A DNA stretch of 64,000 nucleotides from Sulfurovum sp. UBA12169. Lineage in GTDB: Bacteria; Campylobacterota; Campylobacteria; Campylobacterales; Sulfurovaceae. Location: assembly GCA_002742845.1 (NCBI GenBank), contig DLUH01000001.1:1-64000 (forward strand). Direction: 5' to 3'. Position 1 is the first letter of the stretch. Each line of letters opens with the position of its first letter. This document shows, one piece after another, positions 1 to 64,000 of the stretch. A program made the position numbers and the translations under genes. The notes below the pieces were generated by a model that saw only the letters and a list, made by a program, of their open reading frames with translations, did no database searches and was not told where the DNA came from.

Positions 1-30
1 TCAAGCCCGAGGATGACGAAAAACACTGTC

Positions 31-50
31 ATTCCCGCGAAGGCGGGAAT
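31..50. repeat. Dispersed palindromic repeat
   Basis: An 8-bp perfect inverted repeat, ATTCCCGC-GAAG-GCGGGAAT, makes a strong GC-rich hairpin. The surrounding ends carry two similar GAGGATGACGAA segments (about 10-20 and 90-102). This core matches the dispersed ATTCCCGC/GCGGGAAT element known from many proteobacterial genomes, so it is read as a REP-like intergenic repeat. It has no adjacent intact gene inside the window, and its function is unknown. Confidence 0.6.
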
Positions 51-132
51 CCACGAGTTCCCCTGATGCCATAGATCCCCGATCGAAGTCGAGGATGACG
101 AAGCGGTCGAGCCATGAACGACTCTTAACTCT

Positions 133-372
133 TTGACTCTTCAGGAACCTCAGGACTTATGGCGGACGGGCAGTGTTTATCTTTTTGGCAGCAGGGTTGA
201 TGATGCTCAAAAGGGCGGGGATATTGACTTATATATAGATACCCCTATGGCTTTTTGGGTTTTTGTATTAAATAGTGAGAGCAATTGGTGTCATCGAGTA
301 CTCGCCATAGAAGAAAGTAAGCAGGAGTGCGCGGCTGGCAGCCAGCGGATTGGTCTTGCACAGATAAACTGA
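133..372 (+). pseudogene. Nucleotidyltransferase-domain remnant
   Basis: The translated segment VYLFGSRVDDAQKGGDIDLY carries the GS-x10-DxD signature of minimal nucleotidyltransferases (MNT type, often the partner of a HEPN protein). After about residue 38 the similarity stops and the reading frame runs on as low-quality sequence to a stop, with no further conserved acidic residue. No HEPN partner is present nearby. It is therefore read as a frameshifted or truncated remnant, not a working enzyme. It sits beside a dispersed repeat, in line with a decayed intergenic zone. Confidence 0.55.
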
Positions 373-400
373 TCAAAAAAACAAGGATAGGTCAAATTTC

Positions 401-442
401 TTGATCTGTGTCACAGCTTGCTAAGTGAGAAACAGGTATAAT
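401..442 (+). promoter_or_regulatory. Promoter region of the outer-membrane barrel gene
   Basis: A consensus TATAAT lies at 437-442, about 40 bp before the start codon. Upstream is the palindrome CTGTG-T-CACAG (406-416), overlapping TTGATC (401-406). GATCAA at 371-376 pairs with TTGATC. The palindrome could be a Crp/Fnr-family site, but it does not match the FNR consensus well. No good -35 hexamer is visible. Confidence 0.4.
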
Positions 443-483
443 GAGCGCCGATTTTAAAGAGAAACGAGGAGGAAGGGAAGAGA

Positions 484-1137
484 ATGAAAAAAGCAGCAGC
501 ATGGATGGTAATGTTGGGATGCGTGAGCCAGGCCATGGCCGGAGGAGATATCGGCACGGAGATAGAGCCGCAGATTGCGGTGCCTGTGACGGCGGAACCT
601 GCAGGCAAAAGCGGTTTTTACGCAGGGCTTGGAGTAGGGTCTCAAAGAACCTATTCGGTTGATTCGGCTTTTTTTGACGACGCAAAAACACAAGATGAAA
701 CCGTGGGCGTAATAGGCCTGCTGGGATATCAGTTTAACGACTATCTGGCAGCAGAAGGCAGGATTGGCAAGAGTATTGCGTATGAAGACTATGCGGATGT
801 GCTGAGCTACAGTCTCTTTTTGAAACCCCAATACCCCATCACCGAATCGATCAGGGTCTATGCGCTTTTGGGTATAGGAGGCGTGCAGGTAGAGGGTGAA
901 AACGGAGATACTCCCGCCCATGCCGACAAAATAGGCAAAGAGATCCTTGATGAAACCGGTTTTCAGTGGGGGATCGGCGGAAGCTATGCCTTCACGGAAA
1001 ACATTTCACTTTTTGCTGACTATACCTCTTTGGCAAAAGATGCCGATATCAGCTCTACCCTTTATGGGTATGATGCGGCCACCTACAGCGAACTCAGCAG
1101 CGATGCCATTACTGCAGGCGTAACTTATCAGTTTTAA
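484..1137 (+). CDS. Outer-membrane beta-barrel protein
   Basis: This 217-aa protein starts with a signal peptide (about residues 1-19, cleavage after AMA). The mature part alternates short hydrophobic strands and Gly-rich turns (for example GVIGLLGYQF and YALLGIGGVQV) and ends with VTYQF, the terminal aromatic typical of outer-membrane barrels. The size and pattern fit the 8-strand OmpA-like/OmpW-type barrel group (PF13505-like). A strong AGGAGGAAGGGA Shine-Dalgarno precedes the ATG. It lies just upstream of the polysaccharide genes but has its own promoter. The substrate or exact role is unknown. Confidence 0.75.
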   Translation: MKKAAAWMVMLGCVSQAMAGGDIGTEIEPQIAVPVTAEPAGKSGFYAGLGVGSQRTYSVDSAFFDDAKTQDETVGVIGLLGYQFNDYLAAEGRIGKSIAYEDYADVLSYSLFLKPQYPITESIRVYALLGIGGVQVEGENGDTPAHADKIGKEILDETGFQWGIGGSYAFTENISLFADYTSLAKDADISSTLYGYDAATYSELSSDAITAGVTYQF

Positions 1138-1202
1138 CTTTTTTTGCATAACTTTTTGGATACGCCGTATGCCTGTTTGGGGGGATATGGCGAAGGAGAT
1201 AA

Positions 1203-3527
1203 ATGAACACGCACCCGGTACAGATCAACGAAGACGAGATAGATCTCAAAGAACTTTTTAGGACACTGGTCCGCCACAAAAAAAAGATCATTTTTTTTAC
1301 GCTGCTGTTTAGTATCGTCTCGGCCGCAGCGGCCTACTTTATGCCCAATGTCTACTCTGCCTCTTCGACGGTAGAAATCGGCGCAGATGACAGAGGCATT
1401 GCTTCGCAGCAGGATATCCTTGCGATGGCGATGGCACCGGGAGCTCTCACTCCGGATACGGAAATAGAGATCATCAAATCACGTTTCGTCGTTGCTGATG
1501 CGCTTGAGAAGGTTGATTTTGCACACCGGTACTACCAAACTGTGAAAATGAAAGAGGCCGAACTGTACAAAGATGCGCCTTTTGAGGTCGAGCTTGAGAG
1601 GGGATTTGGCGTCTCTTTTGTATTTTCTCCTGCAGGCAAGACACGCTATCGTCTCCAGGCAAAAGGGGTCGATGACCAAACCCGTGAAGAGTGGGAGATC
1701 GACAAGGTTTATGATTTTGCACAGAAGGCAGAGGAGGCGCATTTTGCGTTTACGCTTTCGCTTAAAGAGGGGATAGAGGGGCTTGAAGAGGGTTCGTACC
1801 GATTTGAGGTACTTGATCCAAGAGAGGCGATGGAGAAAGCGCAGGAAAAAGTCACTGTGAGCCAAAAAGGCAAGAACAGTGCCATTTTGCAAATCAGCGC
1901 TGAAGACAATGTTCCGTTGCGTGCCAAAGAGTTTGTCAATGCCTTGGCTGAGGCGTATATCGACCAAAGCGTTCAGCGCAAGACACTTGAAGCGACGATG
2001 ACGCTGGAGTTCATCGATGAACAGCTTGAACGGATCAATGACAACCTTCAGGCTTCTGCTGTCAATTTGGAAAATTTCAAAAAAGAGATCAATATGGTTG
2101 ATCTTGGCACAAAAGCAGAGGGCGTAGCGGAAAAGATGAGCGAGTATGAGAGCAGGCTCGCCGAAGTGGCGATGGAAGAGAAGATGCTTGCTTCGCTCTA
2201 TGCGCAGGTGCAAAAAGGCAGAAACCTTGAAATGCTCTCAGGTGCAGGGCTCAATCTGGAAAACACCGGAGTGCCTGAACTGATCAAAGAGCTTCAAGAT
2301 GCGCTGCTCAAACAAAAGCTTCTGCTTGAGGACTATACGCCGCAGCATCCTGAAGTGCTTAAGCTGACCCGCAGCATCGCGCAGCTCAAAAATGTCATCT
2401 CCAGCACGATCAGAACGCTCAAAGAACGGGTGGCATCGCGCAAACAGCTTCTTGTCAAGACGATCGGGGAGTATGAAGCACTTTTGCAAACGCTTCCTGA
2501 AGAGGAGCGGGTTCTAGGGGAGCTTCAAAGAAAATTTTTGGTCAATGAGAAGATCTACTCCTATCTGCTTGAAAAGCGTGCAGCCACTGCAATCGCCAAA
2601 GCGTCAACGGTCAGCAAAAACAGGATCCTCGATACGGCGCTTGTGCCTGATGAAAAAGAGCCGATCAAACCCAAACGAAAATTGATTGTTTTGGTCGGGT
2701 TGATCCTGGGATTGGTCTTTGGAATAGTTGTGGCTTTTGTGAGCGAGTTTTTGGATGACCGCATTAAAGAAGAAGAGGATGTCAGGAAAGGATCGCCTCT
2801 TCCGCTGGTAGGGATGATACCGTCCATCAAAGAAGGCGGCGGCAAGGTCAAGGTGCTGGAGTCTCCCAAATCCATCATAAGCGAAGCCTTTAGGTCACTA
2901 AGAACCAATCTGCAGTTTATGGCTTTGCAGGAGGGTCCTGTGCTGATAACGATCACCTCCACCGTCGGCGGAGAGGGTAAAACGACCATAGGCAGCAACC
3001 TGGGTGCGATCATCAGCCTCACAGGCAAGCGTACGATCATCCTCAATCTGGATATGCGAAAACCCGTTTTGCACACAAGGTTTGATCTGCCAAACAATCA
3101 GGGGATCAGCTCGGTGCTCGCAGGCAAGGCGGACTTGGAGAGTGTGATTTTGCCCACGGCCAGTGAAAATCTTGATATCATCTCTTCGGGTCCCGTCCCT
3201 CCCAATCCGAGTGAGCTGATCGGGAGCAAGAAGATGGCTGAAGTGATCGAGAAACTTAAGGCGGTCTATGATGTGATCATCCTTGATACCCCTCCTGTGG
3301 GTTTGGTGACTGATGCGATGGCGCTGATGAAGATCTCTGATATTTCTTTGTATGTTTTGCGCGCCGGATACTCCAAAAAAGCATTTTTGCAGGATATGAA
3401 TCGTATGGCACAAGAGCATGAGATCAAAAGTTTGGGCCTGGTGCTCAATGATCTCAAAGCCGGCCGCTCCGGTTATGGATATGGTTATGGATACGGTTAT
3501 GGATATTATGAAGAAGACAAAAAATGA
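1203..3527 (+). CDS. Wzc-type polysaccharide co-polymerase and tyrosine autokinase
   Basis: This 774-aa inner-membrane protein controls capsule/exopolysaccharide chain length and export by cycles of tyrosine autophosphorylation. It has an N-terminal Wzz domain with a membrane segment at about 28-47, a long coiled-coil periplasmic region, a second membrane segment at about 494-518 and a cytoplasmic BY-kinase domain. The Walker A motif is VGGEGKTT (about 586-595), the A' motif is NLDMRKP (about 615) and the Walker B motif is VIILDTPP (about 690). The C-terminus is a Gly-Tyr run with at least six tyrosines, the expected phosphorylation cluster. AAGGAG precedes the ATG. The next gene overlaps by 4 bp and encodes the likely cognate phosphatase. 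Confidence 0.92.
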   Translation: MNTHPVQINEDEIDLKELFRTLVRHKKKIIFFTLLFSIVSAAAAYFMPNVYSASSTVEIGADDRGIASQQDILAMAMAPGALTPDTEIEIIKSRFVVADALEKVDFAHRYYQTVKMKEAELYKDAPFEVELERGFGVSFVFSPAGKTRYRLQAKGVDDQTREEWEIDKVYDFAQKAEEAHFAFTLSLKEGIEGLEEGSYRFEVLDPREAMEKAQEKVTVSQKGKNSAILQISAEDNVPLRAKEFVNALAEAYIDQSVQRKTLEATMTLEFIDEQLERINDNLQASAVNLENFKKEINMVDLGTKAEGVAEKMSEYESRLAEVAMEEKMLASLYAQVQKGRNLEMLSGAGLNLENTGVPELIKELQDALLKQKLLLEDYTPQHPEVLKLTRSIAQLKNVISSTIRTLKERVASRKQLLVKTIGEYEALLQTLPEEERVLGELQRKFLVNEKIYSYLLEKRAATAIAKASTVSKNRILDTALVPDEKEPIKPKRKLIVLVGLILGLVFGIVVAFVSEFLDDRIKEEEDVRKGSPLPLVGMIPSIKEGGGKVKVLESPKSIISEAFRSLRTNLQFMALQEGPVLITITSTVGGEGKTTIGSNLGAIISLTGKRTIILNLDMRKPVLHTRFDLPNNQGISSVLAGKADLESVILPTASENLDIISSGPVPPNPSELIGSKKMAEVIEKLKAVYDVIILDTPPVGLVTDAMALMKISDISLYVLRAGYSKKAFLQDMNRMAQEHEIKSLGLVLNDLKAGRSGYGYGYGYGYGYYEEDKK
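3471..3506 (+). repeat. Three 12-bp tandem repeats encoding the tyrosine tail
   Basis: Three consecutive units of GGTTATGGATAY lie inside the kinase gene and encode GYGY repeats. Because 12 is a multiple of 3, slippage would change the number of tail tyrosines without a frameshift. Confidence 0.8.
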
Positions 3528-4261
3528 TCCCCTCTTTTTTTAAAAAGAGAAAAGCAGGCAAGCCTGTGACTGCAGTGAGGGTGGATGTGCATTCTCATCT
3601 GATCCCCGGGATCGATGACGGAGCTCAAAATATGCAGGAGAGTCTTGCGCTGCTTGGGGCGATGCAATCTTTGGGATACGAAAAGGTGATCACCACACCC
3701 CATGTGATGGCAGATGCATACGGCAACACCAAGGAGTCCATTCAAAAAGGGCTCGGTTTGCTCCAAAAAGAGGCGCAAAAAAGCGGTTTGACGATCCAGA
3801 TTGAGGCTGCAGCGGAGTATTATCTGGATGAGGGGCTGCTTTCGCTGATAGAAAAAGATGAGCTGCTTTTGGTGGGGGGAGAGTATCTGCTTTTTGAAAC
3901 TTCCTATACCCACCGCCCCAACGGGCTGGAGCGCGTGATCTTTGAAATCCTTGCCGCAGGATACAAGCCTTTGCTTGCACACCCTGAGCGCTATCGCTAT
4001 ATCCAAGAGCCGCATGAAGAGTATAGCAGGCTTAAGGCATTGGGTGTTTTTTTTCAGCTCAATATCAATTCGCTGGGCGGCTACTATGGCAAAGGCGCCA
4101 AGAAGGCAGCAGAATTTTTATGCAAAGAGGGCATGGTGGATTTTTTGGGGAGTGATGCGCATCATCAAAAACACACAGATTTTTTGGAGAAGGTATTTGC
4201 GACGCAAGCGTATGCGCAGCTGTGGAAAAACAATACCATCCTCAATGAAAGTCTTAGATAA
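3524..4261 (+). CDS. CpsB/YwqE-family tyrosine-protein phosphatase (PHP fold)
   Basis: This 245-aa metal-dependent phosphatase is predicted to remove phosphate from the tyrosine tail of the Wzc-type kinase encoded just upstream. PHP-fold motifs are visible: VHSHLIPGIDDG near residues 24-35, TPHV near residue 62, and the histidines in LAHPERY and GSDAHH. The length is normal for the CpsB/CapC family. The start overlaps the kinase stop (ATGA), indicating translational coupling. The kinase-phosphatase pair is standard for polysaccharide assembly operons. Confidence 0.9.
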   Translation: MIPSFFKKRKAGKPVTAVRVDVHSHLIPGIDDGAQNMQESLALLGAMQSLGYEKVITTPHVMADAYGNTKESIQKGLGLLQKEAQKSGLTIQIEAAAEYYLDEGLLSLIEKDELLLVGGEYLLFETSYTHRPNGLERVIFEILAAGYKPLLAHPERYRYIQEPHEEYSRLKALGVFFQLNINSLGGYYGKGAKKAAEFLCKEGMVDFLGSDAHHQKHTDFLEKVFATQAYAQLWKNNTILNESLR

Positions 4262-4294
4262 GCGCACCATAGTATCACAGCAAAGGAGAGAAGA

Positions 4295-5050
4295 ATGATC
4301 ATAAAACATGTAGGCGCAGGGGTACTTCTCATGCTGTTGATAGCAGGATGCACGGTAAAATCTGAGTATCGGCTGCTTCAAACCAAGAATGATATTGCCG
4401 CAGAAGAGCTCCTTTTGGATCCGATCTTTGAGTATCGCATCCTTCCCCAGGACCGGCTGAAAGTATCGTTGTATAAAAATCCCGAACAAGCCTCGGTCGG
4501 AACTTTCAATGAGCTGGGCCAACACATGAACAACGAAGGAATCCTTGTCAATGCGCAAGGATATATCACTCTGCCGCTGGTAAACAAGATCAAGGTTTCA
4601 GGTTTGACTCAGACCCAGGCAGCAGACCGTATCACGCAGCACTACAAAAAGTATTTGAAAAATCCTTCGGTTTATCTCGAGGTGATCAATAAGCGCGTGT
4701 ATGTGTTGGGCGAAGTGAAAAAACCGGGCGCTGTGGCTGTGGACAAGGAGAAGATGACGCTTCTTGAAGCGATCGCATTTGCTGAAGATATGACAGATTC
4801 TGCGATGCGAAGCAATGTCGTCGTGATCAGCCATACCGATCAAAATCAAATGGTTATGAGACAAGTGGACCTTACGAATTTTGATACATTGCATGCTGCC
4901 AACTTGATAGTGAAGCCCAACGATATCATCTATGTCCAGCCAAACAACTGGAAGCAGTTTAAAGTAGTTGCAACCGATACGACATCAATCTTTGAAACGG
5001 TAAGCAGAATCGCCTCACCGTTTGTGACCATTAAATATCTGACCGATTAA
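4295..5050 (+). CDS. Wza-like polysaccharide export lipoprotein
   Basis: This 251-aa protein has a lipoprotein signal (lipobox LIAGC, Cys at about residue 19). It then shows the polysaccharide-export domain (EYRILPQDRLKVSLY and ITLPLVNKIKVSGLT) and an SLBB-type segment (VYVLGEVKKPGAVAV). It would form the outer-membrane export channel for the polymer made with the upstream kinase. It is shorter than E. coli Wza and resembles the compact BexD/KpsD-like forms. AAAGGAG precedes the ATG. Confidence 0.88.
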   Translation: MIIKHVGAGVLLMLLIAGCTVKSEYRLLQTKNDIAAEELLLDPIFEYRILPQDRLKVSLYKNPEQASVGTFNELGQHMNNEGILVNAQGYITLPLVNKIKVSGLTQTQAADRITQHYKKYLKNPSVYLEVINKRVYVLGEVKKPGAVAVDKEKMTLLEAIAFAEDMTDSAMRSNVVVISHTDQNQMVMRQVDLTNFDTLHAANLIVKPNDIIYVQPNNWKQFKVVATDTTSIFETVSRIASPFVTIKYLTD

Positions 5051-5060
5051 AGAGGATAAT

Positions 5061-6065
5061 ATGATTTTAGAATTTTTGCTCATTTTTATTGGGGCGTTGG
5101 TGATGATAGGTCTGGTGCGCAGCTATGCTCCAAAAATCGGCCTGATTGATATCCCAAACGACAGAAGCGCGCACACACGGCATACGCCAAGAGGTGCGGG
5201 AGTAGGATTTTACCTTAGCAGCGCATTGATCATTCCTTTGTTTCATTTTGATCTGATACTTGCGTACAAATGGACGTTTTTGGCAGTGTTTCTTGTCTTT
5301 GTCGTAGGCGTACTGGATGATCATCATGACACTTCGCCTAAAACGAAATTTATTGTGATCATTATCGGTGCATTTTTGCTTTCATTTGACCATATTATCA
5401 TTGATAAATTGGGTACGGTTTTTGGCATACCGGTTAGTTTGGGGTGGTTCGCGCTGCCGTTTACTCTCTTTGCGGTCACAGGATTTACCAACGCGCTCAA
5501 TCTTATCGACGGATTGGACGGGCTTGCTGCGACGATCAGTATCGTAATACTGGGCAGTTTTATGGCAGTAGGGTATCTCAATGAGGATATGTTTATGACG
5601 GTGATCGCCGGTTCGTTTATCGCTGCACTGGCGGCTTTTTTGGTGTTTAACTGGCATCCTGCGTCGATCTTTATGGGAGACAGCGGGTCTCTTACATTGG
5701 GATTTGTTATTTCGGTGCTGGCGATCAAGTCTTTGGCTTATATTCCCGTGGTGAGCGTTCTTTTTGTTGCGGCTTTGCCGATCTTGGACACGCTGGTGGT
5801 AATGATGCGGCGCAAACTCAACGGTCGCTCAATTTTTTCTGCCGATAAGTGTCACATTCATCATATATTGAAACGATTTTTTGAAAAAAATATCCGAAAG
5901 ACGGTACTTTGTTTGGGAGCGCTTCAGTTGCTCTATTCATTTTTGGGTTTACAGATAGACAAGGGAGCCGACGAAGGGTTTTTGCTGATACTTTTTGTGC
6001 TCAATGTGATAGTTGTTTATTTCTTGTTGGGCAGGATGGTCAAAAAACAACAGTGCAACTGCTAA
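5061..6065 (+). CDS. WecA/MraY-family undecaprenyl-phosphate sugar-1-phosphate transferase
   Basis: This 334-aa multi-pass membrane enzyme is predicted to transfer an N-acetylhexosamine-1-phosphate to undecaprenyl phosphate, starting lipid-linked glycan synthesis. Family motifs are present: DxxNxxDGLDGLA (NALNLIDGLDGLA), FMGDSGSL and the C-terminal HIHH motif (KCHIHHILKRF) typical of the WecA group. Hydrophobic helices run through the whole length. It closes the polysaccharide block. The next genes are on the opposite strand. Confidence 0.88.
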   Translation: MILEFLLIFIGALVMIGLVRSYAPKIGLIDIPNDRSAHTRHTPRGAGVGFYLSSALIIPLFHFDLILAYKWTFLAVFLVFVVGVLDDHHDTSPKTKFIVIIIGAFLLSFDHIIIDKLGTVFGIPVSLGWFALPFTLFAVTGFTNALNLIDGLDGLAATISIVILGSFMAVGYLNEDMFMTVIAGSFIAALAAFLVFNWHPASIFMGDSGSLTLGFVISVLAIKSLAYIPVVSVLFVAALPILDTLVVMMRRKLNGRSIFSADKCHIHHILKRFFEKNIRKTVLCLGALQLLYSFLGLQIDKGADEGFLLILFVLNVIVVYFLLGRMVKKQQCNC

Positions 6066-6147
6066 AAGTGCAGTGATGGATAGCAAACACAATCTCTGTG
6101 CTTACCTGAGGCTTAGCTGACGGCAGGACAGGGATCACCGGAAAGCT

Positions 6148-6402
6148 TCAAGCGGGCAAATAGTATGCTGCGCCAATCAAGAGTATCGTGATGCTTAGCC
6201 AAAGGATAGGAATAATTCTGTACTTAAGCCGGACTTCTTTTAGTCCCATAAAATGATCGATCACCAATAGTGCTTTTATGAACGTGCTTATAAGTAAAAT
6301 ACCGACAAGAAATACATTGATGTGCTTTAAATAGCCCAGCAAAAAAGCGAAGACAGTAAGTACAGCCAAGACAATCCAGACAAATTCTAGGGTTTTTTTC
6401 AT
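6148..6402 (-). CDS. Small NorF/COX IV-like membrane protein of the nor operon
   Basis: This 84-aa protein has three hydrophobic helices (starting MKKTLEFVWIVLAVL). The size, topology and place as last gene of the nor cluster fit NorF or caa3-type subunit IV-like proteins, which assist nitric oxide reductase. The internal ATG at 6402 is chosen over an upstream in-frame extension that is basic and runs into norE. The assignment rests mainly on operon position. Confidence 0.7.
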   Translation of the reverse strand: MKKTLEFVWIVLAVLTVFAFLLGYLKHINVFLVGILLISTFIKALLVIDHFMGLKEVRLKYRIIPILWLSITILLIGAAYYLPA

Positions 6403-6412
6403 GGTACAGCCC

Positions 6413-7012
6413 TTATCGTATGATGTAAATAAGCGGAAAAAGTACGATCCACAGCAGATCCACCATGTGCCAGTATGATGCGCCTGTCTCCATGCCTTTA
6501 TGATCGTTCTGGGTGTAGCCCTGCGTTTTGGTCTTTTGGTAAATGACACACAGGATAAACGAGCCTAAAAGCACATGCATGAAATGAAATACTGTCAGCA
6601 TGATATAAAACATAAAAAATTTATTGGTGCTCAGCGTGATGCCCTGTCCGAACACATGGATAAAATCAAGCAGCTTGACCGCTAAAAATCCGCCTGCAGA
6701 GATGATGGCGAACAAAAGCCATCGTGCTGCGGCACGGCTTGTTTCCTTGATGCTTTCATCGGTCATGTGCTTGATGCTTTGCACAGCTTTGGCAACAAAA
6801 TAGCTGCTGGTGATCAAGATCAGGGTATTAATAAAACCCGATATTTGATCGAGCTGCAGCTGGGAGGCGTTGAACATCTCGATGTTGGATCTCCTTGAGA
6901 AGGCAAAACCCAAAAAGAGCAGTGCAAACGTCAACAGCTCAACATAGATAATGATCCAAATCGCAAAATCCCCGGGCGGATAGGGTGCTTTGGCGGTGAG
7001 CATTTTAGTCAT
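6413..7012 (-). CDS. norE: NorE, cytochrome c oxidase subunit III-like protein
   Basis: This is an about 199-aa membrane protein of the heme-copper oxidase subunit III family with about five helices. Typical segments include FAIWIIIYVELLTFALLF and YWHMVDLLWIVLFPLIYI. NorE is an accessory for NO reductase activity rather than a catalytic subunit. The start at 7012 is chosen because AAAGGA lies 5 bp upstream; it overlaps the end of norQ by 8 bp. Confidence 0.85.
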   Translation of the reverse strand: MTKMLTAKAPYPPGDFAIWIIIYVELLTFALLFLGFAFSRRSNIEMFNASQLQLDQISGFINTLILITSSYFVAKAVQSIKHMTDESIKETSRAAARWLLFAIISAGGFLAVKLLDFIHVFGQGITLSTNKFFMFYIMLTVFHFMHVLLGSFILCVIYQKTKTQGYTQNDHKGMETGASYWHMVDLLWIVLFPLIYIIR

Positions 7013-7796
7013 GGGCATCCTTTTGAAAATGCAAAGCAATCAGCTTCTCGAGTACTTCCAAAACATCATCTTCATCGCTGAGCGACTCGACGACGGAATG
7101 CATGCAGGCCTGGTAGGGATCAAATCCTTTTGTGATCAATTTTGCCGCATAGATCAGCAGCCGTGTCGATACGACCTCTTGAATATCGCTGTCGCTTAGC
7201 TTGCGGATTTCATTGGCGATGTTGACCAGTTTTTGCGCCGTATCTTGATCTGCGCCGCTTTCTTGGATGATAATCTCTTTTTCGATATCGGGTTTAGGAT
7301 AGTGGAAAGTAAGCGAGATAAATCTTTGTTTGGTACTGGGTTTCATCCCTTTAAGCACATTTTGATACCCCGGGTTGTAAGAGATCGCCAGCATAAAATC
7401 CGGATGCGCTTCTATCAGTTCGCCCGTCCTGTCGATCGGCAAAACCCTGCGGTAGTCTGCCAGAGAATGCAAAACAACGGTGGTATCTTTTCTGGCTTCG
7501 ATAATCTCATCAAGATAGCAAATGCCGCCGTTTCTAACTGCTTTGGTAAGCGGCCCGTCTTGCCAATAGGTACCGTTCTCGTCTATGAGGTGGCGTCCTA
7601 CCAAATCGGCTGCACTCAGATCGTCATGGCATACCACCGTATAAACCTCCCGCCCCAGTTCTTCGCCCATCGCTTCGATAAATCGTGTTTTTCCGCAGCC
7701 TGTGGGGCCTTTGATCAAAACGGGAAGATTCAATTGCGCTGCGGCTTTAAAAAGTTCCACTTCGTTTGATTGCGGCAAATAGTAGGTTTTTGACAT
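7005..7796 (-). CDS. norQ: NorQ, MoxR-type AAA+ ATPase for NO reductase activation
   Basis: This 263-aa AAA+ protein is of the CbbQ/NirQ/NorQ family. Walker A is GPTGCGKT (residues 30-37) and Walker B lies in ICYLDEI. It pairs with the VWA protein NorD to insert the non-heme iron or otherwise mature the NO reductase. It lies directly downstream of norD, with AAAAGG before its ATG. Confidence 0.92.
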   Translation of the reverse strand: MSKTYYLPQSNEVELFKAAAQLNLPVLIKGPTGCGKTRFIEAMGEELGREVYTVVCHDDLSAADLVGRHLIDENGTYWQDGPLTKAVRNGGICYLDEIIEARKDTTVVLHSLADYRRVLPIDRTGELIEAHPDFMLAISYNPGYQNVLKGMKPSTKQRFISLTFHYPKPDIEKEIIIQESGADQDTAQKLVNIANEIRKLSDSDIQEVVSTRLLIYAAKLITKGFDPYQACMHSVVESLSDEDDVLEVLEKLIALHFQKDAHD

Positions 7797-7808
7797 CGTA
7801 TTCCTTTT

Positions 7809-9604
7809 TTATTTTGTTAGATTGATATAAACTTCGGTCAGTATTTTGGGCAGTTTCTGCCCGTCTCTTACCACCGCATAGCCGTTTTTTCCAAAAAGAT
7901 AGCCCAGATACTCTTTTGCGTCCAGGTCGACCGTGATGCAAAAAGGGGTAATGCCTTTTTGTCTGGCCTCTTCGATCGCTTTTTTGGTATCTTCGATGCC
8001 GTAGCGGCCATCATACCTGTCTTCGTCGTTGGGTTTGCCGTCGCTGATGATGAGCAGCAGCTTGTTAAGGCTTTTTTGGCTGTCTAAAATTTTGGTTGAT
8101 TCGCGTATGGCTGCACCCAGCCTGGTATAGTACTGGGGGCGAATGCTGTCTATCCGGCCGCGAGTGAGATCAGAATATTTCTCTTTAAAATTTTTAATGA
8201 TATGAAAATAAACCCTTTTGTTTTGGCGTGATGAAAAAGAGTAGATGGCAAATTTGTCCTGAAGTTTTTCCAATGCTTCCGAAAAAACCATGAGGGCGTC
8301 TTTGATCACGTCGATGATGCGCACTTCTTGGGTGATGCCTGCTTCGGTTGAGAGCGAAATATCGGCCAAAATCAGCGTAGCCATATCACGGGTCTTTTTC
8401 TCATATGCGGTAAAAAACTTTTGATGGTGCAAAGACTTGTTTTGATGGCCTTTGTACTCGATCCATGCGTCAAGATTGATATCATCCCCGTAGGGAAGAC
8501 GGGTGTTTTTTACTTTGTCTATCTCAAGCAGGTCCAGTTCGCTTTGGATTTTTTTTACCGTTTTGTTCAATCTTTTTGGCAGCTCTATGGGGGTGACATT
8601 GATGACGATTTGCGGTTTGATGCGTACATAGTTTTTGAGATACGCTTTTTTTCTGTAATCCCACTCGTCGATCAAATGTCCTTTTCCAAGAGGGTAGATT
8701 TCCGTGATATTGGGTTGCAAATCCAAATCCATTTTGATACGCGCAGAGAGATTTGCCTGTTTTTTCCCCAGCGTGATCTCATCCAGATCCTCGGCGTGGT
8801 AAAGCGCGTTTTCATCAAAGCTGTCATCTTCGCATCTGTCTACATTGACCTGTTCGAAAATGCTCATCAGGGATTCGGGCAAAAAGGCTAAAAACCCGTC
8901 GGTTTCATGTTTGTCGTCAAGCTGGTTGGTCTGTTTTTTCATCTTGAGGGTATCGGTTTTGTTTTTGTTTTGATCCCTTTGAAGCTCTTCTTCCTCTTCG
9001 TTTGAGCGGTCTGTTTTATTTTTGGATAATGCAGAGGGATAGATCCAGACAGGATTGGGATAATCGCTTGCAAATGCTTTATAGTTGTCTAAAGTATTGG
9101 TAAACGATAATTGTTCAAAGCGGCTGCTAAGATAATCGGTTGCTTTGTCGTAAAATCTTCTAAATCCCGCATAGGTATCGATCAGGCTTGCTGCTGCAGC
9201 ATTGTTTTGAGAGGCAAGTGTTTCGGCGGTGATGTCTGCCGGGACTTTTGCGGCCAGGGCTACGAGCCAATAGTAGAGCATTTCATTTTGCTCTTTTGTA
9301 TCAAAATAGGCAAACGAAGGGGGCAGATAGACTGCTTTGTCGTCTTGCCACGCTAAAAAAAACTCTTTTCCTGAAAATGAAATCTTTTGCAGGAGCGTTC
9401 TTGAGGTACTGACATATCTTTTGTCTGTGATTTGCAGATTTTTGCCTTTATCACCGCCCAAAAGGCGGTAAAAAAGATTCAATGATTTGCTAAGATCGGC
9501 AAAGTAAACCCTTTCTTCTTCGTGAAATTTGTTTACTTTTTTGTTGAGATAGCTATCCCAAACTTTGCCGATACTCTCTTCAAACTCAAGATAATAATGC
9601 AGCA

Positions 9605-9605
<1 letters not shown>
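7809..9605 (-). CDS. norD: NorD, VWA-domain activation protein for NO reductase
   Basis: This 598-aa protein has a C-terminal von Willebrand A domain (about residues 405-595). The MIDAS motif is DISLS, with the following Thr in YYTRLG and Asp in SDGKPND. The N-terminal half is helical and a charged, Lys/Asp-rich linker lies around residues 200-235. It acts with NorQ as a MoxR-VWA chaperone pair. Its ATG overlaps the norB stop (TAATG). Confidence 0.9.
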
Positions 9606-11451
<1,846 letters not shown>

Positions 11452-11470
11452 AGGCAATCCTTTTTTATAT

Positions 11471-11580
11471 TCTACCTTGAAGTAGTAATTCGAATAATAG
11501 CGAAGATATTTTAATTCTACCTTTAAGTAGTATATAAAAAATCAACAAATTTTGATAAATACCACCTTTAAGTAGTAATT
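11471..11580. promoter_or_regulatory. Three phased operator-like elements between norC and the Rrf2 gene
   Basis: Three copies of ACCTTKAAGTAGTA start at 11474, 11519 and 11564, exactly 45 bp apart. The first two are embedded in CTAC-N6-GTAG dyads (half site CTACYT); the third keeps one clean arm. They occupy the divergent intergenic region, so they are the best candidates for the binding sites of the adjacent Rrf2 regulator, controlling nor and possibly its own gene. Confidence 0.7.
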
Positions 11581-11655
11581 GAATAAATTTGCACTACAAT
11601 ACTATAATATACGATAATACACTTAGTGTATAAAACATAAACCTAAAGGATTTGA

Positions 11656-12069
11656 ATGCAATTGAGTGCTACATCACAATATGCTATAAGAATTTTAGTT
11701 TATATGGCAGGCCAAAAAGACCCCCATTCTCTCAATGCCGCCGAATTAGCCGAAACATTACTTATACCCTATAAGTTTCTTGCCAAGATCATGACGTCGC
11801 TTGTAAAGGTGGGCCTGGTAGAATCTATCAGAGGAAAAGAGGGCGGATATAAACTGAAAAAGAAAGCTTCGGAGATCATGGTGGGCGATATTTTGGATGC
11901 ATTTCATGAATCCATAAAGGATGAACAATGCATACTGGGTATAGGATTTTGTAACGGTTTGTGCAAATGTGCTCTCCATGATCAATGGATGGAGCCAAAA
12001 TTTTTGCTGCAAAAAATGTTTAGAGAGTCAAGTTTGGAAGATATCGCCGGACGCGGGTGCAAAAGATAG
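11656..12069 (+). CDS. Rrf2-family Fe-S transcriptional regulator, NsrR-like
   Basis: This 137-aa protein has an N-terminal winged helix (SQYAIRILVYMAG; helix-turn-helix around residues 26-60, ESIRGKEGGYKL wing). Its cysteine cluster is C92-x6-C99-x3-C103-x-C105, followed by ALHDQW, as in iron-sulfur Rrf2 proteins. Because it is divergent from norCB and faces three operator-like repeats, NO sensing through an Fe-S cluster is inferred. The cysteine spacing differs from the usual NsrR pattern (C-x4/5-C-x5-C), so the signal could differ. Confidence 0.82.
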   Translation: MQLSATSQYAIRILVYMAGQKDPHSLNAAELAETLLIPYKFLAKIMTSLVKVGLVESIRGKEGGYKLKKKASEIMVGDILDAFHESIKDEQCILGIGFCNGLCKCALHDQWMEPKFLLQKMFRESSLEDIAGRGCKR

Positions 12070-12106
12070 TGTATGCATCAAGACGATGCATGACCGCTAT
12101 CTTTTT
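12061..12106 (+). terminator. Rho-independent terminator of the Rrf2 gene
   Basis: The outer stem AAAAGATAG/CTATCTTTT and the inner stem ATGCATC/GATGCAT end in a T run. The stop codon of the regulator lies in the left arm. Confidence 0.8.
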
Positions 12107-12188
12107 GCCTGCCCGGAAAGTTCGGCTTTGCATATACCCAATGAAAAATCATTATACTTCGCTTGTTGCTGCGCATCAAACTATTTAT

Positions 12189-12719
12189 CTAGGCTCTAGA
12201 CAGAATTTTTTCTATAGACTCTTTTTTTAAGCGGGCATAATCTTTGCAATATTGCTCACTCTCCATCTCGCAGGCTTTGCCGTAATACTCTAAAGCCTGT
12301 TGTTTGCTTTGCTTGACCCCTTTGCCGTCTTCGTACATGATCCCAAGGTTGGAACATCCTGCAGGGTTTCCGCCATCGCATGCTTTTTGGTAAAATTTTG
12401 CTGCTTTGAAACTATCCTGCTTGACCCCTTTGCCAAAGTCATACATAATGCCAAGATTAGAGTATGCTGTGGCATCCCCGCTGCTAGATGCTTTTTTAAA
12501 GAGTTGGGCTGCTTTTGAATTGTCTTGTTCTACTCCCTTGCCAAGCCGATACATAATCCCAAGATCGGAACATCCTTGCGCTTCTCCGTTATCGCACGCT
12601 TTTTGAAGAAGCTCTATCTTTGTTTGATAATCTTGTGCACTGTATGTTTTTTTTATCTCTCCTGAGTTGTTGCCAAAACAAAAGCCAAGCAGTAAAGCAA
12701 CCAATCCTATTTCTCTCAA
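12189..12719 (-). CDS. Sel1-repeat (TPR-like) secreted protein
   Basis: This about 176-aa protein has three clear Sel1-like repeats with the pattern GC/YSNLGIMYxxGKGVxxD, plus a partial fourth. A TTG start at 12719 is chosen because AGGAG lies 7 bp upstream and it places a hydrophobic signal segment (LREIGLVALLLGFCF) at the N-terminus. Paired cysteines in the repeats (CDNGEAQGC, CDGGNPAGC) suggest an exported, disulfide-bonded HcpA-like protein as known in Helicobacter. The partner is unknown. Confidence 0.75.
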   Translation of the reverse strand: MREIGLVALLLGFCFGNNSGEIKKTYSAQDYQTKIELLQKACDNGEAQGCSDLGIMYRLGKGVEQDNSKAAQLFKKASSSGDATAYSNLGIMYDFGKGVKQDSFKAAKFYQKACDGGNPAGCSNLGIMYEDGKGVKQSKQQALEYYGKACEMESEQYCKDYARLKKESIEKILSRA

Positions 12720-12901
12720 TTTTATTCTCCTTTTTATTGTTGATAAACCCTCTGGGCAATGAAGCCATAGAGTCGCTGCAATTATCATAAATGCTTGAAT
12801 CAAGATCAAGCGTTTATGATTTAATCTTCATCTTTAATTATACACCAAATAGTGGTTATTTGCCAATAAATATGATGACTGCTTGTTCTGTTTGGATCAC
12901 A

Positions 12902-13468
12902 TTATATGACGCGTTTAAAACTTTTAACTATCAAAAAAATGACAAAAACCTCTACAGCAACAAGCAAGAAGTGTAAAAAATAAACCTCTTCTTTGGGATC
13001 GCTGATGCCCCAATACGCAAGCATCTTATAGAAAAGGTAAGATAGTCCCATACCCAAAAGATAGCCTAGTTGTTTGAGTGTATCCACCTGAGATAAAAGC
13101 GTGTCTTTTCCCAGCAAAAGCGTCTCAACTCTTACCAGATAACTTCCAAAGACAAAAGTAACTTGATAGCCCGCATAGATGACCAGTGCGGTTTGGTATG
13201 TATAGGGCTTGAAGAGAAAATAGCATATGGCCAAAAGCAAAATCCCTTCCACAAAAAGAGAAATCCTAAAAAACCATTTTGCAGTCAAGATCATATGGTA
13301 AAGTCTTGCCACCACCAGCATACCTATGGCAAGCACAACACCCCCCAAAGAATAAATGGAAGGTTCCAGGGGGGCATAGAGGATAAAAATAGTTCCTACG
13401 CTCAATCCCAAAAAAAGCGAGTTGAAAAACTTGTAGGGCAGGAACCAAAAAGGGATCAACGTATACAT
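12902..13468 (-). CDS. Multi-pass membrane protein of unknown function
   Basis: This 188-aa protein has about five or six hydrophobic helices (for example LGGVVLAIGMLVVARL and ALVIYAGYQVTFVFGSYLV). I do not recognise a family. The arrangement is reminiscent of half an MFS transporter, with YLVRVETLLL as a loop. It follows the TonB receptor gene on the same strand at 45 bp, so a role in uptake of the same ligand is possible but not shown. Confidence 0.6.
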   Translation of the reverse strand: MYTLIPFWFLPYKFFNSLFLGLSVGTIFILYAPLEPSIYSLGGVVLAIGMLVVARLYHMILTAKWFFRISLFVEGILLLAICYFLFKPYTYQTALVIYAGYQVTFVFGSYLVRVETLLLGKDTLLSQVDTLKQLGYLLGMGLSYLFYKMLAYWGISDPKEEVYFLHFLLVAVEVFVIFLIVKSFKRVI

Positions 13469-13513
13469 TAAAACAATGCCTTCTCTCTTTTGTGAAGCAG
13501 GGGAAGCACCCTG

Positions 13514-15367
13514 CTAAAAACGGTAGGATATTGTACCATAAGCTGCTCTGCCTTCAGCAGTATAATCATAAACAGACCGGTAGTCTTTATCAAAGATATT
13601 TTTGGCATGGATGGAAAGATCGGTATCTTTCGTAATAGGCGTGCTGAAATGAAGATGCCATAAGGTATAGTTTCCTGTTGATACTTCCGAAGCCGGCCAA
13701 GTATTGAAATTCATATCTTTTCTGTTGCCGATATATTGGGCTTCGATGCCGTAATGCATTTTAGAATCCGCATAATAGTCTACAGAAGCATTGAGTGTAT
13801 CTTTGGGACGTCTGAAAAATTCACTGCCGTCATATTTTTCAAATGTAAAGAGATGGGTATAGTTGGCAGAGAATACTGCTCCGATATCCGGCAATCTATA
13901 GGTTGAACTGATTTCCAGCCCTTTAAATTTAGAGGCTCCTTCTACATTGTAGCAAATTGATTGATAGGTATCCGGATCAAAACTATAATCAAAACTATCT
14001 TCCGCCTTATGATCAAAATAAGTTATATTCAGCCACTCTTTGTAGCGTGCATAGATCTCATACCCTTTGGTATAGCTTGGTTTTAGAAGTGTGTCGGGCA
14101 AGGATGTGGCCATTTGGTAGGAACTTGGGGCATCATAGGCAGTATAGTAGTTGGCGCCTGTCACGAAACCGGGCATGGAGGGATGGTCATGTTTGATACC
14201 TATTTTATAGGTAGCTTTATTTTTAAATGTATCATAATCATCATATCTGAGATTGGTTTCGATCAGTGTTGTTTGATTGATAAGATAGGTATTGGATAAG
14301 AAAATGCCTTTATCAAGATAAGAACCGAATTTACTGTCAGAATTATAGGTATATGTACCATCGATATCTTTATATTCTAGACCTAAAATTGTTTTGTTTG
14401 CACCATATTCAAAGGTATTGAGCAAACTGTATTCTTTTATTTTTGCCCGATAATTTCCAATCGCACTGTCATATGCATCACGTTTGTAATCTCCTGTGCT
14501 TGCGTGTAAGTCGAGACGATAGTGTTCCTTTTTAAAACGGTAATCAGCCGCTAGATTTTTCTGGTCTGAATCGGCATGGCTATAGTCATCATTTGGATCT
14601 AAAAGGAAGTAATCATTGTAACCGTCATATTCGGCATTGGTTTTGATGCGATTGCAGTCAAGCATCAATGTGTTGTTTGGATCGAATCTATATCCCAGTT
14701 TGAGGTTGGTATTTTTGTTTTTATATCCGTCATCCTCGGCATCCCTCGGAGCGACAGCTGAAAATCCGTCGGTTTCAAGTACGGAAGCCAGAAGGTGTGC
14801 TGTCAGTTTCTCGTCTTTATAGCCGATATCTGCATCAACGCCCCTGGTCGCATATGAGCCGTAGGTCGCAGCCAAAGAACCGTGAACGCCATCTTTGGGT
14901 GTTTTGGTAATGATATTGATGACGCCTGCGCTGGCATTGGATCCCCAGATGCTGCTTTGTCCGCCTTTAACTATCTCAATCTGTTGAATATTTGCCGTAG
15001 TGAGGTTTTCTAAAAAAGCGCTTCCTTCAATAGTGCTTGGGTCGTTTAGGCGCATACCGTCTAAAAGTACCAGAGTCTGCCCGCTGTTCATTCCTCTGGT
15101 AAAAATTGAGGTCTGCTGTCCTAATCCTCCCGAATGTACTACGGAAATGCCTGCGATATGTTCGATCGCCTCGGCAACGCTTTGATAGCCTTTCTCTTTT
15201 ATCTCTTCGGCGGTAATCACTTCAATGTTGGATGTCGTGTTCTCAATGGATTGTTCGGTTTTGTTTGATGATACGATGGTGATGGGTTCGAGTGTTTCGT
15301 CTGCAAGAAGATTGGCTGCAAGCAGAAGCGCAGGTATGAGGGATAGTTTAATTGTATTGCGATTCAT
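13514..15367 (-). CDS. TonB-dependent outer-membrane receptor, BtuB/siderophore-receptor type
   Basis: This 617-aa protein has a signal peptide (about residues 1-22). A plug domain follows (TTSNIEVITAEEI, QTLVLLDGMRLNDP, IEIVKGGQSSIWGSNASAG, VINIITK), then a 22-strand barrel ending in SYRF. It would import a scarce ligand (cobalamin, heme or siderophore) using TonB energy. The plug resembles BtuB, but I see no cobalamin riboswitch upstream, so the ligand stays open. Confidence 0.88.
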   Translation of the reverse strand: MNRNTIKLSLIPALLLAANLLADETLEPITIVSSNKTEQSIENTTSNIEVITAEEIKEKGYQSVAEAIEHIAGISVVHSGGLGQQTSIFTRGMNSGQTLVLLDGMRLNDPSTIEGSAFLENLTTANIQQIEIVKGGQSSIWGSNASAGVINIITKTPKDGVHGSLAATYGSYATRGVDADIGYKDEKLTAHLLASVLETDGFSAVAPRDAEDDGYKNKNTNLKLGYRFDPNNTLMLDCNRIKTNAEYDGYNDYFLLDPNDDYSHADSDQKNLAADYRFKKEHYRLDLHASTGDYKRDAYDSAIGNYRAKIKEYSLLNTFEYGANKTILGLEYKDIDGTYTYNSDSKFGSYLDKGIFLSNTYLINQTTLIETNLRYDDYDTFKNKATYKIGIKHDHPSMPGFVTGANYYTAYDAPSSYQMATSLPDTLLKPSYTKGYEIYARYKEWLNITYFDHKAEDSFDYSFDPDTYQSICYNVEGASKFKGLEISSTYRLPDIGAVFSANYTHLFTFEKYDGSEFFRRPKDTLNASVDYYADSKMHYGIEAQYIGNRKDMNFNTWPASEVSTGNYTLWHLHFSTPITKDTDLSIHAKNIFDKDYRSVYDYTAEGRAAYGTISYRF

Positions 15368-15699
15368 GGTTTTCCTTATGTATTGAGGTATGAATGATTA
15401 AACATTTTTATCAACAGTTTTTCATAGGACTATTGTAAAAAATGCCGTTTATGCTGTAAAAAAATTAAAAAAAGACAAGGAATTTTTAGGAGGAGAAGTT
15501 TTATACTCTTGGTTCTCATAGGCAATTTGATGGTACTGATGATTGCTGTCAAGAGTACACAGCTTATGCAGCGTAGAGTACATCGCAATGATCGCTAATG
15601 AAAAGTACCGTCTGGTGTAGCCTCGAAGATGTTTCATGGAGCGGATTGTACACAAAGTTCGTTATAATTGTTCTTATTGAGAGATGCCAAAGGAGTGTT
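15368..15699. other. Intergenic region with a promoter for the downstream gene
   Basis: This stretch is AT-rich with no convincing gene. TATAAT at 15663-15668 lies about 32 bp before the GTG start of the next gene and is a good -10 element. A 68-codon open frame on the minus strand overlaps this promoter and shows no coding character. No B12 riboswitch or clear Fur box was recognised upstream of the receptor gene. Confidence 0.5.
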
Positions 15700-16128
15700 G
15701 TGACTTACAGGGAATGGTTTGAATCGCATGGTAAAAAACACAAGGCCGTAATGGAGAGGTTGCAACATTTGAGCGATGATGAAGTGATCGCTTATTTCAG
15801 GTTTGAAAATATGGTGCAAAAGGAGCCCGGGTTTTGTCCGCTATATCAAAAAAATAAAAAATGCCATGATTTGGAGCCGCTTAACTGTTATCTGTGCGCC
15901 TGCCCGAACTTTCGTTTTGACGATAACGGATTTTGCAAAAAAGAAGGCAAGACAGTTTATAGCTATTGTGCCATAGATTCAGCAGAAGGCGGTCTGTTTG
16001 TATCTAAGGACGCGATACACCAAGACTGCACAGGATGCAGTATTCCTCACCGGGAGGCTTATATTGAGCAGCATTTCAAGCGTGATTGGTTTGAGGTGAT
16101 GGCCGATGTGTATAAAATTTCAAACTAA
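15700..16128 (+). CDS. Cysteine-rich conserved protein, possible metal or Fe-S binder
   Basis: The GTG start at 15700 is chosen because AAAGGAG lies 4 bp upstream. The longer frame would run through the -10 element. The product is 142 aa, with ten cysteines grouped as FCPLYQKNKKC, CYLCACPNF, FCKKEG, YC and CTGC. This density suggests a metal or iron-sulfur site. I cannot name the family or function. It lies just before dapD on the same strand. Confidence 0.65.
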   Translation: MTYREWFESHGKKHKAVMERLQHLSDDEVIAYFRFENMVQKEPGFCPLYQKNKKCHDLEPLNCYLCACPNFRFDDNGFCKKEGKTVYSYCAIDSAEGGLFVSKDAIHQDCTGCSIPHREAYIEQHFKRDWFEVMADVYKISN

Positions 16129-16177
16129 AAAAGTATAATTACCCCAAACAATATTGACAAAAAGAGAGGATATGACC

Positions 16178-17365
16178 ATGCAGACAGTCGCATCAACAGA
16201 TGAATTCAAAAAGTTAGTGGCGCAAGTGACGTCACAGGAGGGATATAAAGAGCCTATCGCATTTGGTATCGCCAGAGTCGACAGGGGGCAAAAAAATGCC
16301 GAGAAAATCCTTCAGGCCAATTTTGGAATGATCAACTGGAAAGAGAATTTTGGTTCTGCAGCTGTATGTATCAAGGCACTTCAAGAAGCAAAATGCGAAG
16401 TGGATTTTTCAGGGTCTGAATTTGTTGCAACGATCAATGACAGTTTTGTAGCCAATGCCATGGCCGCATTTGCTCCTTATTTGGATGAGGCGGCAGGCGA
16501 CGCTCACAAAAATGTGCAAGTGATCAAAGCGTTGTCTGCCATGGAGGATATAGGCAAAAATTTCAGGATCGTTTTTTTGTTTGAAGATACCAATCCTGCA
16601 AGTGTTGAAGCAGTCTACTTGAAACTTTATGCGCTTTCCTTGGGCAAGGCAAAGCTTAGAAGTATCAATCTCAATGGAGCTTTTGGTATTTTAAGCAATG
16701 TGGCATGGGTGGGCAATACGCCATACGAACTTGAGTATTTAAGAGATCGCGAAATAGAGATGAAATTAAGCGGCATATTCCCTGTTGTAGATGCCGTGGA
16801 TAAATTTCCAAGGTATTTGCAGCATGTCATCCCCGCCGAGAATACGCGTATCCTGGAAGCTTCCAAGGTAAGAATGGGTGCACAGCTTGCAGCAGGCACG
16901 ACGGTAATGCCCGGAGCGTCCTATATCAATTTTAATGCGGGTACATTGGGGCCTGTAATGGTAGAAGGGCGCATCTCTTCCTCGGCAGTCGTAGGATCCG
17001 GTTCGGACGTAGGGGGGGGTGCCAGTATCCTCGGTGTGCTTTCAGGAACTGACGGCAATCCTATCAGTATCGGCGAAAATACTTTGCTTGGAGCCAATTC
17101 GGTGACAGGGATTCCGCTTGGAGACGGCTGCATCGTGGATGCGGGTATCACCATCTTAGCAGGAACAAAGATCAAAATTGCATCCGCGGAGCTCGAAAAG
17201 ATAAAAGCAGCCAATCCTTCAGCCGGCCTTGAGACAAAAACCACCTTTAAAGGAAAAGAGCTTCAGGGGCTTAACGGCATTCATTTTAGACACGACTCTT
17301 TAACAGGTGAGATTGTCGCCAGAAGAAGCACGAGAGAAGTGAAACTTAATGCGGATTTGCATTAA
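16178..17365 (+). CDS. dapD: Tetrahydrodipicolinate N-succinyltransferase (long form)
   Basis: This about 395-aa enzyme transfers succinyl from succinyl-CoA to tetrahydrodipicolinate in lysine/meso-DAP synthesis. The C-terminal half shows left-handed beta-helix hexapeptides (GPVMVEGRISSSAVVGSGSDV, split by short turns; ISIGENTLLGANSV; CIVDAGITILAGTKI). The long N-terminal domain is typical of Campylobacterota DapD. The start at 16178 gives a 7-bp spacing from AGAGAGGA; an ATG 6 bp upstream is the alternative. A run of eight G residues lies in the coding region near 17012-17019. Confidence 0.92.
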   Translation: MQTVASTDEFKKLVAQVTSQEGYKEPIAFGIARVDRGQKNAEKILQANFGMINWKENFGSAAVCIKALQEAKCEVDFSGSEFVATINDSFVANAMAAFAPYLDEAAGDAHKNVQVIKALSAMEDIGKNFRIVFLFEDTNPASVEAVYLKLYALSLGKAKLRSINLNGAFGILSNVAWVGNTPYELEYLRDREIEMKLSGIFPVVDAVDKFPRYLQHVIPAENTRILEASKVRMGAQLAAGTTVMPGASYINFNAGTLGPVMVEGRISSSAVVGSGSDVGGGASILGVLSGTDGNPISIGENTLLGANSVTGIPLGDGCIVDAGITILAGTKIKIASAELEKIKAANPSAGLETKTTFKGKELQGLNGIHFRHDSLTGEIVARRSTREVKLNADLH

Positions 17366-17380
17366 GATAAAGGGCAATGG

Positions 17381-17614
17381 GTGAACGAAGAGGAACTTCT
17401 CAAAAAAGTGACGCTGCTGGGCATTTTGAAAAAAAAGCCTGACGAGACGCTTAATGATGTGATGCTGATGCTTGTTGATACGGGCATGTACACTCTCAAA
17501 GAAGCAAAACAGGTTTTTAAAGAACTTAAAGCTCAGATGTATCTCCTGGATGGTCAGCTGACATTAAAAGGTATTACTGCGGCAAAAGCTGCAGAATTGG
17601 AGTTTAAACAATAA
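17381..17614 (+). CDS. Small conserved hypothetical protein
   Basis: This 77-aa acidic/helical protein with a GTG start follows AAAGGG. The sequence is soluble and amphipathic (VTLLGILKKKPDETLND, MYTLKEAKQVFKELKAQMY). No family is recognised. It lies between dapD and the S4-domain gene with 15 bp and 1 bp spacing, so it is probably co-transcribed with them. Confidence 0.6.
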   Translation: MNEEELLKKVTLLGILKKKPDETLNDVMLMLVDTGMYTLKEAKQVFKELKAQMYLLDGQLTLKGITAAKAAELEFKQ

Positions 17615-17615
17615 C

Positions 17616-17909
17616 ATGCGTGTAGATAAATGGTTAAGTGCAGTCAATGTGGTCAAACGACGTACGGTAGCTACGGATATGCTTAAAAGCGGTGTGGTGT
17701 ATGTTAATGGCATGCAGGCCAAAGCATCCAAAAATATTGTAATGGGCGATGTGGTAACGATAGAGTATCTCAAGGGTGCCAAATCCTATCGGGTGCTTAA
17801 AATTCCTGCGACCAAAACGATCCCTAAAAGTCAAAAAGACGAATATGTAGAAGAGATAGACAATGCAATGCAAAAAGGAGAAGAAGATGAATGTCAGAGC
17901 ACAATTTGA
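17616..17909 (+). CDS. S4-domain RNA-binding protein, Hsp15-like
   Basis: This 97-aa protein begins with a full S4 RNA-binding domain (MRVDKWLSAVNVVKRRT, MLKSGVVYVNGMQAKASKNI, GDVVTIEYL). The size and layout match the HslR/Hsp15 group, which binds stalled or dissociated 50S subunits. Its 3' end overlaps the start of trpD by about 20 bp, which implies coupled translation. Confidence 0.85.
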   Translation: MRVDKWLSAVNVVKRRTVATDMLKSGVVYVNGMQAKASKNIVMGDVVTIEYLKGAKSYRVLKIPATKTIPKSQKDEYVEEIDNAMQKGEEDECQSTI

Positions 17910-18879
17910 AAGATTATTCAATAACGAAATGAGCCAAGAGGAGGGGCGCCGGTTTCTTGTAGATCTCAGACAAAAGGGAGAAACTTTTGAGGATATCGCG
18001 GCCGGGGCTGCCGTGATGCGCGAACACTCCATCAAGCTTCCGCTTTCAAATGCTTTAAGACAAAAAGCAATTGATGTAGTAGGAACGGGGGGAGACAAGA
18101 TAGGAAGTTTCAATATCTCATCTACCGTGTCACTTTTGCTCGCTTCGCTGGGATGCATGGTTGCCAAGCATGGGAGCAGAAACGTCACAAGCGTTTCAGG
18201 TGCCGCTGATGTGCTTGAGGCACTCGGGATCAACCTTGATCTTTCGGTTGAAAATCAGATGAAAATGCTTGAAGAGACAGGGTTTTGTTTTATTTTTGCG
18301 ATGAATCACCATCCTGCGATGAAACATATTATGCCTATACGAAAATCTATAGACTACCATACTATTTTCAATATTTTAGGGCCATTAAGCAGCCCGGCAG
18401 GGGCAAGAAAATATCTGCTGGGTGTGTTTGATCCCAGTCATGTCAAACGTATTGCCGATGCGCTTTTGGAGCTCGATACGATAAGAGCTCTTGTGGTAAG
18501 CAGCCATGACGGCATGGATGAGATCTCTCTTGCCTGCAGAACTTCGTTTGCCTATTTGGAAGACAACCGCATTTTGGAAGGTGAGATCAATCCTGAAGCC
18601 CTTGGATTCAACTACGCACCCAAAGAAGCGATACTGGGCGGGAATGCGCATGTAAATGCACAAATTACCAGAGATATTTTTTCAGGAAAAGAGCAAGGGG
18701 CCAAAAGAGACATTGTGGTGCTTAATGCGGCTTTTGCTCTTTTTGTGGAAGGAAATGTGCGAGATATACAAGAAGCAATAGTGATGGCAAAAGAGGCGAT
18801 TGACAGCAAAAAAGCACTGGCGCATCTGGACAGGATTGTCAAAATGAGCCGACAATTATCAGATGAAATCAAGCAATAG
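17887..18879 (+). CDS. trpD: Anthranilate phosphoribosyltransferase
   Basis: This 330-aa enzyme joins anthranilate and PRPP in tryptophan synthesis. Motifs include VVGTGGDKIGSFNISS (PRPP-binding GTGGD), AKHGSRNVTSVSGAADVLEALG and the MNHHPAMKHI substrate segment. The start at 17887 is chosen from AAAGGAGAAGAAG immediately upstream. It overlaps the S4 gene. No other trp genes are in the window, so the gene is dispersed here. Confidence 0.92.
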   Translation: MNVRAQFERLFNNEMSQEEGRRFLVDLRQKGETFEDIAAGAAVMREHSIKLPLSNALRQKAIDVVGTGGDKIGSFNISSTVSLLLASLGCMVAKHGSRNVTSVSGAADVLEALGINLDLSVENQMKMLEETGFCFIFAMNHHPAMKHIMPIRKSIDYHTIFNILGPLSSPAGARKYLLGVFDPSHVKRIADALLELDTIRALVVSSHDGMDEISLACRTSFAYLEDNRILEGEINPEALGFNYAPKEAILGGNAHVNAQITRDIFSGKEQGAKRDIVVLNAAFALFVEGNVRDIQEAIVMAKEAIDSKKALAHLDRIVKMSRQLSDEIKQ

Positions 18880-18891
18880 CGATCCTTATTT

Positions 18892-19302
18892 ATGAAAGAA
18901 ATCAGAGCATCGCTTGGTCAATTGGATAAGGTAGTTGCCTATCTTGAGAAGCGTTTGCCTCAAAACTGTATTGTTTTTTTACGCGGAGACTTGGCTGCAG
19001 GTAAAACCACGCTTACACAGGCAATTGCGAAATCAAGAGGGGTAGAGGGGGAGGTAACTTCCCCTACTTTTTCTTTGCAGCACTGTTACGGAAATAATCT
19101 TTACCATTATGATCTTTATCGGCTGGACCATGAAACGTTTATGCAAATGGGACTTTTTGAGGAGTTTGAAAAAGAGGGGTGGCACATGATAGAGTGGGGC
19201 AGTGATGCGCTTTGGAATTTTTTAAAAAATGTCGGATATCATTTGGTATTGATCAGCATTGAACCCGATGATCACAATAGAAGATACAGGATAGAAACAT
19301 AA
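18892..19302 (+). CDS. tsaE: TsaE, ATPase of tRNA threonylcarbamoyladenosine synthesis
   Basis: This 136-aa P-loop protein has Walker A GDLAAGKTT (residues 28-36), a TSPTFSL switch segment and the HYDLYRLD motif typical of TsaE/YjeE. It works with TsaB and TsaD in t6A37 formation. The end overlaps the start of lptB by 1 bp (TAATG). Confidence 0.92.
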   Translation: MKEIRASLGQLDKVVAYLEKRLPQNCIVFLRGDLAAGKTTLTQAIAKSRGVEGEVTSPTFSLQHCYGNNLYHYDLYRLDHETFMQMGLFEEFEKEGWHMIEWGSDALWNFLKNVGYHLVLISIEPDDHNRRYRIET

Positions 19303-20024
19303 TGCATAAACTTGAAGCCAAACATCTCTCAAAGACGATCAAGAAAACCAAAATTGTTCATGATATTTCTTTGGTGGTAAAAAGCAAAGAGATCGTAGGA
19401 CTTCTGGGGCCTAACGGCGCGGGTAAAACCACCTCATTTTATATGGTATGCGGCTTGACGGGCACAACCGGAGGAGAAGTTTTTTTAGATGGCCATGATA
19501 TCACAAAGCTCCCTCTTAGCAGCAGAGCCAAACTGGGCATAGGCTATCTTCCTCAAGAATCAAGCATCTTTAAAGACCTGACGGTCGAAGAAAATCTTCT
19601 TATTGCAGCTGAGGCGCTAAACCTGTCCAAGGAGACTATCGGGCCCCGAATAGAAAAATTGCTCGAAATTTTTAACATAGAACCTATTCGCAACCGAGAA
19701 GGAATACGTCTAAGCGGCGGAGAGCGAAGAAGGGTTGAGATAGCAAGAGCATTGGTTGGCGAGCCGAAATTTTTATTGCTCGATGAGCCTTTTGCGGGAG
19801 TGGACCCCATCGCTGTTTTGGACATACAAAATATTATCAGGCAGCTTGTTGAGCTGGATATGGGAATTTTGATTACCGATCATAATGTGCGTGAAACATT
19901 GGGGATTTGCGACAGGGCTTACGTGATGCGAAGCGGAGAGATGCTCGCATCAGGCACCAGCGAAGAGATAGCCCACGATAAAAATGTGCGCAGATACTAT
20001 CTTGGGGAGCATTTTACATTTTGA
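19302..20024 (+). CDS. lptB: LptB, ATPase of the LPS export ABC transporter
   Basis: This 240-aa ABC ATPase has Walker A GPNGAGKTT (residues 36-44), Q-loop YLPQESSIF, signature LSGGERRRVE, Walker B FLLLDEPFAGVD and switch His in DHNVRE, all in the LptB-specific form. It drives lipopolysaccharide extraction from the inner membrane with LptFG. The LptFGCA genes are not in this window. Confidence 0.92.
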   Translation: MHKLEAKHLSKTIKKTKIVHDISLVVKSKEIVGLLGPNGAGKTTSFYMVCGLTGTTGGEVFLDGHDITKLPLSSRAKLGIGYLPQESSIFKDLTVEENLLIAAEALNLSKETIGPRIEKLLEIFNIEPIRNREGIRLSGGERRRVEIARALVGEPKFLLLDEPFAGVDPIAVLDIQNIIRQLVELDMGILITDHNVRETLGICDRAYVMRSGEMLASGTSEEIAHDKNVRRYYLGEHFTF

Positions 20025-20797
20025 TGCAGCAGAGTTTCGGCAAGGTCAATGCAAAAGAGCTTAAGCAGCTTTTGGACCGCGAAGTTGAAAATCGCAATCA
20101 TAACGCCGAACTCTCCTATGCCAGACCGGATCCTCTTTTGATTGCTTCACGTTATAAGGATGAATCTATTGCTCTTGTTTGTGCCTTGTTTGCTTACGGA
20201 AATGCTCACAGCATTGTTGCATTTTTAGACAGTTTGAATTTTTCTTTGCTTCAAAAAGAGGAAGAAAAGATAAAAACAATGCTGACAAAACACTATTATC
20301 GTTTTCAAAAAAATGAAGATGTCACAGCGTTGTTTATAGCTTTAAAGCGCCTAAAAGAGGTGGATACAATAGAGAATTTTTTTTATGAGGGGTACAAAAA
20401 AGAGGAAAATATACTGGAGGGATTATGGCATTTTATCACCGCGCTGAAAGCGATTTATCCGCATAAAAGCTACGGATACGGCTTTCTCTCGGGCAATCTG
20501 CCCAAAACGTTGAGTCAGGCGGGGACCTACAAGCGCTATTTGATGTATTTGCGCTGGATGGTGCGAAAAGATGCACTCGATATGGGATTGTGGAAAAAAA
20601 TAGATAAAAAAGATTTACTGATTCCGTTGGATACACATACGTTTCATGTGTCAAGAAAACTGGGTCTTCTTAAGCGCAAAAGTTATGACATGAAAGCGGT
20701 TTTAGAGTTGACCGGCACATTAAAAAAGTTTGACAGCAAAGATCCTGTCAAATATGATTTTGCACTTTATCGTCTGGGGCAGGAAAAAAGAGTGTAA
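20024..20797 (+). CDS. Conserved hypothetical protein, TIGR02757/DUF2400 family
   Basis: This 257-aa soluble protein carries the family-like N-terminal segment [28 protein letters not shown] and, later, [21 protein letters not shown] and [16 protein letters not shown]. These helical segments resemble a DNA-glycosylase-like helix-hairpin-helix layout, as seen in this family. The function is unknown. ATG overlaps the lptB stop (TGATG). Confidence 0.8.
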
Positions 20798-20852
20798 TTC
20801 TAAGCATAAAAAGTGTATAATCCCCAAAATATTACACAAAAGAGGATGTTTT

Positions 20853-21572
20853 ATGGAAGGTGTATTTACCTATTTAGGTGCTATTTTTGGTCATGGCGAT
20901 GCGATGATGGTTGCGCATTTGATTTTGGTCGCAATAATTGTACTATTTATCGCAAAAATGGCAACAAAAAGTTTTAGAGCGGTACCTTCAGGTACGCAAA
21001 ACGTGATGGAAGCCTATCTTGGCGGTGTGATTGCAATGGGGAAAGATGTGATTGGTGAAGAGCTGGCCAGAAAATATTTTCCTCTTGTGGCAGCAGTTGG
21101 ACTTTTTATTTTTATTTCAAATGTCATCGGTATCGTTCCCGGCTTTGAAGCTCCAACTTCCAATATTAACGTAACATTGCCGTTGGCGCTTATGGTGTTT
21201 GTGTATTATAACTACGAAGGTATTAGAAAAAATGGCGTAGTTCACTATTTTGCACACTTTGCAGGACCGGTAAAGATGCTTGCGCCTTTAATGTTCCCTA
21301 TTGAAATCGTTTCACACCTTTCTAGAATCATCTCGCTTTCATTCAGGCTTTTTGGTAACATCAAAGGAGATGATCTTTTCTTATGGGTACTTTTGATGCT
21401 GGTGCCTTTTATTGCTCCGCTTCCGGCCTATCTGTTGCTTACGTTTTCTGCATTGTTGCAAACGTTTGTATTTATGATACTTATCTACGTGTATCTTGCC
21501 GGTGCTGTTGCGATAGACGCAGAGCATGAAAAAGCACCCAATCCTGTTGTAGATACGATAGGCGCAGTGTAG
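20853..21572 (+). CDS. atpB: F0F1 ATP synthase subunit a
   Basis: This 239-aa membrane subunit forms the proton half-channels against the c-ring. The essential Arg is in [13 protein letters not shown], and the C-terminal helices [22 protein letters not shown] are typical. The start at 20853 follows AGAGGATGTTTT. As in other Campylobacterota, atpB stands apart from the other ATP synthase genes. Confidence 0.94.
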
Positions 21573-21593
21573 TTTTTCTTTGGTATATACCCT

Positions 21594-21869
21594 ATGAGAC
21601 TGCCATCGTCTAAGTTAAATTTTGTAGTCAATTTTTTTCTTGGGGTCGCATGGGCTTTTGTGCTCATCGGCGCCGTCACTTCTTTTTTATCTTTTTATCA
21701 AATCAATTTATTGCTTGCTGTCATGAGTGCCGTTGTAGCAGTTTTGCCGGGCTTGCTGGCTGTTTTAATTTTAGAGCACTTTATCACCGTTCAAGAGCAG
21801 TATGCAGAATTAAAAAAACAGACAGACCTTCTTGAAAAATTACTTGTTTTAAAAGAACAAGACCGTTAA
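21594..21869 (+). CDS. Small membrane protein downstream of atpB
   Basis: This 91-aa protein has two hydrophobic helices (FVVNFFLGVAWAFVLIGAV and LAVMSAVVAVLPGLLAVLI) and a charged C-terminal helix (EQYAELKKQTDLLEKLLVLKE) that may form a coiled coil. It is 21 bp after atpB and 1 bp before the thiE-like gene. The position suggests a link to the ATP synthase, but the family is not recognised. Confidence 0.65.
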   Translation: MRLPSSKLNFVVNFFLGVAWAFVLIGAVTSFLSFYQINLLLAVMSAVVAVLPGLLAVLILEHFITVQEQYAELKKQTDLLEKLLVLKEQDR

Positions 21870-21870
21870 G

Positions 21871-22410
21871 ATGCTTTTTTACGCAATCACTGATCCCTCT
21901 ACCTTGGATTTTGAATCTTTAGAGAGGGATTTGAGACGTTTTTCCCAAAAAGCCTCTATGATCGTTTATAGAGATAAAAACTGTAAAACGTATGCTGTTT
22001 ATGCCAAAAAGTTTGTGGAAACCGCAAAGCGGTTTGGATTTGATAAAGTGTTGCTGCACGGTGATGCGGATTTGGCAAAATCCTGCGGTGCGGACGGTGT
22101 GCATTTGAGAAGCGATCAGTTTGATCAGATCAAAAAAGCCAAAGCAGCCAATCTTTTTGTCATTGTAAGCACCCATCTGCTCAAAGAGGCAAAACAGGCT
22201 GAAGCGCTCGGTGCAGATATGGTGACTTTTAGTCCTGTGTTTGAGACGCCCAACAAAGGAGAGCCGGTCGGCCTGGTCGGCCTTCAGAAGATTTCCTCAA
22301 TCCTGTCGATACCGGTGATAGCCTTGGGAGGTATCACGACGCAAGAGCGTGCAGAGGCCTGTAAAAAGGCCGGCGCAGAAGGGGTTGGCGCTATTCGTTA
22401 TTTTGCATAG
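21871..22410 (+). CDS. Thiamine-phosphate synthase/TenI-like TIM barrel
   Basis: This 179-aa protein is of the ThiE/TenI family. It has MIVYRDKNCKTY in place of the usual LREK segment, then GADGVHLRSDQ, VSTHLLKEAKQAEALGADMVTFSPVFETPNKGEP (split by short turns) and IPVIALGGIT. The DxVHL and FSPVFxTxxK segments are conserved. It is shorter than E. coli ThiE and, with no thiamine operon beside it, the catalytic role (synthase or TenI-type isomerase) cannot be fixed. Confidence 0.8.
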   Translation: MLFYAITDPSTLDFESLERDLRRFSQKASMIVYRDKNCKTYAVYAKKFVETAKRFGFDKVLLHGDADLAKSCGADGVHLRSDQFDQIKKAKAANLFVIVSTHLLKEAKQAEALGADMVTFSPVFETPNKGEPVGLVGLQKISSILSIPVIALGGITTQERAEACKKAGAEGVGAIRYFA

Positions 22411-22418
22411 CATAAAAG

Positions 22419-23129
22419 CTAAAGAACCAGCGAAGAAACCACTCCTATCAAGCCTCCAAAAACTCCGCCCCAGATCACGAGCCAACCCAAATGCTCACCG
22501 ATGAGCTGCTGTACTAACTCTTTGATCATTTTGGGTGTAAGCTCATCAAGTCTTTGTGCAACAATCTGTTCTATAGAAAGCATAAAGTCGCTGCTTAAGG
22601 AAGAGTGTGCAAGATGATGCTCTAGTTGTGCTTTGAACATTTTTGAACCCACGATGGCTGTAACGGCATTTTTAAGTTTGTCTGCAAAAGGTTCCCGTAG
22701 AGAATCCAGGGCATTTTGTCCGCCAAACATAGAAACCATTCCTCCAAATTTTGATTCCATTACCGTTAAAGAAAGTGCATCAAAAGCGGGAGTAAAATCT
22801 GTGGAACCAATAAGAGGCGCAAGATCTATTTTTTGGTCTTCCTGCTGGAAAAACGCCTCTATTTTTTCTTTGGTGAAAAATTGAGTCATGATCATAGAAT
22901 GAATCGCTTTTTTAAACATTTCAAAGTTTTTTTCAATGACTCCCGAGCCATAGAGTCCGGGGATTTTTTCAAATAGCATATGAATAGCAATTTGATTGGT
23001 GAGTGATCCTGAAAGTGCGAACAGTCCTGCATAAAGCAATGCAGATTGGTATGCAGGAGATACCAAATAAGAAAGCCCGATACACAAGAGTGCAGAAATA
23101 TTGGTGAGTGTAGGTTTTGAAAAAAACAA
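22419..23129 (-). CDS. DUF445-family membrane protein
   Basis: This 236-aa protein has N-terminal hydrophobic helices (ISALLCIGLSYLV, LLYAGLFALSGSLTNQIAIHMLF) and a C-terminal helix (GWLVIWGGVFGGLIGVVSSLV). The ALSGSLTNxxAIHMLF motif matches the DUF445/YheB-like family. It uses TTG at 23129 with AAAGGAG 5 bp upstream. It is convergent with the thiE-like gene. Its function is unknown. Confidence 0.75.
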   Translation of the reverse strand: MFFSKPTLTNISALLCIGLSYLVSPAYQSALLYAGLFALSGSLTNQIAIHMLFEKIPGLYGSGVIEKNFEMFKKAIHSMIMTQFFTKEKIEAFFQQEDQKIDLAPLIGSTDFTPAFDALSLTVMESKFGGMVSMFGGQNALDSLREPFADKLKNAVTAIVGSKMFKAQLEHHLAHSSLSSDFMLSIEQIVAQRLDELTPKMIKELVQQLIGEHLGWLVIWGGVFGGLIGVVSSLVL

Positions 23130-23243
23130 TCCAACTCCTTTTTTTGATAAAATCGTATCAAAAAAAGTTTCATCTACCCTAAATAAGCAAAAGGGTATAA
23201 TAAAATTATTATTATTTTGTCATTTTTTAAAAGGAAAATACTT

Positions 23244-24674
23244 ATGTTTGAAACCGTCATCGGTCTTGAAGTCCATGTCCAGCTTAACACAAAAACAAAG
23301 ATCTTTTGCTCTTGTCCTACTTCGTTTGCAGCGCATCAAAACGAAAACACCTGCCCCACCTGTCTGGCCTTGCCGGGCGCCTTGCCTGTACTCAACCTTG
23401 AAGCGGTCAAAAAAGCAATGAATTTTGGATACGCGATCGATGCCAAGGTTAATCAAAAATCGATTTTCAACCGCAAAAGTTATTTTTATCCGGATAGCCC
23501 TATGGCCTACCAAATCAGTCAATTTGACATTCCTATCGTCGGAGAAGGATCATTGAGTATCGATTTTGATGACGGAACAACCAAAGTTATAGGCATTACC
23601 CGCGCCCACCTTGAAGCAGATGCGGGAAAAAATATGCACGAAGGAAACATCTCCAAGGTTGATCTGAACCGTGCAGGAACTCCTTTGCTTGAGATTGTTT
23701 CTGAACCTGATATGAGATCAGCGGATGAGGCGGTGCGTTATCTGAAAAAACTGCACTCTATTGTGCGTTATCTCGATATCAGTGATGCCAACATGCAGGA
23801 GGGATCGTTTAGATGCGATGTAAACGTCTCTATCCGCCCTAAAGGGCAAAAGACGTTTGGCACAAGAGTGGAGATAAAAAATATCAACTCTTTTAGATTT
23901 GTAGCCGCTGCGATCGCGTATGAAGTGCAAAGACAGACAGAAGCATATGAAGACGGAGTATATGAGCGCGAAATTTGTCAGGAAACAAGGTTGTGGAATG
24001 TGGCTGAGGGGGTTACGAAATCTATGAGAGGAAAAGAAGAGAGCGCAGACTACCGTTATTTTCCGGATCCCGATCTTCGTCCTGTCATCGTGACTGAAGC
24101 GATGATGGAAGAAGCAAAAATTATTCCCGAGCTTCCTGATGCGAAAGTAAAACGCTATATTGAAGAACTTGGCATAAAAAAAGAGGATGCGCTTGTAATC
24201 ACAGCGGCCAAAGAGATGGCATATTATTTTGAGGAGATGCTTGCACACGGCGCTGTTGCAAAATCAGCGGTGACATGGCTTACTTCAGAACTGCTGGGGC
24301 GGCTCAATAAAGCAGGCATTTCGATCGAAAATTCCCCCGTGGATGCAAAAACACTCGGTTGCCTAGTCTCTAAAATCGAAGACGATACGATTTCCGGCAA
24401 AGGTGCCAAAGAGGTACTTGACTATATGATGGAAAATGAAAGCAAAGATATCGATGCTATTATTGAACAGTTAGGACTTATGCAGGTGAGTGATGACGGT
24501 GCAATTTTGGCCATCATTGATGAAATACTTGCGAACAATCAGGACAAGGTAGCCGAGTACAGATCAGGAAAAGACAAACTGTTTGGATTTTTTGTCGGAC
24601 AAACGATGAAAGCCAGTAAAGGATCTGCCAATCCGGGAAAGGTCAATGAACTGCTAAAGCAAAAATTAGATTAA
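23244..24674 (+). CDS. gatB: Aspartyl/glutamyl-tRNA amidotransferase subunit B
   Basis: This 476-aa subunit of GatCAB converts Glu-tRNA(Gln) and Asp-tRNA(Asn) to the amide forms. Signature segments include [54 protein letters not shown], and [16 protein letters not shown], with the C-terminal YqeY tail. The ATG at 23244 follows AAAAGGAAAA. gatA and gatC are not adjacent. Confidence 0.95.
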
Positions 24675-24694
24675 GCTAAAAAAGGAACGGAAAA

Positions 24695-26242
24695 ATGAAT
24701 CAATGGGTATTGAAGATCGCACTGATTCTTTCCCGCTCCAACCGCTACAAAACGGTCAAATCTTTTGTCCGAGGCATACTGAACGATTCCTCGAATCCTT
24801 ATAAAAAATATGTCGATTTGAGCATTATCTTTTTGATAATGACCTCTATAACAATTCTTGTCTATCAGGTTAAGCATCCTGTGCCTGTATGGGCAGATTA
24901 CTATGATATCTATGTCGTTTCGGCCATTTTTTTGGTTGAGTACCTTTTCCGCGTATGGGTTCACAGCGATATCACGCCCTTGGTGATCGAAGAGTATCGG
25001 CAATCCCAATTTTTAGGAAAAACGTTTCATGCTGTCAAACCCCTGAAGCTTGCAGGCAAGGAAAAGATGGAGTATATGCTCACCCCTTCGGCCATTATCG
25101 ATCTTTTAGCGATATTTCCTGCATACAGGCCGTTAAGGATTTTGCGTATTTTTGTTCTTTTTCGCGTATTTAAACTGCTTCGCTACGCCAAAAATATCAG
25201 TCAATTTACCCATGTGCTTTCAAGCAAACGTTTTGAGCTGCTGACTCTTTTGTTTCTTTTGATTTTTGTTGTTATGACTGCGGGGGTGGCCCTTTACGTT
25301 ATCGAAGAGCAGGTCAATCCCGACATCGAATCGCTTTTTGATGCAATCTATTGGGCTTTGGTGACGATTTCAACCGTTGGGTATGGGGACATTTCCCCCG
25401 TAACGGATGCAGGAAGAAGCATCTCGATGGTGATTATTATCAGCGGTATTGCGATGATTTCTTTTGCAACCTCTGTGATCGTTTCGGCTTTTTCAGAAAA
25501 ATTGGTTGAGCTAAAAGAGGATCGAATTGTCGAAAAGATTAACAAAAATAAACAATTTGTTATCATTTGCGGATATGGCCAAATGACTAAAATGTTTTTT
25601 GCCCAAAATGATGACCGTCTGCAAAATTATATTATTCTCGAAAAAGACCCGCTTAAAGTCCACGAAGCCCAAAAAGACGGTTTTGATGTGATACAAGAGG
25701 ATGCCAGCCGCTATAAGACGCTTAGCAAATTTAACGTGATGCACTCGAAGATTACACTGCTTTGCCTTACCAAAAACGACATTGAAAACATCTATATCAC
25801 CCTCAATGCCAAAAGCGTCTCTCCTAAAATAGATGTTATAGCCAGGGCAAGCAGCCGCGAGATGGTGAAAAAATTTGAGCGTGCCGGAGCAGACCACATC
25901 TTACTGCCCACCGAAGTAGCCGATACGATGATACGTACCGCCATTTCCCATCCTAGGATGTATAAGGCGGTACATGCCATTTTGGCCGGAAAAGGCACTG
26001 CACGTGTTGATGAGATACGTGTGCTGGAGCAGGACATGATTTGTCAAAAACGTGTTGATCAGATTGATTTTAAATCTTTCAGACTTCTTTTTATCGGTAT
26101 CTACAGAGGCAAAGATCATCCTTTTATGTTTATTCCCTCCAAAGATGAGATATTTCAACAAGAAGATGTGCTGTTGGTGATGGGGCAAGAAGCAAGTATC
26201 GAATATTTTAAAGATCTCTACAAAAGAGGCGGACGATCATGA
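24695..26242 (+). CDS. Voltage-gated-like potassium channel with RCK/TrkA domain
   Basis: This 515-aa inner-membrane protein has several helices in residues 40-220, a pore with selectivity filter TISTVGYGDISP (about 223-234) and a cytoplasmic RCK domain starting VIICGYGQMTKMF (about 288), followed by TrkA-C-like sequence. The S4-like helix RPLRILRIFVLFRVFKLLR carries regularly spaced arginines, so a voltage-sensor layout is likely. The following gene overlaps by 4 bp and encodes a second RCK-like protein. Confidence 0.88.
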   Translation: MNQWVLKIALILSRSNRYKTVKSFVRGILNDSSNPYKKYVDLSIIFLIMTSITILVYQVKHPVPVWADYYDIYVVSAIFLVEYLFRVWVHSDITPLVIEEYRQSQFLGKTFHAVKPLKLAGKEKMEYMLTPSAIIDLLAIFPAYRPLRILRIFVLFRVFKLLRYAKNISQFTHVLSSKRFELLTLLFLLIFVVMTAGVALYVIEEQVNPDIESLFDAIYWALVTISTVGYGDISPVTDAGRSISMVIIISGIAMISFATSVIVSAFSEKLVELKEDRIVEKINKNKQFVIICGYGQMTKMFFAQNDDRLQNYIILEKDPLKVHEAQKDGFDVIQEDASRYKTLSKFNVMHSKITLLCLTKNDIENIYITLNAKSVSPKIDVIARASSREMVKKFERAGADHILLPTEVADTMIRTAISHPRMYKAVHAILAGKGTARVDEIRVLEQDMICQKRVDQIDFKSFRLLFIGIYRGKDHPFMFIPSKDEIFQQEDVLLVMGQEASIEYFKDLYKRGGRS

Positions 26243-26946
26243 TAGACTCAAGAGTTTTTTTGTTTGGTTACAGTAATCACGGAAAACCTATTGCCAGGGG
26301 GTTAAGTGAAGACGGTTTTTATGTGGTGATTGTCGAATCCGATGAAAAAAATTCTCAACAAGCCAAAGAAGACGGTTTTGAGGAGACGTATTTGGTTGAT
26401 GTAACCAATGATGAGCATTTGATAAAATTAAATATTACGCCAAAAGATCAGCTTGTCTGTGTAATGGATGATGAGCATCTCAATGTCTTTTTGACGCTGT
26501 CGCTTCGTTCCCTGTTTGAGACATGCACCATTTTGTCCATCTCCGATTCGATCCATACAACGCAAAAACTCAAAATGGCAGGTGCCGATAAAGTAATTGA
26601 TCTTTACGAAGTGAGCGCCAACCGCATCCACAGTATCCTCAAAAGGCCGGTTACAATAAAACTTCTTGAAGGATTTGTGGGTGACCGTCGCGAAATTAGT
26701 TTTAAAGAGTTTGTGATCTCGGAGGATTCTTTTCTAAGAGGTGTGATGTCTGATGAATATAGCTTTGAACAGCATGGGGTGCTTTTGGTGGGAATGATCG
26801 ATCAGGAACTTGGAAACAATTTTATCTTTGCAACTGCAGGCGTGAATCACAAGTTGGATACCGGCGACATGATCGTTTGCCTGGGAAGCGAAGAAAATCT
26901 GAATGCATTTGAAAATTTTATCACCCAAACAAAAGAGAGAGGATAA
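26239..26946 (+). CDS. Soluble TrkA-N/RCK-like partner of the K+ channel
   Basis: This 235-aa soluble protein has an N-terminal Rossmann fold (VFLFGYSNHGKPIARGLSEDG) and a C-terminal TrkA-C-like part. The glycine motif is G-Y-S-N-H-G, so the middle glycine of GxGxxG is replaced. This suggests altered or lost nucleotide binding. The ATGA overlap with the channel gene strongly suggests a stoichiometric accessory or heteromeric gating ring. Confidence 0.8.
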   Translation: MIDSRVFLFGYSNHGKPIARGLSEDGFYVVIVESDEKNSQQAKEDGFEETYLVDVTNDEHLIKLNITPKDQLVCVMDDEHLNVFLTLSLRSLFETCTILSISDSIHTTQKLKMAGADKVIDLYEVSANRIHSILKRPVTIKLLEGFVGDRREISFKEFVISEDSFLRGVMSDEYSFEQHGVLLVGMIDQELGNNFIFATAGVNHKLDTGDMIVCLGSEENLNAFENFITQTKERG

Positions 26947-26949
26947 GCT

Positions 26950-27837
26950 ATGAAGATTGCCATTATCGGTGCGGGCAAATGGGGACAGGCTCTTTATCAT
27001 GCCTACAGCCAAAATAATGATGTGGTCATCTCTTCTCGTACACCCAGAGAGATAGAGCATTTCGTTTCAGTAGATGAAGCTTTGGGCAGAGAGTATCTTG
27101 TTATGGCCATACCTGCACAAAATGTGCGCAGCTGGATGCAGGAACATTTCAAAGACAAAGGGCAGAAGATTTTGGTTGCAGCCAAAGGAATAGAGACAGC
27201 CACGGGAGCTTTTTTGAATGAGATTTATTCGGAGTTTGTTTCTCCTGACAGATTGGCTTTTATCTCCGGGCCCTCTTTTGCAAGCGAAGTGAAAGAATCT
27301 TTGCCCACAGCACTGATCATCAGCTCAACCAATTTGGAACTTGCAAAAATCTATGCAGACGCATTGCCGGATTTTATCAAGGGTTATGTTAGTGATGATG
27401 TGGTAGGTGCAGAAGTTGCAGGAGCCTACAAGAATGTAATTGCCATTGCAGGAGGTGTTTGTGACGGGTTGGGGCTTGGAAATAATGCCAGAGCCGCACT
27501 TATCTCAAGAGGGCTCGTGGAGATGACGAGATTTGGTCTATTTTTTGGTGCGAAAAGCGAAACTTTTCTTTCTTTGGGGGGTGCGGGAGATCTTTTTTTG
27601 ACCGCCAGTTCCACACTCTCACGTAATTATAGGGTAGGACTGGGGCTTGCTGCCAAAAAAAGCATGGATGTGATACTCCGGGAGTTGGGAGAGGTTGCAG
27701 AGGGTGTACCAACAGCCAGAGCGCTTCATAAGATAGCCCAAGAAAAGCAGATTTATTTACCTATCGCTGCTGAAGTTTATGCGATGATAGAAGAGAACAA
27801 AGACCCTATGCAGAGCGTAAGGGATCTGCTGCGTTAA
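26950..27837 (+). CDS. gpsA: NAD(P)+-dependent glycerol-3-phosphate dehydrogenase
   Basis: This 295-aa enzyme makes sn-glycerol 3-phosphate for phospholipids. It has the NAD site IGAGKWGQALY (residues 5-15), the FISGPSFASEV motif, GAYKNVIAIAGG with the catalytic Lys and the GLGNNARAALISRGLVEM signature. It is slightly shorter than E. coli GpsA, as in other Campylobacterota. GAGGAT precedes the ATG, and it lies 3 bp after the RCK partner gene. Confidence 0.93.
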   Translation: MKIAIIGAGKWGQALYHAYSQNNDVVISSRTPREIEHFVSVDEALGREYLVMAIPAQNVRSWMQEHFKDKGQKILVAAKGIETATGAFLNEIYSEFVSPDRLAFISGPSFASEVKESLPTALIISSTNLELAKIYADALPDFIKGYVSDDVVGAEVAGAYKNVIAIAGGVCDGLGLGNNARAALISRGLVEMTRFGLFFGAKSETFLSLGGAGDLFLTASSTLSRNYRVGLGLAAKKSMDVILRELGEVAEGVPTARALHKIAQEKQIYLPIAAEVYAMIEENKDPMQSVRDLLR

Positions 27838-27864
27838 GAAATTTGGATTTTGCCCTATCTCCCC

Positions 27865-27929
27865 AAATTCGATTCTAGATTAAGATGACGGAATTTTCGC
27901 CATTGAGGATTTGATCGTGAATCGAATTT
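27865..27929. repeat. 11-bp inverted repeat downstream of gpsA
   Basis: AAATTCGATTC (27865-27875) and GAATCGAATTT (27919-27929) are perfect inverted copies separated by 43 bp. There is no T tract. It is possibly a small mobile-element or repeat remnant, or a weak terminator between gpsA and the TamA-like gene. Confidence 0.45.
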
Positions 27930-28029
27930 ATGCGCGAATCAGAAGTTTTAACTGCACGTTTTTGGACAAAGACACAAAGGCTTTATGTTAATTTCTTTTT
28001 GATAAAATGTAAAAAATGGAGATCGAAGA

Positions 28030-29787
28030 ATGAATTATAAACAAATACTTTTTTTTGCTTTGTTTTTAAGCGGGTTGTGCAGTGCCAAGGAGACCCCATT
28101 GCCTACGCACACCATTCATATCTCAGGACAAAAGGCATTTGAGGAGGCAAAACTTTATGATGCGTTAAGCGCAGATACTAAAAGTTTTTTCCAGTTTTGG
28201 AAAGAAGATACTCCTCGCATTAAAGACAAACTGATCCCGACACTCGACCCGACATTAAAAAGTTTTTATGATTCTGAGGGGTTTTATGATGCAAATTTTA
28301 CGATCAAAGAGACCAATACCTCAGTTACTATAAAAATCAATGAAAACTCACCTGTTCTTGTTAACGATATCGCCATAAGCAGCGACTACAGCATCGCCGA
28401 ATATGTTACCTTTAAAAAAGGTGAAAGATTCAGGGCCAAAGAGTTTGTTCGTATTAAAAATGAAATTATCAGTGCTTTGCTTAAAGACGGGTATTGCAGC
28501 TATGATCTTGATACCAAGGCGTATGTGGATTTAGAGTCCCACCGGGTTGATCTGAGATATGCGTTGAAAAAAGGTGATATTTGTGTATTTGATCAAACCA
28601 ATATCAAGGGCTTAAAGACAATAGATGAGAAGATAGTGCTTTCGCGCATAGCGGCAAAAGAGGGGGAACGATTTGATACAAGACGCATTGAGCAGACCTA
28701 TGCAAACCTATACATGCTTGATGCCTTTGACAGTGTGATCGTAAATTCGAATCGTAAGTTTTACAATAAAGTTCCTATAGATATCGTCTTGAGTGAGGTA
28801 AGAAAGCCCTATCATCTGGAGACGGGTGCGGGTTATGATACGTATGTGGGAGCGCGTGTGCATAGCGAAGTGACTAAGAAAAATTTTATGGGCGATGCGC
28901 AAAAAATAAAACTGCAGATATCATGGTCACAAAAAGAAGAGCTTCTTCAGTTGGATTTTTTTAAACCGGCCTGGTTTGATCTGTTTGGGTACTATCTGGA
29001 TTTTGGTGCAGTTGCAGGATATTCCAATCTTGAATATGACGGATTTATGGAAAAAAAAGAGTATACAAGGGCATACTTTGAGCATGAACATGAAAAATTA
29101 AAACTCAGGGCCGGAGTCGCGCTTGAAAATATTGACATCGCCCTGATAGACAATCTCGCAGACAATCAAGTGCTTCAGCAAGCGATTAATGACGGTACAT
29201 TTTTGCTTTTTTATCCCTATTTTGAAGGGATATATGATGCAAGGGATTCAAAACTCAATCCCAAATACGGCTATTATCTATCGGGATATTTTGAATACGG
29301 TGTTCCTTACAGTGATGAAGCAAGCGTGTATGAAAAATTGCTTATTGAGGGAAGATATATTTATAGTTTCGGAAATTTGACGCTTGCAGGGGTGGCTAAA
29401 GCAGGAGTGATAGACCAGACGTCCAACGAAATTCCTGAGTCAAAACTCTTTTTTGGCGGAGGATCTTTTAGTAACAGGGCCTATGGTTTTAGAGAAATCG
29501 GCGTAATACTCTCTCCGACAGAGGAGAGTATCGAGGGCGCTTCGAGTATGCTCAATTTCTCTTTTGAAGCAGATTATCCCATATGGGGTGATTTCTATGG
29601 AGCAGTTTTTACGGACAATACGATGCTGACAAAAGAGAGTTATGATTTTTCGGGAGATTTCATCACTTCCGCAGGGGCGGGTGTGCGCTATATGACGCCT
29701 ATCGGGCCTATCAAGATGGATATAGGAGTTAACGTTCATGATCCGTCTCAGTACGGTATTTCATTTCAAATAGGACAATCATTTTGA
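28030..29787 (+). CDS. tamA: TamA-like Omp85-family outer-membrane protein
   Basis: This 585-aa protein has a signal peptide (about 1-19, cleavage after CSA), POTRA-like repeats (about 25-260) and a C-terminal 16-strand barrel ending in ISFQIGQSF. The barrel carries FFGGGSFSNRAYGFREIG, the family loop-6 VRGF/Y-like motif (here NRAYGF). It pairs with the following TamB gene to form the translocation and assembly module. The stop overlaps the TTG start of tamB. Confidence 0.88.
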   Translation: MNYKQILFFALFLSGLCSAKETPLPTHTIHISGQKAFEEAKLYDALSADTKSFFQFWKEDTPRIKDKLIPTLDPTLKSFYDSEGFYDANFTIKETNTSVTIKINENSPVLVNDIAISSDYSIAEYVTFKKGERFRAKEFVRIKNEIISALLKDGYCSYDLDTKAYVDLESHRVDLRYALKKGDICVFDQTNIKGLKTIDEKIVLSRIAAKEGERFDTRRIEQTYANLYMLDAFDSVIVNSNRKFYNKVPIDIVLSEVRKPYHLETGAGYDTYVGARVHSEVTKKNFMGDAQKIKLQISWSQKEELLQLDFFKPAWFDLFGYYLDFGAVAGYSNLEYDGFMEKKEYTRAYFEHEHEKLKLRAGVALENIDIALIDNLADNQVLQQAINDGTFLLFYPYFEGIYDARDSKLNPKYGYYLSGYFEYGVPYSDEASVYEKLLIEGRYIYSFGNLTLAGVAKAGVIDQTSNEIPESKLFFGGGSFSNRAYGFREIGVILSPTEESIEGASSMLNFSFEADYPIWGDFYGAVFTDNTMLTKESYDFSGDFITSAGAGVRYMTPIGPIKMDIGVNVHDPSQYGISFQIGQSF

Positions 29788-32700
29788 AAACAGTATCCTC
29801 AAGCAACTCAGATTTTGGGCGAAACGGTATTATCTTTTTTATCTTTTTTGCAGTGTTTGCATTGGGAGGCATGATCTATTTTGCAGCCAATTCGCCGTGG
29901 GTAATTCAAAAGGCAGCAGAGAAGTTTGCTCCCCAATACGGTATCTCTTATGAAGGGCTGAGAGGAAATGTTTTTACGGGGATAGAGATAGAAACACCGA
30001 GCTACAAAGGCGAGCCTTTGGCTGAAAAGATTACATTAAAATGGAATCCCAATGCACTTTTGCATAAACACATTGCTGTTACAAAATTGCAGATAGAAAA
30101 AGCGAATGTTGATACGATCGAAAAATTTGTTTCTTCATTTGAAAGCGATGAGCCTAAAAAAGATTCGAAACCGTTCGATTTTACGGTAGCAATCGAAAAT
30201 CTTTCTGTAAGTCTTGATGCGTTTGTACGCAATGCAATTACAGTGAGAGATTTTTTTGTCGGTGCACAAAAAGTGGTCTATCGCCAAGATGCGCTTGAAG
30301 TAGAAAATGCGATACTGTCTGCCGATACCAATATTACCAAGTTAAGTCTTGAGGCAAATTTTTTAAATCAGATATTGCAAATAGAGTCTTTATCGCTTGA
30401 AAATGTTGACACGGAGGCATTGGAAAAAATAGCCGCATCAATACAGAGCGCTGCTGTAAAAAATGCTGCCGCCGAGAACAAAAACGATCTTGAGAGCGTT
30501 GAGCCGTCACCGTTTATTCCCAAATATGTCAAATTGCATCAGGCAGATATCTCTTTGCTTCCCAGAAGCTTTGAATCGCTTAAGATAGACCGTTTTGTGC
30601 TGAAGGGCGAAAATGTGGTATTGAATACGGAAAAATTATCAGCAGAGCAGGGCTTATTAGATTTGAATATGACTTCTAATGTCGGTAACGCGCTTTACCA
30701 AGGAAACATTCGCCAAAATATACTGATGGGAAGATTGAATATTATACCGAGTCCAGCACTTTTTGATCTCTATAAACTCCCGGTTCGCAAAGAAGCTATC
30801 ACAAATATCGCTATGGATCTTAATATATCCAAAGAAGAAGCGGTTGCAGATTTAAACACCAAAGCCATGCGAATTTTGGATCAAGAAGAAGGCCAACTGA
30901 ATATAGATGTCGATGATCTTCATTCGCATGCGGTTTACAAAATCGCCAGCAAAACCCTGCAGATAGATTCGCATCTTTTGGTTACTACCCCTTATGCAAA
31001 AGGAGTTTTATTGACCAATACCTTGGAAATAGGCAAAATGATCCGCTACAACGGAAAGATTCAAGCAAAAACATTGACGGGCATCGATCCCAAATTAGCA
31101 AAACTATTGGAGTCTCCGGTACTAGCTTATGAAGGAAACATCAGCAGCTTGCAGGCCCAATTGGAATCTGGCCATATCAAAGGAGATTTCAATTTGTCTG
31201 AATTCAAAAAAGGGCGGCTGCATCTTGAGACAAAAGAAGCTATCATGCTGAGCGAAATATTTGAGCTTCCGGTAGGGCTGCAAAAAGCAAAAGGCAATGT
31301 GACAGTAGATATGCCTTTGGATTTTGATGCAAATGCGACATGGGAAGGTAAAACAAAAATAGATTCCGATCTTGTCACTATTGATGCGGATATTTTGTAT
31401 AAAAAAACGCTTCAGATCAGCATGACAAGCATAATACCGCAAAATTCTCTTTTAAAATCATACAACAAAGCAATCAAATGGGAGAATCTCAGCCCACTGA
31501 AAGCAGAATTGGTTTGGGATAAAAAAACCGTAGACACAAAAGTGGATACTGAGGTATTTAAAGCAAGCGCCGTTTATGCATTGGAAGATTCAAAAATCAA
31601 TGGAAAATTCAATTTGGGCGGGATGCAAGCCGATATAGGCGGAATTTTGGATAAAGCATTCACGGTAGATATTAAAGCGCAATCCCTACAGATACTGATG
31701 AAAGATTTGCAATCTATTTATACTCTTAAGGAGATACCTCAAGTTGAAGGAAGCGCAAATCTTCACGCAGAAATTACAGAGCTTAAGCATGTCGATTTGC
31801 TGCTTTCTTCCCCTAAAATAAGCTATAAAGCCGATTCCAAAACAATATACCATCTCACCGATATTGCGTTTAAAAGCCGTCTGGAAGCATCTAAAATAAC
31901 TTTGGAAAACTATCGGGTTACTTATGACAAGCAAAAGTTTTTTGCTACCAAACCATCAACAATCCAAATGGAGAATGATACGCTGCAAGTGGTAGAATTA
32001 TGGGTTAACGATGAGGTAAAAACGAAAGGATCTTATAACACTAAAACCCTAAAAGGCGAATTTGCAACCACGGCAGATTCGCTTCATATCTCCCATGAGG
32101 CTGTAGAGTTTGACAGCAAAATCAATCTTAAAACCTCCCTGGACGGAAATAAAACATCTGTCGCCGGCGATATTACGCTTTTGGGCGGCAATGTATATTA
32201 TGATATGAGCCGAAAAAGCTTTGCCTCGGATGAGGATATCATCATGGTTCAGGACATCAAAAAGAAAAAGCAAAGTTCTTTTATGGATAATTTGAGTGCA
32301 GCGGTACAGATAAAAACGCAAAAACCCCTTATCTACAAGCAAGGCGATATCGATATTGCCATCGATGCAAATTTATTGGTTTATAAAGCTGAGCATTCAC
32401 CGTTAAATTTGATAGGTACTGTTGAGATCCCAAAAGGAGGAACCTATAGGTTTGAAAAGAAAAAGTTTGTTTTTGATAAAAGCTATCTGTATTTTACCGG
32501 TAACCCTAAAAAGCCGATGCTTGAGGCTAAAATAGAAAACAGAGCCCTTCACCATCTTATCACGATTGTCGCTTCGGGATCGCCTGATGCGCCTGTCGTT
32601 AATTTTTCTTCTTCTCCCAGCCTTACAAAAGAAGAGATACTTTCGGTTATTCTGTTTGATTCAGAGGCTGGGGCAGGGACTCATGACGGAGACGACATGA

Positions 32701-32954
32701 TGAAAATGATGGGAGGTGCTATGGCAAAATCGGCATTGGTAAATGCCGGAGTAAAGATAGACCATCTTGTTTTCGGGGAAGGAAACAGTGTTGAAGTGGG
32801 AAAAAGACTTACCGATAAAATCACGATTATTTATGTCAATGATGAGATTGCCAGTGTCAAGCTTCAGTATAGACACACTCCTCACATTCAAAGCGTCTTG
32901 GAGGCAAGTGAAATTTCGCAATCCTATGATATTATCTATAAAACAGATTTTTAA
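29784..32954 (+). CDS. tamB: TamB, translocation and assembly module inner-membrane component
   Basis: This 1056-aa protein has one N-terminal membrane helix (IIFFIFFAVFALGGMIYFA) followed by a very long beta-rich periplasmic region and a C-terminal DUF490/TamB domain (YFTGNPKKPMLEAKIENRA, LTKEEILSVILFD, VEVGKRLTDKITIIY). AsmA/VPS13-type proteins of this class span the periplasm and are linked to lipid transport and outer-membrane protein assembly. The TTG start at 29784 is translationally coupled to tamA. Confidence 0.9.
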   Translation: MKTVSSSNSDFGRNGIIFFIFFAVFALGGMIYFAANSPWVIQKAAEKFAPQYGISYEGLRGNVFTGIEIETPSYKGEPLAEKITLKWNPNALLHKHIAVTKLQIEKANVDTIEKFVSSFESDEPKKDSKPFDFTVAIENLSVSLDAFVRNAITVRDFFVGAQKVVYRQDALEVENAILSADTNITKLSLEANFLNQILQIESLSLENVDTEALEKIAASIQSAAVKNAAAENKNDLESVEPSPFIPKYVKLHQADISLLPRSFESLKIDRFVLKGENVVLNTEKLSAEQGLLDLNMTSNVGNALYQGNIRQNILMGRLNIIPSPALFDLYKLPVRKEAITNIAMDLNISKEEAVADLNTKAMRILDQEEGQLNIDVDDLHSHAVYKIASKTLQIDSHLLVTTPYAKGVLLTNTLEIGKMIRYNGKIQAKTLTGIDPKLAKLLESPVLAYEGNISSLQAQLESGHIKGDFNLSEFKKGRLHLETKEAIMLSEIFELPVGLQKAKGNVTVDMPLDFDANATWEGKTKIDSDLVTIDADILYKKTLQISMTSIIPQNSLLKSYNKAIKWENLSPLKAELVWDKKTVDTKVDTEVFKASAVYALEDSKINGKFNLGGMQADIGGILDKAFTVDIKAQSLQILMKDLQSIYTLKEIPQVEGSANLHAEITELKHVDLLLSSPKISYKADSKTIYHLTDIAFKSRLEASKITLENYRVTYDKQKFFATKPSTIQMENDTLQVVELWVNDEVKTKGSYNTKTLKGEFATTADSLHISHEAVEFDSKINLKTSLDGNKTSVAGDITLLGGNVYYDMSRKSFASDEDIIMVQDIKKKKQSSFMDNLSAAVQIKTQKPLIYKQGDIDIAIDANLLVYKAEHSPLNLIGTVEIPKGGTYRFEKKKFVFDKSYLYFTGNPKKPMLEAKIENRALHHLITIVASGSPDAPVVNFSSSPSLTKEEILSVILFDSEAGAGTHDGDDMMKMMGGAMAKSALVNAGVKIDHLVFGEGNSVEVGKRLTDKITIIYVNDEIASVKLQYRHTPHIQSVLEASEISQSYDIIYKTDF

Positions 32955-34090
32955 GAAAGTCTGTTTTTGAAATCTTCATAGCCAAATTCTCGTACGACTT
33001 CTAAGGTGCCGTCGGCTCTTTGAATGGCAATGCTTGGAAGTTTAATCCCGTTAAATGTTGTTGCCTTGACCATCGTATAGTGCATCTGATCTTCAAAGAC
33101 AATTTTATCGCCGATTTTAAGCGGCGCATCAAAACTATAATCCCCCATGATGTCTCCCGCCAAACAGGTGTTGCCTGCAAGACGGTATGTGTGGGTTTTC
33201 TCGCCGGCTTCGCCTGCATTGCGTACTTCGGCGCGATAAGGCATGATGATGGTATCGGGCATATGGGCTTCAGCAGAAGTATCAAGTATGGCGATATCTA
33301 TTCCGTTGTGCACGATATCCAATACGGACGCTATCAACGATCCTGTCTCCCATCCTATAGCTTCACCCGGTTCAAGATACACCTCTACGTTATATTTGAA
33401 TTTGAAAGCCTTGATAAGATCGATAAGCTTCTCAATATCATACCCTTTGCGTGTAATGTGATGTCCGCCGCCAAAATTGATCCACTTCATTTTAGGTATA
33501 TAGGCTCCGAATTTCTCCTCAAAATGCTCGAGTACTTTTTCTAACGCTTCGCTTCCCTGCTCACAAAGTGCATGAACATGCAGTCCCTCGCATTGTGCCA
33601 GGATGCTCTCGTCAAAGTTTGCGATGGTGGTACCCAGTCTTGAGTAGAGTCCGCAAGGATTATAGATTTCCTTGGGAGATTCTGAGTATTCAGGATTGAT
33701 ACGCAATCCCAGCGAGAGCACAGGATTGATTTTTTTGGCTTGTGCAGCAAATCGTTTGAATTGTGCAGGAGAGTTGAAAACCAGATGATGAGAGATTTTT
33801 GCTATCTCATCGATCTCTTCTTCTTTGAATGCAGGCGAATAGGTGTGCACTTCCTTGCCAAAGGTGTCATAGGCAAGTTTTGCTTCGTGCAGTCCGCTGG
33901 CGCAGCATCCTTCCAAATAAGGTTTGATAGTGTCAAAGCTTTTCCAAAGCGCATAGCCTTTGAGCGCAAGCAACACTTTTGCGCCGCTTTCTTTTTTAAT
34001 ATAGGTTATTGTTTCCAAGTTTGAAATCAAGCGCTTTTCTTCAAGCAGCCAAACGGGAGAAGGTAGGTTGTAGGTAGGTTCTTTTTTCAT
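32951..34090 (-). CDS. nspC: Carboxynorspermidine/carboxyspermidine decarboxylase
   Basis: This 379-aa PLP enzyme of the alanine racemase-fold decarboxylase group makes norspermidine or spermidine. The PLP lysine is in LLALKGYALW (K44), with the GGGHHITRKGYD glycine loop, YLEPGEAIG and the C-terminal CLAGD motif. NspC is the usual spermidine route in Campylobacterota. It is convergent with tamB, overlapping by 4 bp. The carboxyspermidine dehydrogenase gene is not in the window. Confidence 0.93.
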   Translation of the reverse strand: MKKEPTYNLPSPVWLLEEKRLISNLETITYIKKESGAKVLLALKGYALWKSFDTIKPYLEGCCASGLHEAKLAYDTFGKEVHTYSPAFKEEEIDEIAKISHHLVFNSPAQFKRFAAQAKKINPVLSLGLRINPEYSESPKEIYNPCGLYSRLGTTIANFDESILAQCEGLHVHALCEQGSEALEKVLEHFEEKFGAYIPKMKWINFGGGHHITRKGYDIEKLIDLIKAFKFKYNVEVYLEPGEAIGWETGSLIASVLDIVHNGIDIAILDTSAEAHMPDTIIMPYRAEVRNAGEAGEKTHTYRLAGNTCLAGDIMGDYSFDAPLKIGDKIVFEDQMHYTMVKATTFNGIKLPSIAIQRADGTLEVVREFGYEDFKNRLS

Positions 34091-34175
34091 AAATGCAAGT
34101 ATAGCAATAGTATGCTAAAATTAATTTTGATATAATCAACAAACACTTATGCAGGTTATGAAAAGGGGGAGAGAG

Positions 34176-34634
34176 ATGGCGAGGGAAGGTTTGCATTTTA
34201 ATGAAAAGCAGATAAAAATAGCATCTAAAATGATAGATAAGCTCGAGACAACGTTAGATATTTTATATTACTTTCTGGAGCACAAAAAAGATCAGACATT
34301 TGTTATCGTATTGATTTCGGCAAAAGATATTGACTTGTGTGATTTACTAAAAAAAGAAAAGCGTGATACAGACATGCTTTTTAAGATCAATAAAGAGGAC
34401 GATCTTTATGCAGTTATCTGTCAAAAGACAAAAGTAGAAGGCGGATATCGGTTTGCAGAGAGATTGCTTCGAAAGATACTGTTAAGCAATGGTCATAGTG
34501 TTTATAGTGTTGCATTGGAGATAAGAACAACAAAATATTCGATCAAAGAAGCTGTTTTGAGGCTTATAGATACTTATTTTCAAGCGAAGTCGGAAAACAA
34601 AGAGGGTGAAATTGTTTTTCGAAGTTTATATTAG
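34176..34634 (+). CDS. Hypothetical protein, possible degenerate GGDEF-like fold
   Basis: This 152-aa soluble protein has a start at 34176 right after GGGGGAGAGAG; two in-frame upstream ATGs (34149, 34158) are alternatives. The alternation TFVIVLISAKDID, DLYAVICQKTKVEGGYRFAERLLRKIL and YSVALEIRTTKYSIKEAVLRLID resembles the beta-alpha order of a GGDEF domain without its catalytic motif. It sits immediately before rpmH, a position not usually occupied by a known gene. Its function is unknown. Confidence 0.6.
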   Translation: MAREGLHFNEKQIKIASKMIDKLETTLDILYYFLEHKKDQTFVIVLISAKDIDLCDLLKKEKRDTDMLFKINKEDDLYAVICQKTKVEGGYRFAERLLRKILLSNGHSVYSVALEIRTTKYSIKEAVLRLIDTYFQAKSENKEGEIVFRSLY

Positions 34635-34720
34635 TATGATTTAAGGCAGGTTAAGGTAAAATCGCGTCCACTATTGTCTTACACTGCGTTTAGGCAAAAT
34701 TTTATGAAGGATCATACGAA

Positions 34721-34855
34721 ATGAAAAGAACATACCAGCCACACACTACACCAAGAAAAAGAACACACGGGTTTAGAACAAGAATGAAAACAAAAAACGG
34801 CAGAAAAGTGATTTCTGCAAGAAGAGCTAAAGGCAGAAAAAAATTAGCTGCATAA
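34721..34855 (+). CDS. rpmH: 50S ribosomal protein L34
   Basis: This 44-aa basic protein ([19 protein letters not shown], ending KGRKKLAA) is an unmistakable L34. GAAGGA precedes the ATG. Its last 13 bases overlap the inferred start of rnpA. It begins the rpmH-rnpA-yidC-jag-mnmE block. Confidence 0.97.
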
Positions 34856-35181
34856 AACATTTTACTAGAATAAAAACTGGTAAAGAGTTTGATGGCGTGT
34901 ACAAACATGCCACCAAAATATGGCACACTCCTTATTTTGTTCTTTTTTATAAAAAAGAGAAAGAGTTCAAAGTGGGGTTTGTTGCCAGTAAAAAAATAGG
35001 AAATGCAGTTCATCGAAACAGAGCTAAACGTTTACTAAGGGCACATTTCATAGAAAATATTGATCTTCTGTCTGCGGGTAGTTATGTGCTAGTTGCAAAG
35101 CCTGCACTTATCAAAGAAACTTATCAAGAGACGCGCAAATCGTATCTGCTCGCGCTCAAGAGATGCTTGGCTGAAAAATAG
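34843..35181 (+). CDS. rnpA: Ribonuclease P protein component with non-canonical start
   Basis: RnpA binds the RNase P RNA and helps 5' tRNA maturation. The C-terminal part has the family RNR motif [14 protein letters not shown] and the [10 protein letters not shown] strand. The first standard start in frame, GTG at 34897, would remove the conserved [14 protein letters not shown] helix. The reading frame continues upstream to a stop at 34828 without ATG, GTG or TTG, so the likely start is ATT at 34843, 9 bp after AAAGG inside rpmH, giving 112 aa. The ATT start is inference. Confidence 0.85.
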
Positions 35182-35270
35182 CTTATTCGAATTTGACCTG
35201 CATCAAAGAAACTTAACATATATCATACTATACTATTGTCTCAATCAGTATTTTTAATAAAGGTATCACT

Positions 35271-36872
35271 TTGGAACAACAAGATCTTCAAAAACGACTT
35301 CTTTTGGCACTTGCCCTCTCTTTTTTTGTATTTATTGCATTTAGTTATTTTTTTCCGGCACAAACTACAGAACATAAGAGTGAAAAAAATGTAACGCAAA
35401 CCCAAGCATATCCTGCCCCCGAAAACAGCACCTCTTTAGCACAAAATACATCTGATGCTGCCGTTGATGCTCCTGCAAAACCGGAAACCTCTGTCTTGGC
35501 GACAGTCAAATCTACCAATTTTATAATGACGATAGATGTATATGGCCGTATTGCACAAGTAGAGCTTTTGGAGGATAAGTATAGGGATGATGAAGGCAAT
35601 ACCTTAAAGATCCTTGATCCGCAAAAAGCCAAGCCCCTTGAGATACGATTTTCTGATGCGACTATAAATAGTGAAGCGTTTAAAACGCCTTATAGCGTTG
35701 TGGGCGCAAACAGTATTGATGTATCCAACGAGGACCAAACTGTAATACTGGAGCAGAAGCTCTCAGAGCTTACTGTGACAAAAAAGATTACATTTAAAGC
35801 AAACGGAGCTTACGATGTTGCAGTGACAACATCCAAAGATGCATCATATTTCATTACTCCCGGCTATAGACCCGTAGCCGATCAGTCTATATATATGCTG
35901 GTGCGTGGGGCATTGATTAAGACAAATGAAAATACCATTAAAACCATAGAAGACGGGGATGCAAAAGGCAATGAAAGTTTTAATAATGCCAAAATCGCTT
36001 CTGCATTTGATCGATATTATGCTTCACTATTGTTTGATTTCGACAAAGGAATAAATGTTTCTATTTTAAAAGAGAAAGAGGACAATCCCCTTATTTTTAT
36101 TCAAGGAAGCAGCGAGTTTAATCTGCATGGCTATATAGGCCCAAAAGACCATGAAATTCTTAAATCCATACATGCGGAACTTACCGATGCAATTGAGTTT
36201 GGCTGGTTCTCTTTTTTGGCAATCCCTTTCTTTAAGGTTCTTTTGTGGATACACGGATATATAGGGAACTGGGGATGGGCAATTATTCTTTTTACTGTTT
36301 TGGTAAAACTGATACTTTTCCCTCTTTCATATAAAGGCATGATGTCAATGCAAAAGCTCAAAGATTTAGCGCCCAAAATGAAGGAACTTAAAGAGAAATA
36401 TAAAGGTGATCCTGCAAAGATGAATATGCAGATGATGGAATTATATAAAAAACATGGAGCCAATCCTATGGGGGGATGTCTGCCCATGCTGCTTCAAATT
36501 CCTGTTTTCTTTGCATTGTATCGCGTACTTTTGAATGCCGATGAGCTTCAAGGCGCCAACTGGATGTTATGGATAAACGATCTTTCCAGAATGGATCCTT
36601 ACTTTATCCTGCCGATTTTGATGGGCGCATCAATGTATTTTCAACAAAAAATTACACCGTCAAATTTCACTGATCCACTTCAAGAGAAGATTTTTAAGTG
36701 GTTTCCGGTCATTATGACGGTATTTTTTGTCTATTTTCCATCAGGCCTTGTGCTGTATTGGCTGGTCAATAACCTCTTTACTATCGCGCAGCAGTACTAT
36801 ATCAATCATATGTATAGCAAACATAAAGAGGCAGCCATCGCATTGCACCACAAGGGAAAGGATAGCAAATGA
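35271..36872 (+). CDS. yidC: YidC membrane protein insertase
   Basis: This 533-aa protein starts with TTG (AAAGG 8 bp upstream). It has an N-terminal helix (RLLLALALSFFVFIAFSYF), a large periplasmic domain (about 60-300) and the conserved C-terminal five-helix core (GWAIILFTVLVKLILFPLSYK, MGGCLPMLLQIPVFFALYRVL, PSGLVLYWLVNNLFTIAQQ). It inserts membrane proteins such as subunits a and c of ATP synthase. Unlike in many bacteria, no yidD gene lies between rnpA and yidC. Confidence 0.95.
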   Translation: MEQQDLQKRLLLALALSFFVFIAFSYFFPAQTTEHKSEKNVTQTQAYPAPENSTSLAQNTSDAAVDAPAKPETSVLATVKSTNFIMTIDVYGRIAQVELLEDKYRDDEGNTLKILDPQKAKPLEIRFSDATINSEAFKTPYSVVGANSIDVSNEDQTVILEQKLSELTVTKKITFKANGAYDVAVTTSKDASYFITPGYRPVADQSIYMLVRGALIKTNENTIKTIEDGDAKGNESFNNAKIASAFDRYYASLLFDFDKGINVSILKEKEDNPLIFIQGSSEFNLHGYIGPKDHEILKSIHAELTDAIEFGWFSFLAIPFFKVLLWIHGYIGNWGWAIILFTVLVKLILFPLSYKGMMSMQKLKDLAPKMKELKEKYKGDPAKMNMQMMELYKKHGANPMGGCLPMLLQIPVFFALYRVLLNADELQGANWMLWINDLSRMDPYFILPILMGASMYFQQKITPSNFTDPLQEKIFKWFPVIMTVFFVYFPSGLVLYWLVNNLFTIAQQYYINHMYSKHKEAAIALHHKGKDSK

Positions 36873-37696
36873 AAAAAGTTCATGCACCTACTCTTGAAGA
36901 AGCCTATCAAAAGGCTGCCAAGGAATTAGAGTGTTCTGTTACTGAACTTAAATATGAAGTGGTGCAGCATCCCTTTAAAGGGCTATTTGGTTTTTTTAAA
37001 AAAGAAGCAATTATTATTGCTGTTTACGATAAACCAAAAGAGGTCTCCAAAACAAAAACGGCAGCAAAGCATACACAGAGTGCTGCCGGAGAAAGCAGTT
37101 TGACTGCATCCGGGCAGATGATTCTTGACGACAAGATTATTTTGGCTGAAAAAAATGCAGTTTTAGATAGTTTTTTTGATACAGATATGCATCAGAAGCA
37201 AGAGGTGTATGAAGAAGAAGGCATTATCTATGATGAATTGGCGCTTCTTATAGAAAATCAGCTGAAAGAACTTTTATCGTATTCGTGTTTCGATATTGAT
37301 GTCGTTGAAGTGGACGTAAGAGATAATACTGCTCTTATCTTTATTGACGGAGAAGATGCCGCGTTGCTTATAGGCAAAGAGGGCTATCGCTATAACGCAC
37401 TTTCTTATATGTTGTTTAACTGGCTGCATGCAAAGTATGAACTTTTTGTTAAGCTTGAAATAGCAGAATTTTTAACTTCACAAGAAGAGATGATCCGCAA
37501 TTATATTAAGCCGGTTATTGAAAATGTAGAAAAATTTGGAAAAGGAAAAACACGTCCTTTGGATGGAATTTTGGTTCAGATTGCTTTAGAACAGCTCCGC
37601 AAAACCTTTCCCGATAAATATGTGGCTGTAAAAACAGGCAAAAACGGCAGCAAATTTGTTGTGATCAACGATTTTAATAATAAAATTCATGCATAA
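36869..37696 (+). CDS. jag: Jag/KhpB RNA-binding protein
   Basis: This 275-aa protein has a Jag_N domain (residues 1-52, with HPFKGLFGFF), a variable linker, a KH domain (LLIGKEGYRYNALSYMLFNWL) and an R3H-like end (RPLDGILVQIALEQLRKTFPD). It is an RNA-binding partner linked to yidC in most bacteria. The start overlaps yidC by 4 bp and the end overlaps mnmE by 8 bp. Confidence 0.9.
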   Translation: MKKVHAPTLEEAYQKAAKELECSVTELKYEVVQHPFKGLFGFFKKEAIIIAVYDKPKEVSKTKTAAKHTQSAAGESSLTASGQMILDDKIILAEKNAVLDSFFDTDMHQKQEVYEEEGIIYDELALLIENQLKELLSYSCFDIDVVEVDVRDNTALIFIDGEDAALLIGKEGYRYNALSYMLFNWLHAKYELFVKLEIAEFLTSQEEMIRNYIKPVIENVEKFGKGKTRPLDGILVQIALEQLRKTFPDKYVAVKTGKNGSKFVVINDFNNKIHA

Positions 37697-39029
37697 AACA
37701 ATCGCTGCCATTGCCACCGCACATGGCGTTTCCTCGATCTCTATTGTCAGAATAAGCGGGGAAGAAGCATTGCAGATTGCTCACAAAATTTCACATAAGC
37801 AAGAGATTGTTCCAAGATATGCGCATCTAACCTCTCTTTATACCCCGGAAAATATACTTATTGACCGTGCAATTATGATTTATTTTGCAGCACCTAATAG
37901 TTTTACCGGAGAGGATATTGTTGAATTTCAATGCCATGGCGGCATAGTGGTGGCACAAGAGATTCTCGATACGGCAATGACCCATGGCGTGCGTCTTGCT
38001 GAGCCGGGAGAATTTTCCAAGCGGGCTTTTTTAAACGGAAAGATTGATCTGACCGAAGCGGAAGCCATCTCAAAGTTGATTGAGGCCAAGAGTGTGGATG
38101 CCGCTAAAATTTTAGCCAAACAACTCAAAGGCGAACTTAAAATATTTGTAGAGGAAACCAGGGAGGCCTTGCTTAGGTCGCTGGCCTATTCTGAAGTGAT
38201 GATAGATTATGCTGAAGAAGATATCCCTGATGATATTATGCAAAGTATTCTTGATCAACTTGATGGGCTTACCTTTCAAATAGAACGAATTGTCGATGCC
38301 AGCCATAGACGCAGAGGGCTGATAGATGGCTTTAGGGTAGCCATTATCGGCAAGCCCAATGTGGGTAAAAGTTCTTTGTTGAATGCATTGCTTAGTTATG
38401 AGAGGGCGATTGTCAGCGATATCGCCGGCACCACAAGAGATACTATAGAAGAGCAGGTAAGGATCGGTTCTCATATTATCAGGCTGGTCGATACTGCAGG
38501 CATCCGTGATGCTCAAGACGGCATAGAAAAGATAGGGATAGAGCGTTCACTAAGTTCGATAGAGGAGGCAGACGTCATTATTGCATTGTTTGACGGAAGC
38601 AGGATATTTGATGAAGAGGATGAAAAGATAATTTCTCTCGTTGATGGTCTTAAGGAAAAAGAATGCATTGTTGCTATCAACAAAACAGATCTGGAGCACC
38701 GTTTTGACAGATCAAGAGTTGACAAATATTCCCCTATAGAAGTGAGTGCAAAAAAAGGATTTGCGCATCTCACTCAAAAATTGGAAAATCTTTTTGACAG
38801 TATCGGTCAAGGTGATGAGTTAATGCTAGTGTCAGCGCGCCAAATAGACGCAGTGACAAAAACAAAAATATCAATTCAAGAGGCAAAAGTGCCATTGCTA
38901 AATGGGGAGTTGGAGTTTTTCTCCTATCATTTGCAAGAAGCCGTTAAAATGATCTCTTCTATCTCCAAACCTTATGAAAGTGAAGAGATACTCGATAAGA
39001 TGTTCGGCGAATTCTGTTTGGGAAAATGA
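37689..39029 (+). CDS. mnmE: MnmE, tRNA wobble-uridine modification GTPase
   Basis: This 446-aa protein, with GidA/MnmG, installs the cmnm5 group on U34. It shows the N-terminal tetrahydrofolate domain (TIAAIATAHGVSSISIVRISG), GTPase motifs G1 GKPNVGKS, G2 GTTRD, G3 DTAG and G4 NKTD, and the C-terminal CLGK (CIGK-type) with the redox cysteine. A 5-residue spacer before the stop is absent, so the Cys motif is exactly terminal, as usual. Confidence 0.95.
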   Translation: MHKTIAAIATAHGVSSISIVRISGEEALQIAHKISHKQEIVPRYAHLTSLYTPENILIDRAIMIYFAAPNSFTGEDIVEFQCHGGIVVAQEILDTAMTHGVRLAEPGEFSKRAFLNGKIDLTEAEAISKLIEAKSVDAAKILAKQLKGELKIFVEETREALLRSLAYSEVMIDYAEEDIPDDIMQSILDQLDGLTFQIERIVDASHRRRGLIDGFRVAIIGKPNVGKSSLLNALLSYERAIVSDIAGTTRDTIEEQVRIGSHIIRLVDTAGIRDAQDGIEKIGIERSLSSIEEADVIIALFDGSRIFDEEDEKIISLVDGLKEKECIVAINKTDLEHRFDRSRVDKYSPIEVSAKKGFAHLTQKLENLFDSIGQGDELMLVSARQIDAVTKTKISIQEAKVPLLNGELEFFSYHLQEAVKMISSISKPYESEEILDKMFGEFCLGK

Positions 39030-39030
39030 A

Positions 39031-39369
39031 ATGGAAGACTTGACCCGATTTTTTGTTTCAAGTGACTTTGAGATATATAGTATAATATTTTTGTTTCTTT
39101 TCGTGTGTTGGTTTTTTGTAAATACGCTAAGATACTATAAGCAAGAAAAGAGAAAAATGAGAAACTTGCATCGTTTTGCCGGCAATGGCGAGCCGCAAGC
39201 ACAGCACGAACTTGCCAAGCGTTATCATCACGGAAAAATGGTGAAAAAAAATTGCCAAAAAGCAGCCTTTTGGTATCAAAAAGCAGCATTTACCGGAGAT
39301 GAGCAGGCCAAAGGCTATTTGGAAATGTTTTTGAAAAATCATAAAAAAAATGATCGGTTTTATTGTTGA
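39031..39369 (+). CDS. Membrane-anchored Sel1-repeat protein
   Basis: This 112-aa protein begins with a membrane helix (about residues 15-33, IYSIIFLFLFVCWFFVNTL). It then carries about one and a half Sel1-like repeats (GEPQAQHELAKRYHHGKMV, NCQKAAFWYQKAAFTGDEQA). The start 1 bp after the mnmE stop suggests co-transcription. Its function is unknown. Confidence 0.65.
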   Translation: MEDLTRFFVSSDFEIYSIIFLFLFVCWFFVNTLRYYKQEKRKMRNLHRFAGNGEPQAQHELAKRYHHGKMVKKNCQKAAFWYQKAAFTGDEQAKGYLEMFLKNHKKNDRFYC

Positions 39370-39433
39370 TACTTGTGGATACTCCTAAAGTTAATACAGT
39401 ATAATTCAGATTATATAAAAAAGGAAGCAAAAA

Positions 39434-40096
39434 ATGACAAAAAAAATATCCTTATTTTTTACATTATTAATAATAGTATTTTTTTTTAGCGGATGTGTAG
39501 AAAGAGAACTTACTCTTTCAGAAAACGGTTCACGTTCTTCAGGGTATTCAAAGTGGGGAAGCCAAGGCAGTCCGGAAGAGGAAAATGTCGATATCTCAGA
39601 TCTTGAAGATGAAACCGAAACAATCGCAGAAGACGAAATGATAATCACCGATGAGGCGGGCCAGCAAAAAGTTAAACGCATTTCTTTTCCGGTTGCCGAA
39701 TATGCTCGCCTCCCAAAAACAGGCAAAGGGACAATAAAAGGCGCTATTTATTTAGCAGATAGCTATAACAGAAAAATCTTTGGCGCATCAACAAGACTGT
39801 ATCTCAATCCGTTGACAAGTTATTCAAGACAGTGGTACAAAGAGAGCTATCTTGGCGGTTATAGCATGGATGAATCAGATTCCAGACTTTTTAATTATTT
39901 AAGATTTACGGCTTCAGATGCACAGGGTAATTTTGCTTTTTATGGTGTTCCGAGCGGACGGTATTATCTTGTAGGAACAGTGCAGTGCGGTCAAGAATGT
40001 GGATATGATATACCTAAAAATATTCGTATTGCAACAGAAGTCAGTGTAATTGGCAATCAAATGATACAAAAGGATCTGACTAGAGTCGCGGAATAA
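39434..40096 (+). CDS. Lipoprotein with carboxypeptidase-regulatory-like domain
   Basis: This 220-aa protein has a lipobox (FFFSGC, Cys at about 21) and an acidic disordered region (about 45-75, EEENVDISDLEDETE). A beta-rich domain follows, with GTIKGAIYLADSYNR, SDAQGNFAFYGVPSGRYYLVGTV, typical of the CarboxypepD_reg/transthyretin-like fold. TATAAT at 39400-39405 could be its -10 element. Its ligand is unknown. Confidence 0.7.
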   Translation: MTKKISLFFTLLIIVFFFSGCVERELTLSENGSRSSGYSKWGSQGSPEEENVDISDLEDETETIAEDEMIITDEAGQQKVKRISFPVAEYARLPKTGKGTIKGAIYLADSYNRKIFGASTRLYLNPLTSYSRQWYKESYLGGYSMDESDSRLFNYLRFTASDAQGNFAFYGVPSGRYYLVGTVQCGQECGYDIPKNIRIATEVSVIGNQMIQKDLTRVAE

Positions 40097-40153
40097 GACT
40101 GCAATGGCAGAATTATTCCGTAAACCCCTTGAAAAGTAGTAAAAAAGAGGATG

Positions 40154-40834
40154 TTACTTTTTCGGATAGGCAGCATCAAGCGCATTATAAAGCTCATCTG
40201 CTGTCATCCCCTCTTGTGCATCCAGGCACTGCTGCATAATAATATTGTCTTCAATTCCATTCCATAGCTTATGATAAGTTCCTTCTTTGTATCCGCGATC
40301 CTGTCTAAATTGATTTAGAACATTTTTTCCGATATAAAGTTTATATAAAGCATCAAGGTTAAGTCCTGACTGTATCGCTATATCAATAAATGCTTCGATC
40401 GGTTTTTCGGTTGATGTCTCGCAAAAGAGTGACTTTATCAGTTTTTCGACTGTTTCTATTTGTTCGTAGTAATTTTTCTCTGTAGTTTCAAGAGGTTCTG
40501 CGAAGATACTATAATTGGGTAGAGCGTGGATCGACCGGGCCAAAGCATCAATAGTCCCCCTGTTTTTAATCTTGTAGTCTTGAAGGGCCTCAGACATAAT
40601 GAAATGCCAGATATCCACCGTTTCGATCTTGATATTTTCATAGTCTGGTTTTGCATCAATATTTTTCCAGTGTTTCCAGGGATAACTCTCTATGAGTTCG
40701 GCACATTCAAGATAGGCGCAGCGTTTCCAATCGATAAGTTTACCGTTTTTGGTGATACCCTTCTCCCAGCCTTCTCCGTTTGTGGCGTCATTTAGCTGTT
40801 GTTGAAGTTGGAGCATTTGCAGTATTTTATTCAT
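40154..40834 (-). CDS. dut: Dimeric all-alpha dUTP diphosphatase
   Basis: This 226-aa enzyme hydrolyses dUTP to dUMP and keeps uracil out of DNA. Family motifs are visible: WKRCAYLECAELIESYPWKHWK (EExxE-type metal site, here ECAELIE) and the second acidic motif ENIKIETVDIWHFIMS. This is the Campylobacter-type dUTPase_2 (MazG-like) fold, not the trimeric form. AAGGG lies before the ATG. It is divergent from purL. Confidence 0.88.
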   Translation of the reverse strand: MNKILQMLQLQQQLNDATNGEGWEKGITKNGKLIDWKRCAYLECAELIESYPWKHWKNIDAKPDYENIKIETVDIWHFIMSEALQDYKIKNRGTIDALARSIHALPNYSIFAEPLETTEKNYYEQIETVEKLIKSLFCETSTEKPIEAFIDIAIQSGLNLDALYKLYIGKNVLNQFRQDRGYKEGTYHKLWNGIEDNIIMQQCLDAQEGMTADELYNALDAAYPKK

Positions 40835-40938
40835 TCTTGCCCTTTATGTTTGATGAATAATTTTACCTATTTATCACTTATTTAGCACTTTTTAATTATA
40901 ATAATAACCTTATTTACCTCCTCAAAGGACACCATATT

Positions 40939-43158
40939 ATGTCACAGATTGAAAATCTAGATGAAGTTTTAAAAAATCACAAATTAAGCAAAGAAGAGTA
41001 TCAAGAGATTGTTCGTATCCTTGACGGCCGTCATCCCAATGTTGTAGAGATAGGTATTTTCTCAGCCATGTGGTCAGAGCATTGTTCTTACAAATCAAGC
41101 AAAAAATACCTCAATGGTTTTCCCACAAAAGCGCCATGGGTTATTCAAGGGCCCGGTGAAAATGCAGGAGTTATTGACATCGGCGAAGGAATGGCGGCTG
41201 TATTTAAAATGGAAAGCCATAACCATCCTTCGTTCATTGAACCTTTTCAGGGCGCTGCGACAGGAGTGGGAGGTATCCTCAGGGATATTTTTACGATGGG
41301 AGCAAGACCTGTTGCCAATCTCAATGCGCTTCGTTTTGGGCAAGTCAACGGAAATAGCGAAATAAGCAAATATCAAAGACATCTCGTGCGCGGTGTAGTG
41401 GAAGGCATTGGAAGCTATGGAAACTGTATGGGCGTACCCACTATCGGCGGAGAAGTAAGTTTTGATGAGAGTTACAATGGAAATATTCTTGTTAATGCTT
41501 TTTCTTTGGGGCTTGTAAAAGCGGATGAGATTTTTCTTGGTGTGGCTTCGGGTGTTGGCAATCCTGTGATTTATGTAGGTTCTAAAACGGGACGGGACGG
41601 GCTTGGAGGTGCCGTGATGAGTTCGGACAGTTTTACGGAGGAGTCAAAATCGCTTCGTCCTACCGTGCAAGTGGGCGATCCTTTTACTGAGAAGCTTTTG
41701 TTGGAGGCCTGCTTGGAGCTCTTTAAAACCGATCATGTTGTGGGTATTCAAGATATGGGGGCCGCAGGGCTCACCTCTTCTTCTTTTGAAATGGCAGGCA
41801 AAACAGGTGCCGGGCTTATTATGCATCTAGATAAGGTGCCGGCAAGAGAAGAGGGAATGACACCCTATGACTTTATGCTTTCAGAATCCCAAGAGCGTAT
41901 GCTAATCTGCGCCAAACAAGGGAGTGAACAGGCTATCATTGATATCTTTGAAAAATGGGGACTCGATGCAGCAATAATCGGTGAAGTAACAGATACGGGA
42001 CGTATGGAGCTTTACTGGCATGGCGAAAAATGTGCAGATATGCCTATTGCCCCGGTAAGTGAAGAAGCGCCTATGCTTGACAGACCGACATCAAGACCAA
42101 AATACCTTGATGGGGTGAATGCGAAAACGGTGAATGACTATGCTGCGGTAACAGATCAGGAGGCGTTTGAAAAACTATTGGCATCCCTGGAAGTGGTTGA
42201 CAAATCATGGGTGTATCAACAGTATGACTCAATGGTGCAAACCAATACTGCAAAAGGACCTGGAAGTCTTGATGCAAGCTGCATCCGCATTAAAGAAAAC
42301 GGCAAAGCATTGGCGATGAGTTCTGATTGTAATCCTCGCTACTGTTATATAGATCCAAAAAAAGGTGCCGCGCTGGCAGTGGCGGAAAGCGGACGCAATG
42401 TTGCAATGAGCGGCGCTAGACCTTTGTCTATTACGGATTGTTTGAATTTTGGAAATCCGGAAAATCCTGAAGTGATGTGGCAGTTTGCCCAAGCGTGCGA
42501 AGGAATAAAAGAGGCTTGTCTTGAACTCAATACCCCTGTAGTAAGCGGCAATGTGTCTCTTTATAACGAAACTAACGGGGTAAGCGTATTTCCTACCCCT
42601 GCAATTGCTATGGTGGGCCTGAATGACAATCAGAACAAAGTGCTTCCAAGTGTTTTTCAGGAAGAAGGCAATAGTGTGATACTTTTGGGAGACAGCAGAG
42701 GAGAGTTTGGAGGCTCGCTTTATATTAAAGAACTTTTTGGCGAAACGGTAGGATCTTTGCCGGCATTTGATTATAGCGCCGAACTTAAGCTTTGGGATCT
42801 TGTGATCGAAGCCAATAAAAAAGGTTTGCTCAAAGCTGCAAAAGATGTCAATCTTGGCGGTATTGCCATCGCACTTTCTAAAATGGCAGCGGTCTCAGAT
42901 AGGGGCATTGTAGCAAATGTTGATGTTTTGCAAAGCAGAGATATTTTTGACGAAACGCAAAGCAGGGCACTTGTGGAGGTTGAAAATAAGCATATTGAGG
43001 CATTCACAACAATGGCAGCAGGCCTGGGAATCAAATTTGAAGTCATCGGAACAATCGGCGGCAGCACGGTCAGGGTCAATGATGTTGAGCTTCCTTTGGA
43101 AAAAGTCAAAGAGGTATATTTTACGACATTTGCTAAGACGATCGAGCAAGATTTGTAG
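40939..43158 (+). CDS. purL: Phosphoribosylformylglycinamidine synthase subunit PurL
   Basis: This 739-aa protein is the small-form PurL that needs PurS and PurQ. It converts FGAR to FGAM in purine synthesis. Motifs include [51 protein letters not shown] (substrate and Mg sites) and the second-half [15 protein letters not shown] lies before the ATG. purH follows at 59 bp. Confidence 0.95.
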
Positions 43159-43217
43159 TTTGAGTATTTCACTAATCTAAAACACACGATAAACAAAAGA
43201 AGGAAGGAAAGAACTTT

Positions 43218-44750
43218 ATGAGAGCATTGTTAAGCGTAAGCGATAAAAACGGTATTGTTGCTTTTGCAAAAGAATTGGAACGATTGGGGTGGGAAATTAT
43301 TTCAACCGGAGGAACCTACAAAACATTAAGCAATGAAGGCATCAAAGTTACAGAGATAGACGAAGTAACTAAATTTCCTGAATGTTTTGAGGGGCGCGTA
43401 AAAACACTTAACCCTTATGTGCATGGCGGTATCCTATATAAAAGAGAAGATCAGGCGCATGCCGCACAGGCCAAAGAGCTCGGCGTAGAAGGGATAGACC
43501 TTGTCTGTGTCAATCTTTATCCGTTTGCCGCAACCATCGCCAGAACGGACGAATTTGAAGAGATTATTGAAAATATTGATATCGGCGGTCCCACCATGGT
43601 GCGTTCTGCGGCAAAAAATTTTAATGACGTACTTATCGTAACGGACGCAAATGACTACAATTTGGTGCTTGAAGCTATAGAAAAAAAAGAAGACACATTG
43701 GAATTCAGAAGAAATCTGATGATAAAAGCTTTTGAGCATACTGCTGCGTATGATGCGATGATTGCCAATTATATGAATGGCCGTTTCAATGAAGGTTTTG
43801 GAGACTATCAGTTCATTGCGGGCAAAAAAGTATTTGATACGCGTTATGGCGAAAATCCTCATCAAAAAGGTGCACTGTATGAATTTGGAGGATTTTTCAG
43901 TAATCATTTCAAACAGCTTAAAGGAGAGGCGAGTTTTAACAACCTTACCGATGTGAACGGTGCCCTTAAAATAGCCGCCAGCTTTGGAGACGAAAACGCC
44001 GTTTGCATTGTCAAGCATGGAAATCCTTGCGGATTTGCCATAAAAGAAAATTTAGTAGATGCTTACGCTGAGGCGCTTAAATGTGATCCTGTTTCTGCAT
44101 TTGGCGGTGTGGTTGCAGTGAATGGGGTTGTAACAAAGGCTTTGGCGGAAAAAATGAATGAAATTTTTCTTGAAGTGATTATCGCAGCAGATTTTGATCA
44201 AGAAGCTATAGCGGTTTTTGAAAACAAGAAACGTATTAAGCTTTTTGCACAAGGGGGCAAAAAGCTCGTGCTTGCCAATGATCCTGCAGATTTTAAACAT
44301 ATTGACGGCGGTTTTGTTTTTCAAAACAGTGATTGCATCTGTAACAATGAAGTACACAAGGCAGAACAAAAAAGTGAGCTTACAGCAAGTATGCAAGAGA
44401 TGAAAGATTTAGAGATAGCATGGAAAGTTGCAGGACTAACGAAGTCAAACTGCGTAGTTTATGTTAAAAACTCGGCGATGGTTGCAGTGGGTATGGGTAT
44501 GACTAGCCGTGTGGATGCAGCACAATGTGCACTCAAAAAAGCCAAAGAGATGAATCTTGACGTCAGCGGGGCAGCGATGGCCTCGGAGGCTTTCTTTCCG
44601 TTCCGCGACAGCATAGACGCCGCCGCTGCCGCAGGCGTGAAAGCGATCATTGAGCCGGGGGGAAGCATTCGTGATGATGAAGTGATCCAGGCAGCAAACG
44701 AGCACGGTATCGCACTTTATTTTACGGGCGTAAGACACTTTTTGCATTAA
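43218..44750 (+). CDS. purH: Bifunctional AICAR transformylase/IMP cyclohydrolase
   Basis: This 510-aa enzyme catalyses the last two steps to IMP. The N-terminal MGS-like cyclohydrolase domain has [25 protein letters not shown] and [12 protein letters not shown]. The transformylase domain has [24 protein letters not shown] and the catalytic [19 protein letters not shown] region. AGGAAGG precedes the ATG. It is probably co-transcribed with purL. Confidence 0.95.
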
Positions 44751-44904
44751 AAATCAATAAGGTAGAACCTTCACGGCTTTACCTTTGCTGTCTTCCGATT
44801 TTCTTTTAATTTCTGACTCATATCCCATTTGTTTTTACTCAATTGATACTGTTTATTTGATTTATCTTCTTGTGCTACAATGCCAATAAAATAGAGGTGA
44901 ACAC

Positions 44905-45300
44905 ATGCGAAAAATACTTTTTGGGATATTGATGATATGGACTGCCTTATTGGCAGATTTGCAGGAAGTTTGGGTTACTCCGGATTTTATAGAAAAAGAT
45001 ATCAAGATTATTGATATAAGAACACCTTCAGAATGGAGAGAGACAGGCATAGTCAAGGGTGCATATACTCTTATGTTTTTTGATGAGCAGGGACGATTTG
45101 ATATTCAGGGTTTTTTAAATCAATTGAATAAAATTGTCAAGAAAGATGAGCAGTTTGCACTCATATGTCGAACAGGAAGCCGTACTGCCGAGGTTTCAAA
45201 ATTTCTAGCCAACGAAATGGGCTACAACGTGATTAACCTGAGGGGGGGTGTAATGAAATTGAGATATGAGGGGTACAAATTTGTACCCTATACACAATAA
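44905..45300 (+). CDS. Periplasmic rhodanese-domain protein
   Basis: This 131-aa protein has a signal peptide (about 1-17) and one rhodanese domain: IIDIRTPSEWRETGIVKGA, then the active-site loop LICRTGSRTAEV with Cys88. It likely moves sulfane sulfur in the periplasm, which would fit a sulfur-oxidising host, but the acceptor is unknown. AGAGGTG precedes the ATG. Confidence 0.82.
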   Translation: MRKILFGILMIWTALLADLQEVWVTPDFIEKDIKIIDIRTPSEWRETGIVKGAYTLMFFDEQGRFDIQGFLNQLNKIVKKDEQFALICRTGSRTAEVSKFLANEMGYNVINLRGGVMKLRYEGYKFVPYTQ

Positions 45301-45312
45301 TTTTTTTATGAA

Positions 45313-45347
45313 CTTGATTGACATTGACTAAACTAATTTGATATAAT
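45313..45347 (+). promoter_or_regulatory. cbpA-hspR promoter with HAIR-like HspR operator
   Basis: TTGACA (45318-45323) and TATAAT (45342-45347), 18 bp apart, form a near-consensus sigma70 promoter. Overlapping it is CTTGATT-N7-ACTAAAC (45313-45333), which matches the HspR box CTTGAGT-N7-ACTCAAG at 11 of 14 positions. The layout fits repression by the HspR encoded in the same operon. Confidence 0.7.
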
Positions 45348-45384
45348 TATATAAAAATGAAGCTGGAATGCTGCAGGAAAAAAG

Positions 45385-46242
45385 ATGGCAAAAAGTTTAT
45401 ATGAAACGCTTGGTGTAAGCGAAGATGCGAATGCTGATGAAATTAAAAAAGCATATAGAAAATTAGCAAGAAAGTATCATCCTGATATCAACAAAGAAGA
45501 GAGTGCTCAAGAGAAGTTTAAAGAAATTAATGCAGCCTATGAAGTACTTAGCGATCCCCAAAAGAAACAGCAGTATGATCAATATGGCGATCAAATGTTT
45601 GGCGGGCAAAATTTTCATGATTTTGCACGCGGACAGAGTGCAGATATAGATTTAGATGAAATATTAAGAAGTATGTTTGGCGGTGCAAGAAGCGGTTTTG
45701 GAGGCGCACAGGGAGGATTTGGCGGTTTTGGAGGATTTGGCGGAATGCCGGATCTGGACGTGCAAGCGCGTATTACTGTGCCATTCATGGTGTCCATTAC
45801 GGGCGGCAAACATAGTGTTTCAGTGGGCGGTCAAAGTTTTGATATCAAGATTCCTGCAGGTATCAAAAGCGGTGAAACCATGCGTGTGCGCGGCAAAGGA
45901 AAACAGTACCAAGGCCAGGCCGGAGATCTTTTATTGAGTGTTGAGGTAGCTCCATCCAAAGAATATGAAAGAAAAGAGAATGATCTTTATAAAACATTTG
46001 ATGTGCCGCTCAAAGAAGCGCTTTTTGGAGGAAAAATACAAATTGAAACACCTCAAAAAGAAGTTTCGCTAAAAGTTCCCCAAAATACTAAAAACGGCCA
46101 AAAATTTAGACTTAAAGGTCAAGGTGTGCCTGATAGAAAAACAGCGATGGTGGGCGATTTGTATCTGGTAGCCCATGTTGTTTTGCCTGATGTTGATACG
46201 CTTGATAAAGAACTAAAAACAATGCTAGAATCCAAACTATAA
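45385..46242 (+). CDS. cbpA: CbpA-type DnaJ co-chaperone
   Basis: This 285-aa class B J-protein has a J domain (residues 4-67, HPD at 32-34), a Gly/Phe-rich linker ([17 protein letters not shown]) and two C-terminal substrate-binding domains. The DnaJ zinc finger is absent. It stimulates DnaK. It is followed at 11 bp by hspR, the arrangement known from Campylobacter and Helicobacter. Confidence 0.93.
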
Positions 46243-46253
46243 AGGAGGAGCGG

Positions 46254-46625
46254 ATGCACAGTTACGATGAACCTGTTTATCTTATCTCAGTGGTTGCCAA
46301 TATGCTGGAAATTCACCCTCAAACGCTTAGGCAGTATGAGAGAGAGGGGCTTGTAGAACCTTCGCGTACAGGAGGACGGATGCGTTTATACTCCCAAAGA
46401 GATATCGATCGCATGAAACTTATTTTACGATTGACACGTCAAATGGGTGTAAACTTGGCGGGAGTGGATATTGTGTTGCAGCTAAAAGAACAGATCGATC
46501 AGATGCAAAAAGAGATAGATCAGCTCCGCAAGGAACTTAACCGTATCAACCGTAATGGTTCGGTTCACTCAAGCAAAGCTTTGGTGACTAAAAGCAGTTA
46601 TGATATTATTATCTTTGAAGACTAA
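46254..46625 (+). CDS. hspR: HspR, MerR-family heat-shock repressor
   Basis: This 123-aa protein has a MerR winged helix (YLISVVANMLEIHPQTLRQYEREGLVEPSR, split at turns; GGRMRLYSQRDIDRMKLI) and a C-terminal coiled coil (LKEQIDQMQKEIDQLRKEL). HspR represses chaperone operons through HAIR boxes. A degenerate HAIR box overlaps the promoter of this operon, so autoregulation is likely. A strong AAAGGAGGAG precedes the ATG. Confidence 0.92.
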   Translation: MHSYDEPVYLISVVANMLEIHPQTLRQYEREGLVEPSRTGGRMRLYSQRDIDRMKLILRLTRQMGVNLAGVDIVLQLKEQIDQMQKEIDQLRKELNRINRNGSVHSSKALVTKSSYDIIIFED

Positions 46626-46640
46626 AAATATTCTTTTTTA

Positions 46641-46673
46641 AATCCAATTTGCCCGGCTCGGGCAAATTGGATT
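46641..46673. terminator. Bidirectional hairpin between hspR and a lipoprotein gene
   Basis: A perfect 15-bp stem (AATCCAATTTGCCCG / CGGGCAAATTGGATT) with loop GCT separates two convergent genes and includes the first base pairs of the minus-strand stop codon. The T tracts are weak on both sides, but the stem is very stable. Confidence 0.75.
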
Positions 46674-47079
46674 ATTCTGAAACACAGCGGTTGCCGCGTG
46701 AACCCCATTTTACAATGGTGCCTTTTGCATCAGTCTCTAAAAAGAGCTTACAGCTATCTGTTACAATATCTTGATTGTATCCAAACATCCCATAGTAACG
46801 ATATCCATAGTACCCATATCCCATAACAGGCATTGATGGTACACTGCGAATTCTGGAATGCTCGTAGACATAAACTTTATTTTTGTTAGGCAATATAAAC
46901 GTATGGTCAGGATAGCCTGCTTTCTCTATGAAGTGCGAAATATTTTGACCTACCCAGCGGTCATGTTTTTTAACAAAATTTTCATGCGTAGCACACCCTT
47001 GCATCATGGCCATTATTCCGATCAAAACACCTAGCTTCAGGAATGCTTGAAGGTTCCACTGTACCGGTATCTTTTTCAT
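46672..47079 (-). CDS. Small lipoprotein of unknown function
   Basis: This 135-aa protein has a signal and lipobox (MMQGC, Cys at about 29). It has a Tyr/Gly-rich middle (MGYGYYGYRYYGMFGYN) and two further cysteines (DSCKLF, NRCVSE) that could form a disulfide. HISHFIEKAGYPDHTFILPNK-like sequence resembles SmpA/OmlA-type small lipoprotein domains, but the match is weak. AAAGGAG precedes the ATG. Confidence 0.65.
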   Translation of the reverse strand: MKKIPVQWNLQAFLKLGVLIGIMAMMQGCATHENFVKKHDRWVGQNISHFIEKAGYPDHTFILPNKNKVYVYEHSRIRSVPSMPVMGYGYYGYRYYGMFGYNQDIVTDSCKLFLETDAKGTIVKWGSRGNRCVSE

Positions 47080-47314
47080 TTTGACTCCTTTGAAAAATTA
47101 TTTATTATATTATAATCTATTTGTATGAATGATGCATGAAAATGGCCCATTGCTCTTGTATTTTAATTTTTGTGTGCCGATAAATATGCTTCAGCTTATC
47201 TTTATAAACACTTTATTGATTATGTTTTTGCCTATTGCAGAAAAAAGAAACTTAAAGAGTAAAAAAGATAGTATAAACCTATAGCGATAAGTGCACAGAT
47301 TGCCTGGAGAAAAG

Positions 47315-47788
47315 ATGGGTGTAGAAATAGAACGTAAGTTTTTAGTGAAAAATACATGGCCAAGAGAGAATGGTACTTTATATATACAAGGGTATTTGAG
47401 CCGTCAAAAAGAGCGAACGGTAAGAGTAAGAGTGGTGGGCGATAAGGGATATCTGACGATCAAAGGAAAGAATCAAAAAGCATCCAGGCCCGAATACGAA
47501 TATGCCATCCCTGCAGAAGAGGCGAAGGAGATGCTGGAGCAATTATGTGAAAAGCCAATCATTTGCAAATACCGCTATAAGGTTTTATATGAAAATACAG
47601 TGTGGGAAATAGATCAGTTTTTGGGGGAAAATGAAGGATTGATTGTGGCTGAAGTGGAGCTGGAAAGCGAAGATCAAATGATTGATTTACCGCCGTGGAT
47701 AGGTCAAGAAGTAACGGACGACACAAGGTACTATAATGCGAATCTTATCGGCAATCCTTATCAAAAATGGGAAAAAAAGATACAATAA
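47315..47788 (+). CDS. CYTH-domain protein, inorganic triphosphatase-like
   Basis: This 157-aa protein has the CYTH signature ExExK at the N-terminus (VEIERKFLVKN), repeated charged strands (RTVRVRVVGDKGYLTIKG, RPEYEYAIP), the WEIDQFLGENEGLIVAEVEL segment and the DDTRYYN end. The short one-domain form matches the NeuTTM-like tripolyphosphatases. The start at 47315 follows TGGAGAAAAG. Confidence 0.88.
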   Translation: MGVEIERKFLVKNTWPRENGTLYIQGYLSRQKERTVRVRVVGDKGYLTIKGKNQKASRPEYEYAIPAEEAKEMLEQLCEKPIICKYRYKVLYENTVWEIDQFLGENEGLIVAEVELESEDQMIDLPPWIGQEVTDDTRYYNANLIGNPYQKWEKKIQ

Positions 47789-47831
47789 TATTATGGCAAA
47801 TAAAACATTCAGCCATACAAGGGAGAATCTT

Positions 47832-48557
47832 ATGGGTTGCAAAAAAATAGCGGCGTTATTTTTGTTGTTGGGCATCTTTATTACTCAAATGTATGCAGAA
47901 ACCAAACTCTATGATTTGAAGTCCGGCATTATCGAGTATGCCATAAGCGGAGGCGGAAATATCATGGGTGTGCAGAGTGACACACGCGGAAAACGAAGAC
48001 TTGTTTTTGACCAATGGGGTTTGCTTCAGATTCAAAAAGAACAAAGAACCTCTACTGTAATGGGGCAAACAACAAAAACGGATTCTATCACCAAAATTGA
48101 CAACGGCATTGTGTATGCGGTTGATGTCGACAAGAAAGTGATCATCAAGCAGCCCTTTGAAATGTTTGGACAATCAGACAATCAGGATATGCTTAAAATG
48201 GGCAAAGAAATGTTTAAGAAGCTGGGGGGAAAGCAAACAGGTACAGGCAGTATGCTTGGGTACGCGTGTGAAATCTGGGAGCTGATGGGAACAAAAATAT
48301 GGATTCATAAAGGAGTTGCGCTTAAAGTAGAAGCGGAAATGATGGGTATCAAGCATATCGAAGAGGCCGTAGATGTTAAATTTGATGTTGCAATCGATCA
48401 AAATGAATTTGATATACCCGATTTACCGGTCAAAACTTTTGAAGAAATATATGGCAAGGATTTTAAAGAAATGGTATCTGATCATATGCCTACGCAAAAA
48501 GAGCTGGAACAGATGCAAGAGATGATGAAACAGTTTGGCACTATGCCAACCCATTAA
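47832..48557 (+). CDS. Secreted protein of unknown function
   Basis: This about 241-aa protein has a signal peptide (cleavage after QMYA). The mature part is beta-rich (LYDLKSGIIEYAISGGGN, GYACEIWELMGTKIWIHKGVALKVEAE) and ends in an acidic/Met-rich helix (ELEQMQEMMKQFG). DUF4412-like features (a YACEIWE segment) are possible. The start at 47832 is chosen because AAGGGAG lies 6 bp upstream. It overlaps no neighbour. Confidence 0.65.
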   Translation: MGCKKIAALFLLLGIFITQMYAETKLYDLKSGIIEYAISGGGNIMGVQSDTRGKRRLVFDQWGLLQIQKEQRTSTVMGQTTKTDSITKIDNGIVYAVDVDKKVIIKQPFEMFGQSDNQDMLKMGKEMFKKLGGKQTGTGSMLGYACEIWELMGTKIWIHKGVALKVEAEMMGIKHIEEAVDVKFDVAIDQNEFDIPDLPVKTFEEIYGKDFKEMVSDHMPTQKELEQMQEMMKQFGTMPTH

Positions 48558-48603
48558 TTTTTGTTATGAAAAAAAGACAGAAGTTGCAAAGCGTAAGTGT
48601 TAA

Positions 48604-48624
48604 GGCGGCTTTTTAAAATCCGCC
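48604..48624. terminator. Hairpin between convergent genes
   Basis: GGCGG-N11-CCGCC with inner TTTT/AAAA pairing lies between two convergent genes. A further GGCGGATTT copy at 48641-48649 can compete for pairing. Confidence 0.55.
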
Positions 48625-48636
48625 CAAGAAAAAGCA

Positions 48637-49710
48637 TTAGGCGGATTTGATAGTTTGAAGTCTCTTCTTTTGCAGCAGCATACGGTCTTGAAAAAGTTTG
48701 TTTTTGTCCTTGGCGAAAGCTTGCATATCTTCCACTTCGTCCATTTCGTCAACAATTTCAACTCCCAAAAGTGCCTCGATCGCATCTTCCAGCGTAACCA
48801 CACCGGAAGTTTGTCCATAGTTGTCATGCACGACAAACAGGTGGGTCTTCTTCTTAATAAACACATCAATCAGTGCGAATACAGGAACATTTTCAGAGAC
48901 TTTATGAACAGGGAATGCAATAGAATCAAGCAATTTATCATCATGATCTTCAATACTCTCTTCTAGAATGGTTTGGTTAAATACCACTCCGATCACATGA
49001 TCGATAGACTCATCGAAAATAGGAATACGAGAGTGGATATACAGTCGATCCTCATTGAGCGCTTCACCCACTGACATGGTAGAAGGAAGTGCAAAAACAA
49101 CGCTTCTGGGGGTCATGATGTCTTTGGCTTTGACATGTTTTAGTTTTAAAAGGTTTTCAATCAGGTAGCTCTCCTTACTCATAAGTGAGCCTTCTCTTTC
49201 TCCCATAGCTACAACCGCCATAATCTCATCGCGTGAAAAATTGGTATTTTTGTTTTTGCCTCTTGAGATAAAGGTGGTAATAATCGAAGAGAACCACACC
49301 AATGGATAGGTCAGTTTGATCAAGAATGAGATGACATACGCTGAAGGGATAAGCAATGATTTCCAGTAGATTGCCCCGATAGTTTTGGGGATAATCTCAG
49401 AAGCATACAAAATCAGCAATGTCAGAATAAAGGCTATCGCCGCTTGCCATTCTGCACCAAAAAGCACCTGTGCCTGTGCGCCAACCCCGGCAGCACCCAT
49501 CGTGTGGGCAAATGTGTTTAGGATTAAAATAGATGCAATCGGTCTATCAATATTTGATTTTAAACTTTTGAGTTTAGTAATTGCCTTTTCATTCGTTCTC
49601 GGAAGCGTTTCTATATAAGAATTGGTGCTTGATAGTAAAACAGCCTCAAGAACTGAACAGACAAAAGAGATTGCAAGAGCAAAAAAAAGATAGGTAAGTA
49701 AAAGCGTCAT
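48637..49710 (-). CDS. CNNM/CorC-family membrane protein with CBS domains
   Basis: This 357-aa protein has an N-terminal DUF21/CNNM membrane domain (about residues 1-165) and a paired CBS module (about 190-330, DIMTPRSVVFALPSTMSV and HLFVVHDNYGQTSGVVTLEDAIEALLG). Such proteins are linked to Mg2+/Co2+ homeostasis. The third CorC_HlyC domain is missing, so this is the short form. Confidence 0.88.
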   Translation of the reverse strand: MTLLLTYLFFALAISFVCSVLEAVLLSSTNSYIETLPRTNEKAITKLKSLKSNIDRPIASILILNTFAHTMGAAGVGAQAQVLFGAEWQAAIAFILTLLILYASEIIPKTIGAIYWKSLLIPSAYVISFLIKLTYPLVWFSSIITTFISRGKNKNTNFSRDEIMAVVAMGEREGSLMSKESYLIENLLKLKHVKAKDIMTPRSVVFALPSTMSVGEALNEDRLYIHSRIPIFDESIDHVIGVVFNQTILEESIEDHDDKLLDSIAFPVHKVSENVPVFALIDVFIKKKTHLFVVHDNYGQTSGVVTLEDAIEALLGVEIVDEMDEVEDMQAFAKDKNKLFQDRMLLQKKRLQTIKSA

Positions 49711-49844
49711 ATGGCACTTCCACAGTAGGTTTTAAAGGCGAAACACCTGTCGCCCAGATCGGTTGGATTCATTCCAAGGTATCCTTTTGTTTAAATAATA
49801 GCGGTATTATAGCATATGTTTGTTTATCGTAAGAAATTTAATTT

Positions 49845-50702
49845 CTATCGCTCACATTTTTCATATTTTACCAGCGCAACTCTTCCAAGTATGAGAAGTG
49901 TAACACCGATAATCAAATAAAGCGCATTGATCATTTTACTGTAATCATCCAGAACGATTTTAAAAATAACCATGAGGGATTCTATGGAAGCCGCAATGAT
50001 GATGGAGTTGAGAAATTTTGCCAAAAGCGTGCTTCCTGAAGCTTCCTCATGCATACTTCCCTTAAAAAGTATCTCGTGTTCAATAATATGTTTTGCCAGA
50101 TCGTAGATGGCAAGACCTATCGTTATGGAGATAATAGATTGAAAAACGTTATGCAGAAAATCATGAGCAAGCGAACCAACAAAAAGATTCATAAAAACAA
50201 ATCCTCCGTAGAGAATCAAAAAAAGTGAAACCGCACCAAGCAAAACAGCGCCTGTGCCGATAACGAGCTTGTTGATCTTATGAAACAATGAGTTATGCTC
50301 AATCAATTTAAGTTGCTCAAGAAGCCTCAGGAGATCAAAATCGACAACGACAAAAGCATTGATCTGCTTTTTGACAACCGTTACCGTCGGAGAACCGGTA
50401 ATGTGATGCAGGTAAGGGTTGGTTATGTAGATGTCATCGGCGGCAAACTGTATCCCCTTAAAATAAAAAGATTTATCATAGCCGACCCTTGAGGGATCTT
50501 GTTCTTTGCGGCCGTAGTTTGGTGTGATCTGTTTAAAATCCTCGCTTACCGCATAAATAATTTCCGCTGCCTTGTCGACCTCTAAAAACTGAACCAAACT
50601 TTTTTGATCAGTGTGTGAGGGACGAAAAGCTGCCATGGTGCTACGCAGATAAAACTGTACACTGTTTTTGTTCTCGGTGTAGATATTGATGATACGTTTC
50701 AT
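49845..50702 (-). CDS. Membrane protein with possible periplasmic PDC/Cache-like sensor part
   Basis: This 285-aa protein has an N-terminal segment (AAEIIYAVSEDFKQITPNYGR, YITNPYLHHITGSPTVTVVKK) resembling a PDC/Cache ligand-binding fold but without a clear N-terminal membrane anchor. Four hydrophobic helices follow (VIGTGAVLLGAVSLFLILYG, SIISITIGLAIYDLAK, FLNSIIIAASIESLMVIFKIV, ALYLIIGVTLLILGRVAL). No output domain is present. The function is unknown; similar Campylobacterota proteins carry vague glycosylation names that I cannot support. Confidence 0.65.
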   Translation of the reverse strand: MKRIINIYTENKNSVQFYLRSTMAAFRPSHTDQKSLVQFLEVDKAAEIIYAVSEDFKQITPNYGRKEQDPSRVGYDKSFYFKGIQFAADDIYITNPYLHHITGSPTVTVVKKQINAFVVVDFDLLRLLEQLKLIEHNSLFHKINKLVIGTGAVLLGAVSLFLILYGGFVFMNLFVGSLAHDFLHNVFQSIISITIGLAIYDLAKHIIEHEILFKGSMHEEASGSTLLAKFLNSIIIAASIESLMVIFKIVLDDYSKMINALYLIIGVTLLILGRVALVKYEKCER

Positions 50703-50912
50703 TGCTGTTCCTTCTCCGATACTATTTTTTAGTATAGCACTATTTTTTGGATTTAAATAGATAAAATAGGCATTTTTTGGGTTGTGTTTCTCGATTTTCG
50801 CACTATATATTATTTATTGCTTAAAATTGCATTTATTAAAATAAAGATCATGAAAAATTTAGAATATGCAATAGGAAAATAATATATACTTCACTTTTTA
50901 AAGAAGAAGAAA

Positions 50913-51179
50913 ATGTGTCCCAGGGTAATGATCCTGGGTTTTTTCGCGGATCTTGACAGGTGGGCATATGAAAATGGTGTCGAGCTTGATTTTTCAAGGC
51001 CTGGAAAACCAACGCATAATGCTATAATAAAATCTTTCAATCGCTCTTTTGGGGATGAATGTTTGAATGTGCATTGGTTTTATCTAAGATTGAGTGAAGA
51101 CCATTTGAAGGAAAATATATTAATCAAGATAAAGTATATTGCGCAAAATATATTAGTGATAATCATAATAGGACAATAA
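50913..51179 (+). pseudogene. IS3-family (IS407-like) transposase OrfB fragment
   Basis: The segment LDRWAYENGVELDFSRPGKP, then TFNAxIxSFNRSFGDECLNVHWF-like sequence, is the C-terminal end of an IS3-group integrase domain. It is preceded by unrelated sequence and decays after VHWFYLRLSED. A downstream frame (NRTINYSF) looks like the lost RPHSSL end. There is no OrfA, no DDE start and no visible terminal repeats, so it is a dead remnant. Confidence 0.85.
50919..50944 (+). terminator. Rho-independent terminator-like hairpin
   Basis: CCCAGG-N8-CCTGGG followed by TTTTTT lies immediately before the transposase remnant. It has no intact gene just upstream on the plus strand and may be part of the decayed element. 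Confidence 0.6.
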
Positions 51180-51293
51180 ACTACTCATTCAGGAAGATAT
51201 TTTGATTTTCAATATCTTTGTGGATTAATTGTTTTTTCCTCGCCCCCAAGCTCCAGCCTGCGGGATGCATATGCGTGAAAATAAAATAATAAC

Positions 51294-51416
51294 ATGAACA
51301 CAAGACTTTATGGCCCGACTATCGGACGGTTCGTCAGCGCAGACCCCGTGATCCAAGATCCTTACAATACCCAAAGCTGCAGCCGCTACTCCTACGTAAG
51401 GAAACAAACCCGTTAA
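51294..51416 (+). pseudogene. RHS-repeat core-domain fragment
   Basis: A 40-codon frame encodes RLYGPTIGRFVSADPVIQDP and YNTQSCSRYSYVR, the diagnostic RHS-associated core (ARYYDPxxGRFxxxDP). Nothing of the large upstream shell domain or a toxin tail is present. It is a remnant of a polymorphic toxin or wall-associated protein, adjacent to the IS3 remnant. Confidence 0.8.
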
Positions 51417-51767
51417 AATATACAGATCCTTGAGGGCATAGCTGGAGCGCTACAATAAAGAACAGAAAAAGTCAGCATAGAAAAGTCTGGAAATTGGAGG
51501 AGTTTATATCCTGTAGTTATTCTGCAGGAAAAGTCACCTTTTGGAGTATGTCGGTTTCGGAAAAGCTTATAATAATACTTAGGTTTTAAAATCTTTATTT
51601 GTGTTATAATAAAATATTCAGTTTACTTTTAAAAAGGAACTGATTTAAGAATAATCACAATTAGGTGCTACATTTGTTGTTTATAAAGTGACAACGGTGT
51701 GCTTTACATTGGGCGAAAGTTAATCTTCGGATTTACGATTCGTCAAATAGCAAAAAAGGAAAATAAA
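51417..51767. other. Gene-poor decayed region
   Basis: No convincing open frame. TTATAATA-type -10 elements occur near 51562-51569 and 51605-51612 and could drive the following small membrane-protein genes. The rest looks like unrecognisable remnants of the neighbouring dead elements. Confidence 0.4.
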
Positions 51768-51917
51768 ATGCTTGAAACTATTGCAATTATCTTAATTGTC
51801 CTCTGGCTTCTAGGGCTCGTCAGTTCATATACTATGGGCGGTTTCATTCATGTTCTTCTAATCATCGCAATCGTGGTGATTTTAATTCGTGTCATTCAAC
51901 GTCGGCGTATCTTATAA
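51768..51917 (+). CDS. lmo0937-type small membrane protein
   Basis: This 49-aa protein is almost entirely two helices (TIAIILIVLWLLGLVSSYTMGG, then IHVLLIIAIVVILIRVIQ). It matches the lmo0937/DUF5670 family of tiny membrane proteins, often stress-linked. The internal ATG at 51768 is chosen from AAAAAGGAAAATAAA directly upstream. Confidence 0.8.
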   Translation: MLETIAIILIVLWLLGLVSSYTMGGFIHVLLIIAIVVILIRVIQRRRIL

Positions 51918-52025
51918 AGAGTCAAAAGCGGTTCCATATAAAGTACAGTTTGTGTTTTTTGGCCAGTTACTTTCCCTCTTCTGACAGATTTCAGCTTGAG
52001 GGTATTCAAATAAAAAGGAAATAAA

Positions 52026-52247
52026 ATGAACGCAATTAAAATTGTAGCTGTTGTATTGATCGTAGGCGGCGTATTGGGTTTAACGTATGGCGGTTTCAGC
52101 TACACTAAGAATACAGAGCAAGTCAAGTTGGGACCAATCGAGATGTCAGTAAAAGAGAAGCAGACCTTTAATGTTCCGGTTTGGGCTGGTGTGGGGGCGA
52201 TAGCATTAGGCGGTATACTCTTGCTTTTTGGAAGTAAGCGATTTTAG
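52026..52247 (+). CDS. DUF3185-like small membrane protein
   Basis: This 73-aa protein has two helices flanking a polar loop: IVAVVLIVGGVLGLTYGG, then TEQVKLGPIEMSVKEKQTF, then AGVGAIALGGILLLFGS. The layout is that of small envelope-stress proteins often next to the lmo0937 family. AAAAGGAAATAAA precedes the ATG. Its function is unknown. Confidence 0.75.
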   Translation: MNAIKIVAVVLIVGGVLGLTYGGFSYTKNTEQVKLGPIEMSVKEKQTFNVPVWAGVGAIALGGILLLFGSKRF

Positions 52248-52554
52248 TCATTGTCCATTTAGGCAGAATAACCGGCTAACTGTGTTCCTATTGATATTGC
52301 CATGATTAAGTAAAAAAAAGAAAAAGTGAACCTGGAGGCTGTCTATAAAATAGGGAAGCTTGCAGGGCAATAAGATTGATAAATTTTTCTTCATTAAAAG
52401 TTGGAGATAAAATAGCGGGCAAGATACGCTAAGGCTGCAACAAGAGCTGTAGAAAATTAAGCGGAAAATGCCGATATTCGGATAAAAGTAGAAATGTAGT
52501 GTTTGTTTTTTAGCTTTTGATTGTTTATTTGCGATGTAGTCAATGTTTGATAAG
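52248..52554. other. Non-coding stretch before the prophage junction
   Basis: I see no gene, tRNA or strong hairpin here. It is the last host sequence before the attachment site. Confidence 0.4.
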
Positions 52555-52601
52555 TGGTGGGTCCTCAGGGACTTGAACCCTGGACCACTCGGTTATGAGC
52601 C
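52555..52601 (-). other. attL: 3' half of tRNA with CAT anticodon
   Basis: On the minus strand the segment reads the anticodon loop CTCATAA, stem strand CCGAG, variable loop TGGTC, T arm CAGGG-TTCAAGT-CCCTG, acceptor strand AGGACCC, discriminator A and an encoded CCA. The 5' anticodon strand is TTTGG instead of the expected CTCGG, and no D arm or 5' acceptor follows. It is therefore a tRNA-Met (or Ile2) fragment left by site-specific integration, with the foreign DNA to the right. Confidence 0.85.
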
Positions 52602-52703
52602 AAACGACATTAGTTTTACATAGCGATACATAACGCTAGAACGCACTATTTTACGCACTTCTAAACTCATATAAATATACATTTAACTATACTTTTATCT
52701 CAT

Positions 52704-52727
52704 AAGTGAACACCCAAGTGAACACCC
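52704..52727 (+). repeat. Tandem 12-bp repeat upstream of the integrase
   Basis: Two direct copies of AAGTGAACACCC lie between the tRNA fragment and the integrase gene. Position and size suggest arm-type integrase binding sites, which is inference. Confidence 0.5.
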
Positions 52728-52752
52728 ATTAAGCAGAACTGGAAAAACTCTA

Positions 52753-53832
52753 ATGGCCATTGATACAAGTGAATACCCAAATAAGGTTAAGGCTAACCTG
52801 TGGGCGAATAAAACATATACTACATTTTTTTACAACTTTATGCAAGACTCAAAGCGTTACCGTGGGCTTATAGACCTATCTGACAGATCAGCGTGGGGTA
52901 AGCGTGACCGGGTGGCGTATGCAGAAGCGGAACTCAGCAAGATAAAGATAGACAGAAAAGCCGGAGTGCTGCAAGATATACGATTAGATGACTGGGTAGA
53001 AAAGGTCTATGACCGCATGGAAGATACAAAGTGGGCCAAAACACTCAAAAGCCACTACAAGAGGTATGTAAGTCAGGATATAGGTAAAAAGACCGTACAA
53101 GAGCTGCTGCAAAACGATATCAAAGAAACGATCAAAAACCAAAGGGATGCTGGCATATCTCCACGGACGATCAAGCAGACCATAGAGGTGCTTAGGCCAG
53201 TGTTTGCAGAAGCCATAGCAAACAGGATGATACTAACCAGCCCTATGGACGGAGTTAAAGTAAAGCTGCCAAAGACAAAAAAGATAGTCACAAACGCTAC
53301 TGAAGAGCTGGTAGAGATATATGAGGCGATAAGTAAAGAGTTTGAGGATGAGCCTTTTTATAGATCGCTATATCTTTTTGCCGTGCATGGTAGGCGTAAG
53401 GGAGAGATACTGAAACTTAAATGGAAAAATATAGACTTTGAACACAGCTACTATATCATAGAAGATACCAAGAACAGTGAGACCCAAAAACTGTATTTGC
53501 CATGCGACATAAAAGAGCTGCTGCTACAGTTCAAGATGGATACCGAATACGTCTACACCTCACGCGCTACAGGTACGAGACTTATCGACATACGAAAAAC
53601 AACGTCTCGGATATCAAAGAGGCTTGGTCGTAACTTCACGCTGCACTACCTGCGTAACGTGATCGTAAGCGCTATGGCAGACCATGGTGTAGCAGCGACA
53701 CACATGAGCGGTGCACTGGGGCACAAAAGCGCGACCACTATAGACAGATACCTAACACTTAACTACCTAAGAGGTAGCCAGCTGGCAAGCAATGTTATAG
53801 GTGAGGTGACCAAGAAGAAAAAGGCAGATTAG
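52753..53832 (+). CDS. int: Prophage tyrosine recombinase (integrase)
   Basis: This 359-aa protein has an N-terminal arm/SAM-like DNA-binding region (about 50-165) and a catalytic domain with Arg214 (VHGRRKGE), a candidate Lys240, H298-x-x-R301 (LHYLRN), His324 (LGHKS) and Tyr333 (DRYLTL). The location 150 bp from the tRNA attachment half-site makes it the probable integrase of the element. The start follows ACTGGAAAAACTCTA. Confidence 0.92.
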   Translation: MAIDTSEYPNKVKANLWANKTYTTFFYNFMQDSKRYRGLIDLSDRSAWGKRDRVAYAEAELSKIKIDRKAGVLQDIRLDDWVEKVYDRMEDTKWAKTLKSHYKRYVSQDIGKKTVQELLQNDIKETIKNQRDAGISPRTIKQTIEVLRPVFAEAIANRMILTSPMDGVKVKLPKTKKIVTNATEELVEIYEAISKEFEDEPFYRSLYLFAVHGRRKGEILKLKWKNIDFEHSYYIIEDTKNSETQKLYLPCDIKELLLQFKMDTEYVYTSRATGTRLIDIRKTTSRISKRLGRNFTLHYLRNVIVSAMADHGVAATHMSGALGHKSATTIDRYLTLNYLRGSQLASNVIGEVTKKKKAD

Positions 53833-53846
53833 GGGACTGTTCAAAA

Positions 53847-53891
53847 TTCTGTGTCAATCGGGTAAAATAATAAATACCCAAGGACACAGAA
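53847..53891. repeat. Nested inverted repeat after the integrase gene
   Basis: TTCTGTGTC and GACACAGAA (9 bp) enclose GGGTA/TACCC. It lies between the convergent integrase and leftward operon, so it may act as a bidirectional terminator. The outer sequence GGGACTGTTCAAAATTCTGT also looks like an IS terminal repeat (IS256-like), which needs a database check. Confidence 0.5.
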
Positions 53892-54078
53892 ATGAAAACA
53901 TGTAAACAATTGAAAGCCACAGCAAGTCGTACCACATCACTATGTGCTTAAGCCCGACAAGTTCTTCTATTCCGTATATTAAACCATCTCCTAGTAGAAA
54001 CATCCACCCAGTAAGCCAAAAAATATCTAAAAATTTATAGTTCAGTAACCATAATATTGCATCAAAAAAAATAAACAT
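53854..54078 (-). CDS. Small membrane protein, end of leftward prophage operon
   Basis: This 74-aa protein is very hydrophobic, with two or three helices (DAILWLLNYKFLDIFWLTGWMFLLG, split by a short turn; DLLWLSIVYMFSFLCPWVF). It overlaps the preceding gene by 37 bp in another frame, with a weak GGA signal. The stop lies in the inverted repeat. No family is recognised; the gene is only moderately supported. Confidence 0.45.
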   Translation of the reverse strand: MFIFFDAILWLLNYKFLDIFWLTGWMFLLGDGLIYGIEELVGLKHIVMWYDLLWLSIVYMFSFLCPWVFIILPD

Positions 54079-54245
54079 ACTATCCTTCCATCGACATAGC
54101 GCAGCCGATTTTTCCAGTCGAGATATTGCCTCTCACTAACCATTTTTGGTCTATCTGTGTTTTTTTGCCTTTTTTCTTGTCTCTGCAAAACGAGCATCTT
54201 TTGTCCGTTTCGGAACGTCGTTGATGTCAGCATGGACCATATCAT
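54042..54245 (-). CDS. Small basic prophage protein
   Basis: This 67-aa basic protein is rich in Lys/Arg/Gln (LQRQEKRQKNTDRPKMVSERQ). The start at 54245 overlaps the previous stop (ATGA), which indicates translational coupling within the leftward operon. It is of unknown function. Confidence 0.5.
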   Translation of the reverse strand: MIWSMLTSTTFRNGQKMLVLQRQEKRQKNTDRPKMVSERQYLDWKNRLRYVDGRIVCLFFLMQYYGY

Positions 54246-54448
54246 ACCGCCATCCCGCATGAATGTTTATCGATCCATGCTTTGATCTCTGAGATCTTAT
54301 AATAAATCGCACCGCCTATTTTTTTATATGGCATATCCAGCTGTTTTCTGTATTTTGCCTGTGTGCTTTTTGCCATACCGAACTCTATCTCCAGCCCCAC
54401 TGTATCTAGATACTCGCCCATTAGTATGTGTTTTTTCTTAGTTTTCAC
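54242..54448 (-). CDS. Excisionase-like winged-helix protein
   Basis: This 68-aa protein shows the MerR/Xis-type HTH layout: STQAKYRKQLDMPYKKIGG, AIYYKISEIKAWIDKH. This is the usual form of AlpA/excisionase proteins. The GTG start at 54448 follows AAGGA by 7 bp and overlaps the preceding gene. Its place in a repressor-controlled leftward operon next to int fits a role as recombination directionality factor. Confidence 0.7.
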   Translation of the reverse strand: MKTKKKHILMGEYLDTVGLEIEFGMAKSTQAKYRKQLDMPYKKIGGAIYYKISEIKAWIDKHSCGMAV

Positions 54449-54638
54449 TTCTTCTTCCTTGAAACACTTCAATGATTTTTTTATCTTTTTTGATAATCAC
54501 TTTGTCTTTGTTAGTGTCGATGTATGTTTTGCTGCTGTCTGTATGCAGCAAGCATACATGGCCGCTTTTTTTGTTAAAATCCACTCCAAGCACCGGCACG
54601 GTGATGACGATCTTGCCGCTGCCTATGACCGCGATCAT
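54438..54638 (-). CDS. Small prophage protein of unknown function
   Basis: This 66-aa beta-rich protein (MIAVIGSGKIVITVPVLGVDF, then HVCLLHTDSSKTYIDTNKDKVIIKKDKKI) starts at an ATGA overlap with the preceding gene. No family is recognised. It is kept because of its coupled arrangement in the operon. Confidence 0.55.
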   Translation of the reverse strand: MIAVIGSGKIVITVPVLGVDFNKKSGHVCLLHTDSSKTYIDTNKDKVIIKKDKKIIEVFQGRRSEN

Positions 54639-54772
54639 AACGCTACCGCCAAACATATTGCATATATCAATGCAGCAACACATCCTATAACTGCTGTATC
54701 TGCTGCCACTTCAGGCCAGTCTATGCCCCCGCATCTTTTTTCCCACTCCATAGCTCGGAAAAACTTTTTCAT
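54635..54772 (-). CDS. Small single-pass prophage protein
   Basis: This 45-aa protein has a C-terminal helix (ADTAVIGCVAALIYAICLAVAL). It follows a seven-G Shine-Dalgarno run and overlaps the stop of the 30-aa gene. It could be a membrane peptide, such as an anti-host or holin-like protein; nothing more can be said. Confidence 0.5.
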   Translation of the reverse strand: MKKFFRAMEWEKRCGGIDWPEVAADTAVIGCVAALIYAICLAVAL

Positions 54773-54861
54773 CTTTCCCCCCCTTTCAAGTATCTTGCAA
54801 GATCTCCGGCTGTCTTGCATCCGTTCGCCATAGCCCTGTAGATTAGTGTAGTATTTTTCAT
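54769..54861 (-). CDS. 30-aa peptide, first gene of leftward prophage operon
   Basis: The frame MKNTTLIYRAMANGCKTAGD, then LARYLKGGER, starts at 54861 after GGAGCTAAA. It overlaps the next gene (ATGA). The KTAGDLARYLK segment looks like a recognition helix of a small HTH, but the peptide is very short. It begins about 57 bp after the predicted start of the OL-like promoter. Confidence 0.5.
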   Translation of the reverse strand: MKNTTLIYRAMANGCKTAGDLARYLKGGER

Positions 54862-54924
54862 TTTAGCTCCTTTTTTGCTTCCGGATGCTCTTATGTAGAG
54901 CGATATAGAAGTAGTTACAATCAA

Positions 54925-54975
54925 ATAATACATTTTGTACTCTTAAATAAAAATTAAAAATAATACGAAATGTAT
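54925..54975 (-). promoter_or_regulatory. Left operator pair (OL-like) and leftward promoter
   Basis: Two TACA-N3-TGTA sites start at 54929 (TACATTTTGTAC) and 54964 (TACGAAATGTAT), 35 bp apart. TATTAT on the minus strand (54930-54925) is the likely -10 of the leftward operon. The same sequence TTAAGAGTACAAAATGTATT occurs at the right operator, so both are probably bound by the same repressor. The right-hand site also faces the 47-aa gene on the plus strand. Confidence 0.75.
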
Positions 54976-55077
54976 TTTTTATAAAAAAGTTATGCAGTTT
55001 AGAAGTCTGGTATACTAACAGCTATAAAAATAAAAGGCTACAGCGTGGATAGATCGAATAGAAACAAAGGGAGAGAC

Positions 55078-55221
55078 ATGATAGAGATTTTGGCAGGGGC
55101 TTTGGTGCTGGTGTTTGTGATCTTTGGCTTATGGTTTGGCGTGAGTGATGAAGAAATGGAGGCTAAGGCACTCCAGCAAGCAGAGCAGAGCATACTGGAG
55201 GATATGAACGGTACTAAATAG
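55078..55221 (+). CDS. 47-aa single-pass membrane peptide in immunity region
   Basis: The ATG follows AAAGGGAGAGAC. The peptide has one helix (ILAGALVLVFVIFGLWFG) and a charged helical tail (SDEEMEAKALQQAEQSILED). An extended -10 (TGG-TATACT, 55011-55016) lies upstream. It is of unknown function and overlaps the end of the convergent 191-aa gene by 8 bp. Confidence 0.6.
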   Translation: MIEILAGALVLVFVIFGLWFGVSDEEMEAKALQQAEQSILEDMNGTK

Positions 55222-55789
55222 AGCTATTTGTTTCCGCTTTGTCTGCTGTTATCATTAATCCTGTATGATCTGAGTATATAGATGAAAACTCTATATCGTT
55301 TAACTGAAATCTTTTATCTTCTTTCAATACACTACCATCATCAAGACCTAAATAGTGTGTAATATCGCCTCTTTGTTTCAACCCCATGTTTGAATCAAAA
55401 AAAGCCATGACGAATGCAGTCGCGGCATATACAGAATCATTGATTGCTTTTTTTGTATCAGTATGTGCTATAAGTGTTGCGCTTATAAGGCTTTGTGTAT
55501 TGTTATCAATTTTCATTACCAAGCCTATTTTGTCGTTTGCAGAGGATGTGATGTTGGGAGGATCAAACGATATAGTTTTAAATTTCATATCTTTATCAAG
55601 AGTTTTTAAAGAATAATTTACGTTAACGATATATTCATCAAAGTTTTTAAATATGGACGTGTCTACAGGTTTATTTTTTGTATTATCCGTATCGTCTGAA
55701 AAATATCCATAAGCAAAAAAACCTATTACACACCAAACAAGTATGCCTGTTATTATATCTTTTACTGTCATTTTTTTATCTGTCATCAT
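55214..55789 (-). CDS. Membrane-anchored lysogeny-region protein (rexB position)
   Basis: This 191-aa protein has one N-terminal membrane helix (about residues 11-28, IITGILVWCVIGFFAYGYF). A polar, probably extracytoplasmic domain follows, with segments FKTISFDPPNITSSANDK, LISATLIAHTDTKKAIND and YAATAFVMAFFDSNMGL. No family is recognised. It lies 15 bp after the 299-aa gene, downstream of the repressor, so it is probably expressed in the lysogen. Confidence 0.65.
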   Translation of the reverse strand: MMTDKKMTVKDIITGILVWCVIGFFAYGYFSDDTDNTKNKPVDTSIFKNFDEYIVNVNYSLKTLDKDMKFKTISFDPPNITSSANDKIGLVMKIDNNTQSLISATLIAHTDTKKAINDSVYAATAFVMAFFDSNMGLKQRGDITHYLGLDDGSVLKEDKRFQLNDIEFSSIYSDHTGLMITADKAETNSSI

Positions 55790-55804
55790 TAAACCTTTTT
55801 ATTG

Positions 55805-56704
55805 TTAATTTGGCAGTATGTAAGCCTCTTTTATAGTCTTACCCTCTCTAACTACCCTTACTTTCAACGCTATATCTTCGCCGTCATCTGCTGCCTGGTA
55901 CAGCTTTGCATTATCTCTTTGATCTAGCAAGGATACCGCCACGAAAGTATTTAGAAGTTGGCTTCTGAGCTTCACTCTCCAGCCGTCATTTATCTTGTCA
56001 AAACCTTTTATGGTGTAGGTATCTTCTATGATGGTTTCTTTTGGCTCATATACTTCTACATAGTTAAATGTTTCTACATCGTTCATGTCGTATGTTGACA
56101 GTGTACCGTCTGATAGTTCCAGTGTATCACCTACACCAAGAAGTCCTATAGCCTCTTTCATTGCTCTGTTTTTCGCTTTTTCTAGAACAGGCTTTCTTCC
56201 AAGCTCTTCTATGGCTTTTGTGGCAACTTCAAGTGCTTTTTTGTTTGTTTCGTTGGCTTCTGTGGTCTCTATCTTGTGTTTCTGTGTATCAAGATAATCT
56301 TTCCATGCTTTTGTACCAAAAAAACCAAGAAGCGCTATAATACCAAGTGTCGTTACCTGTAATCCGTCCATCTTTCCTATAACTCCCCATACTTCTGCCG
56401 GCAAGTCATTTAACATATCAAGTTCTATACTGCCGTCTTCTACTTTGAAAAGTACTTCTACATCTTCTACTTTTGATTTGCCGAATGTATTTTCAAGAAA
56501 TAACTTATAGTCTTTTCTGAATGTAGACAAAAAATCTGCAAATTCAGCCGATATATAACCATCTTTTACTTTAAACTTTTCGCCCTTGAAATGAAGTACA
56601 AAAGGTATCGGTTTAACATCACCTACCTGCACTTTTTCACCGCTTATTATAGCATCAAATAAATCACTTAAGTCTTTACTTGATGAGATATCTATAGTCC
56701 TCAT
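55805..56704 (-). CDS. Lysogeny-region protein with central membrane helix (rexA position)
   Basis: This 299-aa protein has an N-terminal alpha/beta part (IPFVLHFKGEKFKVKDGYISA, VLFKVEDGSIELD) and a membrane helix at about 114-130 (GLQVTTLGIIALLGFFG). An Ala/Glu/Lys-rich coiled region follows (about 140-185), then a C-terminal beta domain ending in VVREGKTIKEAYILPN. A similar layout (beta domain, KVExGSS-type strand, one helix) is something I recall from uncharacterised phage and plasmid genes, but no name can be given. It is 30 bp after the repressor gene. Confidence 0.65.
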   Translation of the reverse strand: MRTIDISSSKDLSDLFDAIISGEKVQVGDVKPIPFVLHFKGEKFKVKDGYISAEFADFLSTFRKDYKLFLENTFGKSKVEDVEVLFKVEDGSIELDMLNDLPAEVWGVIGKMDGLQVTTLGIIALLGFFGTKAWKDYLDTQKHKIETTEANETNKKALEVATKAIEELGRKPVLEKAKNRAMKEAIGLLGVGDTLELSDGTLSTYDMNDVETFNYVEVYEPKETIIEDTYTIKGFDKINDGWRVKLRSQLLNTFVAVSLLDQRDNAKLYQAADDGEDIALKVRVVREGKTIKEAYILPN

Positions 56705-56733
56705 TTAGCACTATCCCCTTTGTTTTGATGTAA

Positions 56734-57471
56734 TTAACCTTTTAGTATCCTGCCTACAACCCTGCCTACGATATGCAGGTACTCTTGGCTGTCTTTGTCA
56801 AGCTCTTCATCGTATCCGTTTGCACCGTGGTAGCTTGGGTTTTCTGAGATGATGCGGATGTTGCCATTTAGCATGAATTTGAGATTTTTTACCTGCTCGC
56901 CTACTGCTGTGGCTATGATGTACTTGCCGTCTGCTGCGGCTCTCTCACCGTCTTTTAGCGGTATGAACAGTACAATATCGGAGTCATCCACATAGGGTTT
57001 CATACTGTCGCCAACTACCTGTATGGCTTTGATGTCTTTCGCGGGGTAGCGCGTGTCAAGGGTGTGGATGTCGACGTAGATATGTTCCAAATGGGCCGTG
57101 CCGACAAGCCCAGCCGACCCTGCGCCTACATACCCGTCTATGAGCGGTACGGATATCAGAGAAGATGGCAATGCGCCGCTGAGATAGTCTTCATACTCAT
57201 ACAGGTTTTCTTCAAGCTCTTTTTTTACAAGCCTTTTTTTTTCTTTATGCGTTACAGGTAGGAGATCGATTATAGAAATATTTAGAATATCTGCTAGCTC
57301 TGATATTTTCAAAATGTCATTAGGAAACCTGCGACCATTAGCCCAGTGTATAACAGTAGACTTACTCACCCCTAATTTTTCTGCTATTTTCTCTCCAGTA
57401 AAATCACGTTTATCCATATAAAAACGCAATTTAGCTGAAAAAAGGTTAGGCAAATCTTTTACATTTTTCAA
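56734..57471 (-). CDS. Prophage repressor, XRE HTH plus S24 (LexA-like) peptidase domain
   Basis: This 245-aa protein has an N-terminal HTH (about residues 26-48, GEKIAEKLGVSKSTVIHW) and a C-terminal S24 domain with Ser156 (GDSMKPYVDDSD) and Lys195 (VKNLKF). A candidate Ala-Gly cleavage site is in GYVGAGSAG (about 117-118). It would maintain lysogeny and self-cleave on SOS induction. The TTG start at 57471 is chosen after an eight-G Shine-Dalgarno. The longer ATG frame would start inside the operator. Confidence 0.88.
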   Translation of the reverse strand: MKNVKDLPNLFSAKLRFYMDKRDFTGEKIAEKLGVSKSTVIHWANGRRFPNDILKISELADILNISIIDLLPVTHKEKKRLVKKELEENLYEYEDYLSGALPSSLISVPLIDGYVGAGSAGLVGTAHLEHIYVDIHTLDTRYPAKDIKAIQVVGDSMKPYVDDSDIVLFIPLKDGERAAADGKYIIATAVGEQVKNLKFMLNGNIRIISENPSYHGANGYDEELDKDSQEYLHIVGRVVGRILKG

Positions 57472-57498
57472 AACACCCCCCCCTATTTGATTAGTTTT

Positions 57499-57567
57499 AT
57501 TATATAAAATTAAAAAATACAAAATGTACCTTTATTAATCTTTAATTAAGAGTACAAAATGTATTAT
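57499..57567. promoter_or_regulatory. Right operator pair (OR-like) with divergent promoters
   Basis: TACAAAATGTAC (57518-57529) and TACAAAATGTAT (57553-57564) are 35 bp apart, as at the left operator. The left site covers the -35 zone of the repressor promoter (TATAAT on the minus strand, 57504-57499). The right site overlaps the -10 (TATTAT, 57562-57567) of the rightward promoter. The rightward start point would be close to 57573, so the Cro-like mRNA may be leaderless. Confidence 0.75.
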
Positions 57568-57572
57568 TCATT

Positions 57573-57803
57573 ATGGAACGAAAAAAACTTAAAGAAATAC
57601 TTAACAACTATTACAGCGTGTCTATGCGCAACATGATACTGCGCGGCGAAAGAAGGCCTGAGTACACGGTGATCGTAGAGCTGCATAAAGTTCACGGTGT
57701 GCCTTTTGATGTTTGGATAGATATCAAATCTTTCATAGCCAATTATATACCAAAGGCTGAGACTGGCGCAACTATAAACGATGCGTATGTTTTAGCACAA
57801 TAA
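57573..57803 (+). CDS. Cro-like small HTH protein
   Basis: This 76-aa protein has a compact helical N-terminus with an HTH-like segment (LKEILNNYYSVSMRNMILRG, ERRPEYTVIVELHKVHGVPF). It is the first gene of the rightward operon, opposite the repressor, in the position of cro. There is no Shine-Dalgarno; the ATG lies 5 bp after the -10, so a leaderless transcript is likely. Confidence 0.7.
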   Translation: MERKKLKEILNNYYSVSMRNMILRGERRPEYTVIVELHKVHGVPFDVWIDIKSFIANYIPKAETGATINDAYVLAQ

Positions 57804-57829
57804 ACGCACATCAAAATAAAGGGGAAAAG

Positions 57830-58330
57830 ATGATGAACGATATCTTTGAAAGCGGCGAACTGCCGACTATGGAAGTGTACGAGGCGGCACACAGCGTGGT
57901 GTTTGACTATATGGAGAAAAAACGATGCAAGATAGACGTAGTGGCAGCCGATCTTGGTACAACAAAAAACGTGCTGTACCGGCAGCTAAACCCGGATGAT
58001 ACGCTTATGCCGCTTAGCATTGACAGGTGCATAGCCATCACCAGGCTCACCGGGGATATGAGGATACTTGAAGCCTTTGCCAAAGTATTTGATATGGTTG
58101 CCGTGAAGCGAAAAACAGCGGAGGCAGACATCAAAGACATAAACTTGCTTGTAGACCGGGCAAACATGGAAAACAGCGATGTTTTCAGGGTGATAAAAAA
58201 CGCGATAGAAGACGGCGCCATAGATGGAAAAGAGCGCGAAAAAATACTTAAGGAGATAGACGAAGCGCAGGTAGCAAACGCGAAACTCAAAGATACCGTG
58301 CTTCATATAGCAGTGCGCGATCTTGATTAG
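57830..58330 (+). CDS. CII/CP76-like phage regulatory protein
   Basis: This 166-aa protein begins with an HTH (SVVFDYMEKKRCKIDVVAAD, LGTTKNVLYRQLNPDD) and a helical C-terminal half. The pattern with RQLNPDD and MPLSIDRCIAITRLTGD matches the phage regulatory protein CII (CP76, PF06892) family. AAAGGGGAAAAG precedes tandem ATGs. Its stop codon lies inside a long hairpin. Confidence 0.75.
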   Translation: MMNDIFESGELPTMEVYEAAHSVVFDYMEKKRCKIDVVAADLGTTKNVLYRQLNPDDTLMPLSIDRCIAITRLTGDMRILEAFAKVFDMVAVKRKTAEADIKDINLLVDRANMENSDVFRVIKNAIEDGAIDGKEREKILKEIDEAQVANAKLKDTVLHIAVRDLD

Positions 58331-58542
58331 TCTCATTGAAGCCAGCTTTGGCTGGTTTTGATGAGACTAAGGGGTCTGGAACTGGAAAAACTAGCCCCCG
58401 AAGCCTCTACCACATCATATCTAATACCTAGACATGAGCCAGTTATTATATCCAGTTCTGGCTGGCTCAAACTTGAAGCATGGCCCATCTGTTGTGCTTA
58501 AGTCTAATCGGTTCATGCCTAGGTGGAACTGGAGAAACAAAC
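58327..58542 (+). ncRNA. Strongly structured region before the replication gene
   Basis: Hairpin 1 (58327-58370) has a 10-bp stem TTAGTCTCAT/ATGAGACTAA, a TG/TG internal loop, an 8-bp stem and a TTTG loop. Hairpin 2 pairs TGAGCCAG (58435-58442) with CTGGCTCA (58462-58469). Hairpin 3 pairs ACTTGAAGCA with TGCTTAAGT (58471-58503). CCTAGACATGA (58427-58437) can pair with TCATGCCTAGG (58513-58523) around these, with a 3-nt conflict. TGGAACTGGARAAAC occurs at about 58377 and 58525. There is no T tract. It could be a regulatory RNA, leader or origin. Confidence 0.5.
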
Positions 58543-59295
58543 ATGACACAACTATTTAAGCAGCTTAACCATAAGCCCATAGCTTACTACCCGGTTTACA
58601 AACAAATTACAAACTCTACTACTGGCGGAATACTACTATCTCAGCTTATGTACTGGTTTAGTAAATCTGACAAGTTTTATAAAACAGACGAAGAGATAAA
58701 AACAGAAACGCTACTGACAAAAAAAGAGCTTGAAAACGCTAAAAAACTCATCAAAAACTTACCTTTTATCACTGTAACAAGAGAGGGCATACCTGCTCAA
58801 ACATACTATGAGATAGACTGGGAAAAGTGGGTAACTTGTATCACCGAAACGGGTAACACAGTTTCCACCATTGGTGGAAACTGTACGCCACAAAACGTGG
58901 AAACTAATATAGTATTATCTTTGACAGAGAATACTACAGAGAATACTACAGAGAATAAAAAAACTACAAAAAAAGATGAAGACTTCAAAAACATCGAGCT
59001 TTACAAAGTACTCATCGATACAGAAAAAGCACTGTATTTGGAGTACATAGAGCTTAGAAATTCATTGAAACTAAAGACATCTTACCAGTCACATAAAAGG
59101 CTACTTGGGAAATACCATGACTTTGGACGTAATCCGTCAGTGATAGAAAATGCGATCAATGCAAACTGGAAAGATTTTTACTCACCAAAGCAAGGTTTTA
59201 TAAACACAAAAGAGCCTCAGGTAGGCAGTATAGGATGGAGGATGCAGCAGCAAGCAGCAGAAGATAAAAACATCATAGATGTGGAGGCTGAATAA
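58543..59295 (+). CDS. Phage replication protein (helicase-loader/DnaD-like)
   Basis: This about 250-aa protein begins MTQLFKQLNHKPIAYYPVYKQ with a winged-helix-like N-terminus (SLLSQLMYWF-type segment: GGILLSQLMYWFSKSDKFYKT). A low-complexity linker (LTENTTENTTENKKTTKK) separates it from a C-terminal helical domain. The layout is common for phage replication initiators of the lambda O/DnaT-like class. The start at 58543 follows AACTGGAG, 8 bp upstream. The place downstream of CII-like fits. Confidence 0.65.
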   Translation: MTQLFKQLNHKPIAYYPVYKQITNSTTGGILLSQLMYWFSKSDKFYKTDEEIKTETLLTKKELENAKKLIKNLPFITVTREGIPAQTYYEIDWEKWVTCITETGNTVSTIGGNCTPQNVETNIVLSLTENTTENTTENKKTTKKDEDFKNIELYKVLIDTEKALYLEYIELRNSLKLKTSYQSHKRLLGKYHDFGRNPSVIENAINANWKDFYSPKQGFINTKEPQVGSIGWRMQQQAAEDKNIIDVEAE

Positions 59296-59852
59296 TGGTA
59301 CAGATCAGGCTGGCAAACATCGTTGGGCTTGATATCAATAACGCACAGCACAGCGTAGCCATAGATGAAGCACTCATAGGCATAGAAGATACAGAAGCGT
59401 TTTTACAGTTTTGTAGAGATAAAAAGGACGGCATAGAATACACTACAAAACCAGAGAGACTTGATGCACTGGCTACACGGTACAAAAAGCAGCAACAGCA
59501 AACAAAGCTGCCGCACGCAACCGCTGATAGCTTTTGCGATAAGATCGTACAAAAGGTGAACACATCACGCATCAAAATAAAGAACATGATAGAAAACGAT
59601 GAAGTGTCACCTTTTTCAAAGCTGCATTTGGAAGGTGTGCGATACTTCACGATACAAGAGCTTAAAGCCCTTGCGACGCTTCGCACAGCAGCACACATCA
59701 TAGAGCTTTGTGAGAGAGGAGATCTGAAAACAGCTCTTATAGAGTCATTTATGAAGCAGTACCTTGTCACATCAAAAGATAAGCAGCTTGACAGTAAACA
59801 GCGTGACGTTATGAACCTCGTAACTCCAACAGCTAAAAGTATGGTGGGATGA
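59295..59852 (+). CDS. Phage protein of unknown function after the replication gene
   Basis: This 185-aa helical protein (NAQHSVAIDEALIGIEDTEAF, YFTIQELKALATLRTAAHIIEL) overlaps the preceding stop (TAATG). The even helical periodicity and position suggest a replication partner, but no motif is recognised. Confidence 0.55.
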   Translation: MVQIRLANIVGLDINNAQHSVAIDEALIGIEDTEAFLQFCRDKKDGIEYTTKPERLDALATRYKKQQQQTKLPHATADSFCDKIVQKVNTSRIKIKNMIENDEVSPFSKLHLEGVRYFTIQELKALATLRTAAHIIELCERGDLKTALIESFMKQYLVTSKDKQLDSKQRDVMNLVTPTAKSMVG

Positions 59853-59853
59853 A

Positions 59854-60120
59854 ATGCGTACAGTAGTAGATATCCACATAGAAGAAAACGACTATGAAAA
59901 AAGATACTTTATTTCAACGCCAAGCGGCATAGACGGTATACCGCTGCACCTATCTGCCGATATGTCACTTACAAGGGTAAAAACAAAGCGTGCATATGTA
60001 CGCGATCTTGCCAATGCGCAAAAAATAGCCGGGCTTATTTTTGCAGGAGAAATTAGAGAGGGAATAGCGTATTCGAATGTTAAAAAATCTGTTCAAGAGG
60101 TAGCTCATGAAAACAAGTAA
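59854..60120 (+). CDS. Small phage protein of unknown function
   Basis: This 88-aa protein (VVDIHIEENDYEKRYFISTP, then RVKTKRAYVRDLANAQKIAGLIF) starts 1 bp after the preceding stop. The last 14 bases overlap the second recombinase gene. No family is recognised. Confidence 0.55.
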   Translation: MRTVVDIHIEENDYEKRYFISTPSGIDGIPLHLSADMSLTRVKTKRAYVRDLANAQKIAGLIFAGEIREGIAYSNVKKSVQEVAHENK

Positions 60121-61201
60121 CCGTTATGGCTCTAAGGTGATGTTAAACAAACTTATAGACGGTGATGTAAGCTACTTCATCGTCTATAAGACAGCAGGGG
60201 ATAGCCAAAACACTTGGCTTAAGATCGGCAAGAGATCGGAGGGAATAACAGAGGCAAAGTGCATAGAGATACGCAACCAGAAGCTTAGCGAACAAAGACA
60301 CGGCTTAGACCTTAGCCAAAAGGATATGAAGCGGCTTACTTTCGGGAAACTTGCAGAGTCGTATTTTAGAACAAACGCTGTACATGTTAAGAGTATCAAG
60401 CAGTACCAGCAGACATACAAAAAACACATAGAGCCGCATTTCGGAGATATAGCTGTAGCAAACCTTAATGATGAAGATATCACGGACCTACAGACTATCA
60501 AGATCGCTCATGGGCTTAAAAAGTCTACGATAAACGGCATCATAAAGCTGATAGTAAGGCTGGTGAACTTTGGCATAAAACGCGGCATCATAAAGTACAG
60601 CCCGTTTAGAAACATAAAGCACTTCAAAGTGAGTAACACACGCCTTAGATACCTAAGCCATGAAGAGATAGAACACCTCAGAGACATGGTTAATGATGAT
60701 CTTGTATTGAAACTCTTTACCGCTGTGGCACTTGGTACAGGTGCTAGAGCTGAGGGAGTGCTGGCAATACAAAAGAAGCACATAAACCAGTCACACAAAA
60801 GTATCACGATCAACGACTTTAAACGTGGTAATACCTATGTGGCTTACCTTGATGATGATAGCTTCACGATGCTAGTAGATCACATGAAAAACATGAAGCT
60901 AAACCACTATGTGGTATCTGTAAACGGTAAAAAGACAAAGTACCAAACATTGTACAAAAAGCTTAAGCCATTCCTTGAAGTATTTAACGATGATCTGACA
61001 GGAAACGATAAGCAACACCGGGTGGTGATACATACGCTTAGGCATACTTTTGCCTCACACTTGGCTATCTCTGGTGTTAGCATACAGGAGATACAAAAGC
61101 TGCTTAATCACAAAGATATAAACCAAACACTCAAATACGCGAAATTAGCCCCGGACAGTGGGAGAGATCACGTAAAAAAACTTTATAAAGGGAAACGATG
61201 A
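60107..61201 (+). CDS. Second tyrosine recombinase of the prophage
   Basis: This 364-aa protein is a full tyrosine recombinase. An N-terminal AP2-like arm-binding part (about 12-60, VSYFIVYKTAGDSQNTWLKIG) is followed by a SAM-like core-binding domain (about 78-170) and a catalytic domain with Arg214 (GARAEGVLAI), Lys239 (NDFKRG), H309-x-x-R312 (HTLRHT), His335 (LLNHKD) and Tyr344 (TLKYAKL). It is embedded between early genes with overlaps at both ends, far from the attachment site, so a role other than integration is likely. Confidence 0.9.
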   Translation: MKTSNRYGSKVMLNKLIDGDVSYFIVYKTAGDSQNTWLKIGKRSEGITEAKCIEIRNQKLSEQRHGLDLSQKDMKRLTFGKLAESYFRTNAVHVKSIKQYQQTYKKHIEPHFGDIAVANLNDEDITDLQTIKIAHGLKKSTINGIIKLIVRLVNFGIKRGIIKYSPFRNIKHFKVSNTRLRYLSHEEIEHLRDMVNDDLVLKLFTAVALGTGARAEGVLAIQKKHINQSHKSITINDFKRGNTYVAYLDDDSFTMLVDHMKNMKLNHYVVSVNGKKTKYQTLYKKLKPFLEVFNDDLTGNDKQHRVVIHTLRHTFASHLAISGVSIQEIQKLLNHKDINQTLKYAKLAPDSGRDHVKKLYKGKR

Positions 61202-61202
61202 A

Positions 61203-61724
61203 ATGGAGGCAGTAATATTAGAGGGTGTTGATAAGGTGCTGGCGCATTTAAACCCACGCGCATATATGCAAGCACTTAACCGTACTATAAACGATGTAGG
61301 CAGCAAGACAAAAACGCGCCTATCAAAAGGTGTAAGACGTACATATAACATTAAAGCAGGTGATCTTAACAAGTTTATGAAGGTACGAAAGTCACGGTAC
61401 TCTGACATAAGATACACCATAGATGTTAGATCAAGACGGTTTAATGCTATGAGATTTGGTGCTAAGGTGTTGAAACAGCGCGGTAACGTGAGTGTTAAGA
61501 TCAGAAAAGACACCGGGCGTAAAGTATTGAAAAGAGCATTTACGGCAAAGAATGGTGCAGTATTGCAGAGAGTAAAAGGTGCACAGGAGATAAGAGCAGT
61601 CACTACCGTTTCTATACCTCAAATGTTTAACGATAAGCTGCTAAAAGATGCAGATAAACATGCCCAAAAAGAGCTTAGAACAAGCCTACAAAATAACTTT
61701 AATTACTACATAGGTAAGGCGTAA
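61203..61724 (+). CDS. Minor tail protein Z-like (gpZ)
   Basis: This 173-aa very basic protein has the GPZ pattern: ALNRTINDVGSKTKTRLSKG, VRRTYNIKAGDLNKFMKVRK, then a second charged half ending in RTSLQNNFNYYIG. This matches the prophage minor tail Z family (PF06763). It begins 1 bp after the recombinase stop and lies before the terminase genes, whereas in lambda Z lies in the tail block. Confidence 0.75.
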   Translation: MEAVILEGVDKVLAHLNPRAYMQALNRTINDVGSKTKTRLSKGVRRTYNIKAGDLNKFMKVRKSRYSDIRYTIDVRSRRFNAMRFGAKVLKQRGNVSVKIRKDTGRKVLKRAFTAKNGAVLQRVKGAQEIRAVTTVSIPQMFNDKLLKDADKHAQKELRTSLQNNFNYYIGKA

Positions 61725-61729
61725 AAGTT

Positions 61730-62071
61730 ATGGTTAGAAATAGATTAGAAAAATTTAGATTATTTTCGCTAGCGAAAGAGTGCGCTACAAACCGTGCTGC
61801 AGTTGTTTCAAATAGATTTAGTCAAGACGTTAATAAATATAACTCTATGGATTATATAAAAATAAAAGCAATATGTGGAAAAGCCCTTAAAAAGGTACTT
61901 CCTGGAGGTTATGCAGTTAAGGGTACTAGCGAGTGCGAAAATGTCCTAGATATACAAATTTTAAAGTTAGTTTACTTTTTTAGTTTAGCAATTATCCATC
62001 AAAGCACGATCATGCCGAGGCTGGAGCCAAAAAGTAAACTAGTTCAAAACTTAGTTTACTTTGGGATTTAA
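61730..62071 (+). CDS. Doubtful 113-aa frame upstream of terminase
   Basis: An open frame starts 5 bp after the gpZ-like gene with no clear Shine-Dalgarno. The second half (KLVYFFSLAIIHQS, QNLVYFG) is produced by the GTTTACTT repeats, so part of it may be a DNA site rather than protein. The first half (RLEKFRLFSLAKECATNRAAVV) also has a TTTCGCT-AGCGAAA palindrome (61764-61777). It may be non-coding packaging-site DNA. Confidence 0.35.
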   Translation: MVRNRLEKFRLFSLAKECATNRAAVVSNRFSQDVNKYNSMDYIKIKAICGKALKKVLPGGYAVKGTSECENVLDIQILKLVYFFSLAIIHQSTIMPRLEPKSKLVQNLVYFGI

Positions 62072-62081
62072 AGGTTTACTT
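61967..62081. repeat. GTTTACTT repeats upstream of terminase, candidate packaging site
   Basis: AGTTTACTT occurs at 61969-61977 and 62053-62061. The inverse AAGTAAACT is at 62032-62040, and GGTTTACTT at 62073-62081, directly before the terminase ATG. TAGTTTACTTTTT (61968-61980) and its inverse (62029-62041) form a perfect 13-bp inverted repeat. The position before the small terminase gene parallels the cosB R-sites of lambda. Confidence 0.55.
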
Positions 62082-62690
62082 ATGGGGAAAAAGTACATTT
62101 CGCAAGTAGAGCTGGCAGCAGCAAACGGAGTCAGCAAGCAGCACATAACGAATTTAAAAAAACGCGGGATTTTTGATGCTTGCATGGACGGCAAAAAAAT
62201 TTTACGCGACTGTGCGCTACAGGCATACATTTCTAGCAAGGATCCTGCAAGGGATTCGCAACGTGAAGCAAACCAAAAAGACAAAGACAAAGAGATCGAT
62301 GAGACAACTGTAGAAATAGAGACAGGCACAGATACCGAGATCAAAGATAGTTATCTTTATAACGGAGATAACATCAGAGAGCTAAAGTTACTACTTAGAG
62401 GAAAATTAACTAGCGGTCAAAAAGTACAGATCATCAACACATTTTGGGCAGGCAAGCTAAACCAACAAAAGTACATGGAGGGTGAAAAGCGGCTCATGCC
62501 TAAAGAACAGATAATCAAAGATAACCAGAGGATACTGAAAGCTTTTAGAGACAAGGCACTTGCATTACCTACAAAAATGTCATTAGACCTTTTAGGGCTT
62601 AAAGACAAAAAAGAAGCAGCTGCAATAATAGAGAGCTATATCTATGAACTACTGGAGGAACTTAGCCAACTGGAGGACGAAAATCAATGA
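62082..62690 (+). CDS. Terminase small subunit (Nu1-like)
   Basis: This 202-aa protein has an N-terminal HTH (ISQVELAAANGVSKQHITNL, KKRGIFDACMDGKK, ILRDCALQAYISSK) as in Nu1/TerS. A charged linker and a helical C-terminal part follow. It recognises the packaging site. The start at 62082 follows AAAGG by 9 bp. The stop overlaps the large subunit (ATGA). Confidence 0.8.
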   Translation: MGKKYISQVELAAANGVSKQHITNLKKRGIFDACMDGKKILRDCALQAYISSKDPARDSQREANQKDKDKEIDETTVEIETGTDTEIKDSYLYNGDNIRELKLLLRGKLTSGQKVQIINTFWAGKLNQQKYMEGEKRLMPKEQIIKDNQRILKAFRDKALALPTKMSLDLLGLKDKKEAAAIIESYIYELLEELSQLEDENQ

Positions 62691-64000
62691 TAGTAGCTGA
62701 TTGTGTAAGAGTTGTTAAACCACCCAAGAAATTAACTGTATCAGAGTGGGCTGATGAGTACAGGCAACTGAGCAGTGAAGCATCATCGGAAAGCGGAAAG
62801 TGGCGCACCAGCAGGGCTGAGTACCAGCGCGGTATTATGAATGCAGTCAGCGATCCTACTGTCCACACTATAGTTTTTATGAGTTCTGCACAGGTTGGGA
62901 AAACAGAGCTGCTATTAAACATCATAGGATATTTTGTAGATCAAGACCCTAGCCCCATGCTATTGCTACAGCCAACCCTAGATATGGCACAGGCGTTCAG
63001 TAAGGATAGGTTAGCACCAATGACGCGCGACACAAAAGTACTGACCAATAAGATCAAGGACAGTAAGGCAAAAGATAGCGGCAACACTATTTTGCATAAG
63101 ACATTTTCAGGCGGCCATATCACTATGGCTGGCGCAAACTCTCCGGCATCTCTGGCTTCAAGACCTGTAAGAGTAGTCATGTGTGATGAGGTAGACAGAT
63201 ATCCTGCAAGCGCCGGCGCTGAGGGTGATCCAGTAAATCTTGCCATAAAACGTAGTACTACATTTTGGAACAAAAAAACAATATTGGTATCTACACCGAC
63301 GGTTAAAGATATAAGCAGAATAGAGGTAGCATACGAGGCAAGCGACCAGAGAAAGTATTACGTACCTTGCCAAGAGTGCAACGAGGGCCAAGTACTGGTA
63401 TGGAAAAATGTAGTATTTAACGATCAGCCTGATACAGCTAAGTACTACTGTGAAAAATGCGGTGTCGGCATGGATGATACTGCACTATGGAACGCTATCA
63501 AAAAAGGGGAGTGGAGGGCAACAAAACCATTTAACGGTGTAGCCGGGTTTTGGCTTAATGAGATTTACAGCCCATGGGTAACACTTAAGGAAATGGCAAA
63601 AAATTTTATGGAAGCAAAAAAAAGCCAGTATACCCTCAAGACTTTTATTAACACCTCCCTAGGCGAAACATGGATAGAAGACCAAGGCAAACAGATAGAA
63701 GATGACAACCTGCTTAAAAACTGTGAAGACTACATGGCAATACCAAATGAAGCAGTGATACTTACCTGCGGTATAGACGTACAAGATGACAGGCTGGAGG
63801 GGGAAATCAAAGCATGGGGCAAAGGCCATGAGAGCTGGGGTATCAAGCCATTCAGGATAGAGGGTATACCGTCACAAAGCCAGATATGGAACGACTTGGA
63901 TAATATCATAGATGCTATATACATACGTGAAGATGGGGTAGAACTAAGAGTAAGCTGTACCTGCATAGACTCAGGAGGTCACTTCACAGACCAGGTATAC
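62687..64000 (+). CDS. Terminase large subunit, GpA family (3' end outside window)
   Basis: The frame is open to the window end (about 438 codons seen). It has ATPase motifs SSAQVGKTE (Walker A variant, about 65-73) and VVMCDEVDRYP (Walker B, about 160-170), a zinc-ribbon-like pair CQEC/CEKCG (about 228-264) and the nuclease start TCGIDVQDDRLEGE (about 361-374). These match the phage terminase GpA family (PF05876). It powers DNA packaging with the upstream small subunit. The start overlaps that gene by 4 bp. Confidence 0.92.
   Translation, partial: MIVADCVRVVKPPKKLTVSEWADEYRQLSSEASSESGKWRTSRAEYQRGIMNAVSDPTVHTIVFMSSAQVGKTELLLNIIGYFVDQDPSPMLLLQPTLDMAQAFSKDRLAPMTRDTKVLTNKIKDSKAKDSGNTILHKTFSGGHITMAGANSPASLASRPVRVVMCDEVDRYPASAGAEGDPVNLAIKRSTTFWNKKTILVSTPTVKDISRIEVAYEASDQRKYYVPCQECNEGQVLVWKNVVFNDQPDTAKYYCEKCGVGMDDTALWNAIKKGEWRATKPFNGVAGFWLNEIYSPWVTLKEMAKNFMEAKKSQYTLKTFINTSLGETWIEDQGKQIEDDNLLKNCEDYMAIPNEAVILTCGIDVQDDRLEGEIKAWGKGHESWGIKPFRIEGIPSQSQIWNDLDNIIDAIYIREDGVELRVSCTCIDSGGHFTDQVY

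Follow-up and report, generated by a model that had tools for sequence, protein, structure and literature searches.

Williams is said to have described, in 2002, islands with tyrosine integrases at the anticodon subsite of tRNA genes. In the available text of a survey of published tRNA islands, 2083 of 3919 use the anticodon subsite (PMC4383910). A different use of such targets, tRNA-dependent lysogeny, is set out in the available sections of another study: the core shared by phage and host is about 10 bp, the host tRNA is not rebuilt, and the phage carries a complete tRNA of the same isotype, which is required for stable lysogens (PMC10865867). According to the same sections, this mode has been shown by experiment in mycobacteriophages and is mentioned for Lactobacillus, and the evolutionary relation of the two modes is called unclear (PMC10865867). 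Extracts of two further papers describe a similar case in Sinorhizobium (PMC11476347) and the absence of tRNA-dependent lysogeny from phiLM21-like prophages (PMC12429752). Among the matches listed in our search of the literature on this mode, no title concerned Campylobacterota.

Our analysis concerns a stretch of 64,000 nucleotides from Sulfurovum sp. UBA12169 (the window; coordinates marked C1 are those of the contig and reach beyond it). Positions 52555-52601 (minus strand) are the displaced 3' part of a host CAT tRNA, from the anticodon loop to CCA; the first-pass annotation had recognized the piece from its sequence, and the intact counterpart called by ARAGORN confirms it. The position given there for a 47-bp fragment holds, while the exact repeat is 5 bp longer at its low end, making a 52-bp att core with copies at 52550-52601 (minus strand) and, outside the window, at C1 85148-85199, 32,598 bp apart from start to start. 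Read on the minus strand, the repeat starts with GG, where the 5' anticodon strand ends, and continues with the loop CTCATAA, the remainder of the tRNA through CCA, and 5 bp more. ARAGORN called no tRNA within the window or within C1 50000-69999, and a single one in C1 70000-89999, with a CAT anticodon, at C1 85154-85230 on the minus strand. The first-pass annotation had expected a rightward extension to reveal such a gene at the right prophage end, intact, on the minus strand and identical to the fragment in its 3' half. The remnant also gave, as that annotation had foreseen, the length of the prophage: the repeats stand 32,598 bp apart and enclose phage genes. In a whole-genome search with the 161 bases around the fragment only the two repeat sites match (E <= 0.001). 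A chance repeat is rejected, and the fragment is real.

The genes between the repeats, for integrase, repressor, terminase, portal, capsid and tail, are those of a contractile-tailed prophage. Its terminal gene encodes a tyrosine integrase of 359 aa (52753-53832, plus strand; Pfam Phage_integrase 3e-14, PHROG integrase 9e-33) and starts 151 bp inside the left repeat; the catalytic-type residues, which we take to be the motif of the tyrosine recombinases, are invariant across 15 relatives. A CI-like repressor with an S24 peptidase domain (56734-57522, minus strand) is followed on the plus strand by a CII-like regulator (Phage_CP76; 57830-58330), an O-like replication initiation protein (58480-59295), and the small (62061-62690) and large (62687-64000, continuing to C1 64480 past the window) terminase subunits, and the prophage also encodes baseplate, sheath, tape measure and endolysin proteins and a reverse-transcriptase gene. 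To the right of the intact tRNA lies an ftsW/rodA-type gene. The layout is that of an Islander island: the intact tRNA and the 3' fragment have the same orientation, with the fragment on the downstream side, the tyrosine integrase gene lies between them, and the 32,598 bp fall within the 2-200 kb range. A second, full-length tyrosine recombinase is encoded between the replication and terminase genes (60107-61201, plus strand), and its completeness, together with a 29% relative that lies near a fragment of the same tRNA in another Sulfurovum genome (G013), would be in keeping with this enzyme, rather than the terminal integrase, having integrated the prophage; however, a relative of the terminal integrase adjoins the core in every locus with enough upstream sequence, and we reject the interior recombinase as the integrator, a role that it is very unlikely to have played.

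Near the left end, at 52705-52726 (plus strand), stands the tandem motif AGTGAACACC-CA-AGTGAACACC; the same 22-mer recurs at C1 85062-85083, near the right end, and a further unit with one mismatch is found inside the integrase gene, at 52768-52777. With up to three mismatches tolerated, C1 1-89,999 has no site for the 22-mer AGTGAACACCCAAGTGAACACC other than those at 52705 and 85062. A scan of viral_contigs with it returned 7 stretches from 5 contigs; every stretch has a CAT-tRNA core close by, and ARAGORN called a complete tRNA in four of the seven; other relatives carry different tandems in the same place. Motifs at the two ends of one element match each other better than motifs of different elements (means of 23.6 and 15.6; 0 of 20,000 permutations reached this), with the reservations that an element's own partner motif came out on top in just 5 of 13 cases and that shared ancestry also feeds the total. 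From their position, their pairing and the precedent of lambda, we infer that the tandem 22-mers are probably paired integrase arm sites.

Close to the right end of the prophage, to the right of the window, one frame of 795 aa (C1 82324-84711; L004 12325-14712) joins a tail-type variable protein to the reverse transcriptase of a diversity-generating retroelement, without an avd gene and with just one template-like repeat. In a viral contig of the same phage the variable protein has a gene to itself and avd is present; the contig is identical to C1 over 13,281 bp elsewhere, and another 7,241 bp has 19 mismatches, all at A in the repeat. The usual retroelement gene order is seen in six related contigs, and the joined frame is either a real deletion or an assembly collapse. 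The same genome has a second joined variable-protein/reverse-transcriptase frame, of 874 aa, at C5 746730-749354 (L109 8731-11355), with no avd found in the stretch read, and a third reverse-transcriptase match (39%) at C1 402485-403636, with one TAG within the matched frame.

A search with the right end covered 60 genomes, its own included, and 55 match, some only to another tRNA; a second match in one of them, G058, was left out. Among the 36 other genomes of the genus, four of which have no match, a second copy of the 3' half was confirmed in three (G020, G029 and G013), and an integrase adjoins that copy in each; the fragment standing without a prophage in relatives, which the first-pass annotation had named as evidence against its proposal, was not seen. 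In G020 the order is dnaJ-hspR, about 170 bp, the tRNA fragment, an integrase (56% identical), about 18 kb and the intact tRNA; G029 has the fragment, an integrase (48%), about 28 kb and the intact tRNA, so that related integrases stand in the same arrangement at the same tRNA in both; in G013 the distance to the fragment is about 30 kb, and the integrase is a different one. These genomes also bear on whether the right junction could be an assembly misjoin at the 52-bp repeat. That junction is known from the assembly alone, and the same assembly may have collapsed the nearby retroelement repeat, but fragment, integrase, element and tRNA follow one another in the same order in G020 and G029, and the matching tandem motif is present at the right end; a misjoin is exceedingly improbable.

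No second copy of the 3' half was found in G034, G060, G008, G028, G005 or G083, all of which have the tRNA. In G034 and G060, the two closest relatives, the tRNA and one flanking base match the left junction of the window without a difference over 53 bp, and because of this identity the left flank can be assigned to the host and the right flank of the core to the phage; the joined empty site is not seen in these two because their contigs end near it. In the other four, dnaJ-hspR is followed after 0.14-2.1 kb by the tRNA on one contig. The window has the host dnaJ and MerR-family (hspR-like) genes in its left flank (45385-46625, plus strand), in synteny with relatives, and about 5.5 kb (47004-52549) between hspR and the tRNA fragment, against those 0.14-2.1 kb, and these four therefore offer no exact empty counterpart of the left flank; none was found among the relatives compared, the contigs of the close ones breaking there. 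Of the comparison with empty sites that had been suggested at the outset, the single tRNA copy in close relatives was borne out, while the joined left flank is absent from the G034 and G060 contigs. Window positions 51294-51403 match a stretch beside the tRNA in G060 that resembles an Rhs-type repeat.

We are all but certain that a temperate contractile-tailed phage integrated into a CAT tRNA, probably by way of the anticodon loop, with the tRNA rebuilt on the right and its 3' half displaced to the left. Both junctions and their orientation, the prophage genes, the single copy in close relatives and the tandem motifs at both ends are evident in the sequences as assembled. The tyrosine integrase would have recombined attP with the host gene in the region of its anticodon loop; a 3' half of the tRNA would have come with attP and made the gene whole again on the right, the host's original 3' half being moved 32.6 kb, to the left end. 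The first-pass annotation, right about the tRNA and the site, had put the cut at the anticodon arm; it is better placed in the 7-bp anticodon loop (52593-52599, minus strand; TTATGAG on the plus strand), within which strand exchange probably took place. The letters shared by 26 junctions centre on GTTATGAG, and a relative in its inserted state shares only GTTATGAGCC. The rebuilt tRNA presumably works, and the phage may well still be able to excise; an exact scan of viral_contigs for the core of the excised attP of this phage gave 0 matches. The locus is clean, with exact ends, and attB, attP and the prophage length can therefore be stated and tested.

Three CAT tRNAs were found among the loci of 30 of the 34 tRNA matches in the genome. 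One of them, L127, has a C1/A72 mismatch, from which we take it to be an initiator tRNA, and it is not the target. A look-up of the target's isotype against the E. coli annotation put tRNA-Lys and tRNA-Ile in the top rows; the target may be either elongator Met or Ile2, with a slight preference for Ile2. A scan with a CAT-tRNA pattern gave 3 matches.

The integrase belongs to a family that shares this site. The genome collection gave ten integrase loci, of which L105 (27%) was dropped and nine, at 42-63%, were kept; L106-L108 (24-29%) were left out. The nine come from records under the names Sulfurovum, Sulfurimonas, Sulfurospirillum, Sulfuricurvum, Sulfurovaceae, Campylobacterales or Epsilonproteobacteria. 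In each of them a 3' fragment of a CAT tRNA precedes the integrase, with 134-166 bp from the end of its loop to the gene; these fragments score 64-88, the highest scores of shuffled sequence being 22-30. A viral scan added 19 integrase loci; three (L174, L177 and L180) lack the stretch upstream of the integrase, and in all 16 that have it the core lies 128-166 bp before the gene. Taken together, all 25 relative loci in which the upstream sequence is long enough have the core TTATGAG 128-166 bp before the integrase; one of them is not independent (L098 is the G020 prophage contig again), and the distances in L101 and L181 are approximate, because their integrase start is that of a partial match. 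Five contigs underlie L156-L162, and all five recur in the viral scan; L176 and L178 have identical integrases. The 26 junctions, counting that of the window, have one contiguous run of letters in common, GTTATGAG, made up of the loop and one flanking base. Relatives in phage and plasmid records (67 and 17) are all below 60%, and at 22-29% among the matches listed. In the Sulfuricurvum record L103 the integrase is at 10001 and a CAT tRNA at 18054-18129, about 8 kb apart, possibly a small satellite-like element.

These relatives keep the tRNA in two ways. In L168, L170, L173, L176 and L181 the core with the tRNA 3' half adjoins the integrase and a motif stands on the other side, which reads as the layout of an uninserted attP; the two motifs of L181 are little alike. 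Complete CAT tRNAs are present in L156, L165, L166 and L169, and in the last three the gene lies beside one tandem, with a short core before the other. Contig 3300028534_000061 (L156, L161) is inserted, with the host 3' half at one junction and the host 5' half at the other (just 16 and 22 host bases remain at the contig ends), and since the junctions share exactly GTTATGAGCC, 10 bp, the host gene is not rebuilt. A second contig from the same metagenome (L158, L160) is of the rebuilding kind, and its tRNA is identical over those 16 + 22 host bases. Some relatives of the integrase sit in phages that appear to disrupt the tRNA gene of the host and to supply a whole one in its place. At the window's locus, the same mode would mean that the host tRNA is broken and that the right-hand tRNA is a phage-borne replacement. 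The closest integrase in our tree (L163, 61%) does come from a prophage of the replacing kind; yet the shared core is 52 bp and not about 10 bp as in L156/L161, the right-hand tRNA, rebuilt from host and phage parts, is the sole one in C1 50000-89999, and its 5' half runs into host sequence common to G034 and G060. The junction sequences contradict tRNA-dependent lysogeny here, and we give it next to no weight.

The integrase tree holds 27 sequences, 9 rebuilding, 4 replacing and 14 unlabelled. The labels require 3 changes on it, of which firmly supported branches demand at least 2. The partner of the window's integrase is L163, of the replacing kind, with support of 94/91, just under the tool's mark for firm support. 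The modes do not cluster in the tree beyond shuffles (160 and 170 of 500 were as low), which counts against the reading that they switched. We nevertheless think it fairly likely that this integrase clade, campylobacterotal in the named records, acts exclusively on the anticodon loop of a single CAT tRNA, possibly the tRNA-Ile2 that reads AUA, and that its phages have changed mode more than once, between rebuilding the tRNA and breaking it while carrying a complete replacement beside attP.

Set against described systems, the prophage in the window is of the ordinary, rebuilding kind, and the site itself is ordinary. As in Islander islands, the rebuilt tRNA stands at one end and the displaced 3' fragment at the other, the integrase lies inside, and the crossover would fall in the loop; from the available text there is no difference in principle, and the tRNA, the host group and the integrase clade are what is specific (PMC4383910). 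Among Campylobacter zot prophages in tRNA-Met, as far as the available portion of that paper goes, some att repeats also start at CTCATAA, the loop of a CAT tRNA; their continuation, CTCATAACCCG, is like that of the initiator-type L127, and the elements measure about 10 kb (PMC5025632). The part worth keeping is the family-level comparison of integrases: related enzymes use the same 7-bp loop, in some phages with the tRNA 3' half and in others with the whole tRNA. The relatives L165, L166, L169 and L156/L163 resemble the actinobacteriophages in combining a short core with a complete phage tRNA, and the available sections of that study likewise pair similar integrases of both modes (Boilgate/Fionnbharth, 78% identical, and Omega/Gaia) and report putative paired arm sites (PMC10865867). 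In contrast to those phages, the window's prophage itself rebuilds its tRNA, and the relatives are campylobacterotal or unnamed viral records at a CAT tRNA, known here only through their sequences (PMC10865867, in the sections available). If our reading of the clade is true, tRNA-dependent lysogeny reaches further than the groups that the papers cited here name, and such sets of integrases make the relation between the two modes testable in another host group.
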